NCBI GenBank assembly: GCA_016192145.1
Contig: JACPUT010000006.1
Location: 558,001 to 622,000 of the forward strand
Length of the DNA: 64,000 nt
Direction of reading: 5' to 3'
Source: Acidobacteriota bacterium
GTDB taxonomy: Bacteria; Acidobacteriota; Holophagae; Holophagales; Holophagaceae
Part shown: one piece after another, positions 1 to 64,000 of the stretch
Layout: each line of letters begins with the position of its first letter
How positions within the stretch are numbered: the first letter of the stretch is position 1
Made by a program: the position numbers and the translations under genes
Notes under the pieces: model-generated
What the model was told of the DNA's origin: nothing
What the model saw: only the letters and a program-made list of their open reading frames with translations
Databases searched by the model: none

Positions 1-32
1 CCTCCAACAGCTAACCGCTGCTTGAGGAACGC

Positions 33-1070
33 TTGGCCGAGGCCGATGTGACTGGCGCGCGCATCGCGCTGGATGTCATGGGGGGCGATCATGCCCCCCA
101 GGCCACGCTGGCTGGCGCCAAGGACGCCCTTCACCGATTCCCCTCGATCCGGCTCTTGCTGGTGGGGGATGAAGCCAAGATCAAGCCCCTCCTCGCCCAC
201 CACGGCCTGGAGGGGCCCTTGGCGTCCCGGTTCGACGTGATCCACGCCCCCACGGTGGTGGACTTCCACGATGAGCCCAAGGTGATCCTGAAGGAGAAGA
301 AGGAATCCTCCATCCGGGTCTGCGCCCAGCTCGTACGCGAGGGCAGGGCCGATGGCATGGTGAGCATGGGCCACACGGGGGCGGCCATGATGGCCTCCAC
401 CCTCGTCATCGGCAAGCTCGACGGCGTGGAGCGGCCTGCCCTGGCGGGGCTCATGCCCAACGGGCCCGGCAAGTTCACGATCCTCACGGACGTGGGCGCC
501 AACATCGATTCCCGGGCCGAGCACATCGCGGGCTTCGCCCTGATGGCGAGCATCTATGCCGAGCAGGTGTACGGCATCTCCCGCCCCCGCGTCGGCGTGA
601 TGAGCGTCGGCGAAGAGGACACCAAGGGCACGGAGACCACCCTTGCCGCCTGCGCCCTCCTTCGCGAAATGGACCTGAATTTCCAGGGCAACGCCGAGGG
701 CCGGGACCTCTGGAACGGCCGCTTCGACGTCATCGCCTGCGATGGCTTCCTGGGCAACGTCGTGCTCAAGAGCGCCGAGGGCCTGGGCCGCATGCTCAAG
801 CACGGCATCAGTGGTGCCATCAAGGGGTCCCTGCAATCCATGCTCGGGGGGTTGCTGGTGAAGTCCTCCCTCAAGGCCTGGTTCGCCCAGCTGGATTACC
901 GCGAATACGGTGGTCTTCCGCTCCTGGGGATCAAGGGCGTTTCCATCATCGGCCATGGCTCCAGCGATTCGCGGGCCGTCATGAACGGCATCGGCGCGGC
1001 CTTGAAGGCCATCGACCATCAGCTGGTGGCCAAGATCGCGGCGCGCATGGCGCCCGCCAAAACAGATTAA
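33..1070 (+). CDS. plsX: Phosphate acyltransferase PlsX
   Basis: PlsX converts acyl-ACP and phosphate to acyl-phosphate, the acyl donor for PlsY at the first step of phospholipid synthesis; it is a peripheral membrane enzyme. The 345-residue product has the family N-terminus (IALDVMGGDHAP near residue 11), the GHTGA segment near residue 113 and the central TDVGAN motif, and it is of normal family length. I take the TTG at 33 because GAGG lies just upstream; a GTG at 48 is a possible alternative. fabD follows after 101 bases that hold an inverted repeat. Only the last 32 bases upstream are in the window, so an rpmF gene, commonly found before plsX, cannot be confirmed. Confidence 0.95.
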   Translation: MAEADVTGARIALDVMGGDHAPQATLAGAKDALHRFPSIRLLLVGDEAKIKPLLAHHGLEGPLASRFDVIHAPTVVDFHDEPKVILKEKKESSIRVCAQLVREGRADGMVSMGHTGAAMMASTLVIGKLDGVERPALAGLMPNGPGKFTILTDVGANIDSRAEHIAGFALMASIYAEQVYGISRPRVGVMSVGEEDTKGTETTLAACALLREMDLNFQGNAEGRDLWNGRFDVIACDGFLGNVVLKSAEGLGRMLKHGISGAIKGSLQSMLGGLLVKSSLKAWFAQLDYREYGGLPLLGIKGVSIIGHGSSDSRAVMNGIGAALKAIDHQLVAKIAARMAPAKTD

Positions 1071-1071
1071 A

Positions 1072-1152
1072 GATCACCCCCAAGGCACCAAGGACACCAA
1101 GAACTGAAAGAGATGGCTTTTCTTGATGGTCTTGGTGCCTTGGTGGTTCATC
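1072..1152. repeat. Intergenic inverted repeat with 9-bp internal period (CACCAAGGA type)
   Basis: The left arm (1072-1102) contains the unit CACCAAGGA/CACCAAGAA repeated with a 9-base step. The right arm (1121-1152) is its imperfect reverse complement, about 26 of 32 positions by eye. The loop is about 18 bases. It lies between plsX and fabD, which run in the same direction, and has no T-run, so it does not look like an ordinary terminator. Its architecture matches the repeats at 18247, 41171 and 50450 although the core sequence differs. Confidence 0.8.
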
Positions 1153-1171
1153 TTCATTTCGAGGTGACCCC

Positions 1172-2110
1172 ATGAGCAAAGTCGCGTGGCTCTTCCCCGG
1201 TCAGGGTTCGCAGGCGGTGGGCATGGGCATGGCCCTCGCCGCCGCGGAGCCCGCCGCCAGCGCGGTGCTGCAGGATGCGGACATGGCCCTGGGCTTTCCC
1301 CTCTCCAAGCTCATGGCCGAGGGGCCCGAGGATCAGCTGAAGCTCACGGAGCACACCCAGCCCGCCATCCTCACGCACAGCACCATGGTGGTGCGGGCCT
1401 ACGCCCACAAGCTGCCCAAGGCCGATTTCGTGGCGGGCCACTCCCTGGGTGAGTACAGCGCCCTCGTCGCGGCGGGGGCCCTCTCCTTCTCCGATGCCGT
1501 GCGCACCGTGCGCGAGCGCGGCCGGGCCATGCAAGTGGCCGTGCCCGTGGGCGTGGGCGCCATGGCGGCCCTGCTGGGCATGAGCAAGGAGGATGTGGAA
1601 GCCGCCTGCGCCGAGGGTTCGGCCTTCACGGACAAGATCGTCGTTCCCGCCAACTTCAACGGCCCTGGCCAGATCGTCATCGCCGGCCACCTGGAGGCCG
1701 TGCAGGCCGCCATCGAGGCCGCCAAGACCCGGGGCGGGCGCAAGGCCATGCTGCTGCCCGTGAGCGCCCCCTTCCACAGTCCCCTGATGGAAGCCGCCAA
1801 GACACACATGGAGCCCCTACTCAGGGAGCTGACCTTCAAGGCCCCCTTCGCCCCCCTCGTGAACAACGTGGACGCGGCGGTGGTCAGCGATCCCGAGCAG
1901 ATCCGCGATGGCCTCGTGCGCCAGATCCCCGGCGCCGTGCGCTGGGAAGCGATCCTGGATCAGCTCTTCGAACAAGGGGTCACCACTTTTCTGGAACTGG
2001 GCCCCGGCAAGGTGCTCGCGGGCCTCGTGAAGCGCCAGGCCAAGGAACGCGGCCTCGAAGTGTCCGCGATGAGCTTCGCCGGTCCCGACGATCTCGCCCA
2101 ATTGGGCTGA
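1172..2110 (+). CDS. fabD: Malonyl-CoA:ACP transacylase FabD
   Basis: FabD moves the malonyl group from CoA to acyl carrier protein, supplying the extender unit for type II fatty acid synthesis in the cytoplasm. The 312-residue product shows the N-terminal LFPGQGSQ motif, the nucleophile elbow GHSLGEYSAL (Ser near residue 92) and the active-site His in the APFHSPLM segment near residue 200. GAGGTGA stands before the ATG. The stop codon shares a base with the next start (TGATG), so translation is probably coupled to the downstream gene. In many bacteria fabG follows fabD directly; here it is about 8 kb away. Confidence 0.96.
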   Translation: MSKVAWLFPGQGSQAVGMGMALAAAEPAASAVLQDADMALGFPLSKLMAEGPEDQLKLTEHTQPAILTHSTMVVRAYAHKLPKADFVAGHSLGEYSALVAAGALSFSDAVRTVRERGRAMQVAVPVGVGAMAALLGMSKEDVEAACAEGSAFTDKIVVPANFNGPGQIVIAGHLEAVQAAIEAAKTRGGRKAMLLPVSAPFHSPLMEAAKTHMEPLLRELTFKAPFAPLVNNVDAAVVSDPEQIRDGLVRQIPGAVRWEAILDQLFEQGVTTFLELGPGKVLAGLVKRQAKERGLEVSAMSFAGPDDLAQLG

Positions 2111-2583
2111 TGCCCAAGATCCGCATCTACAAATCCGCCCGCCGCCTGGAGCTCTGGGAAGGCGGCGCCTGCCTGGGCGCCTGGCCCTGCCGCCTGGGGC
2201 GAAGCCCCGAGGGGCTGAAGGATCTGGAGGGGGACGGCCGCACGCCCGAAGGCCGCTTCACCATCTGCACCCGCAACGCCGAGAGCCGCTTCCACCTGTT
2301 CATGGGGCTGAGCTACCCCACGCCGGGAGATGCGGCGCGGGGCCTCGCCCAGGGGCTGCTCACGGTGCCCGAAGCCGCCGCCATCGGCGAAGCCCACGCG
2401 CGGGGCGTGCGTCCCCCTTGGGATACGGCCCTGGGCGGGCAGGTGGGCATTCACGCGGCGCCCACGGGCCAGCCGATGCCCGAAGGCGACTGGACCGAGG
2501 GCTGCATCGCCGTGGACGTGGACGTCATGCGCGAACTCTGGGAACGCTGCCCCTTGGGTGTCGCCGTGAGCATCCACCCCTGA
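2110..2583 (+). CDS. L,D-transpeptidase (YkuD-fold) family protein
   Basis: The 157-residue product has a YkuD catalytic signature: a His in GIHAAPTG followed by DWTEGCIAV near residues 131-139, where the Cys is the expected nucleophile. Family members make or edit 3-3 peptidoglycan cross-links or attach proteins to the wall, normally in the periplasm. No signal peptide is visible, as in the ErfK/YafK-like proteins often annotated without one, so either the start is wrong or export is unusual. It overlaps the fabD stop and the next gene's start by one base each, indicating one transcription unit. Confidence 0.75.
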   Translation: MPKIRIYKSARRLELWEGGACLGAWPCRLGRSPEGLKDLEGDGRTPEGRFTICTRNAESRFHLFMGLSYPTPGDAARGLAQGLLTVPEAAAIGEAHARGVRPPWDTALGGQVGIHAAPTGQPMPEGDWTEGCIAVDVDVMRELWERCPLGVAVSIHP

Positions 2584-3485
2584 TGCCCAACCGGGGATTC
2601 ACCTACGGGGAGACCCTGGACCGCCGGCATGCGGGCCTCACGGTGCTGGCGCGGCTCTGCGCGTTCACCCACTCCACCGAGTTGCAATGGCGGGAGCGCA
2701 TCGCCGGGGGGCTGGTGACGCTGGATGGCCGGGCGGCCCAGGCGGAGGAAATCCTCCACGCGGGGCAGACCCTCGCCTGGGCCCGCCCCCCCTGGGAGGA
2801 GCCCGAGGCGCCGCTGGGTTTCGCGGTGGTGCATGAGGAGGCGCACCTCCTGGCCGTGGCGAAACCCTCCGGCCTACCCACCCTGCCCGGCGCGGACTTC
2901 CTCGAACACACCCTGCTCCACCTCGTGCGGAAGCGCTACCCCGAGGCGGACCCGCTGCATCGCCTGGGTCGGGGAACGTCCGGGCTCGTGCTCTTCGCCC
3001 GCACGGAGGAAGCCCGCCGCGAGCTCTCCCGGGCCTGGCGGGATCACGATCTCAGGAAGGTCTACCGCGCCTGGGTGACGGGCCACCCCTGCGCGGATGC
3101 CTTCACGGTGGACGCGCCCATCGGCCCCATCCCCCATCCGCTGCTCGGCACCGTGCACGGCGCCTGCCCCGAAGGCCGGGCCTCCCGCAGCGATGCCGTG
3201 GTGCTGGAGCGGCGCCCCGATGGCACCAGCCTCGTGGAGGTCACCATCCTCACGGGGCGCCCGCACCAGATCCGCATCCACATGGCGGCCGCCGGGCATC
3301 CCCTGGTGGGGGATCCCCTCTATGCCAGCGGCGGCGGGCTGGCGGGAGCGGGTCTGGCCCTTCCGGGGGACCTGGGCTATCGTCTGCATTCGTTGCGCCT
3401 GGAAGGCCGCAATCCCGCCTCGGGGCTGCCCTTCGCCTTCTTCTGCCAAGCCCCGCCGATCCTGCGGATGCGGAGGGAACCATGA
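2583..3485 (+). CDS. RluA-family pseudouridine synthase-like protein lacking the catalytic Asp
   Basis: Family members isomerise uridine to pseudouridine in rRNA or tRNA. The 300-residue product has a short N-terminal S4-like segment (about residues 15-65), the VAKPSGLPT motif near 92 and the C-terminal TGRPHQIRIH motif near 224, all typical of RluA proteins. The catalytic HRLD motif reads HRLGRGTSGL, with Gly at residue 129 (codon GGT at 2967) where the catalytic Asp is expected. It may be inactive, an RNA-binding protein, or use another residue. I chose the ATG at 2583, which overlaps the preceding stop; the frame extends upstream but only as a shadow. Confidence 0.85.
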   Translation: MPNRGFTYGETLDRRHAGLTVLARLCAFTHSTELQWRERIAGGLVTLDGRAAQAEEILHAGQTLAWARPPWEEPEAPLGFAVVHEEAHLLAVAKPSGLPTLPGADFLEHTLLHLVRKRYPEADPLHRLGRGTSGLVLFARTEEARRELSRAWRDHDLRKVYRAWVTGHPCADAFTVDAPIGPIPHPLLGTVHGACPEGRASRSDAVVLERRPDGTSLVEVTILTGRPHQIRIHMAAAGHPLVGDPLYASGGGLAGAGLALPGDLGYRLHSLRLEGRNPASGLPFAFFCQAPPILRMRREP

Positions 3486-4114
3486 CCGCCCTCGTCTACC
3501 TCCACGGTTTCTCCTCCGCCCCCGGCGGCAACAAGGGCACCTTCACGCGCAAATGGGCGGAGAACCGGGGCATCCCGTTCCATGCGCCGGATCTGAACCT
3601 GCCGACCTTCGAAACGCTCACGGTCACCGCCCAGGTGGAGGCCGTGGAGGCCCTGCTGCGCGGCCTCCCCGATCCGCCGGTGCTCGTGGGCAGCTCCCTG
3701 GGCGGCTTCGTGGCCACCGCGGTGGCCCATCGCGGGGCCCCGCTGAAATCCCTGATCCTGCTCGCGCCGGCCGTCCACTTCGCCCAGCGCCGATTGGCGA
3801 GCCCCACGTGGGCGCCCTACTGGGCCCACGGCGAGCTGGAGGTGTTCCACTACGGCACGAATGCCCAGCGCCGCCTTGGCCCCTCCCTGCGGGAGGATCT
3901 GCCGGCATGGATGGACGACGACGCCTGGCGCATCCCGGTTCCCACCGTGATCCTGCACGGCCGCGCCGACGAGCTGGTGCCGCTGGCCGTCAGCGAGGAC
4001 TACGTGGCGCGCAATCCCCACGCGGTGCTGCACGTGCTGGAGGACGGCCATGAGCTGCTGCGGCTGGAGACCCTCGCGTTGCTGAGGTGCGAGCTGGAGG
4101 CGGCGTTCGCCTGA
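3482..4114 (+). CDS. YqiA/UPF0227-like alpha/beta-hydrolase (esterase)
   Basis: The 210-residue product begins with LVYLHGFSSAPGGNKG and carries the nucleophile elbow GSSLGG (Ser near residue 63), an Asp in the HGRADELVP segment and a late His in EDGHELL, forming a plausible Ser-Asp-His triad. Size and motifs fit the small cytoplasmic YqiA-type esterases; the substrate is unknown. It overlaps the preceding gene by four bases (ATGA), so it belongs to the fabD transcription unit. Confidence 0.8.
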   Translation: MTALVYLHGFSSAPGGNKGTFTRKWAENRGIPFHAPDLNLPTFETLTVTAQVEAVEALLRGLPDPPVLVGSSLGGFVATAVAHRGAPLKSLILLAPAVHFAQRRLASPTWAPYWAHGELEVFHYGTNAQRRLGPSLREDLPAWMDDDAWRIPVPTVILHGRADELVPLAVSEDYVARNPHAVLHVLEDGHELLRLETLALLRCELEAAFA

Positions 4115-4220
4115 GGTTCTTCGCGGGTGGCCCCGGAAAGGGCCCGCTGGCCCCACGGTGATGGTCGTCCCGGGCACGTGGCCCCAGCGTGGGGGCTTGG
4201 ACCCGCTCCCAGGAGGCACC

Positions 4221-4640
4221 ATGCTGAATTCGCTCGTCGAATCCCGTCCCACCCGCACGGAGCAAGGTCTCCTGCTCATCCGGTTCGGTTTGGCCGCGAT
4301 CCTGCTCGTGCATCCGATATTCCGGCTGGTGCACCACACGGTGCCCCAGTTCGGGGCGTGGCTGGGAACCCAGGGCATCGCCATGGGCACGGCGGTGGCC
4401 TACACCGTGACGGGCCTGGAGCTGCTGAGCGGGTTGGCGCTCCTCTCCAGGCGTCTCGTGGTGCCCGCCTGCGCCGTGCTCATCGGGATCCTCGGCATGG
4501 GCATCAAGATGGTGCACGGGCCCGAGGGGTGGTTCGTGGTGGGCGGGGGCCGCAATGGCATGGAGTACAGCGTGCTTCTCATCCTCTGCTTGGGGGGCGT
4601 GGCCATCGCCCATTGGCCCCGGCGGAAGGTCGTGATTTAG
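4221..4640 (+). CDS. DoxX family membrane protein
   Basis: A 139-residue integral membrane protein with four hydrophobic helices, starting with RFGLAAILLVHPIFRLVHH and including a GLELLSGLALL helix, as in the DoxX/DoxD-like family. Roles in this family are diverse (quinone or thiosulfate-linked redox, stress) and cannot be fixed here. The ATG at 4221 is preceded by AGGAGG at 4211, which is why I reject the longer frame starting at 4158. The stop codon falls next to the operator of the downstream regulator. Confidence 0.75.
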   Translation: MLNSLVESRPTRTEQGLLLIRFGLAAILLVHPIFRLVHHTVPQFGAWLGTQGIAMGTAVAYTVTGLELLSGLALLSRRLVVPACAVLIGILGMGIKMVHGPEGWFVVGGGRNGMEYSVLLILCLGGVAIAHWPRRKVVI

Positions 4641-4659
4641 GTATTTTGACAAATATCTA
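4638..4659. promoter_or_regulatory. Candidate operator for the ArsR-type repressor
   Basis: TAGGTATTT (4638-4646), a 4-base spacer and AAATATCTA (4651-4659) form an 8-of-9 inverted repeat that is AT-rich in a very GC-rich neighbourhood. It lies 24 bases before the ATG of the ArsR-family gene. A TTGACA-like hexamer overlaps its centre, so binding there would block transcription. Such palindromes are typical ArsR/SdpR operators; autorepression is inferred. Confidence 0.65.
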
Positions 4660-4683
4660 AATGAGGCCGAAACTGGGGGCGAC

Positions 4684-4980
4684 ATGGAACCTTCCCCCCA
4701 CGCATCGGCCTTCAAGGCTTTGGCGGATCCCACCCGGCGCGCGATCCTCGAACGCCTGAAGGGCGGAGATCTCAGCGCGGGCGAGCTGGCCGAGGGCTTC
4801 GAGCTCACGGGCGCCAGCCTGAGCCACCACCTGTCCCTGCTGCTACAGGCCGGGCTGGTGCGCGTGCGCCGGGAAGGGGCCTTCCGCATCTATACGCTTC
4901 ATACCACCGTGCTCCAGGAGGTGCTCTCATGGCTGATGGACCTGAACGGCAAGGCCCCGAAGCGCCGCAGGAGCCGCTGA
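4684..4980 (+). CDS. ArsR/SdpR-family winged-helix repressor
   Basis: The 98-residue product has ALADPTRRAILERLK near residue 11 and a helix-turn-helix (AGELAEGFELTGASLSHHLS) followed by a beta-hairpin wing, the layout of ArsR-family regulators. It has no Cys metal-binding motif, which favours the SdpR-like non-metal group. Its last 52 bases overlap the start of an SdpI-like membrane protein gene. The Bacillus SdpR/SdpI pair has the same order, and there the immunity protein also controls the repressor. That mechanism is only suggested here. Confidence 0.85.
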   Translation: MEPSPHASAFKALADPTRRAILERLKGGDLSAGELAEGFELTGASLSHHLSLLLQAGLVRVRREGAFRIYTLHTTVLQEVLSWLMDLNGKAPKRRRSR

Positions 4981-5624
4981 GCTTCCTCGCGGAGATCGCG
5001 CCGGCCCTCCTGGCCGTGGCGGCGCTGTGGGCCGTGAGCCTATGGGCCTGGCCCCAGCTGCCAGACCGGGTGCCCACGCACTGGGGAATCTCGGGGAAAC
5101 CGGATGCCTGGGGGCCCAAATCCGCGATGGTGTTCACCCTCCCCGGCGTGCTCACGGGCCTCGTGGCCCTGGTGATCCTCGTTTCCCGACCCGCCCTGGA
5201 TTTCAAGAGCGCCAAGGGGATGGATCCGCGCGTGCGGCGGACCATCCTCGGCCTTACGAGCCTTCTCTTCGTGGGCCTGCACGGGATGATGCTGCTCCAC
5301 CTCCTCGGGGGAACTCCCGAGGCTTCTCCCGCATTCATCTGGGTGGTCGTCGGGGCCTTCATGCTCGCCCTGGGGAACCAGTTCCCGCGGCTGGAACCCA
5401 ACCAGTGGGCGGGCATCCGCATCCCGCCCACCCTGGAGGACCGCCGCGTATGGAAGGCCACCCACCGCTTCGCGGCGCCCTTCTTCATGGGGGCGGGCCT
5501 CGTCATGATCCTCGCGGGTTTCCTGCCGGAGGCCATCGGCCAGTGGGTGGGGCTCACCGTCCTGATCGGGGCCATCCTCCCGCCCATCGTCCACGCCTAC
5601 CGGCTGCGCAGCCGCCTCTCCTGA
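4929..5624 (+). CDS. SdpI/DUF1648-type membrane protein
   Basis: A 231-residue multi-pass membrane protein. After an N-terminal helix it has a DUF1648-like segment (LPDRVPTHWGISGKPDAWG, about residues 44-62), and later a GNQFPRLEPNQWAGIRIP segment and VWKATHRFAA, which are hallmarks of SdpI proteins. In Bacillus SdpI gives immunity to the SdpC toxin and signals to SdpR; no toxin gene is visible here, so the role may be general envelope-stress signalling. AGGAGGTG at 4917 sets the ATG at 4929, inside the repressor gene. Confidence 0.8.
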   Translation: MADGPERQGPEAPQEPLSFLAEIAPALLAVAALWAVSLWAWPQLPDRVPTHWGISGKPDAWGPKSAMVFTLPGVLTGLVALVILVSRPALDFKSAKGMDPRVRRTILGLTSLLFVGLHGMMLLHLLGGTPEASPAFIWVVVGAFMLALGNQFPRLEPNQWAGIRIPPTLEDRRVWKATHRFAAPFFMGAGLVMILAGFLPEAIGQWVGLTVLIGAILPPIVHAYRLRSRLS

Positions 5625-5631
5625 GCTGACC

Positions 5632-6621
5632 ATGCGATTGCTTCTGCCCTGCTTGCTCCCCGCGCTCCTGGCCGCGGCACCCCAGGCTCCCGCGCCGCTG
5701 CCCGAGCGTGAGCTCACCTTCCCCGGCTTCAACGGCGCCATGCTCAAGGGCTCCGTGCTGAAGGGGGGGGCGCACCCCTACTTCGTGGTGATGGTGGCGG
5801 GGAGCGGCCCCACGGATCGGGACTGGTCAACGAAGCTGCTGCCGAAGCCGAGCCACGGCGGCCGGGACCTCGCGCGGTGGTTCCAGAAGGAGGGGCTTGG
5901 CAGCCTGCGCTTCGATAAGCGCTTCATCGGCGCCTGGGATCCCAAGATGGACATCTCCCTGGAGGCGCAGGCGGGGGACGTGAAGGCCGCCGTCGACTTC
6001 GCCCGGAAGCTGCCCGAGGCGCGGGGCAAGCGGATCCTGCTGCTCGGGCATAGCGAAGGATGCCTGGTCTCGCTCGTGGCGGCGACGGATGCGGAGGCCC
6101 TGCTGCTGGCGGCGCCACCCCAGGCGTCCATGGGTCGGACCATCCTGGCGCAGGTGCGGCGGCAACTGGCCGGTGCGGGAGCTGATGCGGAGGCGACCCA
6201 GGCGAACCTCGGGCACCTCGAGCGCGTCTTCGAAGCCATCCGGCGGGGCGAGGGGGAGCCCGTGGCGGGCAGCGGCGTCGCGCCCGGCGTGGTGGCCCTT
6301 GGCAAGGGGCTCATGTTCGGCGTGAACCGGCCCTTCGTGAAGGCCACGCTCGATCTGGATCCCTGGCTCATCGCGTCCCGTTGCACGGGCAGGCTGGCGG
6401 CCCTGTGGGCCGAGGCCGATGTGCAGTGCCCGAAGCCGGCGGAGCCGCCCGCGGGCTTCCGCGGCGAAACGATCACGATCCCCGGTGCGAATCACCTGCT
6501 CAAGCGCGAGACCCGCGACCTCGCCGCCCTCGATGGCCCCAAGGCCGCCGAGACCTACGGCGACGACACCCCCATGGCCGATCTCGCGCCCCTCGCCGCG
6601 TGGCTGAAGGCGCTGAGGTAG
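5632..6621 (+). CDS. Secreted alpha/beta-hydrolase
   Basis: The 329-residue product starts with a signal peptide (residues 1-16, cleavage likely after LLAAA). It has an oxyanion-type segment VAGSGPTDRDW near residue 54, a nucleophile motif GHSEG near 139 and a late His in GANHLLKRETRDL, matching serine hydrolases of the BAAT/DLH-like or peptidase S9-like type. Substrate unknown; the location is periplasmic or extracellular. It begins 7 bases after the SdpI-like gene and may be co-transcribed. Confidence 0.75.
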   Translation: MRLLLPCLLPALLAAAPQAPAPLPERELTFPGFNGAMLKGSVLKGGAHPYFVVMVAGSGPTDRDWSTKLLPKPSHGGRDLARWFQKEGLGSLRFDKRFIGAWDPKMDISLEAQAGDVKAAVDFARKLPEARGKRILLLGHSEGCLVSLVAATDAEALLLAAPPQASMGRTILAQVRRQLAGAGADAEATQANLGHLERVFEAIRRGEGEPVAGSGVAPGVVALGKGLMFGVNRPFVKATLDLDPWLIASRCTGRLAALWAEADVQCPKPAEPPAGFRGETITIPGANHLLKRETRDLAALDGPKAAETYGDDTPMADLAPLAAWLKALR

Positions 6622-6846
6622 TCCGGAACCTCCAGGGCCTCCCGCACACTCCTTCCACGCCGCGCGGGTGCGGCACACGCGCGAGATCGCGCTCGGGGTT
6701 CTGCGGCTCAAGCTCCAGGGTGATGACGTCAGCTCCGAGGTGCTCGTCCAACTCCCCAAGCCGGGGGGCGCGGAGGGCGTCATTCTTCAGTTGGAGGCTG
6801 GATCGGGAGGGGCGGCGGGTCTTCGAAGACCCGGTGAGGCCCAGGC

Positions 6847-7800
6847 TCAGGAGGATGGCTCCTGCCATTTCTTCCGGAACTCCTCGATCTGGGCCTTGGC
6901 GCATTCCGGGCACAGGCCATGGGTGAAGCGGGCATCGGTGTTGGATGAGACGTAATGCTCGATCTGGGTCCAGAGGCCTTCATCATCCCGGATCTTCTTG
7001 CACCAGGCGCAGATGGGGAGGAGGCCTTGCAGGGTCTTGACCTCCGCGAGGCTCTGCTCCAGCTCCTCTTTGGCCGATTGCAGTTCGGCGCGTTCATGTT
7101 CCACTTCGTCGCGCAGGAACCGCTCCGCGTGGATGAAGGTCACCAGTCGACCGATGAGGGCGTTCACATCCTCCACGAGGCGCCCGATCTCGTCGCCCTC
7201 GTGCCCTCGGATGAAGGGCAGATTCTCGCCCGTTTCCGCCTGAAGGCGATGGAGACGATGGGAGAGGCGGCTGATGGGGCGGGTGACGAGGAGCAGCACC
7301 ACCCCCACGGTGACTCCTGCCAGGACGAGGGCCTGGAAGGCGAGGAGCAGCATGATGGAGCGGCCCTGCCGGGCCGTCTGGCGCTCGATCTCCGCTTCGT
7401 CCGGGGCGAGGCTGAGGCGCCCCACCACGAGGCTGGGGTCGAAGGGGGAATGGAGCTCCCGGGACACCCGGGCGGCGGCGCCCTCGACCCAACCCTCCCG
7501 CGATCGGGAGATGAGCACGCGATCCCCGGCTTGGATCACCACCTGGCCCACGATTTCATTCTTCAACAGGCCGGCCCCCAATTCCTCCGAAAGGCGGGCG
7601 TCGCCGAGGAAGCAGGCGATCTGGGCGGTGCGCTCCACGGTGTCCACCAGCTGCGCGAGGGTCGCCTGCTGTCGGCTGGATTCCTGCCTCCTGACCCGCG
7701 CGGCCAGGAGGAAGAGCAAGGGGATCCCCACGAGGATCGTCACCAGGAGGATCAGGGCCGTGGTGCGGAAGGCGATTTGGGTCCGGAAGGGGGACCTCAT
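6847..7800 (-). CDS. HAMP-domain membrane receptor with C-terminal Cys4 domain
   Basis: The 317-residue product has a TM helix at residues 12-32, an extracytoplasmic domain of about 125 residues, a second TM helix near 165-185, and a HAMP domain plus helical linker (about 190-265). It ends in a Cys-rich domain with CAWCKKIR and a CPEC pair 33 residues later. This tail is common at the ends of bacterial sensor proteins and resembles a zinc ribbon. No kinase, GGDEF or methyl-accepting output domain follows. The start overlaps the stop of the PstS-like gene by 4 bases, so a porin/binding-protein/receptor unit is likely. Confidence 0.7.
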   Translation of the reverse strand: MRSPFRTQIAFRTTALILLVTILVGIPLLFLLAARVRRQESSRQQATLAQLVDTVERTAQIACFLGDARLSEELGAGLLKNEIVGQVVIQAGDRVLISRSREGWVEGAAARVSRELHSPFDPSLVVGRLSLAPDEAEIERQTARQGRSIMLLLAFQALVLAGVTVGVVLLLVTRPISRLSHRLHRLQAETGENLPFIRGHEGDEIGRLVEDVNALIGRLVTFIHAERFLRDEVEHERAELQSAKEELEQSLAEVKTLQGLLPICAWCKKIRDDEGLWTQIEHYVSSNTDARFTHGLCPECAKAQIEEFRKKWQEPSS

Positions 7801-8222
7801 GGGCCCACCTCGAACACGATCCTCAGGCGGCGATCCACGAGTTTGCGATCCAGGTAGGCGATGGCGCCCTTGGTGTTGTGGAGGATCTCCAGAACCTCCG
7901 CTTCGGTTTCGGCTTGGCGGGGGGGCGAGGCCTGGCCCGAGAAGAGGAGCCGGGCCCAATAGGCGTTGATCTCCGGCAGCTCCTTGCCCAGGAGGGACCG
8001 GTAGAAGCGCGTTCGATCCGGTGCCGTGCCGCCCTGGTCGATGGGCAGGGCCGTAAGGCCGACGGCGAGCTTCCGGGTGCGGCCCATGAAGAGGTTGATC
8101 ACCTCTTCGCGGGTCAGCCGCTCCACCCCGCTGCTCGCGTTCACCACCACCACGAGGTCCCCGGCGAAGCTCCACACTCCACCCGCGAGGAGGAAACACC
8201 GGAGGAAGGGGAGGGGGCGCAT
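7797..8222 (-). CDS. Small PstS-like periplasmic binding protein
   Basis: The 141-residue product begins with a signal peptide (about residues 1-20) and then LVVVVNASSGVERLTREEV, INLFMGRTRK and a KGAIAYLD segment. These correspond to the start and the later part of phosphate-binding-protein-like (PBP type 2) domains, in a shortened form. Annotators usually call such proteins phosphate ABC transporter substrate-binding-like, but there are no transporter genes here. It sits between an outer-membrane porin and a HAMP receptor, so a sensing role is more likely than transport (inference). Confidence 0.65.
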   Translation of the reverse strand: MRPLPFLRCFLLAGGVWSFAGDLVVVVNASSGVERLTREEVINLFMGRTRKLAVGLTALPIDQGGTAPDRTRFYRSLLGKELPEINAYWARLLFSGQASPPRQAETEAEVLEILHNTKGAIAYLDRKLVDRRLRIVFEVGP

Positions 8223-8224
8223 GG

Positions 8225-9463
8225 CTAGAACACGAAATCCAAGGCGAGGCTGGCCACACGGGCGCGGCCGTTCCAGGCGGGGTCCGAACGCCACCACAGC
8301 TGGCGGGTGTGGGAACCTGCGTGGATGGCATCCACCTGGGCCTTCAGGCAGAGGTTTCGATGCAGGTCCCACCGCAGGCCCAGGGATAGGGCGCGCTGGT
8401 CATTGCGGTTGGTGGCGAGGTATTGCTCCACGCCCGCGTTGAGGGGTTGGAAGGGTGGGGCGTCCGGCAGCCCCGTGGCTCGCTTCGGAAAGGCTGTCTT
8501 CACCGCGGAGAGATTCACGTAGGGCGTCCAGGCTCCATGGCGCAAGCTCAGGGTGAGGTAGCCGGCGTGGCTGGTGGGGAGCGCGGGCGTCGGGGAGGTC
8601 GTTCGGCTGAGGTTCAATTGGGATCGGAAGGCCCCCTGCTCGAATTCGAGGCCCAGGGAGAGGTAGCGCGCCCATTTGCCGGTGATGGCCAGTTCATCGG
8701 CCAGGGCGGCCGCCGTGGGGCTCACGCCCGCCACCACGGGATCCCTCAGGCCCGCCAGCAGGCCTTCGATCTCGGGATTGAACTCGGATTTGAACTGGAG
8801 CCGGGCCAAGGCGACCCGGAGCCACCACCCCCCCTTGCGGCAATCGAAGTTGGTGCCCATGAGCGGAGAGCCTCTGAGGTCGAAGGTGGAGCGCTCCGAA
8901 GAGGGGATCCGGCCATTTGCCTTGCCCGCGAACAGCTTCCAGCGGGCGAACCCCCCGCCCAAGGGGCCGTGGAAGACGAGGTCCCCCCCGTCGAAATCGG
9001 TGATGGGGATGCCCCCGTAAAACTCCACCGGAGGCCGGACCCACAGGTAGGAGTACCCCACGTTCCGGGTATCGGCGAGCTGGTAGACGTCGAAGCCCAG
9101 ACGCCCGGCCCGGATGTCCACCTGGTCCGAAGCTCGCCATTGGAGGAAGGCCCAGGTCACCTCGGGAGTGAACGTGTCATCGAAGCGGCGGCTGGCCACG
9201 GCCTGGGCCACGGCCTCCCAGGATTCGCTGAAAAGGTAGTTGGCCTGGAGCCCCACCCGGGAATCGACGCCCGCCTCAAGGCCGCGCTTGGCCCCCTTGG
9301 GCTGGGAGACGTCGCGGATGAACTCCGACTGGTCCGTGCTGCTGCGGACCACGCCCAGGGTGCCGAAACCCCGCAGGGTGAAGGCCGAGGCCGGATCTTG
9401 AGCCAAGGCGAACCCGGAGAGGATCAGGAGGCTGCCGGTGCGGAGCAGGGCGCGGGTCGGCAT
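8225..9463 (-). CDS. Outer-membrane porin-like beta-barrel protein
   Basis: The 412-residue product has a signal peptide (MPTRALLRTGSLLILSGFALA) and alternating hydrophobic/aromatic strands throughout. It ends in ALDFVF with a C-terminal Phe, typical of outer-membrane barrels. Segments such as ARGFGTLG-like strands and a YLWVRPPVEFYGG turn recall gram-negative general or phosphate-selective porins. It is the first gene of a minus-strand trio with the PstS-like and HAMP proteins. The start at 9463 is chosen because the signal peptide begins there. Confidence 0.7.
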   Translation of the reverse strand: MPTRALLRTGSLLILSGFALAQDPASAFTLRGFGTLGVVRSSTDQSEFIRDVSQPKGAKRGLEAGVDSRVGLQANYLFSESWEAVAQAVASRRFDDTFTPEVTWAFLQWRASDQVDIRAGRLGFDVYQLADTRNVGYSYLWVRPPVEFYGGIPITDFDGGDLVFHGPLGGGFARWKLFAGKANGRIPSSERSTFDLRGSPLMGTNFDCRKGGWWLRVALARLQFKSEFNPEIEGLLAGLRDPVVAGVSPTAAALADELAITGKWARYLSLGLEFEQGAFRSQLNLSRTTSPTPALPTSHAGYLTLSLRHGAWTPYVNLSAVKTAFPKRATGLPDAPPFQPLNAGVEQYLATNRNDQRALSLGLRWDLHRNLCLKAQVDAIHAGSHTRQLWWRSDPAWNGRARVASLALDFVF

Positions 9464-9483
9464 GGGAAATCCTTGGCGGACTA

Positions 9484-9867
9484 TCACGTCCGCCTATTAT
9501 CGGCCGCGCCCCCTGGCCCGGTGAATCCGGTTTCAGGATCGGCGATCCAGGCCATCCGCCCCACCTCCGGCACGTCGTAGGGGCCCGCCATCACCCGGCC
9601 CCCCAGGGCCTTCGCACGCCCGGCCGCTTCATCGGCCTGTGCAACCCGCACGTAGCTGTTCCAACGGGGCAGACCCAAAGGGGTCGGGGCCTGGAAGGCC
9701 CCGGCCACGGGATCCTCCTCGAGCATGGCCAGCGCGTATCGGCCGCCCGCCGACGGCACCTCGCACCAGGCCCACCCGAGGAGGCCCGTGTAGAACGCCC
9801 TGGCGGCGATGAGATCGGAGGTGAAGAGTTCGGGCCAGCAGAAGTGGCCCAGAGGAGCGGCGGGCAT
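9484..9867 (-). CDS. VOC (glyoxalase/bleomycin-resistance fold) family protein
   Basis: A 127-residue single-unit VOC protein: FCWPELFTSDLIAARAFYTGLLGW at the start and a second half with PYDVPEVGRMAWIADPETG, the common pattern of two beta-alpha-beta-beta-beta modules. The usual metal ligands are only partly visible, and the end (GFTGPGGAADNRRT) deviates from the typical FALWQ tail. Function not predictable. It is divergent from fabG across about 117 bases, which must carry both promoters. Confidence 0.75.
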   Translation of the reverse strand: MPAAPLGHFCWPELFTSDLIAARAFYTGLLGWAWCEVPSAGGRYALAMLEEDPVAGAFQAPTPLGLPRWNSYVRVAQADEAAGRAKALGGRVMAGPYDVPEVGRMAWIADPETGFTGPGGAADNRRT

Positions 9868-9984
9868 GGCGAACTCCGGGAAGCGCCCAGCCTACTCCCC
9901 TTTCGAGGTGGGAGGCGCGATCCCGCGGAGGGGCCTCGGGCCTCATCCGGGCCTGTACACTGGAGCTTCCCAACTGGAGGCCCC

Positions 9985-10731
9985 ATGTTCCGTCTCGATG
10001 GCAAGATCGCGCTCGTCACCGGCGCCAGCCAGGGCATCGGCGAGGCCATCGCCAAGTCCCTCGCCCAGCAGGGGGCCCTCGTGGTCTGCGCCGCCCGCAC
10101 CGAGGCGAAGCTGAACGCCGTGGCGGAGGCCATCCGCGCGGCGGGCGGCAAGGCCGACGTGGTGGTCATGGACCTGGGGAGCACCGAGAGCGTGAAGGCC
10201 GCCGTGGCCACCACCCTGGAGCGCCATGGCGCCCTGCACATCCTCGTGAACAACGCCGGCATCACCCGCGACAAGCTCCTCATCCAGATGAAGGAGGACG
10301 ACTGGGACGCCGTGATCAACACGAACCTCAAGGGCGCCTACACCGCCATCCAGGCCGCGACGAAGGCCATGATGAAGCAGCGCACGGGCCGCATCATCAA
10401 CATCGCCTCCGTGGTGGGCCAGATGGGCAACGCCGGGCAGGCCAACTACGTGGCCGCCAAGGCCGGGCTCATCGGCCTCACCAAGTCCGTGGCCCGGGAG
10501 CTGGCCAGCCGCAACGTCACCGCCAACGCCGTGACCCCCGGCTACATCGAGACGGACATGACGGCGGGCCTGCCCGGGGAGGTGAAGGCCGAGTTCACGA
10601 AGAGCATCCCCCTGGGACGCATGGGCAAGCCCGAGGACATCGCGGCCGCCGTGTGCTTCCTCGCCTCCGACGAGGCGGCCTACGTCACCGGACAGATCGT
10701 CAGCGTCAACGGCGGCATGTTGATGCCCTGA
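9985..10731 (+). CDS. fabG: 3-oxoacyl-ACP reductase FabG
   Basis: FabG reduces 3-oxoacyl-ACP with NADPH in fatty acid elongation. The 248-residue SDR protein has the cofactor motif TGASQGIG (residues 11-18), NNAG near 90, the catalytic Ser in NIASVVGQ, the YVAAK Tyr/Lys pair near 155 and the C-terminal SVNGGMLMP. The closeness to FabG, and not to a generic SDR, is inferred from these and from plsX-fabD nearby. CTGGAGG precedes the ATG at 9985. It stands apart from fabD, with eight or more unrelated genes between. Confidence 0.9.
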   Translation: MFRLDGKIALVTGASQGIGEAIAKSLAQQGALVVCAARTEAKLNAVAEAIRAAGGKADVVVMDLGSTESVKAAVATTLERHGALHILVNNAGITRDKLLIQMKEDDWDAVINTNLKGAYTAIQAATKAMMKQRTGRIINIASVVGQMGNAGQANYVAAKAGLIGLTKSVARELASRNVTANAVTPGYIETDMTAGLPGEVKAEFTKSIPLGRMGKPEDIAAAVCFLASDEAAYVTGQIVSVNGGMLMP

Positions 10732-10787
10732 GGGTTTATTCCGCTCGGTGAAGCGGCTGGCCGTCTCTTTATGGCACCCTGACTTCG

Positions 10788-12722
10788 ATGCATTCCCCGG
10801 TCCCTGAATCCAAGTCCCTCCGCGAGCGTGTGCGGGAGGCCTGGCGGGCCTTCTCCTTCCGCAGGCACGGGCCCTGGATCGCGCTGATCCTGGGCCTGGG
10901 GCTGTGGATCGGCACCGAGGGCGGTTGCTTCACGCAGATGCTCCTCTGGTGGGGCGGCGTGGTGCTCACCTTCCGGGGGCTCGGGTGGCTCTGGCGAAAG
11001 ATGCTCTTCCGGGTCTCCCGGCGGCTGTGGGCCATCCTGGGGTTCCTCTCGGTGCTGCCCGTGCTGGGCCTGGCGGTGCTGCTGATCTCCGTGAGCTGGC
11101 TCGCGCTCGGCGCGCAGGTGAGCCGCGCCACCCAGCAGAACCTGGAGGCCTGGGAACAGGCCGTGCGCCTCGCCAACTCCCAGGCCTCGGATCGGGATGC
11201 GATCCTCGCGCTGCGCACCCACGGCCAGGCCTGGGTGACCCACGTGAAGGCGTTGCCCAAAGGCGTCAAAGGGAACTTCGTGGGCCTCGTGTGGGACCGC
11301 ACGCCCAAGGGCGATGGCGAGGGGCTCCATGGTGGAAATGAAGATTCCTTCCTGCTCGGGGTCCACCGCGAGCCGGGGGGCTTCCGCCTGCTGAGGCTCG
11401 AGCTGAGCCGCCTGGGTATCCAGAGCCAGGCCCTCATGGGCGGCGCCATCACCTACCGGATCCAGCCCACGAAGGAGGGCCGCGAGGCCGGGAGGAAGGA
11501 GGATGGCAAGAACCACGTGGCCACCCGGGTCGTGGAGGAAGTGCTGGCCACCTGGATCCAGGGCGAGCGCCCCACGGGCCGGGGCCTGCTGGCCCCCTTC
11601 AACCTGCCTCCGCAGGACCTCCCCATGCTGGAGTGGGCCACGGGGCGGCCCCTCCTTATGAACGTGCGGCCGGAGACGAGCCTGGGGGCCCTATTCCGCG
11701 GCTATGCCACCCGGGAGCGGCAGCCCTTCTCCGAAGGCACCGCCATCGCCATCGCGGCCGTGATAGGCCTCCTGTTCTTCATCGCCCTGGGCCAGCTCGT
11801 GGCGACGATCCTCGGCCTGCGCATGGCCTGGTCCCTGGGCGGCTCCGTGGATGACCTGCACAAGGGCGTGCAGCGCCTGGCCGCGGGGGATTTCGGCGCC
11901 CGCATCCGCCCCCGCACGAAGGATCAGATCGGCCACCTCGCCGAGTCCTTCAATGCCATGGCGGCCCAGCTGCAGTCTTCCCTGCATGAGCGGGAGGTCC
12001 GCATGCAGCTTGAGGAAGAACTGCGCGTGGCCCGGGAGGTGCAGACGCGCCTGCTGCCCGACGTCGCCACCTTCGGCCTCGGCGCCCAGGTCCAGGCCAC
12101 CCTGCTGCCCGCCCGGGAAGTGGCCGGCGACTTCTACGATCTGCATCGCTTGCCCGATGGCCGCCTCGCCTTCCTCGTGGCGGACGTGAGCGGCAAGGGC
12201 ACCAGCGCGGCCTTTTACGCCGCCGAGCTGAAGGGGATGGTGGCCGCCCTCGGCCCTGCCCTCGGGGATCCCGTGGAGGCGGCGGACCGCCTCAACGCCA
12301 TCTGGTGCGGAACCCACGACAAGCGCACCTTCATCACCCTCGCCTTTGGCACCTTCCACCCCGCCACCGGCGCCTTCGCCTTCGTCCGCGCGGGCCACAC
12401 CCCCGGCTTCCTGCGACGCCTGGATGGGACGGTGGAGCGGCTGCAGCCCCGGGGCCTCGGCATCGGCCTCACCGCCAAGGGCTTCCGCGAGCGGCTGGAC
12501 CTCTGCGAAGGCCGCCTGGCACCCGGCGAGACCCTGCTGCTCTTCACCGACGGCCTCAGCGAAGCCCACAGCCCCGAGGACGCCCTCTACGGCGACGACC
12601 GCATCCTCGCCGTGCTGGCGGGCGCAGCGGATCCGGTGCCGGCGCTGCTGGCGGACGTGGCCGCGTTCACGGGGGATGGGCCCTTGGCGGATGATCTGAC
12701 GCTGATGGTGTTGCGGGGCTGA
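10788..12722 (+). CDS. RsbU-type PP2C phosphatase with HAMP domain
   Basis: The 644-residue protein has N-terminal membrane helices (about residues 28-108), an extracytoplasmic region to about 315, another TM helix (about 318-340), a HAMP domain (about 345-400), a short coiled linker (EEELRVAREVQTRLLP) and a SpoIIE/PP2C catalytic domain (about 430-643). The acidic metal-binding motifs are visible as REVAGDFYDL, VADVSGKG and LLFTDGLSEA. Relatives dephosphorylate anti-anti-sigma factors in partner-switching pathways. No anti-sigma or STAS partner gene lies in this window. Starts 56 bases after fabG. Confidence 0.85.
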   Translation: MHSPVPESKSLRERVREAWRAFSFRRHGPWIALILGLGLWIGTEGGCFTQMLLWWGGVVLTFRGLGWLWRKMLFRVSRRLWAILGFLSVLPVLGLAVLLISVSWLALGAQVSRATQQNLEAWEQAVRLANSQASDRDAILALRTHGQAWVTHVKALPKGVKGNFVGLVWDRTPKGDGEGLHGGNEDSFLLGVHREPGGFRLLRLELSRLGIQSQALMGGAITYRIQPTKEGREAGRKEDGKNHVATRVVEEVLATWIQGERPTGRGLLAPFNLPPQDLPMLEWATGRPLLMNVRPETSLGALFRGYATRERQPFSEGTAIAIAAVIGLLFFIALGQLVATILGLRMAWSLGGSVDDLHKGVQRLAAGDFGARIRPRTKDQIGHLAESFNAMAAQLQSSLHEREVRMQLEEELRVAREVQTRLLPDVATFGLGAQVQATLLPAREVAGDFYDLHRLPDGRLAFLVADVSGKGTSAAFYAAELKGMVAALGPALGDPVEAADRLNAIWCGTHDKRTFITLAFGTFHPATGAFAFVRAGHTPGFLRRLDGTVERLQPRGLGIGLTAKGFRERLDLCEGRLAPGETLLLFTDGLSEAHSPEDALYGDDRILAVLAGAADPVPALLADVAAFTGDGPLADDLTLMVLRG

Positions 12723-12882
12723 GGCGGGTTGGGCCTTTACCGTGAATCCACGAGGCAGTGGATCGAGCCGAGTTCCTGATTTTGTGCGATGGGCCCCGTG
12801 ATTGATGGGGTAGGAATTTGACTTTCGAAATCAACAGCCCGACGGTGTAGCGGCAGTGTTTGGTGCATTGAGAGGTTTGGCG

Positions 12883-13506
12883 TCATTTGCCATGGCATTT
12901 CTTATATTTCTTCCCGCTTCCACAAGGGCACGGATCGTTAACTCTGATCCCCATGAATGGATCTTGCGAAGCGAAGTAGTTGTTGATGACCACAGAGGGG
13001 TGTTGCTTCCCTTGTTTTCGTGACTGCAACCAAGTGAGGAACGCAATCACGCAAGCCAATAGCCCATAGAACTCTCCGGAGTTTTGCGGAACGAGGAGAG
13101 TCCGAAACGCTGTGAGCTGAGGCGCTAGTTCCTCTACTTGCTCAATGACCTTTGTCTGGGAGTGGCGCTTCTCTCGCGCCTCGACGAAGGTCTCCTTCAA
13201 TCTCGCCAACATCTCTTCTGAGGCCGGAAGAGCATTGATTTGTCCGACCAAAGCCTCTAACGCTGGGATAGAGATGATCGCATTGTGCGACTCGCAAAGC
13301 GGGCATTGAAGAACGATGTTACTGATACTCCCAGAAACCATACCTTCAGCCAGGGCATGAAAACACTTGCCGCACAGCAAATCAATAGAGCCTGTACCCT
13401 TCAGGAACGGGCCTTTAAAACCATCTCCAGCGGTGAGAACAGAGGCCCTCTCCGCTTCCGATGGAGATATGACCTGCAGCCGAAAGGAAGTTCTTCGAGC
13501 GGTCAT
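12883..13506 (-). CDS. Zinc-ribbon protein with TM helix and SEC-C motif
   Basis: The 207-residue product contains CGKC and CPLC pairs (about residues 45-72) suggesting a zinc ribbon, a helical region, one hydrophobic helix near 147-163 (EFYGLLACVIAFLTWL), and a C-terminal SEC-C metal-binding motif, CPCGSGKKYKKCHG. SEC-C motifs occur in SecA and in many accessory proteins, where they bind zinc. I do not recognise a specific family. Its base composition is far more AT-rich than that of flanking genes, and its codon use differs, consistent with horizontal acquisition. Confidence 0.65.
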   Translation of the reverse strand: MTARRTSFRLQVISPSEAERASVLTAGDGFKGPFLKGTGSIDLLCGKCFHALAEGMVSGSISNIVLQCPLCESHNAIISIPALEALVGQINALPASEEMLARLKETFVEAREKRHSQTKVIEQVEELAPQLTAFRTLLVPQNSGEFYGLLACVIAFLTWLQSRKQGKQHPSVVINNYFASQDPFMGIRVNDPCPCGSGKKYKKCHGK

Positions 13507-13584
13507 GATAGTTGCTCCTCTATGGAGGTGATGAAGCCTAACTCCTCATTTTAGGACTACCAACGTGTTCGAAAATTAATGGCG

Positions 13585-14034
13585 CTAGTAATAGCCTGGG
13601 ACGTAAAGAGAACTGATGAGTTGGCCGCTAAGTTTGAACTCGTAGCTGTCGCGAACTGGAGGCCCCAGGTCCGATGAGTGGACTAGCTGGATTGAAACTA
13701 CATCTCCGACTACTCGGTGACCTAAGATTGTGAAACTCTCGTGATGACCACCATTATTGAATTGGCGCCGATGCGAGATGTACTGATCTAGCCTCCATGC
13801 AATATCACCTGCACACTCCATAAAATCACTGGTGCAGATCAATCGGAGCAATTCATAGTCTTTTGAATTCAGTGCCTCTACAAATAGGTAGCACCTGCGA
13901 ATTCCAATATCGGAGATTGAGCCCTGCGTCTTGTGAACCATCAAGGAGGATGGTCTACCACATCCCGTGTAAACAGATGCGGCAGCACAAATTGAAAGAA
14001 GGAAACTGGTATGCCATCGATTCGGTCTACGCAT
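13585..14034 (-). CDS. Hypothetical lipoprotein
   Basis: The 149-residue product starts with a positively charged signal (MRRPNRWHTSFLLSICAAA) ending in a VYTGC lipobox, so it is probably a lipoprotein. The mature part has no motif I recognise; a sequence of about 100 residues with FVEALNSKDYELLRLIC could be an NTF2-like or similar small alpha/beta fold, which is only a guess. It lies in the same AT-rich islet as the SEC-C gene. A start 17 codons upstream is possible but would bury the signal peptide. Confidence 0.55.
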   Translation of the reverse strand: MRRPNRWHTSFLLSICAAASVYTGCGRPSSLMVHKTQGSISDIGIRRCYLFVEALNSKDYELLRLICTSDFMECAGDIAWRLDQYISHRRQFNNGGHHESFTILGHRVVGDVVSIQLVHSSDLGPPVRDSYEFKLSGQLISSLYVPGYY

Positions 14035-14153
14035 GATTGAGACGCCTAACTTTGGAATGTGCGTAACTGAGGAATGACTGGTCAATTCTTACTATTCCTT
14101 GCTCTGACTAATTGCGTGAATTCTTACCACCGGTGGCTGGCTGACAGGGCGCC

Positions 14154-16850
14154 CTACCGCACCCGCTTTTCCAACCCCGGCGCCTCTTCCGGACACACGC
14201 GCTTTGCGATCGACACGGCCCGCACCCAGGCGTCGCGGGCCTCCTTGGGTTTCCCTTGGGCGGCCCTGAGATCACCGAGCGCGGCGAAGACGAAGGGATC
14301 TTCGTTTCGGAGGGCGAGGGCCTTTTCCACGAGGGGTCCGGCGGTTGCGGGGCGGGCGGGGAGCTGGGCCTGGGCGAGGCCGGCGAGGGCGCGGGCCTCC
14401 ATCTCGGGGTCGGCGGTGGCGGCGCCGATGGCCTGGGCGGCGTGATCCTGGGCCATGGATTCGCCGGGCCGGCCTTCCAGGCGGGCGAGCTTGGCGAGCT
14501 CCAGGTGGGCGAGCCCTTCCAGGGGTTTGCGCTGGAGCTCCACCGCCAGGTCCAGGGCGCGGCGCAGGATCTCCCGGGCTTCGGCGGGCCGGCCCTGGAG
14601 GCGGGCGAGGATGCCGAGGTTGAGCAGAGGCACGATGAGACCGGGACGATTGCCCGTGGCTTCCCGGAGGGCCATGCCCTCCTTGAGCAGGCCTTCCGCT
14701 TCTTGGAACCGCAGGCGGCCGATGGCCACGTCGCCGAGGTTCACGAGGGCGAAGGCCTGGGTGATGGGTTCCTTCTCGCCCTTGGCCCAGGCGAGGTTGG
14801 CCTCGTAGAGGGCCTGGGCCTCATCCAGGCGGCCCGCATCCTTGGCGAGGATGGCGAGGTTGTTCCGGATGTGGGCGACGTCGCGTAACTGTCCGAGTTG
14901 TTCCTGGGCGGCGAGCGCCTGCTTCAGGCTGGCCTGGGCCCTGGGCGCATCCCGGCGCCACATGTGGATGAGGCCCTGGTTGTTGAGGAGGGCCGCTTCG
15001 TCATCCCGATCCCCCAGGCGGCGCGCGAGATCCAAGGCGAGGTCGGCATCGCGCAGGGCCTGATCGAAGGTGCCCTTCTCACTGCCATCGAGCACGAGGT
15101 TGAGGAGGGCTCGGAGTTCCGTGCGGCGCAATCCCTGGGCCCGGGCGGCGAAGCGCGACCACTGGAGGGTGGCCCGGCTGGAAGCTTCGCCCCCCTGGGC
15201 CTCGAGGATGCCCTGACGCAACACGGCCAAGGCGAAATCCGGTGCCAGGGCCGTGGCGCGCCGGAAGGCAGCGAGGGACTCCTTGGACTGGCCCTGTTCC
15301 AGCAAGCGGGTGCCCTCGGCGAAAGCGGTGAGCGCCTCGGGGGGCACCTGGTATTCCGGCAGCCGCACGCGGCCCAGGGGCGCCACGGCCTTGAGCAGGT
15401 CGTCGGCGGCATTCCGGGCCAGGGTCTGCACGGCACCGGGCTGGGCGGCGGGCAGGCCCACGGTGCTGCGGGCCCGGGTGCGGCCCTGGAGATCCTTCAG
15501 TTCCAGCGCCACGATGAGGCGATCGCCCTCCTGCCGGGCCGCGCCCTGAAGGAGCAGCTCCACGCCGGATTGGCGGAACTGGGCGGAGGGGTCCGTTCCC
15601 CCCCGCTTGAGCAGGGCGGCCACCTCCTCGGGGGGCAGCACGCTCAGGCGGGGGCTCTCCGCGAGCAGGCTGCCGATGAGTTCCGGGAGGGCGCCGCCCA
15701 GCTCCAGGGCCCGCTTGGCATCGAGGTTCCCCTCCTGCAGGGGGAGGATGGCGACCCGCGCGGGATGCCGGGCCACGAGATCCGCGATGGCACCCCGGCC
15801 CTGGAGCCAGGCGAGACCACCGCCCAGGAGGAGGGCGGCGGCCCCCGCGCCGACGGCCCACCGCATGGCGGAGGGGGGGGCGAGTTCGCGATCCAGGATG
15901 GCCACCACCTGGGCCGCCGTGGGCCGCAGGAGGGGTTCCCGGGCGAGCAGGGCCTCCAGCAATTCCCGAACGCGGCGGGGCAGGCGGCGGGGCTGGGGAA
16001 CGCGGTTCCCCTTGACCACGTTCTGCAGGCGCTCGCGCCCCTCGCCGGGAAAGGGGTTGCCGCCGAAGAGCATTTCCCAGGCCACCACGCCGAGGGTGAA
16101 GAGGTCGCTGGGAGGGCCCACCTTCTTCCCCGAAACCTGTTCCGGGCTGGCGTAGGCGGGGCTGCCCATGAAGAGTCCCGCCTGGGTCATCCCCTCCCAC
16201 ACGTTGGGGCCGGAACGCAGGGCCCGTTGGGAGCCGGATTCCCGGGATGGGCTTGCGGACTGGGTTTCCCCCCGCTCGGTGAGGAGGGGAAGGCCGGGCA
16301 CGGTACTGGGGGTATCCACGGACCCCTCGGAGCTGAGGCGGGCCAGGCCGAAATCCAGCACCTTGGCCTCGCCCTGGGCCGTGACGATCACGTTGGAGGG
16401 TTTCAGATCCCGGTGCACGAGGCCCTTGGCGTGGGCCGCCTCCAGCCCCCGGGCCACGCCCCGCAGGAGGCCCAGTTTCACCTTGAGGTTGAGGCCGACG
16501 GCGGCTTCGTCCAGGCGGCGCCCATCGATCCACTCCAAGGCGAGCAGGGGCTGGTCGCCCACTTCGACCCAATCGAACACCTGGCAGACGTTGGGATGGT
16601 TGAGCTGGGCGAGGGCCAGGGCCTCTCGCTTGAAGCGGGCCCGGGTCTCCTCATCCCGCACCTGCTCCGGGTGCACGGCCTTGAGGGCCACTTCGCGCTC
16701 CAGCACCGCGTCCCAGGCCTTGGCCACCTCGCCCATGCCCCCGCGCCCGGCCAGGGCCAGCACCTCGAAGCGCTCGAGCAGGCGCATGCCCGGCTGCAGG
16801 CGGAAGCCGGAGCCACTATCGAAGGGTTGGGGCCGGGAAGGGTTGGACAT
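14154..16850 (-). CDS. Transmembrane Ser/Thr protein kinase with TPR sensor region
   Basis: The 898-residue protein has a Hanks-type kinase domain (about residues 25-315). It shows the glycine loop GRGGMGEV, the ATP Lys in VALKAVHP, the catalytic HRDLKPSN and DFG. One TM helix follows (about 328-350), and then an extracytoplasmic half rich in tetratricopeptide-like repeats (about 490-880, such as LNNQGLIHMWRRD and VNLGDVAIG). This is the PknB-like layout common in Acidobacteriota and Myxococcota. Targets are unknown. It lies 37 bases downstream of xseA on the same strand. Confidence 0.9.
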   Translation of the reverse strand: MSNPSRPQPFDSGSGFRLQPGMRLLERFEVLALAGRGGMGEVAKAWDAVLEREVALKAVHPEQVRDEETRARFKREALALAQLNHPNVCQVFDWVEVGDQPLLALEWIDGRRLDEAAVGLNLKVKLGLLRGVARGLEAAHAKGLVHRDLKPSNVIVTAQGEAKVLDFGLARLSSEGSVDTPSTVPGLPLLTERGETQSASPSRESGSQRALRSGPNVWEGMTQAGLFMGSPAYASPEQVSGKKVGPPSDLFTLGVVAWEMLFGGNPFPGEGRERLQNVVKGNRVPQPRRLPRRVRELLEALLAREPLLRPTAAQVVAILDRELAPPSAMRWAVGAGAAALLLGGGLAWLQGRGAIADLVARHPARVAILPLQEGNLDAKRALELGGALPELIGSLLAESPRLSVLPPEEVAALLKRGGTDPSAQFRQSGVELLLQGAARQEGDRLIVALELKDLQGRTRARSTVGLPAAQPGAVQTLARNAADDLLKAVAPLGRVRLPEYQVPPEALTAFAEGTRLLEQGQSKESLAAFRRATALAPDFALAVLRQGILEAQGGEASSRATLQWSRFAARAQGLRRTELRALLNLVLDGSEKGTFDQALRDADLALDLARRLGDRDDEAALLNNQGLIHMWRRDAPRAQASLKQALAAQEQLGQLRDVAHIRNNLAILAKDAGRLDEAQALYEANLAWAKGEKEPITQAFALVNLGDVAIGRLRFQEAEGLLKEGMALREATGNRPGLIVPLLNLGILARLQGRPAEAREILRRALDLAVELQRKPLEGLAHLELAKLARLEGRPGESMAQDHAAQAIGAATADPEMEARALAGLAQAQLPARPATAGPLVEKALALRNEDPFVFAALGDLRAAQGKPKEARDAWVRAVSIAKRVCPEEAPGLEKRVR

Positions 16851-16887
16851 GGGGCAGCACCCACGCTAGCAGGGCCGGAGAGCGGGG

Positions 16888-18216
16888 TCAGTGCGATTCG
16901 CCACCTTCGATGCGCGCGGTGCGGGCCCCATCGGCCCAATGCAGACTGAGGGCGGTGCCGGGCGCCGCCTGGGAGGCCGTGGTGATGGGCCGGCCCACCC
17001 CATCCAAGGCCAGTACGAAGCCGCGCTGCAGGGGGCCCTTGGGATCCAGCGCCTTCAACCGCTCCTGCAGCAGCTCGAAGGCGTGGGCCCGACGGCGGAC
17101 CGTGGTCTCCGCCGCGGGCAGCAAGTGGCGATGGGCGAGGACGAGGCGGGGGCGGTCGGCCTCGCCGATGAGGTCGGCGGCGCGCTGGAGGCGGTGGGTG
17201 AGGGCCGCGAAATGCTGGGAGGCCAAGGCCAGGCGGCGGCGGGGGTGGGCGCCCTCCAAGCGGGCCTGGAGGGTTTCCAGCCTGCCCTTGGCCCGGGCCA
17301 GCCGCTCGGGGACCGACCGCATGCCGGTGCTGTCGGCCAGCATGAACAGCTGCGATTCGAGCCCGCGCATGCGCCAATCGGCGGCGCGCAGGAGGGCCTC
17401 CTGCCGGCGGCGGAGTTCCGCGTGGAGGCGCGCCAGATCCGGCGTGGCGAGCTCGGCGGCCTGGCTGGGGGTGGCGGCGCGGCGGTCCGCAGCGAGATCC
17501 ACGAGGGTGGTGTCGATCTCGTGACCCACGCCCGTGATGACGGGCAGGGGGCAGGCGGCCACGGCGCGCACCAGCTCGGGATCGTTGAAGCCCCAGAGGT
17601 CCTCGAGGCTTCCGCCGCCGCGCACGAGGAGGATCACGTCGCAGCCCCAGTGGGGATCCGAGATTTCCTGGAGGGCCATGAGGTTCTCGAAGACGCTTGC
17701 GGAGCCCTGGGCCGTGGCGGGGTGGATGAGGAGGTCGATGCCGGGCGCGCGGCGCTCCGTCACCTGCAGCACGTCCCGCAGGGCCGCCCCGCCCAGGGCC
17801 GCCACGATGCCGATGCGCCGGGGGAAGGCGGGCAGCTCGCGCTTGGGCCGATCGAAGACCCCCTCGGCGCGCAGCTGCGCCTCCAGTTCCCGCAGCCGCT
17901 GCTGGAGGTCGCCCACCCCCGCCCGCTCGCAGTGGGTGACGGCGAAGGTGAGGCTGCCGCCGGGCACGTAGAGGTTGAGGCTGCCCTTCACGACGACGCG
18001 GTCGCCATCCTTGGGCTGGTGCTTGAGGCGCCCCTGGGCGCTGGCCCACACGGCGCACTGGAGGGCGGCACCCTCCTCCTTCAGCGTGAAGTACCAGTGG
18101 CGCCCTGACGTGCGCGCGTTGCTCACCTCCCCCACCAGCACCACCGACGCGAAGGCCGGCTCCAGCCGGGCCTTCAGGCCTTCCAGGAAGCGCTTGACGG
18201 AGAGGGGGGCATCCAT
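16888..18216 (-). CDS. xseA: Exodeoxyribonuclease VII large subunit
   Basis: XseA with XseB degrades single-stranded DNA into acid-soluble oligonucleotides. The 442-residue product has an N-terminal OB fold (about 1-100, LVGEVSNARTSGRHWYFTLK) and the catalytic core: GAALRDVL near 150, RGGGSLEDLWGFND near 197 and GVGHEIDTTLVDLAADRRA near 230, followed by a long coiled region. Residues corresponding to the known catalytic Asp, Arg and His are present. The usual TSxTG before GAA reads AALG here. No xseB is adjacent. Confidence 0.93.
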   Translation of the reverse strand: MDAPLSVKRFLEGLKARLEPAFASVVLVGEVSNARTSGRHWYFTLKEEGAALQCAVWASAQGRLKHQPKDGDRVVVKGSLNLYVPGGSLTFAVTHCERAGVGDLQQRLRELEAQLRAEGVFDRPKRELPAFPRRIGIVAALGGAALRDVLQVTERRAPGIDLLIHPATAQGSASVFENLMALQEISDPHWGCDVILLVRGGGSLEDLWGFNDPELVRAVAACPLPVITGVGHEIDTTLVDLAADRRAATPSQAAELATPDLARLHAELRRRQEALLRAADWRMRGLESQLFMLADSTGMRSVPERLARAKGRLETLQARLEGAHPRRRLALASQHFAALTHRLQRAADLIGEADRPRLVLAHRHLLPAAETTVRRRAHAFELLQERLKALDPKGPLQRGFVLALDGVGRPITTASQAAPGTALSLHWADGARTARIEGGESH

Positions 18217-18246
18217 GGATTCAGACTAACTCAGGGGCGAGTTGGG

Positions 18247-18323
18247 ACAGGATGGACAGGATGAACAGGATATAAAGCCATGAAGGTCCCGTTTTTCATC
18301 CTGTCCATCCTGTCCATCCTGTT
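18247..18323. repeat. Intergenic inverted repeat with 9-bp internal period (ACAGGATGG type)
   Basis: The left arm (18247-18270) is three copies of ACAGGATGG/ACAGGATGA/ACAGGA. The right arm (18296-18323) is its reverse complement with one mismatch in 24 positions. The loop is 25 bases. It occupies the divergent spacer between xseA and the RidA gene, so it is unlikely to be a terminator. Same design as the repeats at 1072, 41171 and 50450. Confidence 0.85.
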
Positions 18324-18352
18324 AAGACACCCTTCGAATCCCGTGAGGCCCC

Positions 18353-18835
18353 ATGTCTGATATCGAATCCCGTTTGAAGACCCTCGGCCTCGAGCTGCCC
18401 GCCACCCCCCACGTGGATGCCTCTGTGCGGCTGCCCTTCGAGTTCGTGCGGATCGTCGGGAACCGCGCCTTCATCTCCGGCCACGCGCCCCAGAATCCGG
18501 ATGGCACCCTCGCGGCACCCTTCGGCAAGGTGGGCCGGGATCTCACCATTGAGGAAGGCTACGCGGCGGCGCGCCTCACGACGCTGGCCATGCTCGGCAG
18601 CCTGAAGCGGGCCCTGGGCGACCTGGATCGCGTGGCGCACTGGTGTCGCATCCTGGGCATGGTGAACTCCGCCCCGGGCTTCACGTTGCAGCCCAAGGTC
18701 ATCAACGGCTGCTCGGACCTCATTCTCGAACTCTACGGCCCCGAGCGCGGCGCCCACGCCCGCAGCGCCGTGGGCATGGCGGAGCTGCCCTTCGATATCG
18801 CCGTGGAGATCGAGGCCGAGGTCCAGCTCCGCTGA
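18353..18835 (+). CDS. RidA/YjgF family protein
   Basis: The 160-residue product has the family pattern of an early glycine-rich strand (FISGHAPQNPDG), a central long helix (AARLTTLAMLGSLKRALGDL) and the C-terminal signature RSAVGMAELPFDIAVEIE. RidA proteins hydrolyse reactive enamine/imine intermediates from PLP enzymes, but this subgroup, slightly longer than E. coli RidA, is functionally uncertain. A PLP-dependent decarboxylase lies two genes downstream on the other strand, which may or may not be related. Confidence 0.85.
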   Translation: MSDIESRLKTLGLELPATPHVDASVRLPFEFVRIVGNRAFISGHAPQNPDGTLAAPFGKVGRDLTIEEGYAAARLTTLAMLGSLKRALGDLDRVAHWCRILGMVNSAPGFTLQPKVINGCSDLILELYGPERGAHARSAVGMAELPFDIAVEIEAEVQLR

Positions 18836-18846
18836 GGAAGCCAACC

Positions 18847-19296
18847 TCACGGTTTGCGGCGGCTGGCCTCGTAGGCGGCGATGAAGGCCTCGACGGACGT
18901 GCTGGCCACGGCCCGGGCGATGGCCTCGGGAAGCAGGTCCCCGGCCTTGCGGAAGCGGAGGCAGCACTTCCCCATGTCCAGCTTCAAGCCGGCCGTCGCG
19001 TAGGCCCCCCTGAGCTCCGCCTCCACGGCCGAATCGGAATAGGCCATGTTCAGGTAGATGGCGGCGTACTGCTTCTGGGCCGCGAGCGCCACGTAGGCCA
19101 GGGGCTTGCCGTTGTAGGTCTTGGGATAACGCTGCAGGGGCACCTCCCAGGTGGGCATGCCCCAGGTCATGGCCTCGGCGAACCCTTCGGGGAGGTTGGC
19201 CCGGATGAGCGCCACCACCGGAGCCACGAGGGCCCGGTGGGCGGGATCCAGTTCCTGCAGGTAGGCCTCGACGCTGGCGGCCTTGCTCGTAACCAT
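18847..19296 (-). CDS. DUF1801 family protein
   Basis: The 149-residue product fits the DUF1801/YdhG-like fold: SVEAYLQELDPAHRALV near the start, ANLPEGFAEAMTWGMPTW, a central AYVALAAQKQYAAIYLN strand pair and the CCLRFRKAGDLLPEAI segment. Members are small soluble proteins of unknown function related to iron-chaperone-like frataxin folds. Convergent with the RidA gene (11 bases apart), and 10 bases after the decarboxylase stop on the opposite side. Confidence 0.75.
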   Translation of the reverse strand: MVTSKAASVEAYLQELDPAHRALVAPVVALIRANLPEGFAEAMTWGMPTWEVPLQRYPKTYNGKPLAYVALAAQKQYAAIYLNMAYSDSAVEAELRGAYATAGLKLDMGKCCLRFRKAGDLLPEAIARAVASTSVEAFIAAYEASRRKP

Positions 19297-19306
19297 GGGG
19301 CGCCCC

Positions 19307-20728
19307 TCACCGGGCCTTTGCGGCTTGGTTCAGCAGCGCCCAGAGGGCCTCCACTTGGGCGCGCCCCGTCGTCTCGGCCCCGATGCTCACGCGCAGGATC
19401 TGCCGGCCCTTGAGAAGGGAGGGCGTGAGGTAGGCTTCGCCGCCCTCATTGATCTTCCGGGCGATCTCCAGGTTGTGGGCCTTCAGGGCGGCCTCGTCGC
19501 CTTGGAGCGCGGGCGGCACGTGGCGGAGGCAGACGGTCTGGAAGTCCACGGGGGCCATGAGCTCCCACTCGGGGCTCGCCTCCACCTGGGCCTTCAGCCA
19601 CTGGGCGTTGGCGAGGTCGCGGCGCAGGCGGGCCTGGAGGCCCTCCACGCCCACGTCCATGAGGTAGAACCAGAGCTTGAGGGAGCGGAAGCGGCGGCCC
19701 AGCTGGATGTGCCAGTCGCGGAAATTCTTCACCTCGCCATCCTGCTTCGTCTGCAGGTAGCTGGGGTTGGTGCTCATGACGCGGATGAGGTGCTGGGGAT
19801 CGCGCACATAGTAGGCGCTGAAGTCGAAGCCCACGCCCATCCACTTGTGGGGATTGAAGACGAGGGAGTCGGCCCGCTCCACGCCCGCCCAGTGGGGGCG
19901 GCACTCGGGCAGCACCATGGCGGTGCCGGCCATGGCGGCATCCACGTGGAGCCACAAGCCGTGCTTCGAAGCCAGCTCGGCCATCTTCGCGAGGGGATCC
20001 ACGGCCGTGGTGCCCGTGGTGCCGATGCAGGCGACGAGGGCGCAGGGTTTGCGACCGGCGGCGAGATCCTCGGCGATCGCGGCCTCCAGGAGGTCCAGGC
20101 GCAGGGCGTGGGCGTTGTCCGTGGGGATGAGGCGCAGGTTGGCCTTGCCGAAACCCGCGAGGAGCGCCGCCTTTTCGATGCTGCTGTGGCCCTGGTCGGA
20201 GGCGTAGACCATGAGGGGGGCTTCCAACCCCTGGAGCCCGCCGCCGTTCTGGCTGAAGGCCGAGGCCTGCTCCCGGGCGCAGAGGAGGGCCGTGAAGGTG
20301 GCGGTGCTGGCCGTGTCGTGGATGACGCCGGTGAAGGTTGCGGGCAGGCCCACCATCTGGCGCAGCCAATCCATCACGACCTCTTCCACCTCCGTGGCAG
20401 CGGGGCTCGTCTGCCAACTCATGCCCTGCACGCCGAGGCCCGAGGCCACGATGTCCGCGAGGATGGAGGCGTAGCTCGTGTTGCTGGGGAAATAGGCGAA
20501 GAAGCTGGGGTGGTTCCAGTGGGTGATGCCGGGCATGACGTCCCGGTCCAGGGCCGCCAGGGCCTGATCCATGCGGCCGCCGTGCTGGGGCGGGTGGTCG
20601 GGCAGGGCGGCCCGGACCTCCCCGGGCTGGGCCTGGCTCATCACGGGCAGGCGCTCCAATCCCTCGCGGTAATCCGCGACCCAATCGATGAGCTGGTAGC
20701 CGTAGCGGCGGAATTCCTGGGCGTCCAT
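19307..20728 (-). CDS. PLP-dependent group II (aromatic L-amino-acid-type) decarboxylase
   Basis: The 473-residue product starts with MDAQEFRRYGYQLIDWVADY, typical for this family. It carries HVDAAMAGTA (PLP-contacting Asp) and NPHKWMG with the Schiff-base Lys, and its length matches DOPA/tryptophan-type decarboxylases. They release CO2 from aromatic amino acids, giving amines such as tryptamine, tyramine or phenylethylamine; substrate choice cannot be read here. I start at 20728 because the upstream extension lacks family similarity. Confidence 0.88.
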   Translation of the reverse strand: MDAQEFRRYGYQLIDWVADYREGLERLPVMSQAQPGEVRAALPDHPPQHGGRMDQALAALDRDVMPGITHWNHPSFFAYFPSNTSYASILADIVASGLGVQGMSWQTSPAATEVEEVVMDWLRQMVGLPATFTGVIHDTASTATFTALLCAREQASAFSQNGGGLQGLEAPLMVYASDQGHSSIEKAALLAGFGKANLRLIPTDNAHALRLDLLEAAIAEDLAAGRKPCALVACIGTTGTTAVDPLAKMAELASKHGLWLHVDAAMAGTAMVLPECRPHWAGVERADSLVFNPHKWMGVGFDFSAYYVRDPQHLIRVMSTNPSYLQTKQDGEVKNFRDWHIQLGRRFRSLKLWFYLMDVGVEGLQARLRRDLANAQWLKAQVEASPEWELMAPVDFQTVCLRHVPPALQGDEAALKAHNLEIARKINEGGEAYLTPSLLKGRQILRVSIGAETTGRAQVEALWALLNQAAKAR

Positions 20729-20808
20729 GGGGTCTCCAAGCTTCCAGCCTAAAGGCATCGGGGGAAGGCGTTGGATACAAGACGGGGTGAGTTTGAAAGC
20801 TATTGGTC

Positions 20809-20845
20809 ATATCACCATGCGAGGCCTTGAGAGGCCTTGTGATAT
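20809..20845. promoter_or_regulatory. Short dyad in the leader of the large secreted protein gene
   Basis: ATATCAC (20809-20815) and GTGATAT (20839-20845) are perfect reverse complements and enclose two AGGCCT palindromes. It lies 60-97 bases before the ATG at 20906 and outside the decarboxylase gene on the other strand. It could be an operator or an mRNA hairpin. No known regulator site is claimed. Confidence 0.4.
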
Positions 20846-20905
20846 TCCGACCTCTTGTGGAAGACTTGGCTGCAGAATCCCGCTCCATTTCCTTCCGAGG
20901 GTCCC

Positions 20906-23900
20906 ATGGCCTCCATGCCCCGCATTCGCGCGCTTCGCCTCGTCTTCCTGGGGGTGGCGCTTCCGCTGGCCGCGCAAGTGCCGCTCCCGCCGGCCGCCCA
21001 GGTGCTGAAGCCCCTCGCGGGGAAGGTGCTCGACGCGGTCCTGAAACCGAAGATGCAAGTGGATCACTTCACCCTCGGCGGGTTCACGGTGAAGGAGGTG
21101 GATCCCACCGGGGACGCCACGCCGGAGAAGTTCGAGGGCGAGGGCGTGATCGAGCTTCCGGCGCCGGGCATGCGCCTGAAGGTCACGTTCAAGAACCTGG
21201 TGCTGAAGGGCAGCGCCGCCGAGGGCACCGTGGAGGCGCCGTTCCCCGCCGCCCATTCGCGCGAGCACCAGGGCTGGACCTATCAGCTGAAGAAGGCGGT
21301 GGTCTCGGACAAGGCCGCGCACCTGGAGGGCACCGCCAGCCTCGCGGGCATCCGTCTCGATGTGGCCGGGCTATCGCTGGTGCCCACGGGCCTCCAGGGC
21401 ACCGTGACCGGGGGTGATCTGCCCCTGGCCGAAGGGGCCTTCACGGCCACCCTCCGGAACTCCGAGGTGGTGTTCGGAGCCCAGCCGCCCCTGCTGAAGG
21501 GCGCGCTCCGGGTGGAATTGGAAGGGGCCCTGCGCCACGCCCTGAGCGGCGAGGCGGTGCGCATGGAAGCGCCCGCCGTGGCCATCGACAGCCGCCTGCT
21601 CATGAAGGAAGGCACGGGCGTGGCGGCGGAGGGACTGGCCACGGATCTGCCCGTGCGCCACAAGGGGCTGACCTGGCGCCTGGACAAGGTGGCCTTCGCC
21701 TTCGAGCGGGGGAATCCCCGCCTGGGCAGCCCCGCGCGGCTGCAGTTCCCCCTGAACGTCTTCGCCAAGGTGGGCGCCACCGGCCAGCCCTATGTGACGG
21801 GTTCCTCCCCCGTGATCATCGCCGCCAGCCGGCCCTCCGCGCCTGCGCCGGGCGAGGGCCCCGGGCGACCCGGCGCGGAGGCCGCGCTGCGGGTCAAGGA
21901 TCTGTTGAAGGGCTTCGAGGGCTTCTCCGGCGCCTTCCCCCTGCCCGCGGAAAGCCTGATCCCCTCGGGCCTCACGGCCTACCGCCTCAAGGTGGAGAGC
22001 GGGCAGGCCCAGGTGGCGAAGGGCGCCTTCGATCCCGCCAAGAGCCGCATCACGGGCCAGTTCACCTTCGGCTCCGGCTACAAGGACGAGGCCACCTTCT
22101 TCGAGGCCCCCGTCTCCTTCGAGGACGGCCTCTACCTGACCACCGCGAAGCTGCCGGCGCCGGTGGCCCTGGGCGACTACAAGATCCAGGCCCCCTGGTC
22201 CATCGCCACCTGCGACTTCTCCACCTCCCAATCGCCCGAGGGCGTGGAGGCGGGTTGGAAGGGCATCTACCTCACCCAGTACCTCTTCGTCCTGCCCGGG
22301 GAACTGTACCTCCAGGGCGGCAAGGACAAGCCCGCCGTGGCCGTGTCCGCGGAGAAGGGCTGGTTCGAAGGCAACGGGCTGTTCTCCGGGGCGATCGCCG
22401 TGGCCTTCGATCCCGCGGCCAAGCTGATGCTCCACATCGCCCCCGTGACCCTCAACCCCTTCGAGCTGACCTTCGCCGATGGCGTGCTCCTGAAGGGGCC
22501 CACGGTCACGGGGAAGGTGGACGTGGATGCTCCCCCGATCCTCCAGGACTTCGAGGGGGATCTCAGCTTCAAGCTCACCCAGAACGGGCTCGAGCAGATC
22601 CAGGTGATGCCCAACCGGGTGCTGAAGACCGACCTCATCGGAGTGGACATCGCGCTGGATAGCGCGGTGCTGAATCCCACCAGCTGGGACTTCTCGGGCC
22701 GCTTCGATTTCCACGCCGCCGGGGCCAACCTGCCTTCCTTCCCCTTCGAGCACATGATCCTGGAGGCCGTGGGCGGCGGCATCGACGGCGACGACGGCCC
22801 CCTCAAGCTGGGGATGGCCGGAGCCCGCTGGACCACCCTGGAGGACCATCCCAACGTGGACCTCTGGGGCTTTGGCTACGGGCTCGCGGAGCACGGATTC
22901 GGCACGCTGGAGGACGGCCGCTTCTTCGTGGGCTTCGGGGGCGAGGTGGCGGTGAATCCCCTCCTGCCGGGCCTCTACAACCGGGTGCTGTTCACCACCG
23001 AAAAGGGGAGCGACACGAAGGGCACCCTCGAACTGGAAAGGCCCTACGTGCTGGATCAGGATCTGGCCGGCATGGGTCAGCTGAAGGCCAGCATGGGCTT
23101 CCAGGTGGAGACCACGCAGGAGGAGGTGTCCAACGCCTACTTCCTGGGTGAAGGTCAGCTCCTGCTCAACACCGGGGAGGCCCCCTACAAGCTGGAGGCC
23201 GGCCTCCGCTTCGGCCGGGGGTTCAAGGGCGGCACCAGCTTCCCCTACTTCTACGCCCTGGGGCACCTCTCCTCCGACAACCTCGCCGTGCCCGTGGCAC
23301 CCGACTTCGAGCTGTACGGGTTCCTGGGCGGCCTGGCCCAGAACTTCAAGCCCGACAACATCCGGGAGACCAAGGACATCAAGGGCGTGGCGGATCCGGA
23401 TCTGGGTTTCGCGCTCCTCGCGGGCGTGGATGCGGGCACCACGGACAAGTACACCTTCCACGGCGCCCTGGACCTCTACATCGCGCAGAACCTCACCACC
23501 AAGCTCCATGGCGACGGCTGGCTCTTCACCGACCGGGATCAGAAGCCCGACGACAGCCATGTGTGGGCGGATATCAACTTCACCCGCAAACCCAACGTGC
23601 TGGATGCCACCTTCGGGGCGGACATCAAGCAGGGCGGTGGCGCCATGCGCTACATCGGGCTCGTGCAGCTGCACCTGTCCCCAGATAAGAAGTTCCTGCA
23701 CATCGGCACCAAGGAAGCCCCGATCAAGGCCATCATGGCCGGCATCGCCGAAGGCAGCGGCTACTTCACGGCCGACTTCAACGGCAAGAACACCACCTTC
23801 GCGGCGGGCATCGGCATCAGCCTCGATACGGGCCGCCGCAGCTGGGGCCCCCTCTACGGCCGGGCCTGGATGAAGGCCAACGGCGACCTCGTCGTCGAGA

Positions 23901-24142
23901 TCCCGGCCGGCGGCGGCCCCCGGTTCCGGGGCACCATCGACGCCTCCGGCGGCGCCGAGTTCGGCATGGAGTTCTCGACCTTCTGGGATGACTACGAGAT
24001 CACCCTCTTCAGCGGCGAGCTGCGCACCCACCTCGCCTTCCAGGTGCCGGGCGATCCCAAGTTCTCCGGCGTCGTGATCCTCCACTACAGCGTGCTGGGC
24101 GGCCTCTTCGAGGGCGATGCCTCGGCCCACCTCGACTTCTGA
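20906..24142 (+). CDS. Large secreted beta-rich protein of unknown function
   Basis: The 1078-residue product has a signal peptide (RALRLVFLGVALPLAAQ) and a long series of beta-strand-like segments with Gly/Asp turns, for example QVDHFTLGGFTVKEVD, WTYQLKKAVV and FRGTIDASGGAEFGMEFS. I see no catalytic motif, no repeat of fixed length and no recognised domain. Alternating structure suggests a beta-helix or beta-sandwich array at the cell surface or periplasm. CGAGG precedes the ATG at 20906. The fibronectin-type protein gene starts 13 bases after its stop, so both are probably one operon. Confidence 0.65.
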   Translation: MASMPRIRALRLVFLGVALPLAAQVPLPPAAQVLKPLAGKVLDAVLKPKMQVDHFTLGGFTVKEVDPTGDATPEKFEGEGVIELPAPGMRLKVTFKNLVLKGSAAEGTVEAPFPAAHSREHQGWTYQLKKAVVSDKAAHLEGTASLAGIRLDVAGLSLVPTGLQGTVTGGDLPLAEGAFTATLRNSEVVFGAQPPLLKGALRVELEGALRHALSGEAVRMEAPAVAIDSRLLMKEGTGVAAEGLATDLPVRHKGLTWRLDKVAFAFERGNPRLGSPARLQFPLNVFAKVGATGQPYVTGSSPVIIAASRPSAPAPGEGPGRPGAEAALRVKDLLKGFEGFSGAFPLPAESLIPSGLTAYRLKVESGQAQVAKGAFDPAKSRITGQFTFGSGYKDEATFFEAPVSFEDGLYLTTAKLPAPVALGDYKIQAPWSIATCDFSTSQSPEGVEAGWKGIYLTQYLFVLPGELYLQGGKDKPAVAVSAEKGWFEGNGLFSGAIAVAFDPAAKLMLHIAPVTLNPFELTFADGVLLKGPTVTGKVDVDAPPILQDFEGDLSFKLTQNGLEQIQVMPNRVLKTDLIGVDIALDSAVLNPTSWDFSGRFDFHAAGANLPSFPFEHMILEAVGGGIDGDDGPLKLGMAGARWTTLEDHPNVDLWGFGYGLAEHGFGTLEDGRFFVGFGGEVAVNPLLPGLYNRVLFTTEKGSDTKGTLELERPYVLDQDLAGMGQLKASMGFQVETTQEEVSNAYFLGEGQLLLNTGEAPYKLEAGLRFGRGFKGGTSFPYFYALGHLSSDNLAVPVAPDFELYGFLGGLAQNFKPDNIRETKDIKGVADPDLGFALLAGVDAGTTDKYTFHGALDLYIAQNLTTKLHGDGWLFTDRDQKPDDSHVWADINFTRKPNVLDATFGADIKQGGGAMRYIGLVQLHLSPDKKFLHIGTKEAPIKAIMAGIAEGSGYFTADFNGKNTTFAAGIGISLDTGRRSWGPLYGRAWMKANGDLVVEIPAGGGPRFRGTIDASGGAEFGMEFSTFWDDYEITLFSGELRTHLAFQVPGDPKFSGVVILHYSVLGGLFEGDASAHLDF

Positions 24143-24155
24143 TCTGGTGATCGCC

Positions 24156-27100
24156 ATGTTGACCTCCCTCCGCCTCACCCCCCTCGCGCTGATCCTGGCC
24201 CTGCCTCCGGCCGATCCCCAGGCGCCCGTGATCACCCGTGTTTCGCCCACGGCCACCGCCCGCGTGGTGTCGCCGACGGCGCAAGTGAAGGCCCTGCTGC
24301 TGCCTCCGGGCAAGACCCAGGGCTCCTTCCACCTGAACGGCCTCGTGCGCCCGGATGGCAAGAGCATCGTGCTCCGCTGGGCCAATACCCACGGCGAAAT
24401 GCCCACCGAGGGCGTCACGCTGTACCGCATGAGGCTGAACGAACGCAGCCCCGAGTGGAAGCTCGTGAACAAGAAGCCCGTGCAATTCTTCCGGGGCGAC
24501 AAGGCGAAGGATCGCATCAAGGCCATGCGCCCCGAGAGCCGCAACCGGCTCATGTCGCTCTTCCACAGCGATCTGCAGTACGATCCCGCGACCAAGCTGC
24601 GGATGGCGCGGCAGCCCGCCGCCGACGCGAAGGTCAAGCTCAACGACCTCACCCCGGAAAAGGTGGCCGACCAGTTCGTGAAGCTGCGCAGCTCCGGCCG
24701 GCTCGCGAAGTCGGACATGCTGGCCCTCCACGCCCGGGCCGACTCCGACGCGGAGGCCGCCGAGGTGCTGGGCCTCGCCTACACGGATACGCCGGGCAAG
24801 GGCCAGTGGCGCTACAAGATCGTCGTGAAGCTGCCCGAAGGCGGCAGCGTCGAGGCTGCCTGCGCCAAGACCTTCGACGTCAGCACGCCCACCCCCGTCC
24901 CCACGGTGACGAACCTCTCGGCCCAGAGCGGCAATGGGAAGGTGCTCTTGAACTGGGACGCGCCCCCCTCGGACATCATCACGGGCTATCACGTCTACCG
25001 GGCCGAGACGGTGGCGGGCCCCTGGAAGAAGCTCACCACCTCCCCCGTGAAGGTGGTGAAAGTGGAGGCCGAGGATCCCGAGCTCTCCATGCAGAAGGCC
25101 CTGGCCCGGGGCGGGGCCGTGGAGAAGGAGATGAAGCGCAACGTCGGCGCCCCCATGACGGAGTCGAAGGTGCGCGAGATCCAGCTGGCCGCGCGCGAAG
25201 CCGCGGCCATGCCCGGGGCCCTGCCCGCCCTGAGCCCGGCCCTCAGCACGCAGATCCGCGACGGGGTGAAATCCGGCCGCATCCCCGGCGCGGGCCCCGT
25301 GTCGGCGCTCTCGATCTACTCCGACGACCGCCGCGCCGCCGGCAATGGGGATCTGCTAAACGATCACCCCTACGTGTATCGGGTCACCACCGTGGACATC
25401 GCGGGCTTCGAGACCTCCCCCGACGCCGCGCCCCTGATCTCCGGCACGCCCAAGGACCTTGATGCCCCCCGCGTGCCCGGGAAGCCGATGCTGAAGGCGG
25501 AGTCCGACGCCCTCGGCAAGTTGCGGGGCGTGCAGTCCGCCCGCCTGCAGGATCCGGTGATCAAGGATCTGAACCTCGCCCTCGCGGCCAAGCAGCCCAT
25601 GGCCCCCCGGGACCTTTCGCCCCTCCTGAAGGCCTCGGGGCAACCCATCCCCGCGGCCACGCCGGCCGCTCCGGCCGCCCCCGCCTACCTGGCCACCACG
25701 AGCCTCGGGCAGGTCAAGCAGCTGCGCGCCTCCCGCCTGCTCGCCACCTTCCCCACCCAGGAGATGGCCGCCGTCGCCAAGGCCTCGCAGCTGACCTCCG
25801 GGGCGGACGGTTCCATCCCGCCCGCGCAGCTGGTGTGGGAGGCCTCCCCGGATCCGGATCTCAAGTCCTACGAGGTCTACCGGGCCAGCGGCAAGGGCCC
25901 GCTCCTGAAGGTGGCCTCCACCCCGACGCCCGGCTGGACGGACACGGGCCTGGAGGTCGGCCAGTCCTACCGGTACGCCATCACGGCCGTGGATCAGCGG
26001 GGCAACGAATCCGAGCATTCCGGCGAGGGGGTGATCGAGGTGTGCGACGGCCTCCTGAAGGCCAAGCTCGCCGTGTCCGGAGTCGTCGGCAAATCCACCA
26101 CCGCGGTGCTCGCCTCGGCGCCCGGGCGAAAGCTGATGAGGCCCGCCGGCTGGGTGATGAAGCACGGGGATCTGAAGCTGTTGAAGGCCACCGCGGCCCC
26201 CGTGAAGCTCGCCTCCGGAATCGCCACCGGGCCGGTGGCGGCCTTCAAGGTGCCCAAGTCGGCGAAGGCCCCCGTGGCCAATAGCCCCAAGGGATTGGGC
26301 CTTGGCATGGCCCCGGCCCCCAAGGGCAGCGCCCTGGTGGCTGGAAAGGTGGATGCCACGGCGCTGAAGGCCGTGCCCAACCTGAAGGCCTCGGCCCGTC
26401 TGCGGGCACCCATCCCCAACCTCATGCTCGTGGAACCCGCGCACCCCAAGGAGATCCAGGTGCAGCTGGAGTGGGCCCGCCCCACGCAGGGCAATCCCAC
26501 CGAGTACGTCGTTTACCAGGCCCCCCAGAAGACCGAGTGGAAGAGCGTCCCCCGGCCGGCCATGGGCATCTCCAAGGCCTTCTCCACCAAGGGGGTTCCG
26601 ACCTCCGGCCTGGCCTTGGCACCCGGCGCCCTGGCCGCCCTGGCGCCTTCGCCTGCGGGTGGGATCACCCTGAAGCCCGGCGCCATCGCCGCGGCAGCGA
26701 CCCTCCCGTCGGCCAAGGGCATCACCGTGATCAGCACCCCGGAGCTCCACGCCCTCGCCAGCCAGCGCCGGGTGGCCACCTCCGGCTCCGGCCTCAGGGT
26801 CGCCCCCGCCCGGAAGGACCACCGCGCCTCGCTCGTCTCCAGCGTGGGCCCCGGCGAGTTCACCAAGGTGAATGATGGCCAGGTCACGACCGAGCGCTAC
26901 GCCATCACCTTCGCCGCCGACGTGGCCCAGTACGGGGGCACCTCCTTCTATTACCGGATCCAGGCCCGCACCCTGGAGTTCGGTCGGTGGGTGGAGGGCC
27001 CCCTGAGCGAGGCCATCGAGGTGCAGCTGCCCGACGTGGTGGCGCCACCCGCGCCGGAGACGAGCGCCCTGGATCTGCAGCAGGGCAGCGCTGACAACTT

Positions 27101-27656
27101 CAACGTGGCGCTCTCCTGGTCCCACCTTGCGGCGCGGGATTCCGCGGGCTGCGTGGTGGATCGTCAGTCCCTGGCCTTCACGGTGGTGGACGGTGAGGCA
27201 AAACCGGGGGCCCCTGCGGGGGAGGCCAAGCGACTCACCCCGAAGCCGATCCAGAGTGATCCCGTGCTGGGGGCGGATGCCTACCTCGACCAGGATGCGC
27301 CCGGTGGGTACCAGCGCTACACGATCCGGGCCGTGGACAAGGTCGGCAACATCTCGGAGCCCAAGGGCGCCCTGGATGTCTGGATTCCCGGCGAAGCCCG
27401 ACCCGATGCCCCCACGGGCCTGGCCATCGCGGGGGGGCGCCTCACCTGGGCCGCCGTCTCCAACGCCCGGGGCTACAGCGTCTGGCGTTCATTCACGGGG
27501 GCCGAGGAGGACTACGAACAGATCAGCCCCCTGCTCGATGCGACGGAGGTGGGGTTCAACCTGCCCCCCCAGGGGACCCTGCATTTGAAGGTCGTTTCCC
27601 GCAGCGCCACGGGCATGCATCAGGCGGTATCCGTCGCGGTGGTGAGGACCCCCTAA
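24156..27656 (+). CDS. Large secreted protein with fibronectin type III repeats
   Basis: The 1166-residue product has a hydrophobic N-terminus (LTSLRLTPLALILALPPA). It has several FnIII-like modules, recognisable by strands such as VLLNWDAPPSDIITGYHVYR near 270, LVWEASPDPDLKSYEVYRA near 560, IQVQLEWARPTQGN near 770 and a terminal RLTWAAVSNARGYSVW near 1090. Stretches rich in Ala, Pro and Lys link the modules. These usually hold or present surface proteins or polymers. No catalytic domain is seen. The ATG at 24156 is uncertain; a GTG at 24147 is equally possible. Confidence 0.65.
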   Translation: MLTSLRLTPLALILALPPADPQAPVITRVSPTATARVVSPTAQVKALLLPPGKTQGSFHLNGLVRPDGKSIVLRWANTHGEMPTEGVTLYRMRLNERSPEWKLVNKKPVQFFRGDKAKDRIKAMRPESRNRLMSLFHSDLQYDPATKLRMARQPAADAKVKLNDLTPEKVADQFVKLRSSGRLAKSDMLALHARADSDAEAAEVLGLAYTDTPGKGQWRYKIVVKLPEGGSVEAACAKTFDVSTPTPVPTVTNLSAQSGNGKVLLNWDAPPSDIITGYHVYRAETVAGPWKKLTTSPVKVVKVEAEDPELSMQKALARGGAVEKEMKRNVGAPMTESKVREIQLAAREAAAMPGALPALSPALSTQIRDGVKSGRIPGAGPVSALSIYSDDRRAAGNGDLLNDHPYVYRVTTVDIAGFETSPDAAPLISGTPKDLDAPRVPGKPMLKAESDALGKLRGVQSARLQDPVIKDLNLALAAKQPMAPRDLSPLLKASGQPIPAATPAAPAAPAYLATTSLGQVKQLRASRLLATFPTQEMAAVAKASQLTSGADGSIPPAQLVWEASPDPDLKSYEVYRASGKGPLLKVASTPTPGWTDTGLEVGQSYRYAITAVDQRGNESEHSGEGVIEVCDGLLKAKLAVSGVVGKSTTAVLASAPGRKLMRPAGWVMKHGDLKLLKATAAPVKLASGIATGPVAAFKVPKSAKAPVANSPKGLGLGMAPAPKGSALVAGKVDATALKAVPNLKASARLRAPIPNLMLVEPAHPKEIQVQLEWARPTQGNPTEYVVYQAPQKTEWKSVPRPAMGISKAFSTKGVPTSGLALAPGALAALAPSPAGGITLKPGAIAAAATLPSAKGITVISTPELHALASQRRVATSGSGLRVAPARKDHRASLVSSVGPGEFTKVNDGQVTTERYAITFAADVAQYGGTSFYYRIQARTLEFGRWVEGPLSEAIEVQLPDVVAPPAPETSALDLQQGSADNFNVALSWSHLAARDSAGCVVDRQSLAFTVVDGEAKPGAPAGEAKRLTPKPIQSDPVLGADAYLDQDAPGGYQRYTIRAVDKVGNISEPKGALDVWIPGEARPDAPTGLAIAGGRLTWAAVSNARGYSVWRSFTGAEEDYEQISPLLDATEVGFNLPPQGTLHLKVVSRSATGMHQAVSVAVVRTP

Positions 27657-27846
27657 CCAATTCTTGGGCCAGTGCGGCGCGGACGCCATTCTCGAAATTG
27701 CTTTTGGCTTCCGGGTCGTTGGGGTGATAGCCCCGGATGGAGACTTCCACGGTCACCGCACCCGAGGATTTCAGGGCGATCAGGGGCGGGGTGCAGCCGA
27801 TCAGGAGGATGGGGAGCAGGATGAAGGGGAGGCGTCGCGACAGCAT
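27556..27846 (-). CDS. Small lipoprotein, possibly truncated
   Basis: The 96-residue frame starts with a textbook lipoprotein signal (MLSRRLPFILLPILLIGCTPP). The mature part, up to about residue 66, includes GAVTVEVSIRGYHPNDPE and a short helical section. The last third is Arg/Pro-rich and is antisense to the end of the FnIII gene (27556-27656), which suggests that the original 3' end was lost or the frame has shifted. It is the last gene after the acyltransferase on this strand. Confidence 0.45.
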   Translation of the reverse strand: MLSRRLPFILLPILLIGCTPPLIALKSSGAVTVEVSIRGYHPNDPEAKSNFENGVRAALAQELVRGSSPPRRIPPDACPWRCGKRPSNAGSPGGAG

Positions 27847-27872
27847 GGTTGGGGCAGCCTTGAAGTGAAGGT

Positions 27873-29189
27873 TCAGGGTTTGGTCGGCTTGAATGGCGTC
27901 CGCTTCGGAGCCTGCGCGGGCTCCGGCAGCACCTGGAGCAGGGCCTTCACCACCTGGTTGAGGGCGGGGATGCGGTGGCGCAGGAGGCAGCGCAGGGGCT
28001 GAGGTTTGGCGCCCAGCTTGGCCTTGGGTTCCAGGGCCGTGCGCCCCAGGGAGACCCAGGCGGCCTTGAGGTCGATGGCGTCCTCCACCAGCGCGTAGAG
28101 GAGGCGCAGGTAGAGGGGCAGGCCCGTGGCGGCGGCCTCCTTGTCGAAGCCCACGTAGTAGCCGATGGCGCCCTCGCCATCCTTCAGGGCGGTGATGAAG
28201 CCCAGCACCTTGCCCTGCTCCGGCGCGCGGAGGATGGTGGTGCGGAAGTCGCTGCCGAAGCGCTCGGCCAAGGTGGGGATCCACTGGGGGTGGATGGTCA
28301 TGAGCCGCATCTTCTGACGGTCGTGCACCTCGTGGTAGAGCGCATCGATGGCCGGGGCGTGGTGACGGAGACCGGCGGCATCGAGGCGCTCCGCGGTGAT
28401 TCCGGCGGCCTCCACATCCTTGATCTGCTTCTTGATGCCGGAGCGATAATCGCTCTTCAGGGCGGCCAGGTAGGCGTCGAAGCTGTCCCATTCGGGCCGC
28501 AGCTCCAGCACCATGTTGGGTTCCGTTTCGAAGGGCCGGAAGCTGAAGGGATGAAGGGCTTCATCCGCTTCCGCTTCGCGGAGCGAGAGATCCTTGATCA
28601 TCACGAGGTCCGTCTCGCCGAAGAGCTTGTCGGCGCGGCGGATGCGATAGAGGGCTTCGGCCACCCCGGGCCAGAGGGCCCTGGGGTCCTCGCCGGCCGC
28701 GAAGGCCACGCCCTGGGGCCCCCAGCCCAGCAGGTTGCCGCAGATGAGGATGCGCTGGCGGAGCTTGGCGAGGCCCTTGTCGCGCACCGCCTTGGCCCGG
28801 GTCGGCTCGGTGCGGGCGGGCAGGGCGGCGCCGTCGATGAAGAGGCTCTGGCAGGCCACGGCCGCCACGGGTTGGGCTCCGCGGTAGATGAGGGCGAAGT
28901 GGCCCTTCATGCCCTCGGGCCCGGCCGTTTCCAAGGCTTCGAGGTAGGGGCGTGAAAAGCAGACGCCGTGGCCCGCCACGAGGGCATCCCAATGGTCCGG
29001 GCGCAGCTGTCCCACACGGTCGGCGAAGGCGAATTCGAACCCCGAGGGGGCGTGGCGTTGTTTATGGGCGGCCACCGCGGCCCGGGCCTTGGCCGGAAGG
29101 GCCTTGGCTTTCGCAGGTAGGGCTCTGGCCTTGGCGGGTAGCGCCTTGGTCTTCTGGACGGCGGCCTTCACTCGGTCGCGCAGGGGCAT
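27873..29189 (-). CDS. FemAB-like/COG3146 predicted N-acyltransferase
   Basis: The 438-residue product is of the GNAT-fold peptidoglycan-type acyltransferase group: SRPYLEALETAG near 79, LICGNLLGWGPQG near 155 and LKSDYRSGIKKQIK near 250, with YVGFDKEAA and a late SLGRTALEPKAK segment. The N-terminal 45 residues are a run of ALPAKA(R/K) heptads with a basic charge, maybe a DNA/RNA- or membrane-contacting tail. Substrate and donor are unknown. The start at 29189 is supported by the continuous repeat. Confidence 0.7.
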   Translation of the reverse strand: MPLRDRVKAAVQKTKALPAKARALPAKAKALPAKARAAVAAHKQRHAPSGFEFAFADRVGQLRPDHWDALVAGHGVCFSRPYLEALETAGPEGMKGHFALIYRGAQPVAAVACQSLFIDGAALPARTEPTRAKAVRDKGLAKLRQRILICGNLLGWGPQGVAFAAGEDPRALWPGVAEALYRIRRADKLFGETDLVMIKDLSLREAEADEALHPFSFRPFETEPNMVLELRPEWDSFDAYLAALKSDYRSGIKKQIKDVEAAGITAERLDAAGLRHHAPAIDALYHEVHDRQKMRLMTIHPQWIPTLAERFGSDFRTTILRAPEQGKVLGFITALKDGEGAIGYYVGFDKEAAATGLPLYLRLLYALVEDAIDLKAAWVSLGRTALEPKAKLGAKPQPLRCLLRHRIPALNQVVKALLQVLPEPAQAPKRTPFKPTKP

Positions 29190-29244
29190 GGAAACTCCGG
29201 TAGGAATTCCAGCCTATCCCGCGCGGGCGGGGCTTGAAAGGAAG

Positions 29245-30006
29245 CTAGTGGTGGGAGGCCTCGGCCACGGAGAGGGGCTTGAAGAAGCTCACTTTGCCGC
29301 TGGCGAGGTCATAGACGGCGGGCACCACCCACACCTTGTCGCTGCCGACGAGGTGGCGCACCTCCGCGCTGCGATCCACGAGGATCTGGGCCTGGCGCTT
29401 GGCGTTCTGCTCCACGAGGCGGGCTAGGTAGGCGGCGCCGTCCTCGTTGGGGTCGGCGGGGTTGGTCTCCAGCAGGCCCGCCATGCCCGCCTGGAAGGCC
29501 CAGAGGTTGCCGGGCAGGGGCTTGCCCTTGGCGTCCCGCACGGCTTTCACGGCGCCACAGGAGGCGTGGCCCAGCACGATGACCACCTTGGATCCCAGGT
29601 GCTCCACGGCATAGTCCACGGAGGCGATGCCACCGGGCTCCAGGAGCTCGCCCGCCACGCGGATGGTGAAGAGGCGGCCCATCTCCTGATCGAAGACGAG
29701 GTTGTCGGGCACCCGGCTATCGGAGCAGGTGACGATCACGGCGAAGGGGGACTGACCCTTGGCCAATTCGCCGCGCCGCCCCGCATCCTTCGCCGTTTCC
29801 AAGGTCCGGCTGCGCTTGGAGTTGACGAAGCGGGAATTGCCGGACTGGAGCTCCGCCAGGGCGGCGCTGGGGCTATCGGGGTTATCCGAGGGGGCAGCGG
29901 AGGAAGTGGCTTTCCCTTTGGGTTCGGCCTTGGGCGCACCGTGTTCCTGACCGCAGAGGGGCGATGCGAGGAGCAGGATGAGGGCAGGGAAAGTCGTTTT
30001 GCGCAT
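29245..30006 (-). CDS. Periplasmic beta-class carbonic anhydrase
   Basis: Interconverts CO2 and bicarbonate. The 253-residue product has the zinc ligands of beta-class enzymes: VTCSDSRVPD (Cys and the Asp-Arg dyad) near residue 96 and GHASCGAV (His and Cys) near 152. Unlike the usual cytoplasmic enzyme it carries a signal peptide (residues 1-19, LILLLASPLCGQ) and an Ala/Ser-rich linker, so it acts in the periplasm. CAGGAGG before the ATG at 30006 decides this start over the longer frame. Divergent from the Omp85-like gene. Confidence 0.9.
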   Translation of the reverse strand: MRKTTFPALILLLASPLCGQEHGAPKAEPKGKATSSAAPSDNPDSPSAALAELQSGNSRFVNSKRSRTLETAKDAGRRGELAKGQSPFAVIVTCSDSRVPDNLVFDQEMGRLFTIRVAGELLEPGGIASVDYAVEHLGSKVVIVLGHASCGAVKAVRDAKGKPLPGNLWAFQAGMAGLLETNPADPNEDGAAYLARLVEQNAKRQAQILVDRSAEVRHLVGSDKVWVVPAVYDLASGKVSFFKPLSVAEASHH

Positions 30007-30122
30007 GGGGCCTCCTGGAACTGAACCCTTCTTCGGGTCCGGGGCCGGGGGGGGTGAGATCGGGCTCAAGCCCCCGAGGCGTCCCTTCGAGGGCAGACTT
30101 GGAAATCGCACCGGGAGGTCCG

Positions 30123-31766
30123 ATGCTCCAGAGGCTCCACCGCCTGACCTTGCCCTTGCTGGGCGGGATGGGGCTGTGGGCCCAATCGCCGGAGGTCCCT
30201 CCGGACGCGTGGGAGCGGCTCGAGGCCCTCGGCGCGCGCTATTCGGCCGTGGAGATCCGCATCGGCCCGGTCTTCGATCCCGCCCGCCCCCATGAGGATC
30301 ACTGGATCGGGCGCACCGCCAACGCCCTGCACCTGGAGACGCGCGAACAGGTGGTGGCCCGGGAGATCCCCTTCAAGGCGGGGGACCGCGTCGTGGCCCG
30401 GGAGGTGCGGGAGGCGGCGCGATACCTCCGGAGCTTCCGCTTCCTCAAGGAGGCCTCCATCGAGCCGGTGGTGGAGGCGGATGGGCGGGTCCGCGCCGTG
30501 GTGCGGACCGAGGATGCCTGGACGCTGAAGGTGAGCGGAGGCGCTTCCCAGGTGGGGGGGCAGCGGAGCTTCGGGTACTCGATCAAGGAGGCGAACCTCC
30601 TGGGCCTGGGGAAGGACCTGACCGTGAGCCATGAGCGGATCACGGAGCGATCCACGGACACCCTGCTCTATCAGGACCGCCAGTTCTTCGGAAGCTCCTG
30701 GACCCTGGGTGCCCAGTACCAGACGCTCTCGGACGGGAGGACCCGCGCCCTGGAGATCGGCAGGCCCTATCGCAGCCTGGACACGCCCTGGTCCGCGTCC
30801 TTCAATCTGGGATCCACGGATTCCCTCGCCTCCATCTACAACCTGCGGCGGACGGCCTTCGAATATCCCTCGAAGATCGACTGGGTTCGCATGGAAGGGA
30901 CCTGGGCCCGTGCTCCGAGGGGAAACCGCGTGGTGCGGGTGGGCGGTGGGCTGGACCTGTTGCGGATCGTGAGGGAACCCTTCCGCGTCGTGGATGGCCT
31001 GGCCATGGCGGAGGGTCCCCTGCCGGATCCCACCGTGGAATCGAAGCGCCGCCAGGGCTTCCACCTGACCCTCGGCGTCTACGAGGATGCCTTCCAGACC
31101 TTCCGGGATCTCGCGGGAATGAGCCACACCGAGGACTACAACCTGGGGTGGGAGGGCACCTTGCGCATGGGCCTCTACACCAAGCTCCTGGGCAGCCAGG
31201 CGCAGGGCCCCTTCTTCGGCGCCAGCCTCCGCAAGGGTTGGAGGGCCGGCCCCGAGGTGCTGCTGCTGATGGAGGGCAAGGCCGGGGGCCGGCGCGAAAC
31301 CGGGGGGTGGCGGGATGCCCTGGTCTCGAGTGCCTTCACGGCCTATCACCACGGGATGCCCTACCTGACCCAGGCCGCGAACCTGCAAGTGGACCTGGCC
31401 CGGCGGCCCGACCCCGAGAACCTGCTCTACCTCGGGGGGATGGAGGGCCTCCGGGGGTATGCCAACCACCTGCTCCTGGGCGACCGCCGGTGGGTGCTCT
31501 CCCTCGAGGAACGGCCCATCACCAACCTCAACTGGCTGGGCATCTTCCGGGTGGGGTTCGTGGTCTACGCCGATGCGGGCGCCATCCGCCGCATCGACAC
31601 GGGGAAGTGGAGCCGCACCTACGTGGACGTGGGCGGCGGGCTCCGCTTCGGGGATCTGAAGAGCTCCATCGGGCGCATCTTCCTCGTCACCCTCGCCTAT
31701 CCGCTCCGCCGGGAACCGGGCATGGAATCCCATCAGATCGTGGTCGGCAACGTGGTGAGATTCTGA
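30123..31766 (+). CDS. Omp85/BamA-superfamily outer-membrane protein
   Basis: The 547-residue product has a signal peptide (TLPLLGGMGLWAQ), a POTRA-like segment (about residues 70-145, with IPFKAGDRVVAREVREAARYLRS and LKEASIEPVVE) and a long C-terminal beta-barrel that includes the family-type ending LAYPLRREPGMESHQIVVG and a final Phe. It has fewer POTRA domains than BamA, so it is more like TamA/FhaC-type relatives or a lineage-specific variant. Cargo unknown. GGGAGG stands before the ATG at 30123. It meets the MacB-like gene tail to tail, 26 bases apart. Confidence 0.75.
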   Translation: MLQRLHRLTLPLLGGMGLWAQSPEVPPDAWERLEALGARYSAVEIRIGPVFDPARPHEDHWIGRTANALHLETREQVVAREIPFKAGDRVVAREVREAARYLRSFRFLKEASIEPVVEADGRVRAVVRTEDAWTLKVSGGASQVGGQRSFGYSIKEANLLGLGKDLTVSHERITERSTDTLLYQDRQFFGSSWTLGAQYQTLSDGRTRALEIGRPYRSLDTPWSASFNLGSTDSLASIYNLRRTAFEYPSKIDWVRMEGTWARAPRGNRVVRVGGGLDLLRIVREPFRVVDGLAMAEGPLPDPTVESKRRQGFHLTLGVYEDAFQTFRDLAGMSHTEDYNLGWEGTLRMGLYTKLLGSQAQGPFFGASLRKGWRAGPEVLLLMEGKAGGRRETGGWRDALVSSAFTAYHHGMPYLTQAANLQVDLARRPDPENLLYLGGMEGLRGYANHLLLGDRRWVLSLEERPITNLNWLGIFRVGFVVYADAGAIRRIDTGKWSRTYVDVGGGLRFGDLKSSIGRIFLVTLAYPLRREPGMESHQIVVGNVVRF

Positions 31767-31792
31767 CCCCAGCCCCAGCCGGGATCACGCCG

Positions 31793-33079
31793 TCATTCGT
31801 ACCGCAGCGCCTCGATGGGGTCCTGCTTGGCGGCCTTCACCGCCGGCCACAGCCCGAACCCGATGCCCACGGCGGTGCTCACCCCGAAACCGAGGAACAC
31901 GCTCCAGAGGGGGGCCGCGGCGGGGAATTCGAGCAGGGCCTTCACCAACTGGGGGATCCCCAGGCCGATGGCGATGCCCACGGCCCCGCCCACGCTGGTG
32001 AGGGCGACGGCCTCCACGAGGAACTGGGCCGCGATGTCGGCGCGCTTGGCGCCCAGGGCCTTCCGCACGCCGATCTCCCGGGTGCGCTCGGTGACGGTGA
32101 CCAGCATGATGTTCATGACGCCCACGCCGCCCACGAGGAGGGCGATGGAGGCGATGAGGATCATGGCCCCGGCGATGCCGCTGGTGACCTGCTGGAAGGT
32201 CTTGAGGTTGCCCTCGCTGGTGAAGATGGCGAAGTCGTTGGGCTCGCTGGCCTTCAATCCCCGGCGGGCGCGGAGGATGGCCGTGCCCTGGTCCATCATC
32301 TCGTACATGCGGGCCGGATCCTTGGGCACGGTGGCGATGTGGATGGTGTCGCCGCCGCCGTTCTTCACCTGGGGCCACATCTCGTCGAATGTGGAGATGG
32401 GCATCAGGAGGATGTTGTCGGCGCTGCCGCCGAAGAGGCCGCCCTTCTTCTCCAGCACCCCGATGATGGTGAAGGGGACGCCGTTCACGTAGACCTGCCG
32501 CCCCAGGGGATCCTTCCGATCGAACAGGATCTGGACCACGTCATCGCCCACCACGCAGACGCGGGTGGCGTGGGTGACGTCCGCATCCACGAGGAAGCGG
32601 CCGTCGGACACCGCGGAGTTGTTGGAGGGCGCGTAGTCGGGGTTGGTGCCGCAGATGGTGGGGGCGTTGGCTTCCTTGCCCTTCTCGTTCTTCACGACCA
32701 CGGAGGCGCCGGCGGGACCGAAGAGGTAGCGTTCCTGGCTCACGGAGGAGGCCAGGGTGTTCAGTTCTTTCAGTGCCTTGGCGTCCTCCACCGTGAGGTC
32801 CTTCCGGCGCAGCTGATCCTCGGGCAGGCGCCCGCCGCCGCCGAAGCGGGGCTCGTATTTCTGGTACTGGACGAGGGTGGTGCCGAAGCTGGAAAAGCTG
32901 TCCGTGACGGCCGCGTTGAAGCCCGCGACGAAGCTCACCATGGCGATGACGGTGGCGACCCCTGCCACGATGCCGAGCAGGGTGAGGAAGCTGCGCAGCT
33001 TCTGCGCCTTCATGGCGCGGAAGGCGAAGGCGATGTTCTCGGTGCCGATGGCGCGGAGGAGGGCAGGGCGATGCATCAT
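31793..33079 (-). CDS. ABC transporter permease, MacB/FtsX type (second of two)
   Basis: The 428-residue product has an N-terminal TM helix (about residues 28-50, LRSFLTLLGIVAGVATVIAM), a periplasmic MacB_PCD domain and three C-terminal TM helices with the conserved NIMLVTVTERTREIGVRKA loop, all typical of FtsX-family permeases. There is no ATPase domain, unlike full-length MacB. It probably forms a heterodimer with the adjacent permease. The start is 5 bases after the stop of the upstream permease, same operon as the MacA-like adaptor. Confidence 0.85.
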   Translation of the reverse strand: MMHRPALLRAIGTENIAFAFRAMKAQKLRSFLTLLGIVAGVATVIAMVSFVAGFNAAVTDSFSSFGTTLVQYQKYEPRFGGGGRLPEDQLRRKDLTVEDAKALKELNTLASSVSQERYLFGPAGASVVVKNEKGKEANAPTICGTNPDYAPSNNSAVSDGRFLVDADVTHATRVCVVGDDVVQILFDRKDPLGRQVYVNGVPFTIIGVLEKKGGLFGGSADNILLMPISTFDEMWPQVKNGGGDTIHIATVPKDPARMYEMMDQGTAILRARRGLKASEPNDFAIFTSEGNLKTFQQVTSGIAGAMILIASIALLVGGVGVMNIMLVTVTERTREIGVRKALGAKRADIAAQFLVEAVALTSVGGAVGIAIGLGIPQLVKALLEFPAAAPLWSVFLGFGVSTAVGIGFGLWPAVKAAKQDPIEALRYE

Positions 33080-33083
33080 GTCC

Positions 33084-34310
33084 TCACTCGGCTCGGATGG
33101 CGTCGATGACGATGAGACGGGAGGCCCGCAAGGCGGGGAGGAAGCCCGCGGCGAGGCCCACGAGGGTGCTGAGGATCACGCTGGTGGCGATGATGGGCAG
33201 CGTCACCTGGGCGGGGAAGCCCGTGATGGCGTGGACGCCCATGACGCCCAGGGTGCCGAGCAGCACGCCGAGGATGCCGCCGAAGAGGCTGAGCAGGGCC
33301 GCTTCCAGCAGGAACTGTCGGCGGATGTCCTTCTTGCGGGCGCCCAGGGCCATGCGGATGCCGATTTCCGGAGTCCGCTCGGCGACGCTGACCAGCATGA
33401 TGTTCATGATCACGATGCCGCCCACGCCGAGGGAGACGGAGGAGATCAGCACGAGCAGGATGAAGGCGGCGCCGCTGATGGCCTTCCAGAGCTCCTGGAG
33501 GGCCTCCTGGTTGAGGATGCCGAAGGGATCGGGGGCGGACCAGGAGGTGTGGCGGAGGGAGCGGAAGAAGGCGCGCACCTCATCCTGGCTGGCCGGCAGC
33601 CCCTCCACGCCGCCCCGGGCCTTCACGTAGATCTCGAGGCTCTGGTTGGGGGGCATGAAGTTCTTCCGGTAGACCTGGATGGGGATGTAGATGCGGCCGT
33701 CCTGGTTGAAGCCGATGCTCCGACCCTGCTTGGGCATCACGCCGATCACGCGGAAGGGCAGGCCCCCCACGAGGATGGTGTGGCCCAGGGGATCCTGGTA
33801 GGGGAACAGCTCCTCCCGGGTGTTGGCGCCGATGACGGCCACGTTGGAGGCGGCGCTGACCTCGGATTCCGAGAAGAAGCGGCCGCCCTCGAACTCGAGG
33901 CTGAAGAGGTCCGCGAAGTTGGCGGTGGAGCCCACCACCTGGACATCGGGGAGGCGCCTGTCGCCATTGCGGATCGCGAGGGTCGTGCCGGTGCCGCTGC
34001 CGACCTGGGCCACGGTGGGCAATTCCGCGGCCACGAGGCGCTCGTACTCTTGGAATCGGATGGGCGGGCGTTTCACGGCCTGCAGGAACTCCTCGCGGCC
34101 CCGGATGATCCCGAACTTCGTGAGGATGTAGACGTCGGGCCCCATCACGATGACCTTTTCGGCCACGTAGCGGTTGAGGCCGCTGATGACGCCCACCACG
34201 CCCACGATGGTGGACACGCCGATGATGATGCCCAGCAGGGTGAGGAAGCTGCGCATCTTGTGGGCCCGGATCGCCCGGAGGGCGATGCCGAAGAGTTCCT
34301 GGAGGTTCAT
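33084..34310 (-). CDS. ABC transporter permease, MacB/FtsX type (first of two)
   Basis: The 408-residue product has the same layout as its neighbour: an N-terminal helix (MRSFLTLLGIIIGVSTIVGV), a periplasmic domain and the C-terminal helices with NIMLVSVAERTPEIGIRMA and an ALRASRLIVIDAIRAE end. With the other permease and the adaptor it would make a tripartite exporter of peptides, lipids or antibiotics; the substrate is unknown. No nucleotide-binding subunit is encoded nearby. It starts 9 bases after the stop of the adaptor gene. Confidence 0.85.
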   Translation of the reverse strand: MNLQELFGIALRAIRAHKMRSFLTLLGIIIGVSTIVGVVGVISGLNRYVAEKVIVMGPDVYILTKFGIIRGREEFLQAVKRPPIRFQEYERLVAAELPTVAQVGSGTGTTLAIRNGDRRLPDVQVVGSTANFADLFSLEFEGGRFFSESEVSAASNVAVIGANTREELFPYQDPLGHTILVGGLPFRVIGVMPKQGRSIGFNQDGRIYIPIQVYRKNFMPPNQSLEIYVKARGGVEGLPASQDEVRAFFRSLRHTSWSAPDPFGILNQEALQELWKAISGAAFILLVLISSVSLGVGGIVIMNIMLVSVAERTPEIGIRMALGARKKDIRRQFLLEAALLSLFGGILGVLLGTLGVMGVHAITGFPAQVTLPIIATSVILSTLVGLAAGFLPALRASRLIVIDAIRAE

Positions 34311-34319
34311 GGAACCTCC

Positions 34320-35543
34320 CTAGCTCTTCTTGGCGTCGTCGCGGGCGGGCTTCTTCTCCTCGCGGAGCTTCTCGCTGCCCTTCAGATCGCGCAGGACGCG
34401 CTGGGGGCCGGTGACGACCTTTTCACCGCCCTGGAGCCCTTCGGTGACCTCCACCTTCATATCGCCCAGGAGGCCCGTCTTCACGTGCCGGAACTCGGCC
34501 TTGCCCTCCTTGAACAGCCACACGCCTTCCTCCTCGCGGGGCTGGCCGGGCTTGAAGCTCTCCCCGGCCTTGAGCTTGATCTCGCGGCTCACGAGGGATT
34601 GGTAGGGGATGGCGAGGGCGCTGGGGCGGCTGCCGGTGAAGATGTCGGCCTGGGCGCTGAGGCCGGGCTTGATGGTGAGGGGCGGGTTCTTGATGCGGAC
34701 CTTCACCTTGAACTTGATGGCCTCGTTGACGCCCGCCTTCACGATGGGGCTGCCGCCCACTTCCGTGACCTCGCCCTGGAAGATCTGGTTGGGATAGGCG
34801 TCGATGCGCACCTGGGCTTCCTGGCCCAATTTCACGGAGGGGATGGAGGCTTCGTCCACTTCCATCTCCGCCTCGATCTTGCTCATGTCGCTGATGGTGA
34901 GCAGCACGGTGCCGGGCTGGTTCTGGACGCCGATGACGGCGGTCTCGCCCTGCTCGATGCGGCGGGCGGTGACGACGCCATCCATGGGCGCGGTGATGGT
35001 GGCGTAGTTGAGGCTCACGCGGGCCTCGGCCACGCCGGCGCGGGCCTGGTCGAGGCGCCGCTGGGCGGAGAGGGCGCTGTTCTCGGCGGTCACCAGGTTG
35101 GTGCGCTGGAGCTCGAAATCCGCCTGGCTGATGATGCCTTCCTTGCGGTTGCGCTCCGCGCGGCTGAAATCGGCCTTGGATTGGGCGAAGCGGGCCTTCG
35201 CGCTCTCCAGATCCTGGGTGAGGGCCTGCATGGAGGCCTCGGCGCCCGCCGTGGTGGCTCGCGAGCGGGAGGGATCGATCTCCATGAGGAACTGGCCCTT
35301 CTTGACCTCATCCCCTTCGCGGACGGCCAGGCGGGTGACCTTGCCCATCATGTTGGCGCTGATATCCACCTTGGTGACGGCCTGTACCTTGCCATTGGCG
35401 CTGACCTTCGCCTGAAGGGCCTCCCGCTCCACGGAGGCCAGCTGGACGCCCAGCCCCTTATCGCCGCTGCTGGCGGCCAGGCCCACGACGAGGAGGAGGG
35501 CGATGCCGCCACCGATCGCGAGGAGCTTCTTCTTCTTGGTCAT
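34320..35543 (-). CDS. MacA-like periplasmic adaptor (membrane fusion protein)
   Basis: The 407-residue product has an N-terminal TM anchor (KLLAIGGGIALLLVVGLAA), the lipoyl/barrel-sandwich halves (VSANGKVQAVTKVDISA near 50 and ATITAPMDGVVTAR near 180), a helical hairpin between them (about 90-170, with many Ala/Lys heptads) and a beta-barrel after it. It links an inner-membrane ABC permease to an outer-membrane channel. First gene of the minus-strand three-gene unit. I chose the ATG at 35543, which has GGGAG upstream; a start 9 codons earlier is possible. Confidence 0.85.
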   Translation of the reverse strand: MTKKKKLLAIGGGIALLLVVGLAASSGDKGLGVQLASVEREALQAKVSANGKVQAVTKVDISANMMGKVTRLAVREGDEVKKGQFLMEIDPSRSRATTAGAEASMQALTQDLESAKARFAQSKADFSRAERNRKEGIISQADFELQRTNLVTAENSALSAQRRLDQARAGVAEARVSLNYATITAPMDGVVTARRIEQGETAVIGVQNQPGTVLLTISDMSKIEAEMEVDEASIPSVKLGQEAQVRIDAYPNQIFQGEVTEVGGSPIVKAGVNEAIKFKVKVRIKNPPLTIKPGLSAQADIFTGSRPSALAIPYQSLVSREIKLKAGESFKPGQPREEEGVWLFKEGKAEFRHVKTGLLGDMKVEVTEGLQGGEKVVTGPQRVLRDLKGSEKLREEKKPARDDAKKS

Positions 35544-35643
35544 GGCAAAGGTCTCCCGTGGAGGGTGCATAGAGGGTTCGGGCGGGAGGGGCGGAGGTTT
35601 AGGGGGGTTGACGGGAGGCCGTAAATAGAAAACACTTTCATTT

Positions 35644-38031
35644 GTGAGCCACCTACCGATCTTCCCCCGAACCCTGTGCCTGCTATGCGCGGTCCCCAGT
35701 CTGGCAGCGGCCTCGCTGGCCAGCGGCACGCTTCGGGGCCAGGTGCTCGATGCCATGGGCAAGCCGGTGGCGGGCGCCATCATCACCTTGTCCCAGCGGA
35801 TCAGCGGCTACAAACAGGCCGTCCGGGGGGATGCCCAGGGGCGCTACATCCTCCACAACATCCCCTCCAACGACTATCACCTGGAGGTCCAGGCCCCCGG
35901 TTTCCGGGATCTGCATCAGGAAGTGGAGCTGCGCTCGGCCCTTCCCGTGGACCTGAACGTGAGGCTCCAGGAGGCCTCCCTGGAGGTGGTGATCGAGGAG
36001 CACCTGAGCCTGGTGGAGGACCATCCCTCCGTCCACCTGGACATCGACAAGAGCGCCATCCGGATCAGCCCCGCCCCGGTGCGGAGCCGGGCCATGGAGA
36101 GCATCCTCATCGCCACCCCGGGCTTCATCCAGGATGAGAACGGCCGCTTCCACGTGAAGGGCAGCCACGGCCAGGTGATGTACGTGGTGGATGGCATTCC
36201 CATCACCGATCAGATGCAGCTCACCTTCTCCAACAGCCTGGATCCGAGCCAGGTGGAGAGCATGGAAGTGACCACCGGGGGGATCAGCGCGGAGCACGGC
36301 GGCAAACCCGCGGCGGTGATCGCGGTGACCTCCAAATCGGGCTTGGGGACGCCGGAGGGCTTCGAGGGTGAAGTGAGCGTGGGCTTCTCCCGCTTCGCGA
36401 CGGCCGAGGCCGGGGTGAGCGTCCGGGGCGGCGGCGACCACTTCGGCTGGTTCGTCACGGGCGCCGCCAGCCGCAGCGATCGGTTCTCCGATCCCGTGAA
36501 CTTCGAGAACCTCCACAACTCGGGGCGAACCGGGCGCCTGTTCACCCGCTTCGATTGGGTGATGGGGGACAGCGACACCCTCCGGCTTTCCATCGGCGGC
36601 GGGAGCACGGGCCGGGACATCCCCAACCTCATGTCGCAGGATCAGCGGGGGCAGGACCAGCGCTCCCAGGGCACCGACGCGAACCTCAGCCTCGCCTGGA
36701 CCCACCTGTTCACGTCCTCGAGGAGCCTGGATGTTTCCGCCTACGTGCGCCATTCCCGATCCCGCCTGGATCCCAGCGATCAGGTGGCGGGCGTGGGCAG
36801 CCGGGACTTCCCCATCTGGGCGTCGCAGGAGCGGAGCCTGGGCAACCGGGGGATCCAGGCCACCTACAGCCAGCGCTTCGGGGCCGAGGATTCCGTGAAG
36901 GCGGGCCTGCAGTTCGTGAGCTTCCCCATCCGGGAGGCCTTCCGGTTCACCATCACGGATCCGGCCGATCCCGAGCTGAACAGCCCCGCCAGTCCCTTCT
37001 ACCCCTACAGCCCAGCCGGAGGCGGGGCCCTGTTCACCTACGAGGAATCCATCCGCTCCTCCCTGGCCAGCGCCTTCGTGCAGTACGACCTGCACCGCGG
37101 CCCCCTCTTCCTGGGCCTCGGCCTGCGGGGGGACCGCTACTCGGTGCGCGCCTTCCGACAGTCGCAGCTCCAGCCCCGCCTGGGGATCAGCTACCGCACC
37201 TCCTTCGGGCCCGTGGTGCGGGCCAGCTACGACCGGCTGATGATCACGCCCGAGAACGAGAACCTCGCCCTGTCGACCAGCCAGCAGGCCTGGGATCTGG
37301 GCCCCAACGCGGGCACTCCGGCGCCCCCGCTCGAGTCGGAGCTGCAGGATTCCTTCAGCTATGGGCTTGAGCAGGCCCTCGGCAAGCGCGGCCGGATCTC
37401 CGTGGAGTACTGGGAGAAGAAGAGCCGCAACGCCGCCGACAACGAGCAGTTCCTGAACTCGGGCGTGCTCTTTCCCGTGGCGGCGGCCCGGGGGCTTTTC
37501 CGGGGCATGAACCTCCGCCTCGATTTCGCCTTCAACAAGGCGGTCAGCACCTACGTCTCCTTCGGGAAGACGCGCGCCCTCTTCGAAGCGCCCCTCGTGG
37601 GCGGGCTGCAGTTGGAGGCTCCCGACGCGGGGCCGGGAGAGCGCTTCCTCATCGACCACGATCAGAAGGTCGCGGCCCAGTGGGGCCTGCGATACGAAGA
37701 CGAGGGGTTCTACGCCCAACTGATGGGCCGCTACGACTCCGGCCTCGTGTCCGGGGACCCGGCCGACGCCGCGGGCGATCCCGATCTGGAATTTGGCTCC
37801 CGGTACGTTCGGAAGGATGGCGAGGGCAACTGGCGCATCCAGCCCCGCACCATCTGGAACCTCGGCCTCGGCCGGCGCTGGAAGCTCTCGGGGCGCCGCA
37901 GCCTGGAAGGGGGCCTGGATCTCCTCAACGCCACCGACGAGAAGGGTCTCTACAACTTCATGAGCGTGTTCGGCGGAACCCACGTGATCCCGCCCCGCAC
38001 CCTTGCTGTCCGCATCAAGTTCGGCTTTTAA
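35644..38031 (+). CDS. TonB-dependent (Oar-like) receptor with carboxypeptidase-regulatory domain
   Basis: The 795-residue outer-membrane protein starts with a signal peptide, followed by a CarboxypepD_reg-like beta-sandwich (about residues 28-115, GTLRGQVLDAMGKPVAGAII) and a TonB plug (about 140-260, GQVMYVVDGIPITD and the plug ending in SMEVTTGGISAEHGG). A beta-barrel of about 530 residues ends in VRIKFGF. It imports large or scarce ligands with TonB energy; ligand unknown. The GTG start is taken because the signal peptide begins there; no strong Shine-Dalgarno sequence is visible. Confidence 0.88.
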   Translation: MSHLPIFPRTLCLLCAVPSLAAASLASGTLRGQVLDAMGKPVAGAIITLSQRISGYKQAVRGDAQGRYILHNIPSNDYHLEVQAPGFRDLHQEVELRSALPVDLNVRLQEASLEVVIEEHLSLVEDHPSVHLDIDKSAIRISPAPVRSRAMESILIATPGFIQDENGRFHVKGSHGQVMYVVDGIPITDQMQLTFSNSLDPSQVESMEVTTGGISAEHGGKPAAVIAVTSKSGLGTPEGFEGEVSVGFSRFATAEAGVSVRGGGDHFGWFVTGAASRSDRFSDPVNFENLHNSGRTGRLFTRFDWVMGDSDTLRLSIGGGSTGRDIPNLMSQDQRGQDQRSQGTDANLSLAWTHLFTSSRSLDVSAYVRHSRSRLDPSDQVAGVGSRDFPIWASQERSLGNRGIQATYSQRFGAEDSVKAGLQFVSFPIREAFRFTITDPADPELNSPASPFYPYSPAGGGALFTYEESIRSSLASAFVQYDLHRGPLFLGLGLRGDRYSVRAFRQSQLQPRLGISYRTSFGPVVRASYDRLMITPENENLALSTSQQAWDLGPNAGTPAPPLESELQDSFSYGLEQALGKRGRISVEYWEKKSRNAADNEQFLNSGVLFPVAAARGLFRGMNLRLDFAFNKAVSTYVSFGKTRALFEAPLVGGLQLEAPDAGPGERFLIDHDQKVAAQWGLRYEDEGFYAQLMGRYDSGLVSGDPADAAGDPDLEFGSRYVRKDGEGNWRIQPRTIWNLGLGRRWKLSGRRSLEGGLDLLNATDEKGLYNFMSVFGGTHVIPPRTLAVRIKFGF

Positions 38032-38040
38032 CCCCTCACC

Positions 38041-38084
38041 AAAAAGCAGGAGCCGGGAGGCGTGCCTCCCGGCTCCTGCTTTTT
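38041..38084. terminator. Bidirectional intrinsic terminator
   Basis: Perfect 21-bp stem (38041-38061 and 38064-38084) with a 2-base loop, starting with A5 and ending in T5. It lies between the converging TonB-receptor and outer-membrane transporter genes, so it can serve both strands. Confidence 0.9.
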
Positions 38085-38096
38085 GATGAGGAGGAA

Positions 38097-38909
38097 CTAA
38101 CGCCTGCCGAAGGGATGCTCAAAACTGATGTAGAGGAACACGGCGTTGTCACCCCGGCTGGCGCCGACTCCATGGGTGTAGGCGATGCCCGGGACGATCT
38201 GGAGCCCGCTCTCGAAGTTGTGGGCCCAGCGGATGCCGGGGTTGAGGTAGGTGCCCGTCACCCGGGTCTTCAGGCCGGGACCCGCCACCACGTCCTGGGC
38301 GGTGTGCACCCACTCGAGCATGAGGTTGAACTCGGGGTGCAGATTCCAAATGGCGCTGGCGCCGGCGTTGAAGCCGGCCAGATCCGCTTGTTCCCCCAAC
38401 TCGTTCTTGGCCTTGGGGATGTGGGTGACACCCGCGTTCCAATGGGTGACCACTCGCTCGGACAGGGGCACGCTGAGCGGCAGGTTCAACTGGAGACCCA
38501 GGGACCCGGCGCCCCGGCCCTTCTTCTCATCCCCGGTGGGCAGGAGCAGGCTGAGGCGGGGGGAGAAGCTCAGATCCTTGGGGTCGCCGCCGAGGGCCTG
38601 CCAGCGGTAGTTCAGGGCCACGTCCCCCACCCCGTTGGGGGTGCCGGGGATGTGGAGGTAGGGTGCGGTGAAACTGAATTGGTGGGTCTGGCTGCCCATG
38701 GGCCATTCCTGGGTGAAGGTGCCCAACCAGGCGCCCTCGGCCTTGAAGCGCTGCCAGGTGAAGATGTGCTGAACGATGCCCCGCTCCTGGTTGTAGGCCT
38801 CCTCGATGAGGAAGCTGTTGTCGGAGATTCCTCCGGGCTCCTGGGGTTTCTCCTGGGCGGCGAGGGGCAGGAGGGCGAGCAGGGCGGGCAGCAGGGGGTT
38901 CAAGCGCAC
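38097..38909 (-). CDS. MetA-pathway-like outer-membrane transporter family protein
   Basis: The 270-residue product has a signal peptide (NPLLPALLALLPLAA) and a barrel-like body with SDNSFLIEEAYNQERGIVQHI, a motif of the family annotated as transporter or phenol MetA-like proteins. It has a LLLPTGDEKKG turn near 125 and ends in FLYISFEHPFGRR. Such proteins form small outer-membrane barrels; the physiological substrate is uncertain. A palindrome resembling a metal-regulator box lies 30 bases upstream of its start. Confidence 0.7.
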   Translation of the reverse strand: MRLNPLLPALLALLPLAAQEKPQEPGGISDNSFLIEEAYNQERGIVQHIFTWQRFKAEGAWLGTFTQEWPMGSQTHQFSFTAPYLHIPGTPNGVGDVALNYRWQALGGDPKDLSFSPRLSLLLPTGDEKKGRGAGSLGLQLNLPLSVPLSERVVTHWNAGVTHIPKAKNELGEQADLAGFNAGASAIWNLHPEFNLMLEWVHTAQDVVAGPGLKTRVTGTYLNPGIRWAHNFESGLQIVPGIAYTHGVGASRGDNAVFLYISFEHPFGRR

Positions 38910-38938
38910 GGGGGCTCCGGAAAAGATTCAATGATAGG

Positions 38939-38951
38939 AATGAGTCTCATT
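38939..38951. promoter_or_regulatory. Palindrome AATGAGTCTCATT, possible Fur-type operator
   Basis: A perfect 6-1-6 dyad (AATGAG-T-CTCATT) in the AT-rich spacer upstream of the minus-strand outer-membrane gene and about 130 bases before the S46 peptidase gene. With flanking GATAGG and TTAAAT it resembles the core of Fur-family boxes. Assignment is speculative. Confidence 0.4.
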
Positions 38952-39083
38952 TAAATTCCGCGACTCCCATCACATCCGCCCGGATGAGGGGTCGGGCCGC
39001 CCCTGGATTCACCCCAATGGCATCGGATGGGGAGGTGGGGAAGGATAAACTTGATCCCTCTCAAGTCCCTTCCGGAGCCATAG

Positions 39084-41162
39084 ATGCGCCTTCGCCTGCC
39101 CGCCCTTGCCCTTCTCCTGGCCACCTCCGCCTTCGCCCGCGTGGACGAGGGGATGTGGACCTACGACAACCTTCCGACCAAGAAGATGAAGGAGAAGTAC
39201 GGCTTCGAGCCCAGCCAGGCGTGGCTGGACCACCTCCGCCTCTCCGTGGTGCGCTTCCCTGGCGGCACGGGCTCCTTCGTGAGCAAGGATGGCCTCGTCC
39301 TCACCAACCATCACGTGGGCCGCGGCTGGATCCAGCGCGTGTCCGGCCCCGGCGAGAAGAACTACCTGGTGAACGGCTTCGTGGCCGCCAACCACGAAGG
39401 CGAACTCAAGGTGCCTGGCCTCGAGCTGTACACGCTGATGACCATGGAGAACGTCACCGCGAAGGTGAACGGCGCCGTGAAGCAGGGCGCCTCCGACAAG
39501 GAGGCCCTGGACGCCCGTCAAAAGGCCCTCACCACGCTGGTGGATGAGGCCGGCAAGAAGAGCGGCCTGGATTGCCAGCCCGTGACCCTCTACCAGGGCG
39601 GCGAGTACTGGATTTACGGCTACAAGAAGCACACGGACGTGCGCCTCGTCATGGCCCCCGAGCAGCAGGTGGCCTTCTTCGGCGGCGATCACGACAACTT
39701 TACCTACCCCCGCCACGACGTGGACTTCTCCCTCTTCCGCGTCTACGAGAATGGCAAGCCCTACGTGGCACCCCACCACCTCCAGTGGACGAAGACGGGC
39801 CTCAAGAACGGCGACCTCACCTTCGTGAGCGGCCACCCCGGCAACACCTCCCGCCTCTTCACGCAGGCCCAGATGAACTTCATGGCCGAGAGCGTGCTGC
39901 CGGTGCGCATCAAGGGCCTCGAGGAGCAGGTGGCCGTGCTGAAGGCCTACGGCGCGAAGAGCGAAGCCAACATGCTGAAGGTGAACACCCAGGTCTTCGG
40001 CATCGAGAACACCCTGAAGGCCATCAAGGGCCACCTGAAGGGCCTGCGGGACAAGGAGCAGATGGCCATCGTGAAGGGCAAGGAAGATGCCCTGAAGGCC
40101 GCCGTGGCCAAGGACCCCAAGCTCGCCAAGGAAGCCGGCCAGTCCTGGGCCAAGATCGAGGGCGCCATGAAGGTGGCCAAGGCCCACGTGAACGAGCAGC
40201 TCTACCTCAACACCCGGGGCAGCCAGTTGCTGGGCAACGCCCTCACCCTCGTGCGCCTCTCCGCGGAGCTGCCCAAGCCCGCCGGCAAGCGCCTGCCTGA
40301 ATTCCAGTCCCCCGTGCAGGTGGAGGGCCTCAAGAAGCGCCTCGTTGCCGCCTCCCCCGTTCCCTTCGACAAGGAATTGGAAACCCTCACCCTGGCCTTC
40401 GGCCTCAAGGAGGCCAAGGATCACCTGGGCGCCGCCCACCCCTTCGTGAAGGCCGCCCTGGCCGGCAAATCCCCCGAGGAGGCCGCCAAGGCCCTGGTGG
40501 AGGGGAGCAAGCTCTCCGATCCCGCCGAGCGCAAGGCCCTGCTTGAAGGCGGCGCCAAGGCCGTGGCCGAGAGCACCGACCCGATGGTGAAGCTGGCCCG
40601 CGTCCTGGATCCCTTGGGCCGGAATTTCCGCGAGCTGCAGGACAAGCAGGTCACCGCCGTGGTGAACGAGCACCAGAACCGCATCGCCCGGGCCCGCTTC
40701 GCCGCCTATGGCAAGGACTCCTACCCCGACGCCACCTTCACCCTGCGCCTCACCTACGGCCCCGTGTCCACCTATCCCGCCAACGGCACCATGGCCCAGC
40801 CCTTCACCACCATCGCCGGCCTTTACGATCGCGCCTGGGGCTGGGGCCCCGAGGCCGAAAACGGCTGGTACGCCCTGCCCAAGCGCTGGATGGACAAGCA
40901 GCCCGGCCTGACCATGAGCACCCCCCTGGGCTTCGCCCACGCCGTGGACATCATCGGTGGCAACTCCGGCTCCTCCGTGGTGGATCGCAACGGCGAGCTC
41001 GTCGGTCTCATCTACGACGGCAACATCGAGAGCCTGCCCGGCAACTACTACTACGACGGCAAGGTGAACCGGGGCGTCTCCCTGGATGCCCGCGCCATCC
41101 TCGAAGTGCTCGACAAGGTCTTCGACGCCAAGCACCTGGCCGACGAACTCCGCGGCAACTAA
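39084..41162 (+). CDS. S46 family dipeptidyl-peptidase (DPP7/DPP11-like), copy 1
   Basis: S46 enzymes remove dipeptides from oligopeptide N-termini in the periplasm. The 692-residue product has a signal peptide (residues 1-18), RVDEGMWTYDNLP at the mature N-terminus, the catalytic His in TNHHVGRGWI near 84, the catalytic Asp in PRHDVDFSLFRVYEN near 210 and the Ser in IIGGNSGSSV near 630. Length matches DPP7/DPP11. Whether it prefers hydrophobic (DPP7) or acidic (DPP11) residues cannot be decided by eye. A close homologue follows directly downstream. Confidence 0.93.
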   Translation: MRLRLPALALLLATSAFARVDEGMWTYDNLPTKKMKEKYGFEPSQAWLDHLRLSVVRFPGGTGSFVSKDGLVLTNHHVGRGWIQRVSGPGEKNYLVNGFVAANHEGELKVPGLELYTLMTMENVTAKVNGAVKQGASDKEALDARQKALTTLVDEAGKKSGLDCQPVTLYQGGEYWIYGYKKHTDVRLVMAPEQQVAFFGGDHDNFTYPRHDVDFSLFRVYENGKPYVAPHHLQWTKTGLKNGDLTFVSGHPGNTSRLFTQAQMNFMAESVLPVRIKGLEEQVAVLKAYGAKSEANMLKVNTQVFGIENTLKAIKGHLKGLRDKEQMAIVKGKEDALKAAVAKDPKLAKEAGQSWAKIEGAMKVAKAHVNEQLYLNTRGSQLLGNALTLVRLSAELPKPAGKRLPEFQSPVQVEGLKKRLVAASPVPFDKELETLTLAFGLKEAKDHLGAAHPFVKAALAGKSPEEAAKALVEGSKLSDPAERKALLEGGAKAVAESTDPMVKLARVLDPLGRNFRELQDKQVTAVVNEHQNRIARARFAAYGKDSYPDATFTLRLTYGPVSTYPANGTMAQPFTTIAGLYDRAWGWGPEAENGWYALPKRWMDKQPGLTMSTPLGFAHAVDIIGGNSGSSVVDRNGELVGLIYDGNIESLPGNYYYDGKVNRGVSLDARAILEVLDKVFDAKHLADELRGN

Positions 41163-41170
41163 AGCCTCTT

Positions 41171-41236
41171 TGAAACCGCGAATGACGCGAATGGACGCGA
41201 ATCACCTTCGCGCTCATTCGCGTCATTCGCGGTTCA
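41171..41236. repeat. Intergenic inverted repeat with ~9-bp internal period (CGCGAATGA type), copy 1
   Basis: The left arm (41171-41201) carries ACCGCGAAT-GACGCGAAT-GGACGCGAA. The right arm (41207-41236) is its reverse complement apart from a 1-base gap and two mismatches. The loop is 5 bases. It sits between the two S46 peptidase genes. It shares its core unit with the repeat at 50450. Confidence 0.85.
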
Positions 41237-41266
41237 ATGTCTTCCTTCCCTGGATCGGAGCCCCCG

Positions 41267-43321
41267 ATGATCACTTCACGCACCGCCCTCCTGGTTTCCG
41301 CGGTTTTCATGACCGCCCTGCGCGCCGACGAGGGCATGTGGACCTTCGATAACGTGCCCACGAAGCGCATCAAGGCCGCCTACGGCGTGGATGTGGATCA
41401 GGCCTTCCTGGATCGCCTGCGCCTGGCCACCGTGCGCTTTCCCGGCGCCACGGGCAGCTTCGTCAGCGCGGAAGGGCTCGTGCTCACGAACCACCATGTG
41501 GGCCGGGGCGCCATCCAGCAGGTGAGCGACGCGGAGCATGACTACATCCGCGATGGATTCACCGCCTCCAGCCGCAAGGAGGAGAAGAAGGTCGCAGGCC
41601 TCGTGCTCATCACCCTCGAGAAGATGCGGGACGTCACGAAGGAGGTCGGGGCCGCCGTGAAGCCCGGCATGGCCCCCGCCGTGGCCCGCAAGGCGCGCGA
41701 GGCCGCCCTGCTGGCCCTCCAGCAGGCGGAGCAGAAGGCCACGGGCCTCCAGGTGGAATCCGTGAGCCTCTACAACGGCGGCGAGACCTGGCTCTATGGC
41801 TACAAGCGGCACACGGACGTGCGCCTCGTCGCCGCCCCCGAGGCCCAGATGGCGGCCTTCGGCGGGGACCCCGACAACTTCGTCTATCCCCGGCACGACC
41901 TGGACTTCTCCCTGTTCCGCGTCTACGAGAACGACCAGCCCTACAAGCCCGCCGCCTTCCTCCCCTTCAACGCGGGTGGGGCGAAGGTGGGCGAACCTGT
42001 CTTCATCAGCGGCCATCCCGGCGCCACGGCCCGGCAGGAGACCCTGGCCCAGATGGCCTTCGCGCGGGACCACGCGATCCCCTTCAACCTGAAGAGCTGG
42101 AAGCGCCGCCATGAGGCGCTGCTCCGCTACGGAGCCACCTCCCCGGAGGCCCGGCGCACCACCCAGGATCAGGTCTACGGGTTGGAGAACAACCTCAAGC
42201 GCTGGGAAGGCTTCCTCCGCACGCTGCGGGACAGGGACAACTGGGATCGTCTCGAGAAGCAGGAGAAAGAGTTGAAGGCCGCGGTCGCCAAGCACGGCGG
42301 ACGGACCGCCGCAGCCGCCTGGGAGTCCATCGCCCAGGCCGTGGATCGCGAAAAGGGGATGATGAAGGCCCGGGCCCTGGTGGGCACCCTCGGCAGCCAG
42401 ACCCTCTCCTACGCGCTCACCCTCGTGCAGGCCCAGGCGGAGCGCGCCAAGCCTGCCGACCAGCGCCTCCCCGAGTTCTCCGAAGCGCGCCTCAAGAGCA
42501 CGGAGACCCGCATCCTGAACCCCAAGCCCATCGAGGTGGGCGTGGACAAGGCCCTCATGCTGAACGCGCTCCAGGAGGCGCTGGAGATCCTGCCCAACCA
42601 CCCCTTCACCAAGGCGGTGCTCAAGGGTCGCACCCCGGAGCAGGTGGTGGCCGCGGCCTTCGGCAACACGAAGGTGCTCGATGTCGCCGAACGCAAGCGC
42701 CTGTGGGAGCGCGGCGTGAGCGAGGCCACGGACGAGATGCTGAACCTGGCCCGGGCCATCGATCCCATCCTCCGCGCGCAGCGGAAGCAGTACGAGGATG
42801 AGGTGGAGAGCATCACCAAGGAGCAGGGCGGCCGCCTGGCCCAGGCCCGCTTCGAGATCTTCGGCCACGAGGCCTATCCCGATGCCACCTTCACCCTCCG
42901 CCTCTCCTACGGCAAGGTGGATGGCTTTCCCGCCAACGGCACCCTGCAGGCGCCCTTCACCACCTTCGCGGGCCTCTACGATCGCGCCTGGGGCATGGGG
43001 CCCGACGCCGAGAATGGGGCTTGGAAGCTCTCCCCCCGATGGGTGGACGCCTGGAAGAAACTGGACCTCACGACCCCCTACAACTTCGCCTACAGCGCCG
43101 ACACCATCGGGGGCAATTCCGGTTCCCCCGTGGTGAACGCCAAGGGCGAGGTGGTGGGCCTCAACTTCGACGGAAACCAGGAGAAGCTGGGAAACCGCTA
43201 CGTCTACGACGTGCGTACCATGCGCGCCGTGGCCGTGGATACGCGGGCCATCCTGGAGGCGCTGACGAAGGTGTTCGAAGCTCCGCACCTCGCCCAGGAA
43301 CTGAAGGCCGGGCGGCTCTGA
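41267..43321 (+). CDS. S46 family dipeptidyl-peptidase, copy 2
   Basis: The 684-residue product is about the same size as the preceding gene's product and follows it motif by motif: signal peptide (LLVSAVFMTALRA), ADEGMWTFDNVP, TNHHVGRGAI, PRHDLDFSLFRVYEN and IGGNSGSPVVNAKGE with the catalytic Ser. It probably arose by tandem duplication followed by divergence. I choose the ATG at 41267, preceded by CGGAG, because the signal peptide begins there; 41237 would add ten residues lying just beyond the intergenic inverted repeat. Confidence 0.92.
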   Translation: MITSRTALLVSAVFMTALRADEGMWTFDNVPTKRIKAAYGVDVDQAFLDRLRLATVRFPGATGSFVSAEGLVLTNHHVGRGAIQQVSDAEHDYIRDGFTASSRKEEKKVAGLVLITLEKMRDVTKEVGAAVKPGMAPAVARKAREAALLALQQAEQKATGLQVESVSLYNGGETWLYGYKRHTDVRLVAAPEAQMAAFGGDPDNFVYPRHDLDFSLFRVYENDQPYKPAAFLPFNAGGAKVGEPVFISGHPGATARQETLAQMAFARDHAIPFNLKSWKRRHEALLRYGATSPEARRTTQDQVYGLENNLKRWEGFLRTLRDRDNWDRLEKQEKELKAAVAKHGGRTAAAAWESIAQAVDREKGMMKARALVGTLGSQTLSYALTLVQAQAERAKPADQRLPEFSEARLKSTETRILNPKPIEVGVDKALMLNALQEALEILPNHPFTKAVLKGRTPEQVVAAAFGNTKVLDVAERKRLWERGVSEATDEMLNLARAIDPILRAQRKQYEDEVESITKEQGGRLAQARFEIFGHEAYPDATFTLRLSYGKVDGFPANGTLQAPFTTFAGLYDRAWGMGPDAENGAWKLSPRWVDAWKKLDLTTPYNFAYSADTIGGNSGSPVVNAKGEVVGLNFDGNQEKLGNRYVYDVRTMRAVAVDTRAILEALTKVFEAPHLAQELKAGRL

Positions 43322-43342
43322 CTCCTGCGCTCGGTCGCACCG

Positions 43343-43369
43343 AAGGCCCCGGGATGACCGGGGCCTTTT
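43343..43369 (+). terminator. Intrinsic terminator after the S46 pair
   Basis: AAGGCCCCGG (43343-43352) pairs with CCGGGGCCTT (43358-43367) around a 5-base loop, and TTTT follows. It touches the stop of the converging FAD oxidoreductase gene. Confidence 0.8.
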
Positions 43370-44430
43370 CAGTTCGAGGCGAAGCGGGCGGGATCCACGG
43401 GGCCGGATCCGCCCTTCAGGAGCAGGCGGGCGGCGAGCTGGCCCACGGCGAGGCCCGTCGTCATGCCATGCCCCCCGAGCCCCGCCACCCAGAACAGGCG
43501 CGGGTTCACGGGGTCCCATCCGATGACGAACTTGCGATCCTTCGCGAAGGTGCGCAGGCCCGACCAGGCGCGGGTGACGGGGGCATCGATGAGTTCCGGC
43601 GCGAGGTCCGCGAGGCTGCGGCCGAGGCCGGGTAGCACGGAGGGGTCCGTGTCCGGCTGCTGGCCTGGCGCGGGTGGCGCGACTTCCACTTCTTCGCAAG
43701 GGCAGAGGAGGAGGCCGCCGCTTTCGGGGCGCAGGTAGAGGGGGCGATCCACCCACCAGGCCCAGGGCGCTTCGGAGTGCCACGCGTGGTCGCTCCACAC
43801 GAGGTGGCGGCGCAGGGGGCGGAAGCCGGGGTCCACGCCGCCGGCCATGCGACCCAGCTCGCCGGCCCAGGCTCCGGCCGCGTTGACGAGGGTGGTCGCG
43901 AGGCACCGCGAGCCATCCTCCAGCGTGGCGAGAAGGCCTTCCGCGTGGGGTTCCACGGCCACCAGCCCCCGCCCGAAGGAAAGCAGCGCCCCCGCTTCCC
44001 GGGCGCGGGAGGCGCAGTGGCCCATCAATCCGTGGGTGTCGATGACGCCATCGGAGGGAATGGCGAGGTGGGCTTCCGCCACCAGGCCCGGCAGCCCCGC
44101 GCCTTGCGCCTGATGCGCCTCCAATCCGAAGGCCGCGGCTTCGGCGGACAGCGGATCCAGGGCTGCCGCTTCCGCCGCCAGCAGCAGGCCGCCCCGGGTG
44201 TCGAGCAGGTCCGCCGCGGCCAGGGCATCGCGGCCTTCGATGGCCAGGGCGGTGTGCTCGGGGCGGCCCGTGAGCTGCCGGCCGATGGCGGCGTTGCGCC
44301 CGCTGCTGTGGAAGCCGGGATGGAGTTCCCGCTCCACCAGGCGCACGGTGCGGCCGCTGCCACTGAGGGCCGCCGCGGTGGAAAGCCCGGCGATGCCGCC
44401 GCCGATGATGAGGATGTCAACGCGTTCCAC
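43369..44430 (-). CDS. FAD-dependent amino-acid/amine oxidoreductase (DAO family)
   Basis: The 353-residue product begins with the dinucleotide-binding motif ILIIGGGIAGLSTA and has RLVERELHPGFHSSGRNAA near 29, TTLVNAAGAWAG near 180 and the C-terminal FWVAGLGGHGMTTG flavin motif. These fit D-amino-acid-oxidase-like enzymes (glycine/sarcosine oxidase type); the substrate is unknown. The start is taken at a GTG at 44430 because GGGAGGAG lies 10 bases before it and no ATG is in a sensible place. Divergent from the P-loop protein gene. Confidence 0.8.
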   Translation of the reverse strand: MERVDILIIGGGIAGLSTAAALSGSGRTVRLVERELHPGFHSSGRNAAIGRQLTGRPEHTALAIEGRDALAAADLLDTRGGLLLAAEAAALDPLSAEAAAFGLEAHQAQGAGLPGLVAEAHLAIPSDGVIDTHGLMGHCASRAREAGALLSFGRGLVAVEPHAEGLLATLEDGSRCLATTLVNAAGAWAGELGRMAGGVDPGFRPLRRHLVWSDHAWHSEAPWAWWVDRPLYLRPESGGLLLCPCEEVEVAPPAPGQQPDTDPSVLPGLGRSLADLAPELIDAPVTRAWSGLRTFAKDRKFVIGWDPVNPRLFWVAGLGGHGMTTGLAVGQLAARLLLKGGSGPVDPARFASN

Positions 44431-44542
44431 GTTCAGCTCAACTCCTCCCTGAGAATGGCACGGCAAGGCCGGTTCGCGGGTCACGGGCGGGTGGCTTCCA
44501 GTTGGGACTTCCGTTGCAGGTTCCCGGGGCCATCATGGGTGC

Positions 44543-45175
44543 ATGAGCGACGCTCCCCGCCATCCCTGCCGCCTCATCGTGCTCACCGGAGGTCCCGGCG
44601 CGGGCAAGACCGCGGTGCTGGAGGTGCTGCGCCGGAACTTCGGCGGACAGGTCTCCGTGCTGCCCGAATCCGCCAGCATCCTCTTCAAGGGCGGGTTCCC
44701 CAGGGGCCACCTCCCCAGTGAGCGCCGCTGCGCCCAGCGGGCCATTTTCCACGTGCAGCGCCAGCTGGAGCGGCTGGCGCTGGAGGATGGGCCCCACTTG
44801 GTGGCGCTTTGCGACCGGGGCACCGTGGATGGCCTCGCCTACTGGCCCGGGGATTCCGAGGCCTTCTGGAAGGACATGGGTACGGATCGGGAGGCCGAGC
44901 TGGCCCGGTACCACGCGGTGATCCATCTCCACACCCCGGGCGACGGAGGCGGGTACGACCACAGCAATCCCCAGCGGCGGGAGAGCGCCGAGGAGGCGGC
45001 GACCATCGACCGGGCGATCCATGCGGCCTGGGATGGGCACCCCCGCCGCTACACCGTCGAGAGCACCCCGGACTTCATGGACAAGGTGGTGCGGGTGCTG
45101 GCCCTCATCGCCGGGGAGATGCCGGGGCGGCATCACATCCATGCCCAGATGCCCGGCGTGATGAGGGAACCTTGA
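44543..45175 (+). CDS. P-loop NTPase (AAA/NadR-like kinase fold)
   Basis: The 210-residue product has a Walker A motif GGPGAGKT near residue 16, an ALCDRGTVDG segment near 89 (Walker B-like, with a charged DRG) and an Arg-rich lid near 140. The pattern resembles AAA_28/NadR-like nucleoside kinase domains, which often act in cofactor or nucleotide metabolism. Its own substrate is not identifiable. It overlaps the MobA-like gene by four bases (TTGA), which suggests related or at least co-regulated jobs. Confidence 0.7.
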   Translation: MSDAPRHPCRLIVLTGGPGAGKTAVLEVLRRNFGGQVSVLPESASILFKGGFPRGHLPSERRCAQRAIFHVQRQLERLALEDGPHLVALCDRGTVDGLAYWPGDSEAFWKDMGTDREAELARYHAVIHLHTPGDGGGYDHSNPQRRESAEEAATIDRAIHAAWDGHPRRYTVESTPDFMDKVVRVLALIAGEMPGRHHIHAQMPGVMREP

Positions 45176-45771
45176 CCACCCAACCGGAAGTGGGGCTCCT
45201 CCTGCTCACGGGAGGCCGGGGCCAGCGCCTGGGAGGGCCGAAGCACGATCGGGAGCATCCCTTGGGCGGCACCTGGGGCGGGCACCTCGTCCGGGTCTTC
45301 GAATCCGTCTTCTCGGGCGGCCCCGTGGAGATCCTGGGAGCGCCCTTGCCCGACCGCCCGGAGTTGCCCCAGGTGGAGGATCCCCGCGAGGGGCCTGCCG
45401 TGGCGTTGAGGGCTTGGGCGTCCCTGGGCCGGGGGGCGGGGGCCCTGCGTTGGTGGGTGGTGGCTTGCGATCTTCCCCGCTGGTCGGAAGGGGAACTTCG
45501 GGCCTGGTGGGCCCAGGCCCGCGCCGCCGACCCGGGGGCGGAGGCCTGGGTGGTGGCCGAGGTGGATGGCCGAATGCAGCCCCTGGGCGGGTTCCTGCCC
45601 GCGGCCCTGGTCCCGGCCCTTTTCCACGTTCAGACGCCGCGGCTCGTGGACCTGTGGGGGGCCCTCCCGGGCCGGGTGGTCCCCACCGGGGGAGACCCCT
45701 GGATCGATGTGGACGAACCCGAGGCCCTCGCACGGTTTCTTCAGCGCGGTTTGATCCAAGAGCAACCTTGA
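45172..45771 (+). CDS. MobA-like molybdenum cofactor guanylyltransferase
   Basis: The 199-residue product has the nucleotidyltransferase signature LLTGGRGQRLGGPKHD near residue 11, VACDLP (metal-binding Asp) near 99 and a terminal WIDVDEPEALARFL resembling the MobA NTPED end. MobA joins GMP to molybdopterin, making the MGD cofactor needed by NarG, whose gene cluster begins 200 bases later. The sequence is quite divergent, so another NTP-transferase is possible. The start is a TTG overlapping the upstream stop; a GTG at 45190 is an alternative. Confidence 0.65.
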   Translation: MTTQPEVGLLLLTGGRGQRLGGPKHDREHPLGGTWGGHLVRVFESVFSGGPVEILGAPLPDRPELPQVEDPREGPAVALRAWASLGRGAGALRWWVVACDLPRWSEGELRAWWAQARAADPGAEAWVVAEVDGRMQPLGGFLPAALVPALFHVQTPRLVDLWGALPGRVVPTGGDPWIDVDEPEALARFLQRGLIQEQP

Positions 45772-45828
45772 AATCTAAGGGAACCCGCATGATTTCTTGC
45801 TCCGGGTGTGATCGCACCAAAAGACAAA

Positions 45829-45842
45829 GTGATCCGAATCAC
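45829..45842. promoter_or_regulatory. CRP/FNR-type palindrome before the nar-act operon
   Basis: GTGATCCGAATCAC is a 14-bp dyad with GTGAT and ATCAC half-sites separated by 4 bases, the geometry of FNR/DNR/FixK boxes (TTGAT-N4-ATCAA). A second, near-symmetric GGTGTGATCGCACC stands just upstream at 45805-45818. They lie 147-184 bases before the first gene of the operon. The same sequence, with one base changed, precedes the small cytochrome at 62141. Confidence 0.65.
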
Positions 45843-45988
45843 GGGGCGCTGACCCGATAAATGGGAAGCAATTTTGAGGAAGCCGGCCCATTCCCCACCT
45901 GGGGGATCGTCTGGCAGAGCCTGGACCGCATGGGGCGGTCCTATTTGCGGCTCGATTCCGGATCAATTCATCCTTTTAGGGGGATCCG

Positions 45989-46792
45989 ATGTTCAACGGG
46001 AAGGGCAGGGGGCGGACATTGCTCAGCCTGGCCCTCGTGTCGGTGGGTCTCGTGGCCCAGGACGCGGAGGCCCAGTTCAAGAAGCAGTGCATGAGCTGCC
46101 ACACCGTGGGTGCCGGGGCGAAGGTGGGCCCCGATCTCAAGGGCCTGGCCGAGCGCCGCACCAAGGATTGGGCTACGGGCTTCATGATGGCGCCCGGCAG
46201 CTACCTGGACCGCGGTGATGCCACGGCCACGGAACTCCTGAAGGCGGCCAACGGCGTGAAGATGCCCGATCTCGGGATCACCGCCGGTGAGGCCGAGGCC
46301 ATTTGGAAGCTGGTCGACGATGCGACGAAGGCCGGCAAGGTCATCGGCAGCGCGGGCATCGCCCGCCCCGTCACCCCCGCCGATATCGCGAACGGCCGCC
46401 TGCTCTTCGAAGGCCGGAAGCACTTCGCCAAGGGCGCCCCCGCCTGCCTCTCTTGCCACAGCGCCTCCAGCGCGGGCTTCGCGGGCGGCGGCAGCCTCGG
46501 CCCCGATCTCACGGCCGTGAGCGGCAAGATGGGCAAGGGCCTCGCCAGCGCCATCGAGACGCCCGCCTTCCCCACCATGCAGAACGTCTTCGCCAAGGCT
46601 CCCTTGACGGCGGAGGAGGCCTTCCAGGTGGCGGCCTTCCTCGGCAGCGTGAGCAAGGAACCTCCGGCGAAGAAGGACATCATGCTGCCCATCGTCGGCC
46701 TCATCGGCCTCGTGGGCGGCCTGCAGATCAGCCGCATCGTGGCCCGCCGCCGCTTCAAGGGCGTGCGTTCCCAACTGAAGCCGAAGGCGTAA
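45989..46792 (+). CDS. Membrane-anchored di-heme cytochrome c, NarC-like
   Basis: The 267-residue product has a signal peptide (residues 1-28), two CXXCH heme sites (CMSCH near 34, CLSCH near 152) with Met-bearing segments after them ([14 protein letters not shown]), and a C-terminal TM helix (about 231-252) followed by a basic tail. In Thermus the nar operon also begins with a di-heme cytochrome gene, narC, and the order here is similar. It may pass electrons between the quinol system, ACIII and periplasmic partners. The AGGAG-preceded narG starts 11 bases after its stop. Confidence 0.8.
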
Positions 46793-46802
46793 GGAGTCGA
46801 CG

Positions 46803-49800
46803 ATGAGCACGAAGACGAGCCACTGGATCACCGACGTCATCGATCCCGAAAAACGTTCCTGGGAGGACTTCTACCGGAACCGCTGGCAGCACGACAAAGT
46901 CGTCCGCAGCACCCACGGCGTGAACTGCACCGGCAGTTGCAGCTGGAACATCTACGTCAAGGAAGGCATCGTCACCTGGGAGTTCCAGGCCGTCGATTAC
47001 CCCGAGCTGGAAGCGGGCATCCCGCCCTACGAGCCCCGCGGCTGCCAGCGCGGCATCTCCTTCAGCTGGTACCTCTACAGCCCCATCCGCGTGAAGTACC
47101 CCATGGTGCGCGGCGCCCTGCTCGACCTCTGGGAAGAGGCCAAGTCCAAGTCCACGGATCCCGTGGAAGCCTGGGGCTGGCTGCAGGCCGATCCCGAGCG
47201 CCGGGCCCGCTACCAGCGCGCCCGCGGCAAGGGCGGCTTCCGCCGCACCAGCTGGGACAAGGCCCTGGAGCTGGTGGCCGCTTCCAACATCCACACGGTG
47301 AAGGCCCACGGCCCCGACCGCATCATCGGCTTCAGCCCCATCCCCGCCATGTCCATGCTCAGCTACGCGGCGGGCAGCCGTTACCTGCAGCTCCTGGGCG
47401 GCGTGAACCTCAGCTTCTACGACTGGTACTGCGATCTGCCGCCCTCCAGCCCCGAGATGTGGGGCGAGCAGACGGACGTGAACGAGAGCGCCGACTGGTA
47501 CAACGCCAAGTACCTGGCCGTCATGGGCGCCAACCTCAACATGACCCGCACGCCCGATTGCCACTTCGCGGCAGAAGCGCGCCACAACGGCACGAAGATG
47601 GTGGTGTTCAGCCCCGACTTCAACCAGGTCGCCAAGTACGCGGATGAGTGGATGGCCCTGCACCAGGGCCAGGACGGCGCCTTCTGGATGGCCGTGAACC
47701 ACGTGATCCTCACCGAGGCCCACCACCAGAAGCAGGTGCCCTACTTCATGGACTACATGAAGAAGTACACCGACGCCCCCTTCCTCGTGGAGCTCACGCC
47801 CATCGAGGGCGGCTACCGCCCCGGCCAGCTCCTCCGCGCGGGAACGATCGACCGCTACAAGGATGAAGAGCACGGCGAGTGGAAGTTCCTCATGTGGGAC
47901 GAGACCACCCAGACCCCCAAGATGCCCAAGGGCAGCATGGGCCACCGCTGGGGCAAGGAGCAGGGCGTCTGGAACCTCCTCCTGGAGGACAAGGACGGCT
48001 CCGCCATCGCGCCCAAGCTCACCTTCCTGGGGGACGGTGCCGTGCAGGTGCAGTTCGACGACTTCGCGGAAGACGCGACGCTCATGCGCGGCGTGCCCGT
48101 GAAGAAGCTGAAGCTGTCCGACGGCACGGAGACGATCGTCACCACCGCCTACGACCTGCTCATGGCCCAGTTTGGCGTGAATCGCGGCCTGGAAGGCGCG
48201 TACCCCGCCTCCTACGACGTGGAGAACGCCCCCTACACGCCCGCCTGGCAGGAGAAGAAGACCGGCCTCAGCCGCAAGGATTGCATCCGCTTCGCCCGCG
48301 AGTGGGCCCGCACCGCCGAGCTCACCGAAGGCAAGTGCATGGTGATCATCGGCGCAGGCATCAACCACTGGTACCACAACAACCTGATCTACCGCGCCGC
48401 CCAGCAGGCCCTCGTCTTCACGGGCTGCGTCGGCAAGAACGGCGGCGGCTTGGCTCACTACGTGGGCCAGGAAAAACTGGCCATGGTCGGTTCCTGGAGC
48501 GCCATCGCGCTCGCCAAGGACTGGATGCCCGCCCAGCGCCTCATGAACGGCCCCAGCTTCCACTACGTCCACAGCGACCAGTGGCGCTACGAGAAGGAAT
48601 TCAGCCAGTACCACCCGACCCCGGATGGAAGCCCCCTCACCCAGGGCCATACCATGAACATGCAGACCCTCGCTGTCCGCAATGGCTGGCTTCCCTTCTA
48701 CCCCCAGTTCGACACGAACCCCGTGGAGTTCGTGAAGGAGGCCAAGCGCAAGGGCGCCAAGGATGAGCAGGGCGTGGTGGATTTCACCGTGAAGTCCCTC
48801 AAGGACCGCACCCTCAATTTCTCCGTGGATGATCCCGACGCCGAGGTGAACTGGCCTCGCATCTGGTTCATCTGGCGCGGCAATGCCATTGGCACCAGCG
48901 CCAAGGGGCATGAGTTCTTCCTCAAGCACTACCTGGGCACGCACACCAACGCCATCGCCGAGGAAGTGGCCGAGGGCACGCTGAAGGACGTGGTGTGGCG
49001 TCCTGCCGTCGAGGGCAAGTACGACCTCGTGGTGGACCTCAACTTCCGCATGGATACCTCCGCCCTCTACAGCGACGTGGTGCTCCCCACCGCCTCCTGG
49101 TACGAGAAGTGCGATCTCAACACCACGGACATGCACGGCTTCATCAATCCGCTGTCCGCCGCCATTCCGCCCGTGTGGGAATCCAAGAGCGACTGGGACA
49201 TCTTCAAGGCCGTGGCCCTGAAGGTCTCCGAGCTCTCCAAGACCCACCTGCCCAACCCCATCGAGGATCTGGTCTCCAGTCCCATCTCCCATGACAGCCC
49301 CGGTGAAATCAGCCAGCGCCACATCCGGGATTGGCGGGCCGGGGAGTGCGAGGCCATTCCGGGCAAGACCATGCCGGGCTTCAAGGTGGTCACCCGCGAC
49401 TACACCAAGATCCATGAGCGCTACTGCGCCTTCGGCCCAGATGCCCGCAAGGGCCTCGGCGCCCACGGCGTGAAGTACGAAGTGGCCGACGTCTACGACA
49501 AGTACGCCCAGGAGCACAGCTCCAAGATGGTGGATGGCGTCCGCTGCCCCAGCCTGGAGGAGGCCGAAGAGGCCGCCGACGTGCTGCTGCACTTCGCCCC
49601 CGAAGCCAACGGCGAGCTCGCCTACCGCGCTTACGAGTACATGGAAGGGCGCACGGGGGTGAAGCTCACCCAGCTGGCCGAGAAGAATCGCGGCACCCTG
49701 CAGACCTACAAGACCCTGCAGACCCAGCCCCGGCGCGTCATCAACAGCCCCATCTGGTCCGGCATCGTGGACGAGAAGCGGCCCTACAGCCCCTTCACTT

Positions 49801-50420
49801 ACAACGTGGAGCACATGGTGCCCTGGCGCACGCTCACGGGCCGCCAGCACCTCTACCTGGATCACGATGGCTACCTGGCCTTCGGCGAGCACCTGCCCAC
49901 CTACAAGCCCACGCCGCCCTCCATGGTGCTGGGTGATCTCAAGATCAGCCAGGAGCAGGGCCCCACGCTGCGCCTGAACTACCTGACCCCCCACGGGAAG
50001 TGGCACATCCACTCCACCTACGGAGATACCGAGCGCATGCTCACGCTCTCCCGCGGCGCCGAGCCCGTCTGGCTCAGTGAGGAGGATGCCGCCTCCATCG
50101 GCATCGCCGACAACGACTGGGTGGAAGTGCACAACGACAACGGCGCCGTGGTCACCCGCGCCAACGTCAGCGCCCGCATCCCCAAGGGCGCCTGCATCAT
50201 CTACCACGCCACGGAGCGCACCTACTCCGTGCCCAAGTCCGAGACCCGCGGCTACCGTCGCGCGGGCATGAACAACAGCCTCACGCGCACCCGCCTGAAG
50301 CCCAACCTCATGGTGGGTGGCTACGGCCAGTTCTCATACCACTTCAACTACTGGGGCCCCACGGGCGTGAACCGCGAGACCACGGTGTATGTCCGCAAGC
50401 TCGACCGGCTGGTCTGGTAG
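46803..50420 (+). CDS. narG: Respiratory nitrate reductase alpha subunit NarG
   Basis: Catalytic subunit that reduces nitrate to nitrite at a Mo-bis-MGD centre. The 1205-residue product closely follows E. coli NarG (1247 residues) through the N-terminal half. The FS0 cluster ligands are H38, C42, C46 and C81 (spacing H-x3-C-x3-C-x34-C), and the molybdenum-ligand Asp is D211 in the YCDLPP segment. There is no twin-arginine signal, so the active site faces the cytoplasm. AAGGAG precedes the ATG. A hairpin repeat separates it from narH. Confidence 0.97.
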
Positions 50421-50449
50421 GGGTCGGCCATGTACGAAGCAAAATCCTT

Positions 50450-50532
50450 TAACCGCGAATGCACGCGAATGTTCGCGAATGAGACCGCGGCAGTGCTTTT
50501 CCATTCGCGTTCATGCGCGTCATTCGCGGTTA
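50450..50532. repeat. Intergenic inverted repeat with ~9-bp internal period (CGCGAATGA type), copy 2
   Basis: The left arm (50450-50481) carries AACCGCGAAT-GCACGCGAAT-GTTCGCGAATG. The right arm (50502-50532) is its imperfect reverse complement (CATTCGCGTTCATGCGCGTCA and so on). The loop is about 20 bases. It lies inside the nar operon between narG and narH, and could form an mRNA hairpin. It shares its unit with the repeat at 41171. Confidence 0.85.
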
Positions 50533-50557
50533 CCCGCTTTTTGGTAGGGGGGTTCTG

Positions 50558-52047
<1,490 letters not shown>

Positions 52048-52048
<1 letters not shown>

Positions 52049-52677
52049 TGGTGCCCACTTTCAAGATCCTTCCCCGCTACGCGGAGCTGCTGGAATACCC
52101 CTCCGAGTCGCTTCCCGCCTTGGCCGCCTCCGTGGCCGATGAGCTGAAGTGGCAGCCCACCATCTGGCTCGATCTCCTGGAGGCCTTCGCCCTCGACGTC
52201 CAGCTCATCCCCAGGGGTGAGGTGGAGGAGATGTACACCCGCACCTTCGATCTGAATCCCAGCTGCACCATGGAAATCGGCTGGCACCTCTTCGGCGAGT
52301 CCTACAAGCGGGGCTCCTTCATGGCCAACGTGCGGGAATCACTCCGCACCCATGAGGTGGCGGAGGGCAGCTCCCTCCCGGATTACCTTCCGACCCTGCT
52401 GAGGCTCCTGCCGAAGCTCCGCCACGACGACGCCCAGGATCTCGTGCGGGATTGCATCCTGCCCGCCCTGGAAAAGCTGCGCGGGGCGGTGGGTGAGGGT
52501 GCGGGTCCCTACTCGAATCTGCTGGAATCCCTGCAACTGCTCTTGAAGGACCTCGCCCCCGGCGAGGGTGCTGCCATCACCACGGGCTGTGGATCCACTG
52601 AAGCCTCCGCTTCGGGCCACAGCTGCAGCTGCTCCCACTCCGAAACCAACGGGAAGGAGGCCCCCCATGCTCACTAA
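52048..52677 (+). CDS. narJ: Nitrate reductase assembly chaperone NarJ
   Basis: NarJ (TorD-like) binds the NarG N-terminus and helps insert the molybdenum cofactor; it is not part of the final complex. The 209-residue all-helical product has the typical LLEYPSESLPAL start and a YTRTFDLNPSCTMEIGWHLF segment. The last 30 residues are unusual: rich in Cys, His and Ser (GCGSTEASASGHSCSCSHSE). NarI starts 11 bases before its stop, so translation is coupled. Confidence 0.93.
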
Positions 52678-53368
52678 CACCTTCCTCTTCGTGGGGTATC
52701 CCTACCTGATGATCGTGCTCGCGATCCTCGTGAGCATCATCCGGTACCGGTACACGCCCTTCAGCTTCAGCAGCCTCTCCAGCCAGTTCCTGGAGAACGA
52801 CCAGCTCTACTGGGGCAGCAACTTCTGGCACTGGGGCATCGTCATCGTCCTCCTGGGCCACCTGACGGCCTTCCTGATGCCGGGTGCGATCCTCTCCTGG
52901 AACGCAAACCCCGTACGGCTTTTCCTGCTTGAGGCCACCGGCGTGACCATGGGCATGCTGGCCCTGTTGGGCCTCGTGAGCCTGCTGGTGCGGCGCCTCA
53001 CCCACTCCCGCATCAAGGTCGTCACCTCCACCATGGACGTGATCATCCTCGTTCTGCTCCTCGTCCAGGTGGTCTCCGGCTTGGATACCGCCCTTCGATA
53101 TCGCTGGGGCAGCTCCTGGTTCGCCACCAACGCCGCGCCCTACCTGCAGAGCCTCTTCTTCTTCAATCCCAAGCCCCAGTACGTGGCCTCGCTGCCCCTC
53201 GGCCCGAAGATCCACATGCTGTCCGCCTTCACGATCATCGGCCTCATCCCCTTCACCCGCCTGGTCCACTTCCTGGTGGTGCCCCTCCACTACCTGTGGC
53301 GAACGCCTCAATTGGTGATCTGGAACCGCAGGCCCGAGAAGCGCTTCAATTCCCAATCCGGGCGCTAG
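52667..53368 (+). CDS. narI: Nitrate reductase gamma (diheme cytochrome b) subunit NarI
   Basis: NarI oxidises quinol at the membrane and passes electrons through two b hemes to NarH. The 233-residue product has five TM helices, and the four heme-ligand His are conserved in spacing: the pair in WHWGIVIVLLGH (10 apart) and the pair in KIHMLSAF and RLVHF (18 apart), as in E. coli NarI. Start at 52667: AAGGAGG stands 7 bases before. The next gene, actA, begins 9 bases after the stop. Confidence 0.95.
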   Translation: MLTNTFLFVGYPYLMIVLAILVSIIRYRYTPFSFSSLSSQFLENDQLYWGSNFWHWGIVIVLLGHLTAFLMPGAILSWNANPVRLFLLEATGVTMGMLALLGLVSLLVRRLTHSRIKVVTSTMDVIILVLLLVQVVSGLDTALRYRWGSSWFATNAAPYLQSLFFFNPKPQYVASLPLGPKIHMLSAFTIIGLIPFTRLVHFLVVPLHYLWRTPQLVIWNRRPEKRFNSQSGR

Positions 53369-53377
53369 GAGCCTCCG

Positions 53378-53950
53378 ATGCAAATGCGAACCGTCCTCCT
53401 GACGGGCTTCGTGAGCGCGGCGTTGTCGCTCCTGGTGCTGGTCGTCACCGTGAACGGCCGGCTCCTGGGGGACAACAGCGGCTACAAGCCCGTCCAGCCC
53501 ATCGACTACTCCCACCGCGTTCACGCGGGGGACAACAAGATGGATTGCCAGTTCTGCCACCTCGGCGCCGAGAAGGGCCGGCACGCGGCGATCCCGCCCG
53601 TGTCCACCTGCCTCAAGTGCCATGAGCAGATCAAGAACAAGCCCAACACGAAGGAACCCAGCGCCGAGATCGCGAAGCTCCACCGGGCCGTCAAGGATGG
53701 CAAACCCGTGGAGTGGGTGCGCATCCACCGGCTACCCAGCTTCGTGTTCTTCAACCACAGCCGGCATGTGAACTCCGGTGTGGCCTGCCAGAGCTGCCAC
53801 GGGGAAGTCCAGGCCATGGACACCGTGGAGCAGGCGAAGGCCCACACCATGGGCGAATGCCTCGCCTGCCACCGCGAGCAGAACCAGAAGGCCATCGCCT
53901 CGGGCAAGCGCCCGGCGGCACCGACCGACTGCTCCGCCTGTCACTACTGA
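53378..53950 (+). CDS. actA: Alternative complex III subunit ActA (pentaheme cytochrome c)
   Basis: ActA is the membrane-anchored penta-heme subunit of alternative complex III (ACIII), a quinol:cytochrome c oxidoreductase unrelated to bc1. The 190-residue product has an N-terminal TM anchor (TVLLTGFVSAALSLLVLVV) and five heme sites: CQFCH, CLKCH, CQSCH, CLACH and CSACH. Size and heme count fit ActA. It starts right after narI and 11 bases before actB. Confidence 0.9.
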   Translation: MQMRTVLLTGFVSAALSLLVLVVTVNGRLLGDNSGYKPVQPIDYSHRVHAGDNKMDCQFCHLGAEKGRHAAIPPVSTCLKCHEQIKNKPNTKEPSAEIAKLHRAVKDGKPVEWVRIHRLPSFVFFNHSRHVNSGVACQSCHGEVQAMDTVEQAKAHTMGECLACHREQNQKAIASGKRPAAPTDCSACHY

Positions 53951-53961
53951 GGGGATTGCCC

Positions 53962-56868
53962 ATGCGATTTTGGAAGAGCATCCACTCCAAGAAGACGCCC
54001 AACCAGCGCCAGGACGAGTTCCCGGAAGAACTGCCCGTGGGGGAACCCAAGGTCGGTGAGGCCGTGCGCCACCTGAGCCGCCGGGATTTCTTCCGCTGGT
54101 CCGGTCTCGGTTTCGCCGTGAGCCTCGCCACCGGTTGCGACACCAAGAAATCCGAGAAGGCCCTGGCCCTCCTCCAGGGCCAGGAGGGCCAGGTTCCGGG
54201 CACGGATCTCTGGTACTCCACCACCTGCCCCGGTTGCAGCGCGGGCTGCGGCGCCGTGGCCAAGGTGCGGGATGGCCGCCCGATCAAGCTGGAGGGCAAT
54301 CCCGAGGATTCCCTCAGCCATGGCGGACTCTGCCCCGTGGGCCAAGCGCAGGTCCGCAGTCTCTACGATGGCGGCCGCCTGCGCACGCCCATCATGGCCG
54401 ACCACGAGGCCCACTGGGCCGACCTGGATCGGGATCTGGTGAGCCGTTTCGCCGATACCAAGGGCGGCAATGTCCGCGTCCTCAGCGGCAGCCTCGGCCC
54501 CAGCCAGCGCCGGGCCGTGCAGGCCTTCCTGGGCGGCTTCAAGGATGGCAAGCACGTCACCTACGACGCCCTCAGCCAGTCCGCCCTCGCGGAGGCCTAC
54601 GAGCGCACCCACGGGCAGCGCCTCGTGCCCGCCTACCAGCTCGCCAAGGCCGACCTCATCGTGGCCGTGGAAGCGGACTTCCTCGGCAGCTGGTTGAACC
54701 CCGCCGGCTTCGGCCGCGAGTATGCCTCACGCCGGAACGCCGACGCCCACATGAGCCGCCACATCCAGGTGGAGAGCGTGATGACGCTGGCCGGCTCCAA
54801 CGCCGACGAGCGCATCCGCGTGGCGCCCTCGGAGGCCGCCGCCTTCCTTGAACACCTGTGTTCCGCCATCGAGGGCGGCACGCCCATTCGCGTCTTGGAC
54901 GCGAATGGGAAGAAGAAAGCTCATGAGATCGCCGAGGCGCTGAAGGAGCATCAGGGCCGATGCCTCGTGCTCTGCGGAATGAATGATGTCCACGCCCAGA
55001 TCTTCACGGCCCGCCTGAACAAGGCCCTCGGGAACGAGGGCAACACCGTGGAGCTGGCCCGCCCCTCCCTGCAGAAGCAGGGAGATGACGCCGCCGTGCG
55101 CGCCCTCATCGCCGAGATGGCGGCGGGGCAGGTGGATGCCCTCGTGGTGCTGGGGGCCAACCCCGCCTACGAGCTCTCCGCCTTCGGGTTCAAGGAGGCT
55201 TACGCCAAGGTCAAGCTGCGGGTGGCCCTGTCCACCATGCCCGATGAGACCGCCTTCGCGTCCACCCACGTGGCCCCGGACCACCACGGCCTCGAGGCCT
55301 GGCGCGACGCGGAACCCGTGAAGGGCCGCTACCGCGTGAGCCAGCCCCTGCTGAATCCCCTCTTCGGGACCCGCGACGCTTCCGAGAGCCTCCTCCTCTG
55401 GGCCGGCGCCCCCACCACGGCTCAAGCGTGGGTCAAGTCCACCTTTGCGCTTTTCACCTCTGGCAAAACCGTAGGTTTTGCCAGCTGGGACGAACTGCTC
55501 CAAAAGGGCGGCGTCGACTTGGATCTGCCGGCCTCCGCACCGATCTACAAGGAAGATCGAAGCCGCACACAATCCGAATGGGCCGCCCTCAAGGCGGAGT
55601 CTGCAGAGTACGAGCTGCGCCTCTACGCCAAGGGCGGGATCCAGGAGGGCCGCGATGCCTTCAACCCCTGGCTCCAGGAGCTGCCGGACCCCATCACGAA
55701 GATCACCTGGGACAACTACGCCCAGCTGAGCCCGGCCACCGCCGAGCGGATGAAACTGGCGCAGGGCGACGTCGTCCGCCTCAAGGCCAAGGGCCTCGCG
55801 GACCTCGTGCTCCCCGTGGTCATCCAACCGGGCCTCCACGACAAGGCCGTGGGCGTGGCCCTCGGCTACGGCCGCACCCACGCGGGCAAGCATGGCACGG
55901 GCGTGGGCGGCGACGCCTATCCCTGGCTGGGCGCCGATCGCCATGCCCTTGAGGTGAGCCCCACGCCCCAGAAGGTGGAGTTGGCCTGCACGCAGGATCA
56001 CCACAACATGGAGGGCCGGGAGCTCGTCCGCGAGTTCGCCCTGGCGGGCTACCTCAAGGATCCCGCCTCCGCCCGCCCCATCGACGGCGGCGTGGGCAGC
56101 CCCGTGCAGCCCAGCATGTACACGCCCCACCCCAAGGGGCCCCACCACTGGGCCATGGTCATCGACCTTTCCAAGTGCTCGGGGTGCTCCTCCTGCGTCA
56201 TCGCCTGCCAGGCGGAGAACAACATCCCCGTCGTGGGCAAGGACGAGGTGCGCCGCAAGCGCGAGATGCACTGGATGCGCATCGACCGCTACTACACGGG
56301 CAACGAGCAGGATCCCCAGGTGGTGCACCAGCCCCTCATGTGCCAGCAGTGCGACAACGCCCCCTGCGAGAACGTCTGCCCCGTGGTGGCCACCGTCCAC
56401 AGTGAGGAGGGCCTCAACCAGCAGGTCTACAACCGCTGCGTGGGCACCCGCTACTGCGCCAACAACTGCCCCTACAAGACCCGCCGCTTCAACTGGTTCA
56501 ACTACGACCACGAGGACGTGGTGGAGCGCCTGGTGCTGAACCCCGACGTGACCGTCCGCTCCCGCGGCGTCATGGAGAAGTGCAGCTTCTGCATCCAGCG
56601 CATCCAATTGTCCAAGGCCACCGCCAAGAACGAGGGCCGCGAACTGAAGGATGGCGAGCTGAAGACGGCCTGCCAGCAGAGCTGCCCCGGCATGGCCATC
56701 GTGTTCGGCGACCTCCTCGATCCGAACAGCGACGTGGCGAAGGCCCTATCCGATCCCAAGCGCTACCAGGTGCTCGGTGAGCTGGGTGTCGCTCCGGCGG
56801 TGAACTACCTATCCAAGATCCGCAACGTCGAGTCTGCCGCCCCTGCCTCCGGAGGCCACCATGCATGA
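53962..56868 (+). CDS. actB: Alternative complex III subunit ActB (molybdopterin-fold plus iron-sulfur)
   Basis: The 968-residue product has an N-terminal Tat-like motif ([11 protein letters not shown], about residues 38-48) and a lipobox-like SLATGC near residue 59, then a molybdopterin oxidoreductase fold (about 70-700) with CPGCSAGC at its start. A C-terminal NarH-like domain carries clusters [39 protein letters not shown] and CSFCIQRI. In ACIII this subunit has Fe-S clusters but no Mo cofactor. The start at 53962 overlaps no upstream gene and fits the known N-terminus. Confidence 0.92.
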
Positions 56869-58213
56869 GGCCCATCCTGCTTCCCCGCTGATCGAGGGGA
56901 ACAAGACCTACAGGCAGGTGACCGACGAGGTCTTCCGGCCCACGGAATCCAAGCCCCCGCGGGCCTGGTTCATCGCCATCGCCATCACTCTGTCCATGCT
57001 CTCCCTGGGTGGGTGGGCCATCTTCAACACGCTCACCAAGGGCATCGGCACCTGGGGCCTGAACAAGACCGTGGGCTGGGCCTTCGATATCACGAACTTC
57101 GTGTTCTGGGTGGGCATCGGCCACGCCGGCACGCTCATCAGCGCCATCCTCTTCCTCTTCCGCCAGCACTGGCGCACGAGCATCAACCGGGCCGCCGAGG
57201 CCATGACCATCTTCGCGGTCATGTGCGCGGGCCTCTTCCCCATCATCCACATGGGCCGCCCCTGGGTGGGCCACTGGGCCCTACCGCTGCCCAACACCCG
57301 CGGCCCCCTGTGGGTGAACTTCCGCAGCCCCCTGCTGTGGGACGTGTTCGCCATCAGCACCTACTTCATCGTGTCGGCCGTGTTCTGGTACATCGGCCTC
57401 GTGCCCGACCTCGCCACCCAGCGGGACCGCGCCCCCGAGGGCAGCACCAAGAAGCGCATCCTCTCCATCCTCAGCCTGGGATGGAACGGCTCCAACCGGC
57501 GCTGGACCCGCTACGAGACGGTGTACGGGCTGCTGGCCGGCCTCGCCACGCCCCTGGTGGTCTCCGTGCACACCATCGTGTCCTGGGACTTCGCCACCTC
57601 GGTGATCCCCGGTTGGCACGCCACCCTATTTCCGCCCTACTTCGTGGCCGGGGCCGTGTTCAGCGGCTTCGCCATGGTGCTCAGCCTCATGATCGTTGCC
57701 CGCAAGGTCATGGACTTCGAGGAGTACATCACCAAGGCGCACCTGGAGGCCATGGCCAAGGTGCTGCTCCTCACGGGCATGATCGTGAGCTTCGCCTACG
57801 CCACGGAGTTCTTCATCGCCTGGTACAGCGGTAACCCCTACGAGCGCTACGTGTTCCTGAACCGGGCCACGGGTCCCTTCAAATGGGCCTTCTGGGCCAT
57901 GTTCACCTGCAACGTGGTGACGCCGCACTTCCTCTGGTCCAAGAAGGTCCGCACCACCCCCTGGATCCTGTTCATCCTGAGCATCTTCGTGAACATCGGC
58001 ATGTGGTTCGAGCGCTTCGTGATCATCGTGACGAGCCTCCACCGCGACTACCTGCCCTCCAGCTGGACCAACTACACGCCCACGTTCAACGAGGCGGCCA
58101 CCTTCATCGGAACCTTTGGGCTCTTCCTCACCCTGTTCCTGCTGTTCTGCCGGGTGCTGCCCATGATCGCCGCGAGCGAAGTGAAGGGAGTGCTGAAAAA
58201 TGGCGACCACTGA
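56861..58213 (+). CDS. actC: Alternative complex III subunit ActC (NrfD-like membrane protein)
   Basis: ActC is one of two NrfD-type subunits that bind quinol and may move protons in ACIII. The 450-residue product has about ten TM helices, with [38 protein letters not shown] and MGRPWVGHW segments characteristic of this family. It overlaps the actB stop by eight bases and the next gene's start by 14, supporting strict stoichiometry by coupling. Confidence 0.93.
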
Positions 58214-59435
58214 CCGTTCCCTTTTCAAGGCCGCCTTCGCCGACCCGGATCAGCTCCTGGGCGCCGTGAAGCACCTCCGCATGAAGATGGGGCTCAATGT
58301 CCTCGACACCTTCACGCCCTTCCCCGTGCACGGCATGGATGACGCCCTCGGCCTCAAGCCGAGCCGCCTCACTTGGGTCTGCGGCGGCTTCGCCATCCTG
58401 GGCTTCCTGACCGCCCTCGCCCTGCAGCTCTGGACCAGCGTCGTGGATTATCCCCTGGTGGTCGGCGGCAAGCCGCTCGCCTCCCTTCCGGCCTTCGTCC
58501 CCGTCACCTTCGAGTTGACCGTGCTGTTCGCGGCCCTGGGAACGGTGTTCACGTTCCTGGCCATCAGCGGGCTGCGTCCCCGGATCTACCCCAAGGACCT
58601 GCTGCCGGGCGTCAACGACGACAAGTTCTGGCTCGTGGGCGAGTTCGGCCGCGAGGGCACCATCGATCAGGTGCAGAAGGGGCTCGTTCCCTTCCATCCC
58701 GTGGTGCTGGAACGGCACTTCCATGACCTGCCCAACCCGAAGTTCCTGGATCGGCCGGTGGGTTCTCTGGCCGTGCTGGTGGCCGCCTTCCTGCCGCCCG
58801 TGGTGATGCTCGGAGCGGGGCTCTCCTTCAATCGGGATCTCACCAAGCGGGTGGCCCAATTCGACGCGGGCATGATGTACACCACGGCCGCCCAGGCCTT
58901 CGATGAGAGCCCCGTCCTGGCCAAGGGCCAGGTGCTGCAGGCGGCGCCCGAAGGCACCATGCCCCGCGGCCTCACCCCCCTGGGGTACGAGGCGGGCAAG
59001 GAGGAAGCGGCCCGGGCCGGTGCCGAACTGAAGAACCCCCTGGAGGCGACTCCCGCCCATGCGGCCCGGGGCAAGGTCGTGTGGGACCGCGTCTGCGCCA
59101 CCTGCCACGGCTTCCAGGCCAAGGGGGATGGCGCCGTCATCGGCGCGGGCAAGATCCCCAATCCGCCGAACCTCCTCATCCCCAAGTACCAGGCCTACGG
59201 CGATGGCCAGCTCTTCCACGTGGCCACCTTCGGCGGGCCCGAGAAGATCATGAAGGGCTTCGCGGATCAGATGAGCCGCGAGGACCGCTGGCGCGCCGTG
59301 ATGCATCTGCGGAGCCTGCAGCGGGAGGCCGAGGCCGCCAAAGCCGCGGCCGAAGCCGCCAAGGCCGCCAAGCTCGCCGCGGAAGCCACTAAATCCGCCG
59401 CCCCCACGGCCCCTGCCGCCGGAGCCAAGCCATGA
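58200..59435 (+). CDS. ActD-ActE fusion: ACIII membrane subunit with mono-heme cytochrome c
   Basis: The first 260 residues match ActD (DUF3341: [20 protein letters not shown], then TM helices including the [18 protein letters not shown] segment). The rest, after a Pro/Ala linker, is a mono-heme cytochrome c with CATCHGF near residue 296 and a possible Met ligand in DQMSREDRW, matching ActE. In Rhodothermus marinus ActD and ActE are separate proteins. The tail is a low-complexity Ala/Lys helix (about 380-411). The start overlaps actC. Confidence 0.88.
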
Positions 59436-60943
59436 GCCACTCAAGCGAAGCCCATGAAGTGATGCCCGATCTGAGCCCCATTCCCGGGCTCCGTAAACTC
59501 GGCCGCAAGCTCCAGAAATCCGCGCTCGGCTTGGTGGCGCTCGGCCTGCTCTGCCTGTTCCTCGGGGCCTCGGGGAAGCACATCTGGGGCAACGTCCTCA
59601 TTGCCGGCTTCAACCTCACGGGTGTGGGACTTGGCGCGCTCTTCTTCCTGGCGGTCCAGGTGCTCACCTCCGCCCGCTGGAGCGACCCGATCCTGGCTCC
59701 CCTCCATGCGATGCCGCGCGTGCTCCCCTTCGCGGCCATCGTGATGCTGAGCCTCTGGTTCGGGGCCACTCAGGTCTATCCCTGGGCCATGCCCGAATAC
59801 GCTAACAACCACCACATCCACGGCCGCCACGCCTGGCTCAACGCGCCCTTCTTCTTCCTGCGCGTGGCCCTCTTCTTCGGGCTCTGGATCGGCATCGGCC
59901 AAGCCCTGCTGAAGCGCCATAAGCTGGCGGCGCCCTTCATCGCCGTCTTCGCCGCCACCTTCGCGCTGGCCAGCTTCGACTGGATCATGAGCGTCGAGCC
60001 CCTCTGGTACAGCACGATCTTCGGGATCTACGGCTTCGCGGGCATGTTCGTGCAGGGCATCGCCCTCCTCACCCTCAGCGCCATCGCCCTCCGGAATTTC
60101 GGGCTGGTTCGGGGTGTGGCCCACGCCCGCAACCACGATCTGGGCAAGCTCCTGTTCGCCTTCAGCTGCTTCTGGGCCTACATCTGGCTCAGCCAGTTCA
60201 TGCTGATCTGGTACTCGAACATCCCGGAGGAGATCGGGCCCATGAAGGCCCTGGTGTTCGGGCCTTGGGCGCCGCTGTTCTACCTGAACGTGGTGTTGAA
60301 CTTCGTGGCGCCCTTCTTCCTGTTGATCCAGAAGAAGGCCAAACAGGACGAGACGGTGCTCATCTGGGCCGCGGTGATCCTGCTCGCAGGCCATTGGCTG
60401 GACATCTACCTCATGGTCTTCCCCGCCCTCACCAAGGCGGCGGCGCCGAGCTTCGGCCTGGCCGAAGTGGGCGGCATCCTGCTGACCCTGGGCTGCGGCC
60501 ACCTGGCCGTGTGGTCCCGCCTCACCCGCAGCCGCCCCACGACGTGGGATGATCGCTTCGCCACCGGTGCTTCGCTCATCGACGATCAGCACAAGGCCCT
60601 GCACGACCAGGTGACCGGCCTCTTCGACCTCATCGAGGGCTTCCGGCCCGGCAAGGAACGCGAGATCGCCGCCGCGTTCAAGGCCTTCACCGCGGGGCTG
60701 AAGGAGCACATCGAGACCGAGGAGGCCACCATGGCCAATATCGGCGAACCGCTGGCCAAGGAACACCAACGCGCCCATCGGGAGTACCTCCTGAGCCTGG
60801 AGCGCCTGATCGGCCGCGGCGACTATGGTCCGAACAGCCATGAGGACCTGTTGAACGCGCTGGGCGAGTTCCGCCTCCACTTCGACACCCAGGAAGAGCA
60901 GGCCCTCCTGGATCACCTGCGGACCAGCGGCCATCCCCACTGA
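59432..60943 (+). CDS. ActF-type ACIII membrane subunit with C-terminal hemerythrin domain
   Basis: The first 365 residues form an NrfD/ActF-like membrane protein with ten or so helices, for example HGRHAWLNAPFFFLRVALFF and SFDWIMSVEPLWYSTIFGIY. The last 138 residues are a four-helix hemerythrin domain: H387 in DDQHKALH, H426 and E430 in HIETEEATM, H445 and H449 in KEHQRAHRE, H483 in LHFDTQEE and E488, where Asp is usual. That set would form a di-iron site binding O2 or NO. ActF normally has no such domain. It overlaps the fusion gene by four bases. Confidence 0.88.
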   Translation: MSHSSEAHEVMPDLSPIPGLRKLGRKLQKSALGLVALGLLCLFLGASGKHIWGNVLIAGFNLTGVGLGALFFLAVQVLTSARWSDPILAPLHAMPRVLPFAAIVMLSLWFGATQVYPWAMPEYANNHHIHGRHAWLNAPFFFLRVALFFGLWIGIGQALLKRHKLAAPFIAVFAATFALASFDWIMSVEPLWYSTIFGIYGFAGMFVQGIALLTLSAIALRNFGLVRGVAHARNHDLGKLLFAFSCFWAYIWLSQFMLIWYSNIPEEIGPMKALVFGPWAPLFYLNVVLNFVAPFFLLIQKKAKQDETVLIWAAVILLAGHWLDIYLMVFPALTKAAAPSFGLAEVGGILLTLGCGHLAVWSRLTRSRPTTWDDRFATGASLIDDQHKALHDQVTGLFDLIEGFRPGKEREIAAAFKAFTAGLKEHIETEEATMANIGEPLAKEHQRAHREYLLSLERLIGRGDYGPNSHEDLLNALGEFRLHFDTQEEQALLDHLRTSGHPH

Positions 60944-60966
60944 TCCACCTCCATTTGGAGAACGCC

Positions 60967-61119
60967 ATGGGCAATCTGGGCATCACCGAACTGCTACTCA
61001 TCGGCGCCGTTCTGCTCCTCTTCTTCGGCCCTTCCCGCTTGCCCCAGCTGGGCCGCAGCCTGGGCGAAGGCATCGGGGAATTCAAGAAGGCCGCGAAGAG
61101 CTTGACGGATCCCGTCTAG
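60967..61119 (+). CDS. tatA: Twin-arginine translocase subunit TatA
   Basis: A 50-residue product with one N-terminal TM helix (TELLLIGAVLLLFFGP), the conserved FFGPSRLPQLGRSLGEGI hinge and an amphipathic helix ending in FKKAAKSL, all diagnostic of TatA/TatE. It forms the pore for folded proteins with twin-arginine signals; ActB in this operon is such a candidate. It is shorter than many TatA proteins. TGGAG precedes the ATG. It lies 23 bases after actF, and its stop codon is part of the following hairpin. Confidence 0.92.
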   Translation: MGNLGITELLLIGAVLLLFFGPSRLPQLGRSLGEGIGEFKKAAKSLTDPV

Positions 61120-61172
61120 GAGCGTGTCCAAGGAACCCATGGGAGCCCCTTGGGTTCCTTGGACACGCTCCT
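61118..61172. terminator. 22-bp perfect hairpin after tatA
   Basis: The left arm 61118-61139 and right arm 61151-61172 (AGGAGCGTGTCCAAGGAACC and its complement) pair perfectly around an 11-base loop. It has no T-run, so it may act as a terminator with Rho help or as an mRNA-stabilising element at the end of the nar-act operon. Confidence 0.6.
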
Positions 61173-61185
61173 CGCCTTGAGCCAG

Positions 61186-61226
61186 CTCGCGGAAGGGGGG
61201 ATCCTTCGGATCCCCCCTTCCGCGAG
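61186..61226. terminator. 19-bp hairpin with UUCG-type loop
   Basis: Left arm 61186-61204 and right arm 61208-61226 are exact complements closing on CTTCGG, the sequence of an extra-stable UUCG tetraloop in RNA. It follows the previous hairpin by 13 bases and precedes the CMD gene by about 33. Confidence 0.6.
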
Positions 61227-61258
61227 AGTTGGAGAGAATGGATTCAGAGGGACGACCC

Positions 61259-61567
61259 ATGACCAAAATGCCCGAACCGCCCAGCCAGTACACCGCCTTC
61301 GTCGCCCGCTTCCCCAAGCTGGGCGAAGCCTGGGAGGCCATCCATGAGGCCGGGGCCCAGGGCCCCCTGGATGAGCGCACCATCCGCCTCGTGAAGCTGG
61401 CCATCGCCGTGGGGGCCCAGCGCTCCGGCGCGGTGCACAGCAGCGTCCGCAAGGCCCGGGCCATGGGCATTCCCGATGAGGAGATCGAGCAGGTGGTTTC
61501 CCTCGCCGCAGGCACCCTGGGCCTGCCCGCCACCGTGGCCGCCTGGACCTGGCTCCACGACAAGTAG
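61259..61567 (+). CDS. Carboxymuconolactone decarboxylase/AhpD-like protein without CxxC
   Basis: The 102-residue helical product has the AhpD-like pattern (PLDERTIRLVKLAIAVGAQR near 38, SSVRKARAMGIPDEEIEQVV near 64 and SLAAGTLGLPATVAAWTWL). The redox Cys pair of AhpD is absent: GAQRSGAVHSS stands in its place, so a thiol-based peroxidase role is unlikely. The ATG at 61259 has AGAGGGA upstream; starts at 61229 or 61238 would lengthen it. It is separated from tatA by two hairpins and may have its own promoter. Confidence 0.75.
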   Translation: MTKMPEPPSQYTAFVARFPKLGEAWEAIHEAGAQGPLDERTIRLVKLAIAVGAQRSGAVHSSVRKARAMGIPDEEIEQVVSLAAGTLGLPATVAAWTWLHDK

Positions 61568-61596
61568 CTCGGACTGGAAGGGGCCTTGGGTCCCAT

Positions 61597-61628
61597 GCGA
61601 ATCGGGCCCCGTGAGGGGCCCGATTCGC
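61597..61628. terminator. 14-bp hairpin with GNRA-type loop
   Basis: GCGAATCGGGCCCC (61597-61610) pairs with GGGGCCCGATTCGC (61615-61628) around GTGA, a GNRA tetraloop in RNA. It lies between the converging CMD and small minus-strand genes and can end both transcripts. Confidence 0.65.
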
Positions 61629-61643
61629 GAGAAGGATCAGCGG

Positions 61644-61835
61644 CTACTTCGAGCTTCGCCGCGCCGCGTCCTGCTCCACGTGCTGGTGGAGATCGGCGAT
61701 GCGGGCGAGCGCGGACTTGGCGGAAGGGCCGAGGGTGGAACCCAGCTGGTGCAGGATCTGGCGAAGCTCCGCACAGGTCTCCCAGAACTTGGGATCGGTG
61801 GCGGGGATCGGATTGGAGCTGCGCGGCGCACTCAT
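61644..61835 (-). CDS. Small hypothetical helical protein
   Basis: A 63-residue frame with a hydrophilic, amphipathic helix pattern (WETCAELRQILHQLGSTLG and ALARIADLHQHVEQDAARR). I do not recognise it. It is bounded by a hairpin downstream and by a promoter region with an FNR-like box upstream, which makes it plausible as a gene, but coding evidence is weak. The ATG start at 61835 is the first in this frame. Confidence 0.5.
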   Translation of the reverse strand: MSAPRSSNPIPATDPKFWETCAELRQILHQLGSTLGPSAKSALARIADLHQHVEQDAARRSSK

Positions 61836-61899
61836 TGCGGGCCTCCGGGGGGCAGTGACTGGTACCCCATTAGGCTGCGCTCATGGAAGGACCATGGCA

Positions 61900-61913
61900 T
61901 TGATTAGGGTCAC
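61900..61913. promoter_or_regulatory. Degenerate CRP/FNR-type box
   Basis: TTGATTAGGGTCAC has a perfect FNR half-site TTGAT and a degraded second half GTCAC with 4-base spacing. It lies 65 bases upstream of the small minus-strand gene and shares the geometry of the boxes at 45829 and 62070. Confidence 0.4.
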
Positions 61914-62069
61914 ATGGGTCCGGATTAGTTTCGGGATCCGGAATCCAGAATAGCGAAACCCCGATGGCTCAGCATCCGGGCCATTGCGCTTCGGCGAATC
62001 CGGCCGGGAACTTTAGGGTTAAGTTCCCATTTGGGAGTTGTTAGAAACGCTTCCGAAAATACCTACCAG

Positions 62070-62083
62070 GTGATCCGGATCAC
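62070..62083. promoter_or_regulatory. CRP/FNR-type palindrome before the mono-heme cytochrome gene
   Basis: GTGATCCGGATCAC is a perfect 14-bp palindrome, identical to the site at 45829-45842 except for one central base. It lies 57 bases before the ATG at 62141. The shared sequence suggests one CRP/FNR-family regulator for both units. Confidence 0.65.
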
Positions 62084-62140
62084 GGCAGAATGGGCGCCAC
62101 AAGCCCATCCTTCTCCAGTAACCCTTTCCCAGGAGGCCCC

Positions 62141-62404
62141 ATGGCCCGAAAGTCACTCCTCATGCTGGCGGTCCTCGGGATCGTCGCGCCCCTCTCCGCC
62201 ACCATGCCCTTCGTGAAGAAGGCCCAGGCCGCCGGCTTCACCGAAGTGAAGAACTGCAAGTCCTGCCATGAAGCCGCCATGCCGAAGAAGGGCGACAAGA
62301 TGGAATTCAACGACATGGGCAAGTTCCTGATGGCCGAGAAGGCCAAGCGCAAGGCCGCTGAAGTGGACGTGGCCTGGCTGAAGGATTACAAGGCCAAGAA
62401 GTAA
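62141..62404 (+). CDS. Small periplasmic mono-heme cytochrome c
   Basis: The 87-residue product has a signal peptide (residues 1-31, ending near KKAQA) and one heme site, CKSCHEAAMPKKG, with Met residues after it as possible sixth ligands (EAAMP, DKMEF). Mature size is about 6 kDa. It could be the mobile electron carrier for ACIII, which is inference from its neighbours. AGGAGG at 62131 fixes the start. A strong terminator follows the stop. Confidence 0.8.
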   Translation: MARKSLLMLAVLGIVAPLSATMPFVKKAQAAGFTEVKNCKSCHEAAMPKKGDKMEFNDMGKFLMAEKAKRKAAEVDVAWLKDYKAKK

Positions 62405-62408
62405 CTTT

Positions 62409-62460
62409 CCCCAAGAAGCGAGAAGGCCCGGCGAATGCCGGGCCTTCTCGCTTCTTGGGG
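62409..62460. terminator. 24-bp bidirectional terminator hairpin
   Basis: Left arm 62409-62432 and right arm 62437-62460 are exact complements (CCCCAAGAAGCGAGAAGGCC and so on) with a GAAT loop. It lies between converging cytochrome and porin genes. No clear T-run follows on either side. Confidence 0.75.
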
Positions 62461-62463
62461 AGG

Positions 62464-63666
62464 TCAGAACTTCAGGAGGCTCTGCAGCCAGAACTTCTTG
62501 GTGTCCTTGCTCAGGGCGCCGGGGGCGGAGGCGGCGTCGCCGGCGTAGCTGCCCGCCTTGGCCATGAGGCTCCACCCCTTAGTGACCTGGAAGCCCACGA
62601 GGGCGTTCCACTCCTTGCCGTAGGCGGTGCCGTCGGTCTCGGCCTTGTAGGTGTGGTGGCTGGCCTCGAAGGTCCAGGCGCCCACCTTGCCCTTGTAGGT
62701 GGGGAAGGTATCCTCCAGGCCCTTGGTGGGCGTGGCGAGGAAGCGGTCCACCCAGCCGTTCCAAGCGTGCAGCGTGGCGTAGGGCGTCTTGAAGCCGGGC
62801 TCCAGGGTCTCCTGGGTCAACTGGAGGCTGTGGTCCTTGGTGAAGCGGAAGCCGAGGCCCAGGTAGCGGTAGTCGGCCTCGAGGGTGCCCGTGAGGGTGG
62901 CGTCCTTGGTGCGGTCCTGCTTGGCCATGGAGACGTCGTAGAAGAGCTTCCAGACATCACCATCGACCCGGGCCCCGGTGTGTTTGAAGGAATTGGCCGT
63001 GGAGGTGCCGGTGGAGGCGGCGAGGGCGGATCCCACCCTGACCTGCTCATCGAAGGCGTAGTAGAAGGCGCGGATGTGCCCCTTGGGGATGACCTTCACA
63101 TCCACGTTGATGAGCTCGCCGTTGATGGGCTTGGTGAAGCCGGTGATGAGGTGGGCCTGGGTGAGATGGCCGAGGTTGAGGGCGACGTACTGCGTGTCCA
63201 GGGCGTAGGTGAGGCCCGTGAAGACCTGGTCGTTCTGGCGCCAACCCACGCTGCCGACGAAGCGCTGGTTATCGAGGTTGATCACCTGGCGGCCCGCCTT
63301 GAGGCCCTTCCACTCCACGAAGAGCTGGTTCAAGCCGGAGAGGGGCTGATCGACGACGGTGGCATGGGTGGCCCTTCCGTACCCCGTCTGGGGTACGAAA
63401 TAGCGGGTGGAACCAAGGACAGCCACGTTCTCGAACTGGGCCGTGAGGGAGAGGCCTTCCCACTGGGCGGTCTTGTAGGTGAGCACGAGCCGGTTGGTGG
63501 GGGCATCGGCGGTCTTCAAGCTCACATCGTCGTCCACGTGCTCGTAGCGGGTGCGGATCTCCAGGCTGGCCTTGCCCTTGGCCAGGGCATCGAGGGGCGT
63601 GGCCTCCTGGGCCTGCATGGCGGTGCCCACGATGAGGATCGCCAAGGTGGAGGTGAATTTGGGCAT
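62464..63666 (-). CDS. Alginate-export/porin-like outer-membrane barrel
   Basis: The 400-residue product has a signal peptide (TSTLAILIVGTAMQAQ) and a barrel body: GKASLEIRTRYEHVDDDVS near the start, LKAGRQVINLDNQRFVGSVGWRQ near 120 (the alginate-export porin-like hallmark) and a C-terminal SLLKF end with Phe. Such porins pass small anions or organic solutes. Being between the respiratory cytochrome and a nitrate transporter gene, it may pass nitrate/nitrite across the outer membrane (inference). Confidence 0.75.
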   Translation of the reverse strand: MPKFTSTLAILIVGTAMQAQEATPLDALAKGKASLEIRTRYEHVDDDVSLKTADAPTNRLVLTYKTAQWEGLSLTAQFENVAVLGSTRYFVPQTGYGRATHATVVDQPLSGLNQLFVEWKGLKAGRQVINLDNQRFVGSVGWRQNDQVFTGLTYALDTQYVALNLGHLTQAHLITGFTKPINGELINVDVKVIPKGHIRAFYYAFDEQVRVGSALAASTGTSTANSFKHTGARVDGDVWKLFYDVSMAKQDRTKDATLTGTLEADYRYLGLGFRFTKDHSLQLTQETLEPGFKTPYATLHAWNGWVDRFLATPTKGLEDTFPTYKGKVGAWTFEASHHTYKAETDGTAYGKEWNALVGFQVTKGWSLMAKAGSYAGDAASAPGALSKDTKKFWLQSLLKF

Positions 63667-63727
63667 GGTTTCTCCAGGGCATGGGCGCCTTGAACGGAGG
63701 GGCCGTCCAGGCTCCCTCAGGTTGGAA

Positions 63728-64000
63728 CTAACACTTCACTTCAGCGTTCGTACGGGCGTAATACCACCAGTTGAGGACCAGACAGAGCACGTAGAAGGCA
63801 GCGAATCCATAGAGGGCGTTTTCGACGGTGACGGCGCCTGGCTTGATTTGGCTTTTGAAGACGGTGGGAATGATGAAGCTGCCATAGGCCGCGGCAGCGC
63901 CCGTCCAGCCCAGCACGGGGCCGGCGAACTGGGGCTCGAAGATGAAGGGCACCATCTGGAAGGTGCTGCCGTTGCCGATGCCGCTGCCAAGGAAGAGCAG
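63728..64000 (-). CDS. NarK-type nitrate/nitrite MFS transporter (3' part only)
   Basis: The visible 90 residues at the C-terminus begin LLFLGSGIGNGSTFQMVPFI, the NarK/NrtP nitrate-signature region, and include two or three TM helices (AAAAYGSFIIPTVF and LYGFAAFYVLCLVLNWWYY) before the TAG stop. NarK proteins take up nitrate or exchange nitrate for nitrite. The gene runs off the right edge, so start and length are unknown. With narG-I it completes the nitrate respiration set. Confidence 0.85.
   Translation of the reverse strand: MLFLGSGIGNGSTFQMVPFIFEPQFAGPVLGWTGAAAAYGSFIIPTVFKSQIKPGAVTVENALYGFAAFYVLCLVLNWWYYARTNAEVKC

Follow-up and report, generated by a model that had tools for sequence, protein, structure and literature searches.

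The GxxExxY proteins (TIGR04256 / PF13366, PDDEXK_3) form an abundant family that is named by its motif only. Mentions of the family in open-access full text address neither its flanks nor its function. In the 2009 genome paper of Geobacter metallireducens, the part on multicopy sequences describes class 2 sites as three tandem 8-9-nt repeats with the consensus TCTCCGTS[Y], which occur in pairs, one on each strand, at varying distances and are presented there as putative sites of IHF/HU or a global regulator (PMC2700814). REPINs, which together with their RAYT form the REPtron, are short inverted doublets that occur as dispersed, non-autonomous extragenic hairpins (PMC3116915, PMC3733652).

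Here we analysed 64,000 nucleotides of an Acidobacteriota genome (the window, in the following the whole of this stretch), in which a hairpin of tandem heptamers occupies the narG-narH spacer. On balance, this hairpin is best read as a short, gene-less and non-autonomous member of an element family of GxxExxY nucleases, with arms that would be the recognition words of the nuclease. The gene-bearing form, proposed jointly with this reading and with the same measured confidence, consists of a GxxExxY gene between inverted arms of three or four tandem heptamers each. The heptamer hairpins have the look of components of a mobile or self-spreading DNA element of a kind not yet described. Context would thereby be given to two puzzles, namely the unexplained multicopy inverted repeats of tandem words and the GxxExxY family itself.

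Elements in the window

The sequence-only reading had placed an inverted repeat of nine-base period inside the nar operon at 50450-50532, with complementary arms and a second occurrence of the unit near 41171. The inverted repeat was confirmed, and the second occurrence was found with nearly perfect words (Table 1). A repeated unit is present, but its spacing is 9 or 10 bp and not strictly 9, and the arms match in their words but not in their inner spacers. Two further hairpins of like architecture were identified with a word-free detector, so that the window holds four elements: one of CACCAAG words, one of ACAGGAT words, and two CGCGAAT copies.

Table 1. Coordinates of the elements and neighbouring features in the window
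Feature	Position	Strand	Description
CGCGAAT hairpin, narG-narH spacer	50451..50531	.	AAC-(CGCGAAT x3)-loop-(ATTCGCG x3)-GTT; loop of 22 nt
narG-narH element, left arm	50454..50480	+	perfect CGCGAAT at 50454, 50464, 50474; spacers GCA, GTT
narG-narH element, right arm	50503..50528	-	CGCGAAT, CGCGCAT (middle, mutated), CGCGAAT on minus strand; plus-strand reading ATTCGCG 50503, ATGCGCG 50513 (mutated), ATTCGCG 50522, then GTT
TGGTAGGGG, 9-bp direct repeat around narG-narH element	50409..50417 (about, left copy); near 50541-50549 (right copy)	.	possible target duplication
narG (name presumed from sequence knowledge), nitrate reductase alpha subunit	46803..50420	+	end 30 bp before element
narH	50558..52048	+	start codon 26 bp past element
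Second CGCGAAT element	41174..41234	.	five perfect words; flanked by two tandem S46-type peptidase genes
ACAGGAT-word element	18241..18326	.	like architecture (3+3); word-free detector
CACCAAG-word element	1073..1148	.	like architecture; word-free detector

Folding of the narG-narH element was predicted at -47.5 kcal/mol as RNA (z -6.2 vs shuffled) and -31.6 as DNA (z -6.7), while the copy at 41174 reached -47.0 as RNA (z -10.5 vs shuffled). TTTTT occurs a few bases 3' of the narG-narH stem. Comparison of the element with Rfam 15 returned chance-level matches only, the best with 24.7 bits at a gathering score of 100.

Copies across the genome and among taxa

Scanning of the 3.8 Mb genome with the 17-mer suggested by the sequence-only reading yielded 82 matches at up to one mismatch, and none for the reversed pattern. 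Two CGCGAAT words 1-5 nt apart matched 156 times, with 0 matches of the reversed control. These word clusters correspond to about 48 elements, almost all of them intergenic. The earlier view of a dispersed element was therefore borne out, as the copies are spread over the genome and are not confined to the nar locus. Neighbouring genes were co-directional at 36 of the 47 elements placed between genes, and the element edge was found no more than 35 bp past a stop codon in about 37 of 43 (counted from the tabulated elements). At one locus (L045, 2768-2891), the hemL frame lacks its stop and runs into an element arm, which gives it the new C-terminus GTANVANVRE.

The usual form of the CGCGAAT copies is AAC-CGCGAAT-GA-CGCGAAT-NNN-CGCGAAT, followed by a loop and the reverse complement. 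Copies of another form end in GGAT...ATCC and have four words in each arm. Statistics on the anatomy were drawn from 19 copies in which all six words are perfect and stand in the usual register. Of their 38 arms, 33 have GA as the outer spacer, while the inner 3-nt spacers agreed between arms at 0.386 of bases vs 0.41 when shuffled. The loops ranged from 11 to 53 nt and all 19 differed from each other. With spacers free and loops differing, it is the words and their register that are conserved, not the pairing. Mixed CGCGAAG/CGCGAAT arms were seen at two loci (L020, L032).

An exact triple of CGCGAAT was present in at least 117 stretches. Among the matches listed are Verrucomicrobia, Planctomycetes, Chloroflexi, Spirochaetia, Acidobacteria, Gemmatimonadetes, Proteobacteria, a Methanothrix bin and others, many being metagenome bins, so that single taxon assignments may be wrong. 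Occurrence of CGCGAAT word pairs in Holophagaceae was patchy, with 152 in the genome studied here, 51, 41, and 16 in G003, G011, and G030, respectively, 2 in G001 of the same genus (76% complete), and none in many other relatives. In the genome studied here, copies of the CGCGAAT class have multiplied greatly.

GxxExxY genes between the arms

In two long copies (L009 and L034) the arms are about 400 bp apart and an open reading frame of the GxxExxY family lies between them. The two frames scored 139 and 136 bits against TIGR04256 (cut-off 35; E 8e-41 and 7e-40) and 132 and 133 bits over the full profile of PF13366 (PDDEXK_3; cut-off 22). The family was found in 35 of 60 genomes of relatives, and the genome studied here has five GxxExxY genes, two of them inside CGCGAAT arms. 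At L009, candidate starts of the gene lie inside the arm (1818-1845, minus strand), where the word followed by G makes ATG. Because of these possible start codons, the arm may encode the N-terminus of the enclosed protein.

Inverted tandem heptamers of any sequence were searched for in the flanks of 80 GxxExxY genes, drawn from Holophagaceae relatives and from cross-phylum contigs found by the word alone, and at 491 control positions. Three or more words per side were present at 41 of the 80 loci and at none of the controls. A further 11 loci and 4 controls scored 5, which brings inverted arms with a score of 5 or more to 52 of 80 loci vs 4 of 491 controls. Since some of the 80 loci are near-copies (G006) or were found via the word itself, the one-per-genome subset is the fairer figure, with 19 of 30 genes scoring 5 or more. 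No arms were detected by the automatic test at 26 of the 80 loci, and some GxxExxY genes sit between two complete hairpins, not within one. Arms and GxxExxY gene form one unit in the majority of loci.

Six plasmid records from other phyla, retrieved by protein alone, were inspected by eye. The Sphingomonas plasmid carries the order fabD-GxxExxY-fabG with the GxxExxY gene enclosed by CGCGAAG arms, the Bernardetia plasmid a gene with CACAGAG arms, and the Gemmatirosa plasmid a CGCGGAT hairpin beside the gene. On the Fusobacteria plasmid pZRK30-1 (L410), the gene is found between direct, not inverted, copies of AGATTTAATCCGTGTACCTAT. Single queries of viral contigs and phage records returned no GxxExxY relatives.

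Gene and arms also occur in other combinations. CGCGAAT pairs are present in G036, where the GxxExxY gene is absent, and several word classes of the genome studied here are without a cognate gene among its five. G022 holds several near-identical open frames of 230 aa with a GxxExxY domain and no detectable arms (L211-L213). About 50 GxxExxY-related matches were counted in G006 (L198-L210), many of them with an identical internal deletion and CGCGGAG arms. They lie inside a longer repeated segment and are apparently carried by another mobile element, for which reason the about 30 identical deleted copies were dropped as proof of transposition.

The GxxExxY protein has a length of about 130 aa. 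A model predicted from six family members (pLDDT 83) gave its best fold match with Cas4 SSO0001 (Z 9.9, 108 aligned residues, 18% identity), followed by other PD-(D/E)XK enzymes and Holliday junction resolvases, although matches with Z below 8 may reflect only a common arrangement. The conserved residues include the G, E, and Y of the motif and the nuclease-motif aspartate; D70 is invariant. ExK is present in 4 of 6 aligned members, with DxK in one and no K in another. The model thus has the restriction-endonuclease-like fold with D...(E/D)xK, and the Cas4-like fold together with the conserved aspartate makes the protein a likely PD-(D/E)XK nuclease. A sequence search of the PDB found no solved structure for the family.

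Word classes and the protein tree

Each element carries one word, which differs among elements. The words found include CGCGAAT, CGCAGAT, CACGGAT, CACCGAT, CGCGAAA, CACCAAG, CACGAAG, CACAGAG, AGCGGAG, ACAGGAT, CGGTGAG and others, mostly of the form CRCNRAK and with a period of 8 to 11 (8 in the CACCAAG class). The word-free detector identified 28 elements of about ten word classes in 464 kb of the genome studied here (control 1), and 43 elements in 1.6 Mb of G034, which belongs to another genus (control 3).

When 48 GxxExxY proteins were labelled by arm word, partly by eye, their tree required 7 changes of word class, while shuffled labels required 21.8 (0 of 200 as low). One clade with a support of 100/98 contained 19 of the 21 CRCNRAG-type proteins, and inside it CRCCAAG, AGCGGAG, and CRCRGAG formed subclades of their own, though the genomes are of different genera. 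Identical words persist even where the proteins of the lineages differ by nearly one change per site. Each GxxExxY subfamily goes with its own word. Arms and gene are one inherited unit, because they sit together and the word follows the protein tree. This proximity also means that joint inheritance without recognition could explain the co-variation. We infer that the GxxExxY protein reads the word, a reading strengthened by the survival of identical words through protein divergence.

Co-variation of word and protein also bears on an alternative that we consider unlikely, in which a nucleoid or regulatory protein of the host binds the arms and the GxxExxY genes are passengers with a tendency to land between them. 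Words conserved in fixed register without conserved pairing would suit such sites, as would sites that are common to different genera, and the paired tandem-repeat sites of Geobacter metallireducens are read as IHF/HU sites in its genome paper (PMC2700814). A host protein would, however, have to serve about ten word classes together in one genome and a word that tracks the GxxExxY subfamily across genera and phyla, and CGCGAAT copies are few or absent in relatives from the same genus or family.

Orthologous sites

Comparison of orthologous narG-narH spacers, as proposed in the sequence-only reading, found the element missing in six narGH relatives (G030, G011, G005, G027, G003, and G057). In a seventh, G036, the spacer holds a hairpin of CGCGAAA-type words. 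The element is thus not conserved at the same site in all relatives. The sequence-only reading also suggested that the hairpin could stabilise the mRNA or separate narG from narHJI. A strong hairpin is indeed predicted, but its absence from most relatives, together with inner spacers that show no constraint on pairing, argues against a nar function that is conserved.

The same observations weigh on an interpretation as terminators or mRNA 3'-end stabilisers at gene ends, in which the repeated word is a by-product. Edges mostly within 35 bp past a stop codon and strong predicted folding agree with it, and an ordinary terminator-like hairpin stands at one shared site in some relatives. The narG-narH copy, however, is inside an operon where six relatives have no hairpin, the inner spacers are unpaired and the loops unrelated. 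As a functional hairpin requires neither sixfold use of one heptamer nor linkage to a nuclease gene, this interpretation appears improbable.

Among the sites of the genome studied here, 16 could be aligned with 1.6 Mb of G034, represented by 17 flank pairs as the arms of L034 were queried separately. A strict automatic rule, which replaced a laxer 6-mer gap test and had its threshold chosen after the lax result was seen, called a word hairpin at 8 of 17 flank pairs vs 0 of 70 control gaps (p 4e-7). All 8 carry another word. By eye, a different-word hairpin was recognized at 12 of the 16 sites, and one re-used site is a complete GxxExxY element with CGCAGAT arms. The site of the CACCAAG element of the window has a CACGGAT-type hairpin in G034. 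The S46-type peptidase array of the window (39084-43321) has a hairpin in a spacer, and a tandem S46-type peptidase array in G034 (L320, 900001-920000) likewise has CGCAGAT hairpins in several spacers.

Between hemB and hemL, a hairpin or half-hairpin was present in about a dozen of 27 genomes, with the words CGCGAAT, CGCAGAT, CACAGAG, ACAGGAT, CGCGAAG, and an 8-bp GAGTCRA-like unit. At this site CGCAGAT/CGCCGAT words are present in G001, in which a GxxExxY gene of the CGCAGAT type also occurs. Hairpins of an 8-bp unit (GAGTCAA / AGTCGAAA) occur here at L375, L381, and L382 (G011, G033, and G025), and this unit is perhaps a further word class.

The orthologous pair at L013 has the same mutated word, a common spacer and a partly common loop, while position 7 of the word differs throughout. 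This partial likeness suggests that the word was changed in place. Loop homology between the genome studied here and G034 was not significant over nine orthologous pairs (p 0.11), of which only L013 was clearly alike and the others are too diverged to decide. Nested arms were observed as CGCCAAG inside CGCGAAA loops in G034 and as a CGCGGAT hairpin within a CGCGAAT hairpin (L118). Such nested and mixed arms are compatible with existing elements being inserted into or rewritten.

Possible spread of the elements

The sequence-only reading had proposed a mobile hairpin. This idea survives in changed form, with a linked GxxExxY gene whose subfamily predicts the word, but the copies are without a common loop and orthologous sites in the other genus hold other words. 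As the copies have no loop in common, the hairpin does not spread as a whole, and loops that differ wholly argue against ordinary copy-and-paste. No insertion or excision events were seen among the compared sites. Target-site duplications were sought over 88 elements, whose flank repeats equalled those of shuffled pairs; the repeat around the narG-narH element was the best among them.

Dispersed intergenic two-arm hairpins with a linked single-gene form would equally arise from a REPIN-like system, with a RAYT (Y1 HUH transposase) as its driver, or from MITEs of a conventional IS; REPINs are alike in this (PMC3116915). The elements are inverted doublets that form extragenic hairpins, which is a likeness of form and not of membership. 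The linked gene encodes a PD-(D/E)XK protein, however, and no Y1_Tnp (PF01797) gene was detected in this genome, with controls positive in 5 of 14 genomes. The listed copies end in AAC...GTT or GGAT...ATCC and not in GTAG/CGTC. A MITE was rejected by the differing loops and by target duplications without enrichment. Altogether, an origin of this kind seems very improbable.

Least credible are attC-like sites moved by an integron integrase, which the AAC...GTT ends reminiscent of attC core boxes, the variable loops and two integrases of this genome above the family cut-off bring to mind, but the sites are single and dispersed with no cassette arrays seen at them, the boxes RYYYAAC...GTTRRRY occurred in 0 of 38 elements on either strand, and G011 and G030 (41 and 16 word pairs) have no integron integrase over the cut-off. 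The two integron integrases of the genome studied here are located at C6:186626-187567 (L412) and C5:73499-74440 (L411), well above the family cut-off.

Discussion

Linkage of arms to GxxExxY genes and co-variation of word and protein were observed directly, and binding, cleavage and movement are inferred from these sequence patterns. In the mechanism that we propose, a resident GxxExxY nuclease would bind words of its own class, in the DNA duplex or in a cruciform, and would cut or process the hairpin sites that bear them. Repair or insertion at the cut site might then write the nuclease's own word into intergenic sites. Preferred targets would be spacers already occupied by a hairpin of a different class, as in the nested cases, so that arms would be renewed and loops left behind. 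Gene-less hairpins such as the nar-operon copy could be maintained or renewed in trans, and an effect on nar mRNA, if any, would be a side effect of insertion.

Such word spreading would explain why words stay constant although loops and spacers vary freely, why the word matches the protein and why sites are re-used, but not how arms get written without the loop. Active rewriting of arms by GxxExxY nucleases is put forward tentatively. Equally speculative is a heptamer code in which each subfamily recognises its own tandem word and, through cuts at intergenic hairpins of other classes into which its word is then written, converts or replaces their arms, which would leave ever-changing words at a few sites in related genomes.

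If this code is true, one small nuclease family would provide many natural matched protein-DNA pairs, and a new route for the spread of DNA in bacterial chromosomes would be given. The elements would then represent a class of self-spreading DNA that is widespread across several phyla and is driven by a Cas4-like nuclease acting alone. Strong hairpins inside operons, for example between narG and narH, may be remnants of elements and not regulatory signals. In the open-access literature, no paper was found with the repeat sequence strings, and none that links such repeats to GxxExxY in full text. The novelty of the GxxExxY-linked heptamer elements is judged on this literature.

Among known systems, the genes inside the heptamer arms belong to the GxxExxY family, with scores well above its cut-offs. 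The PD-(D/E)XK fold is common to the GxxExxY model and to Cas4 and RecB-type nucleases, and function is not implied by fold; GxxExxY proteins differ from Cas4 in being smaller, and no CRISPR context was seen. REPIN/RAYT systems resemble the heptamer elements in having a single linked gene whose type matches the type of repeat. They differ in their Y1 HUH transposase and in REPs that are short GTAG/CGTC-tagged palindromes and not tandem heptamers, and the heptamer elements differ in turn by loops unrelated among copies. The closest published counterpart, the class 2 sites of Geobacter metallireducens, is described for one genome, with no link to a gene and no comparison of words across genomes. 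As printed, the consensus agrees in architecture with the heptamer elements and is a CACGGAG word on the other strand. Judged by the printed consensus, the class 2 sites would be heptamer-word elements seen without their gene.
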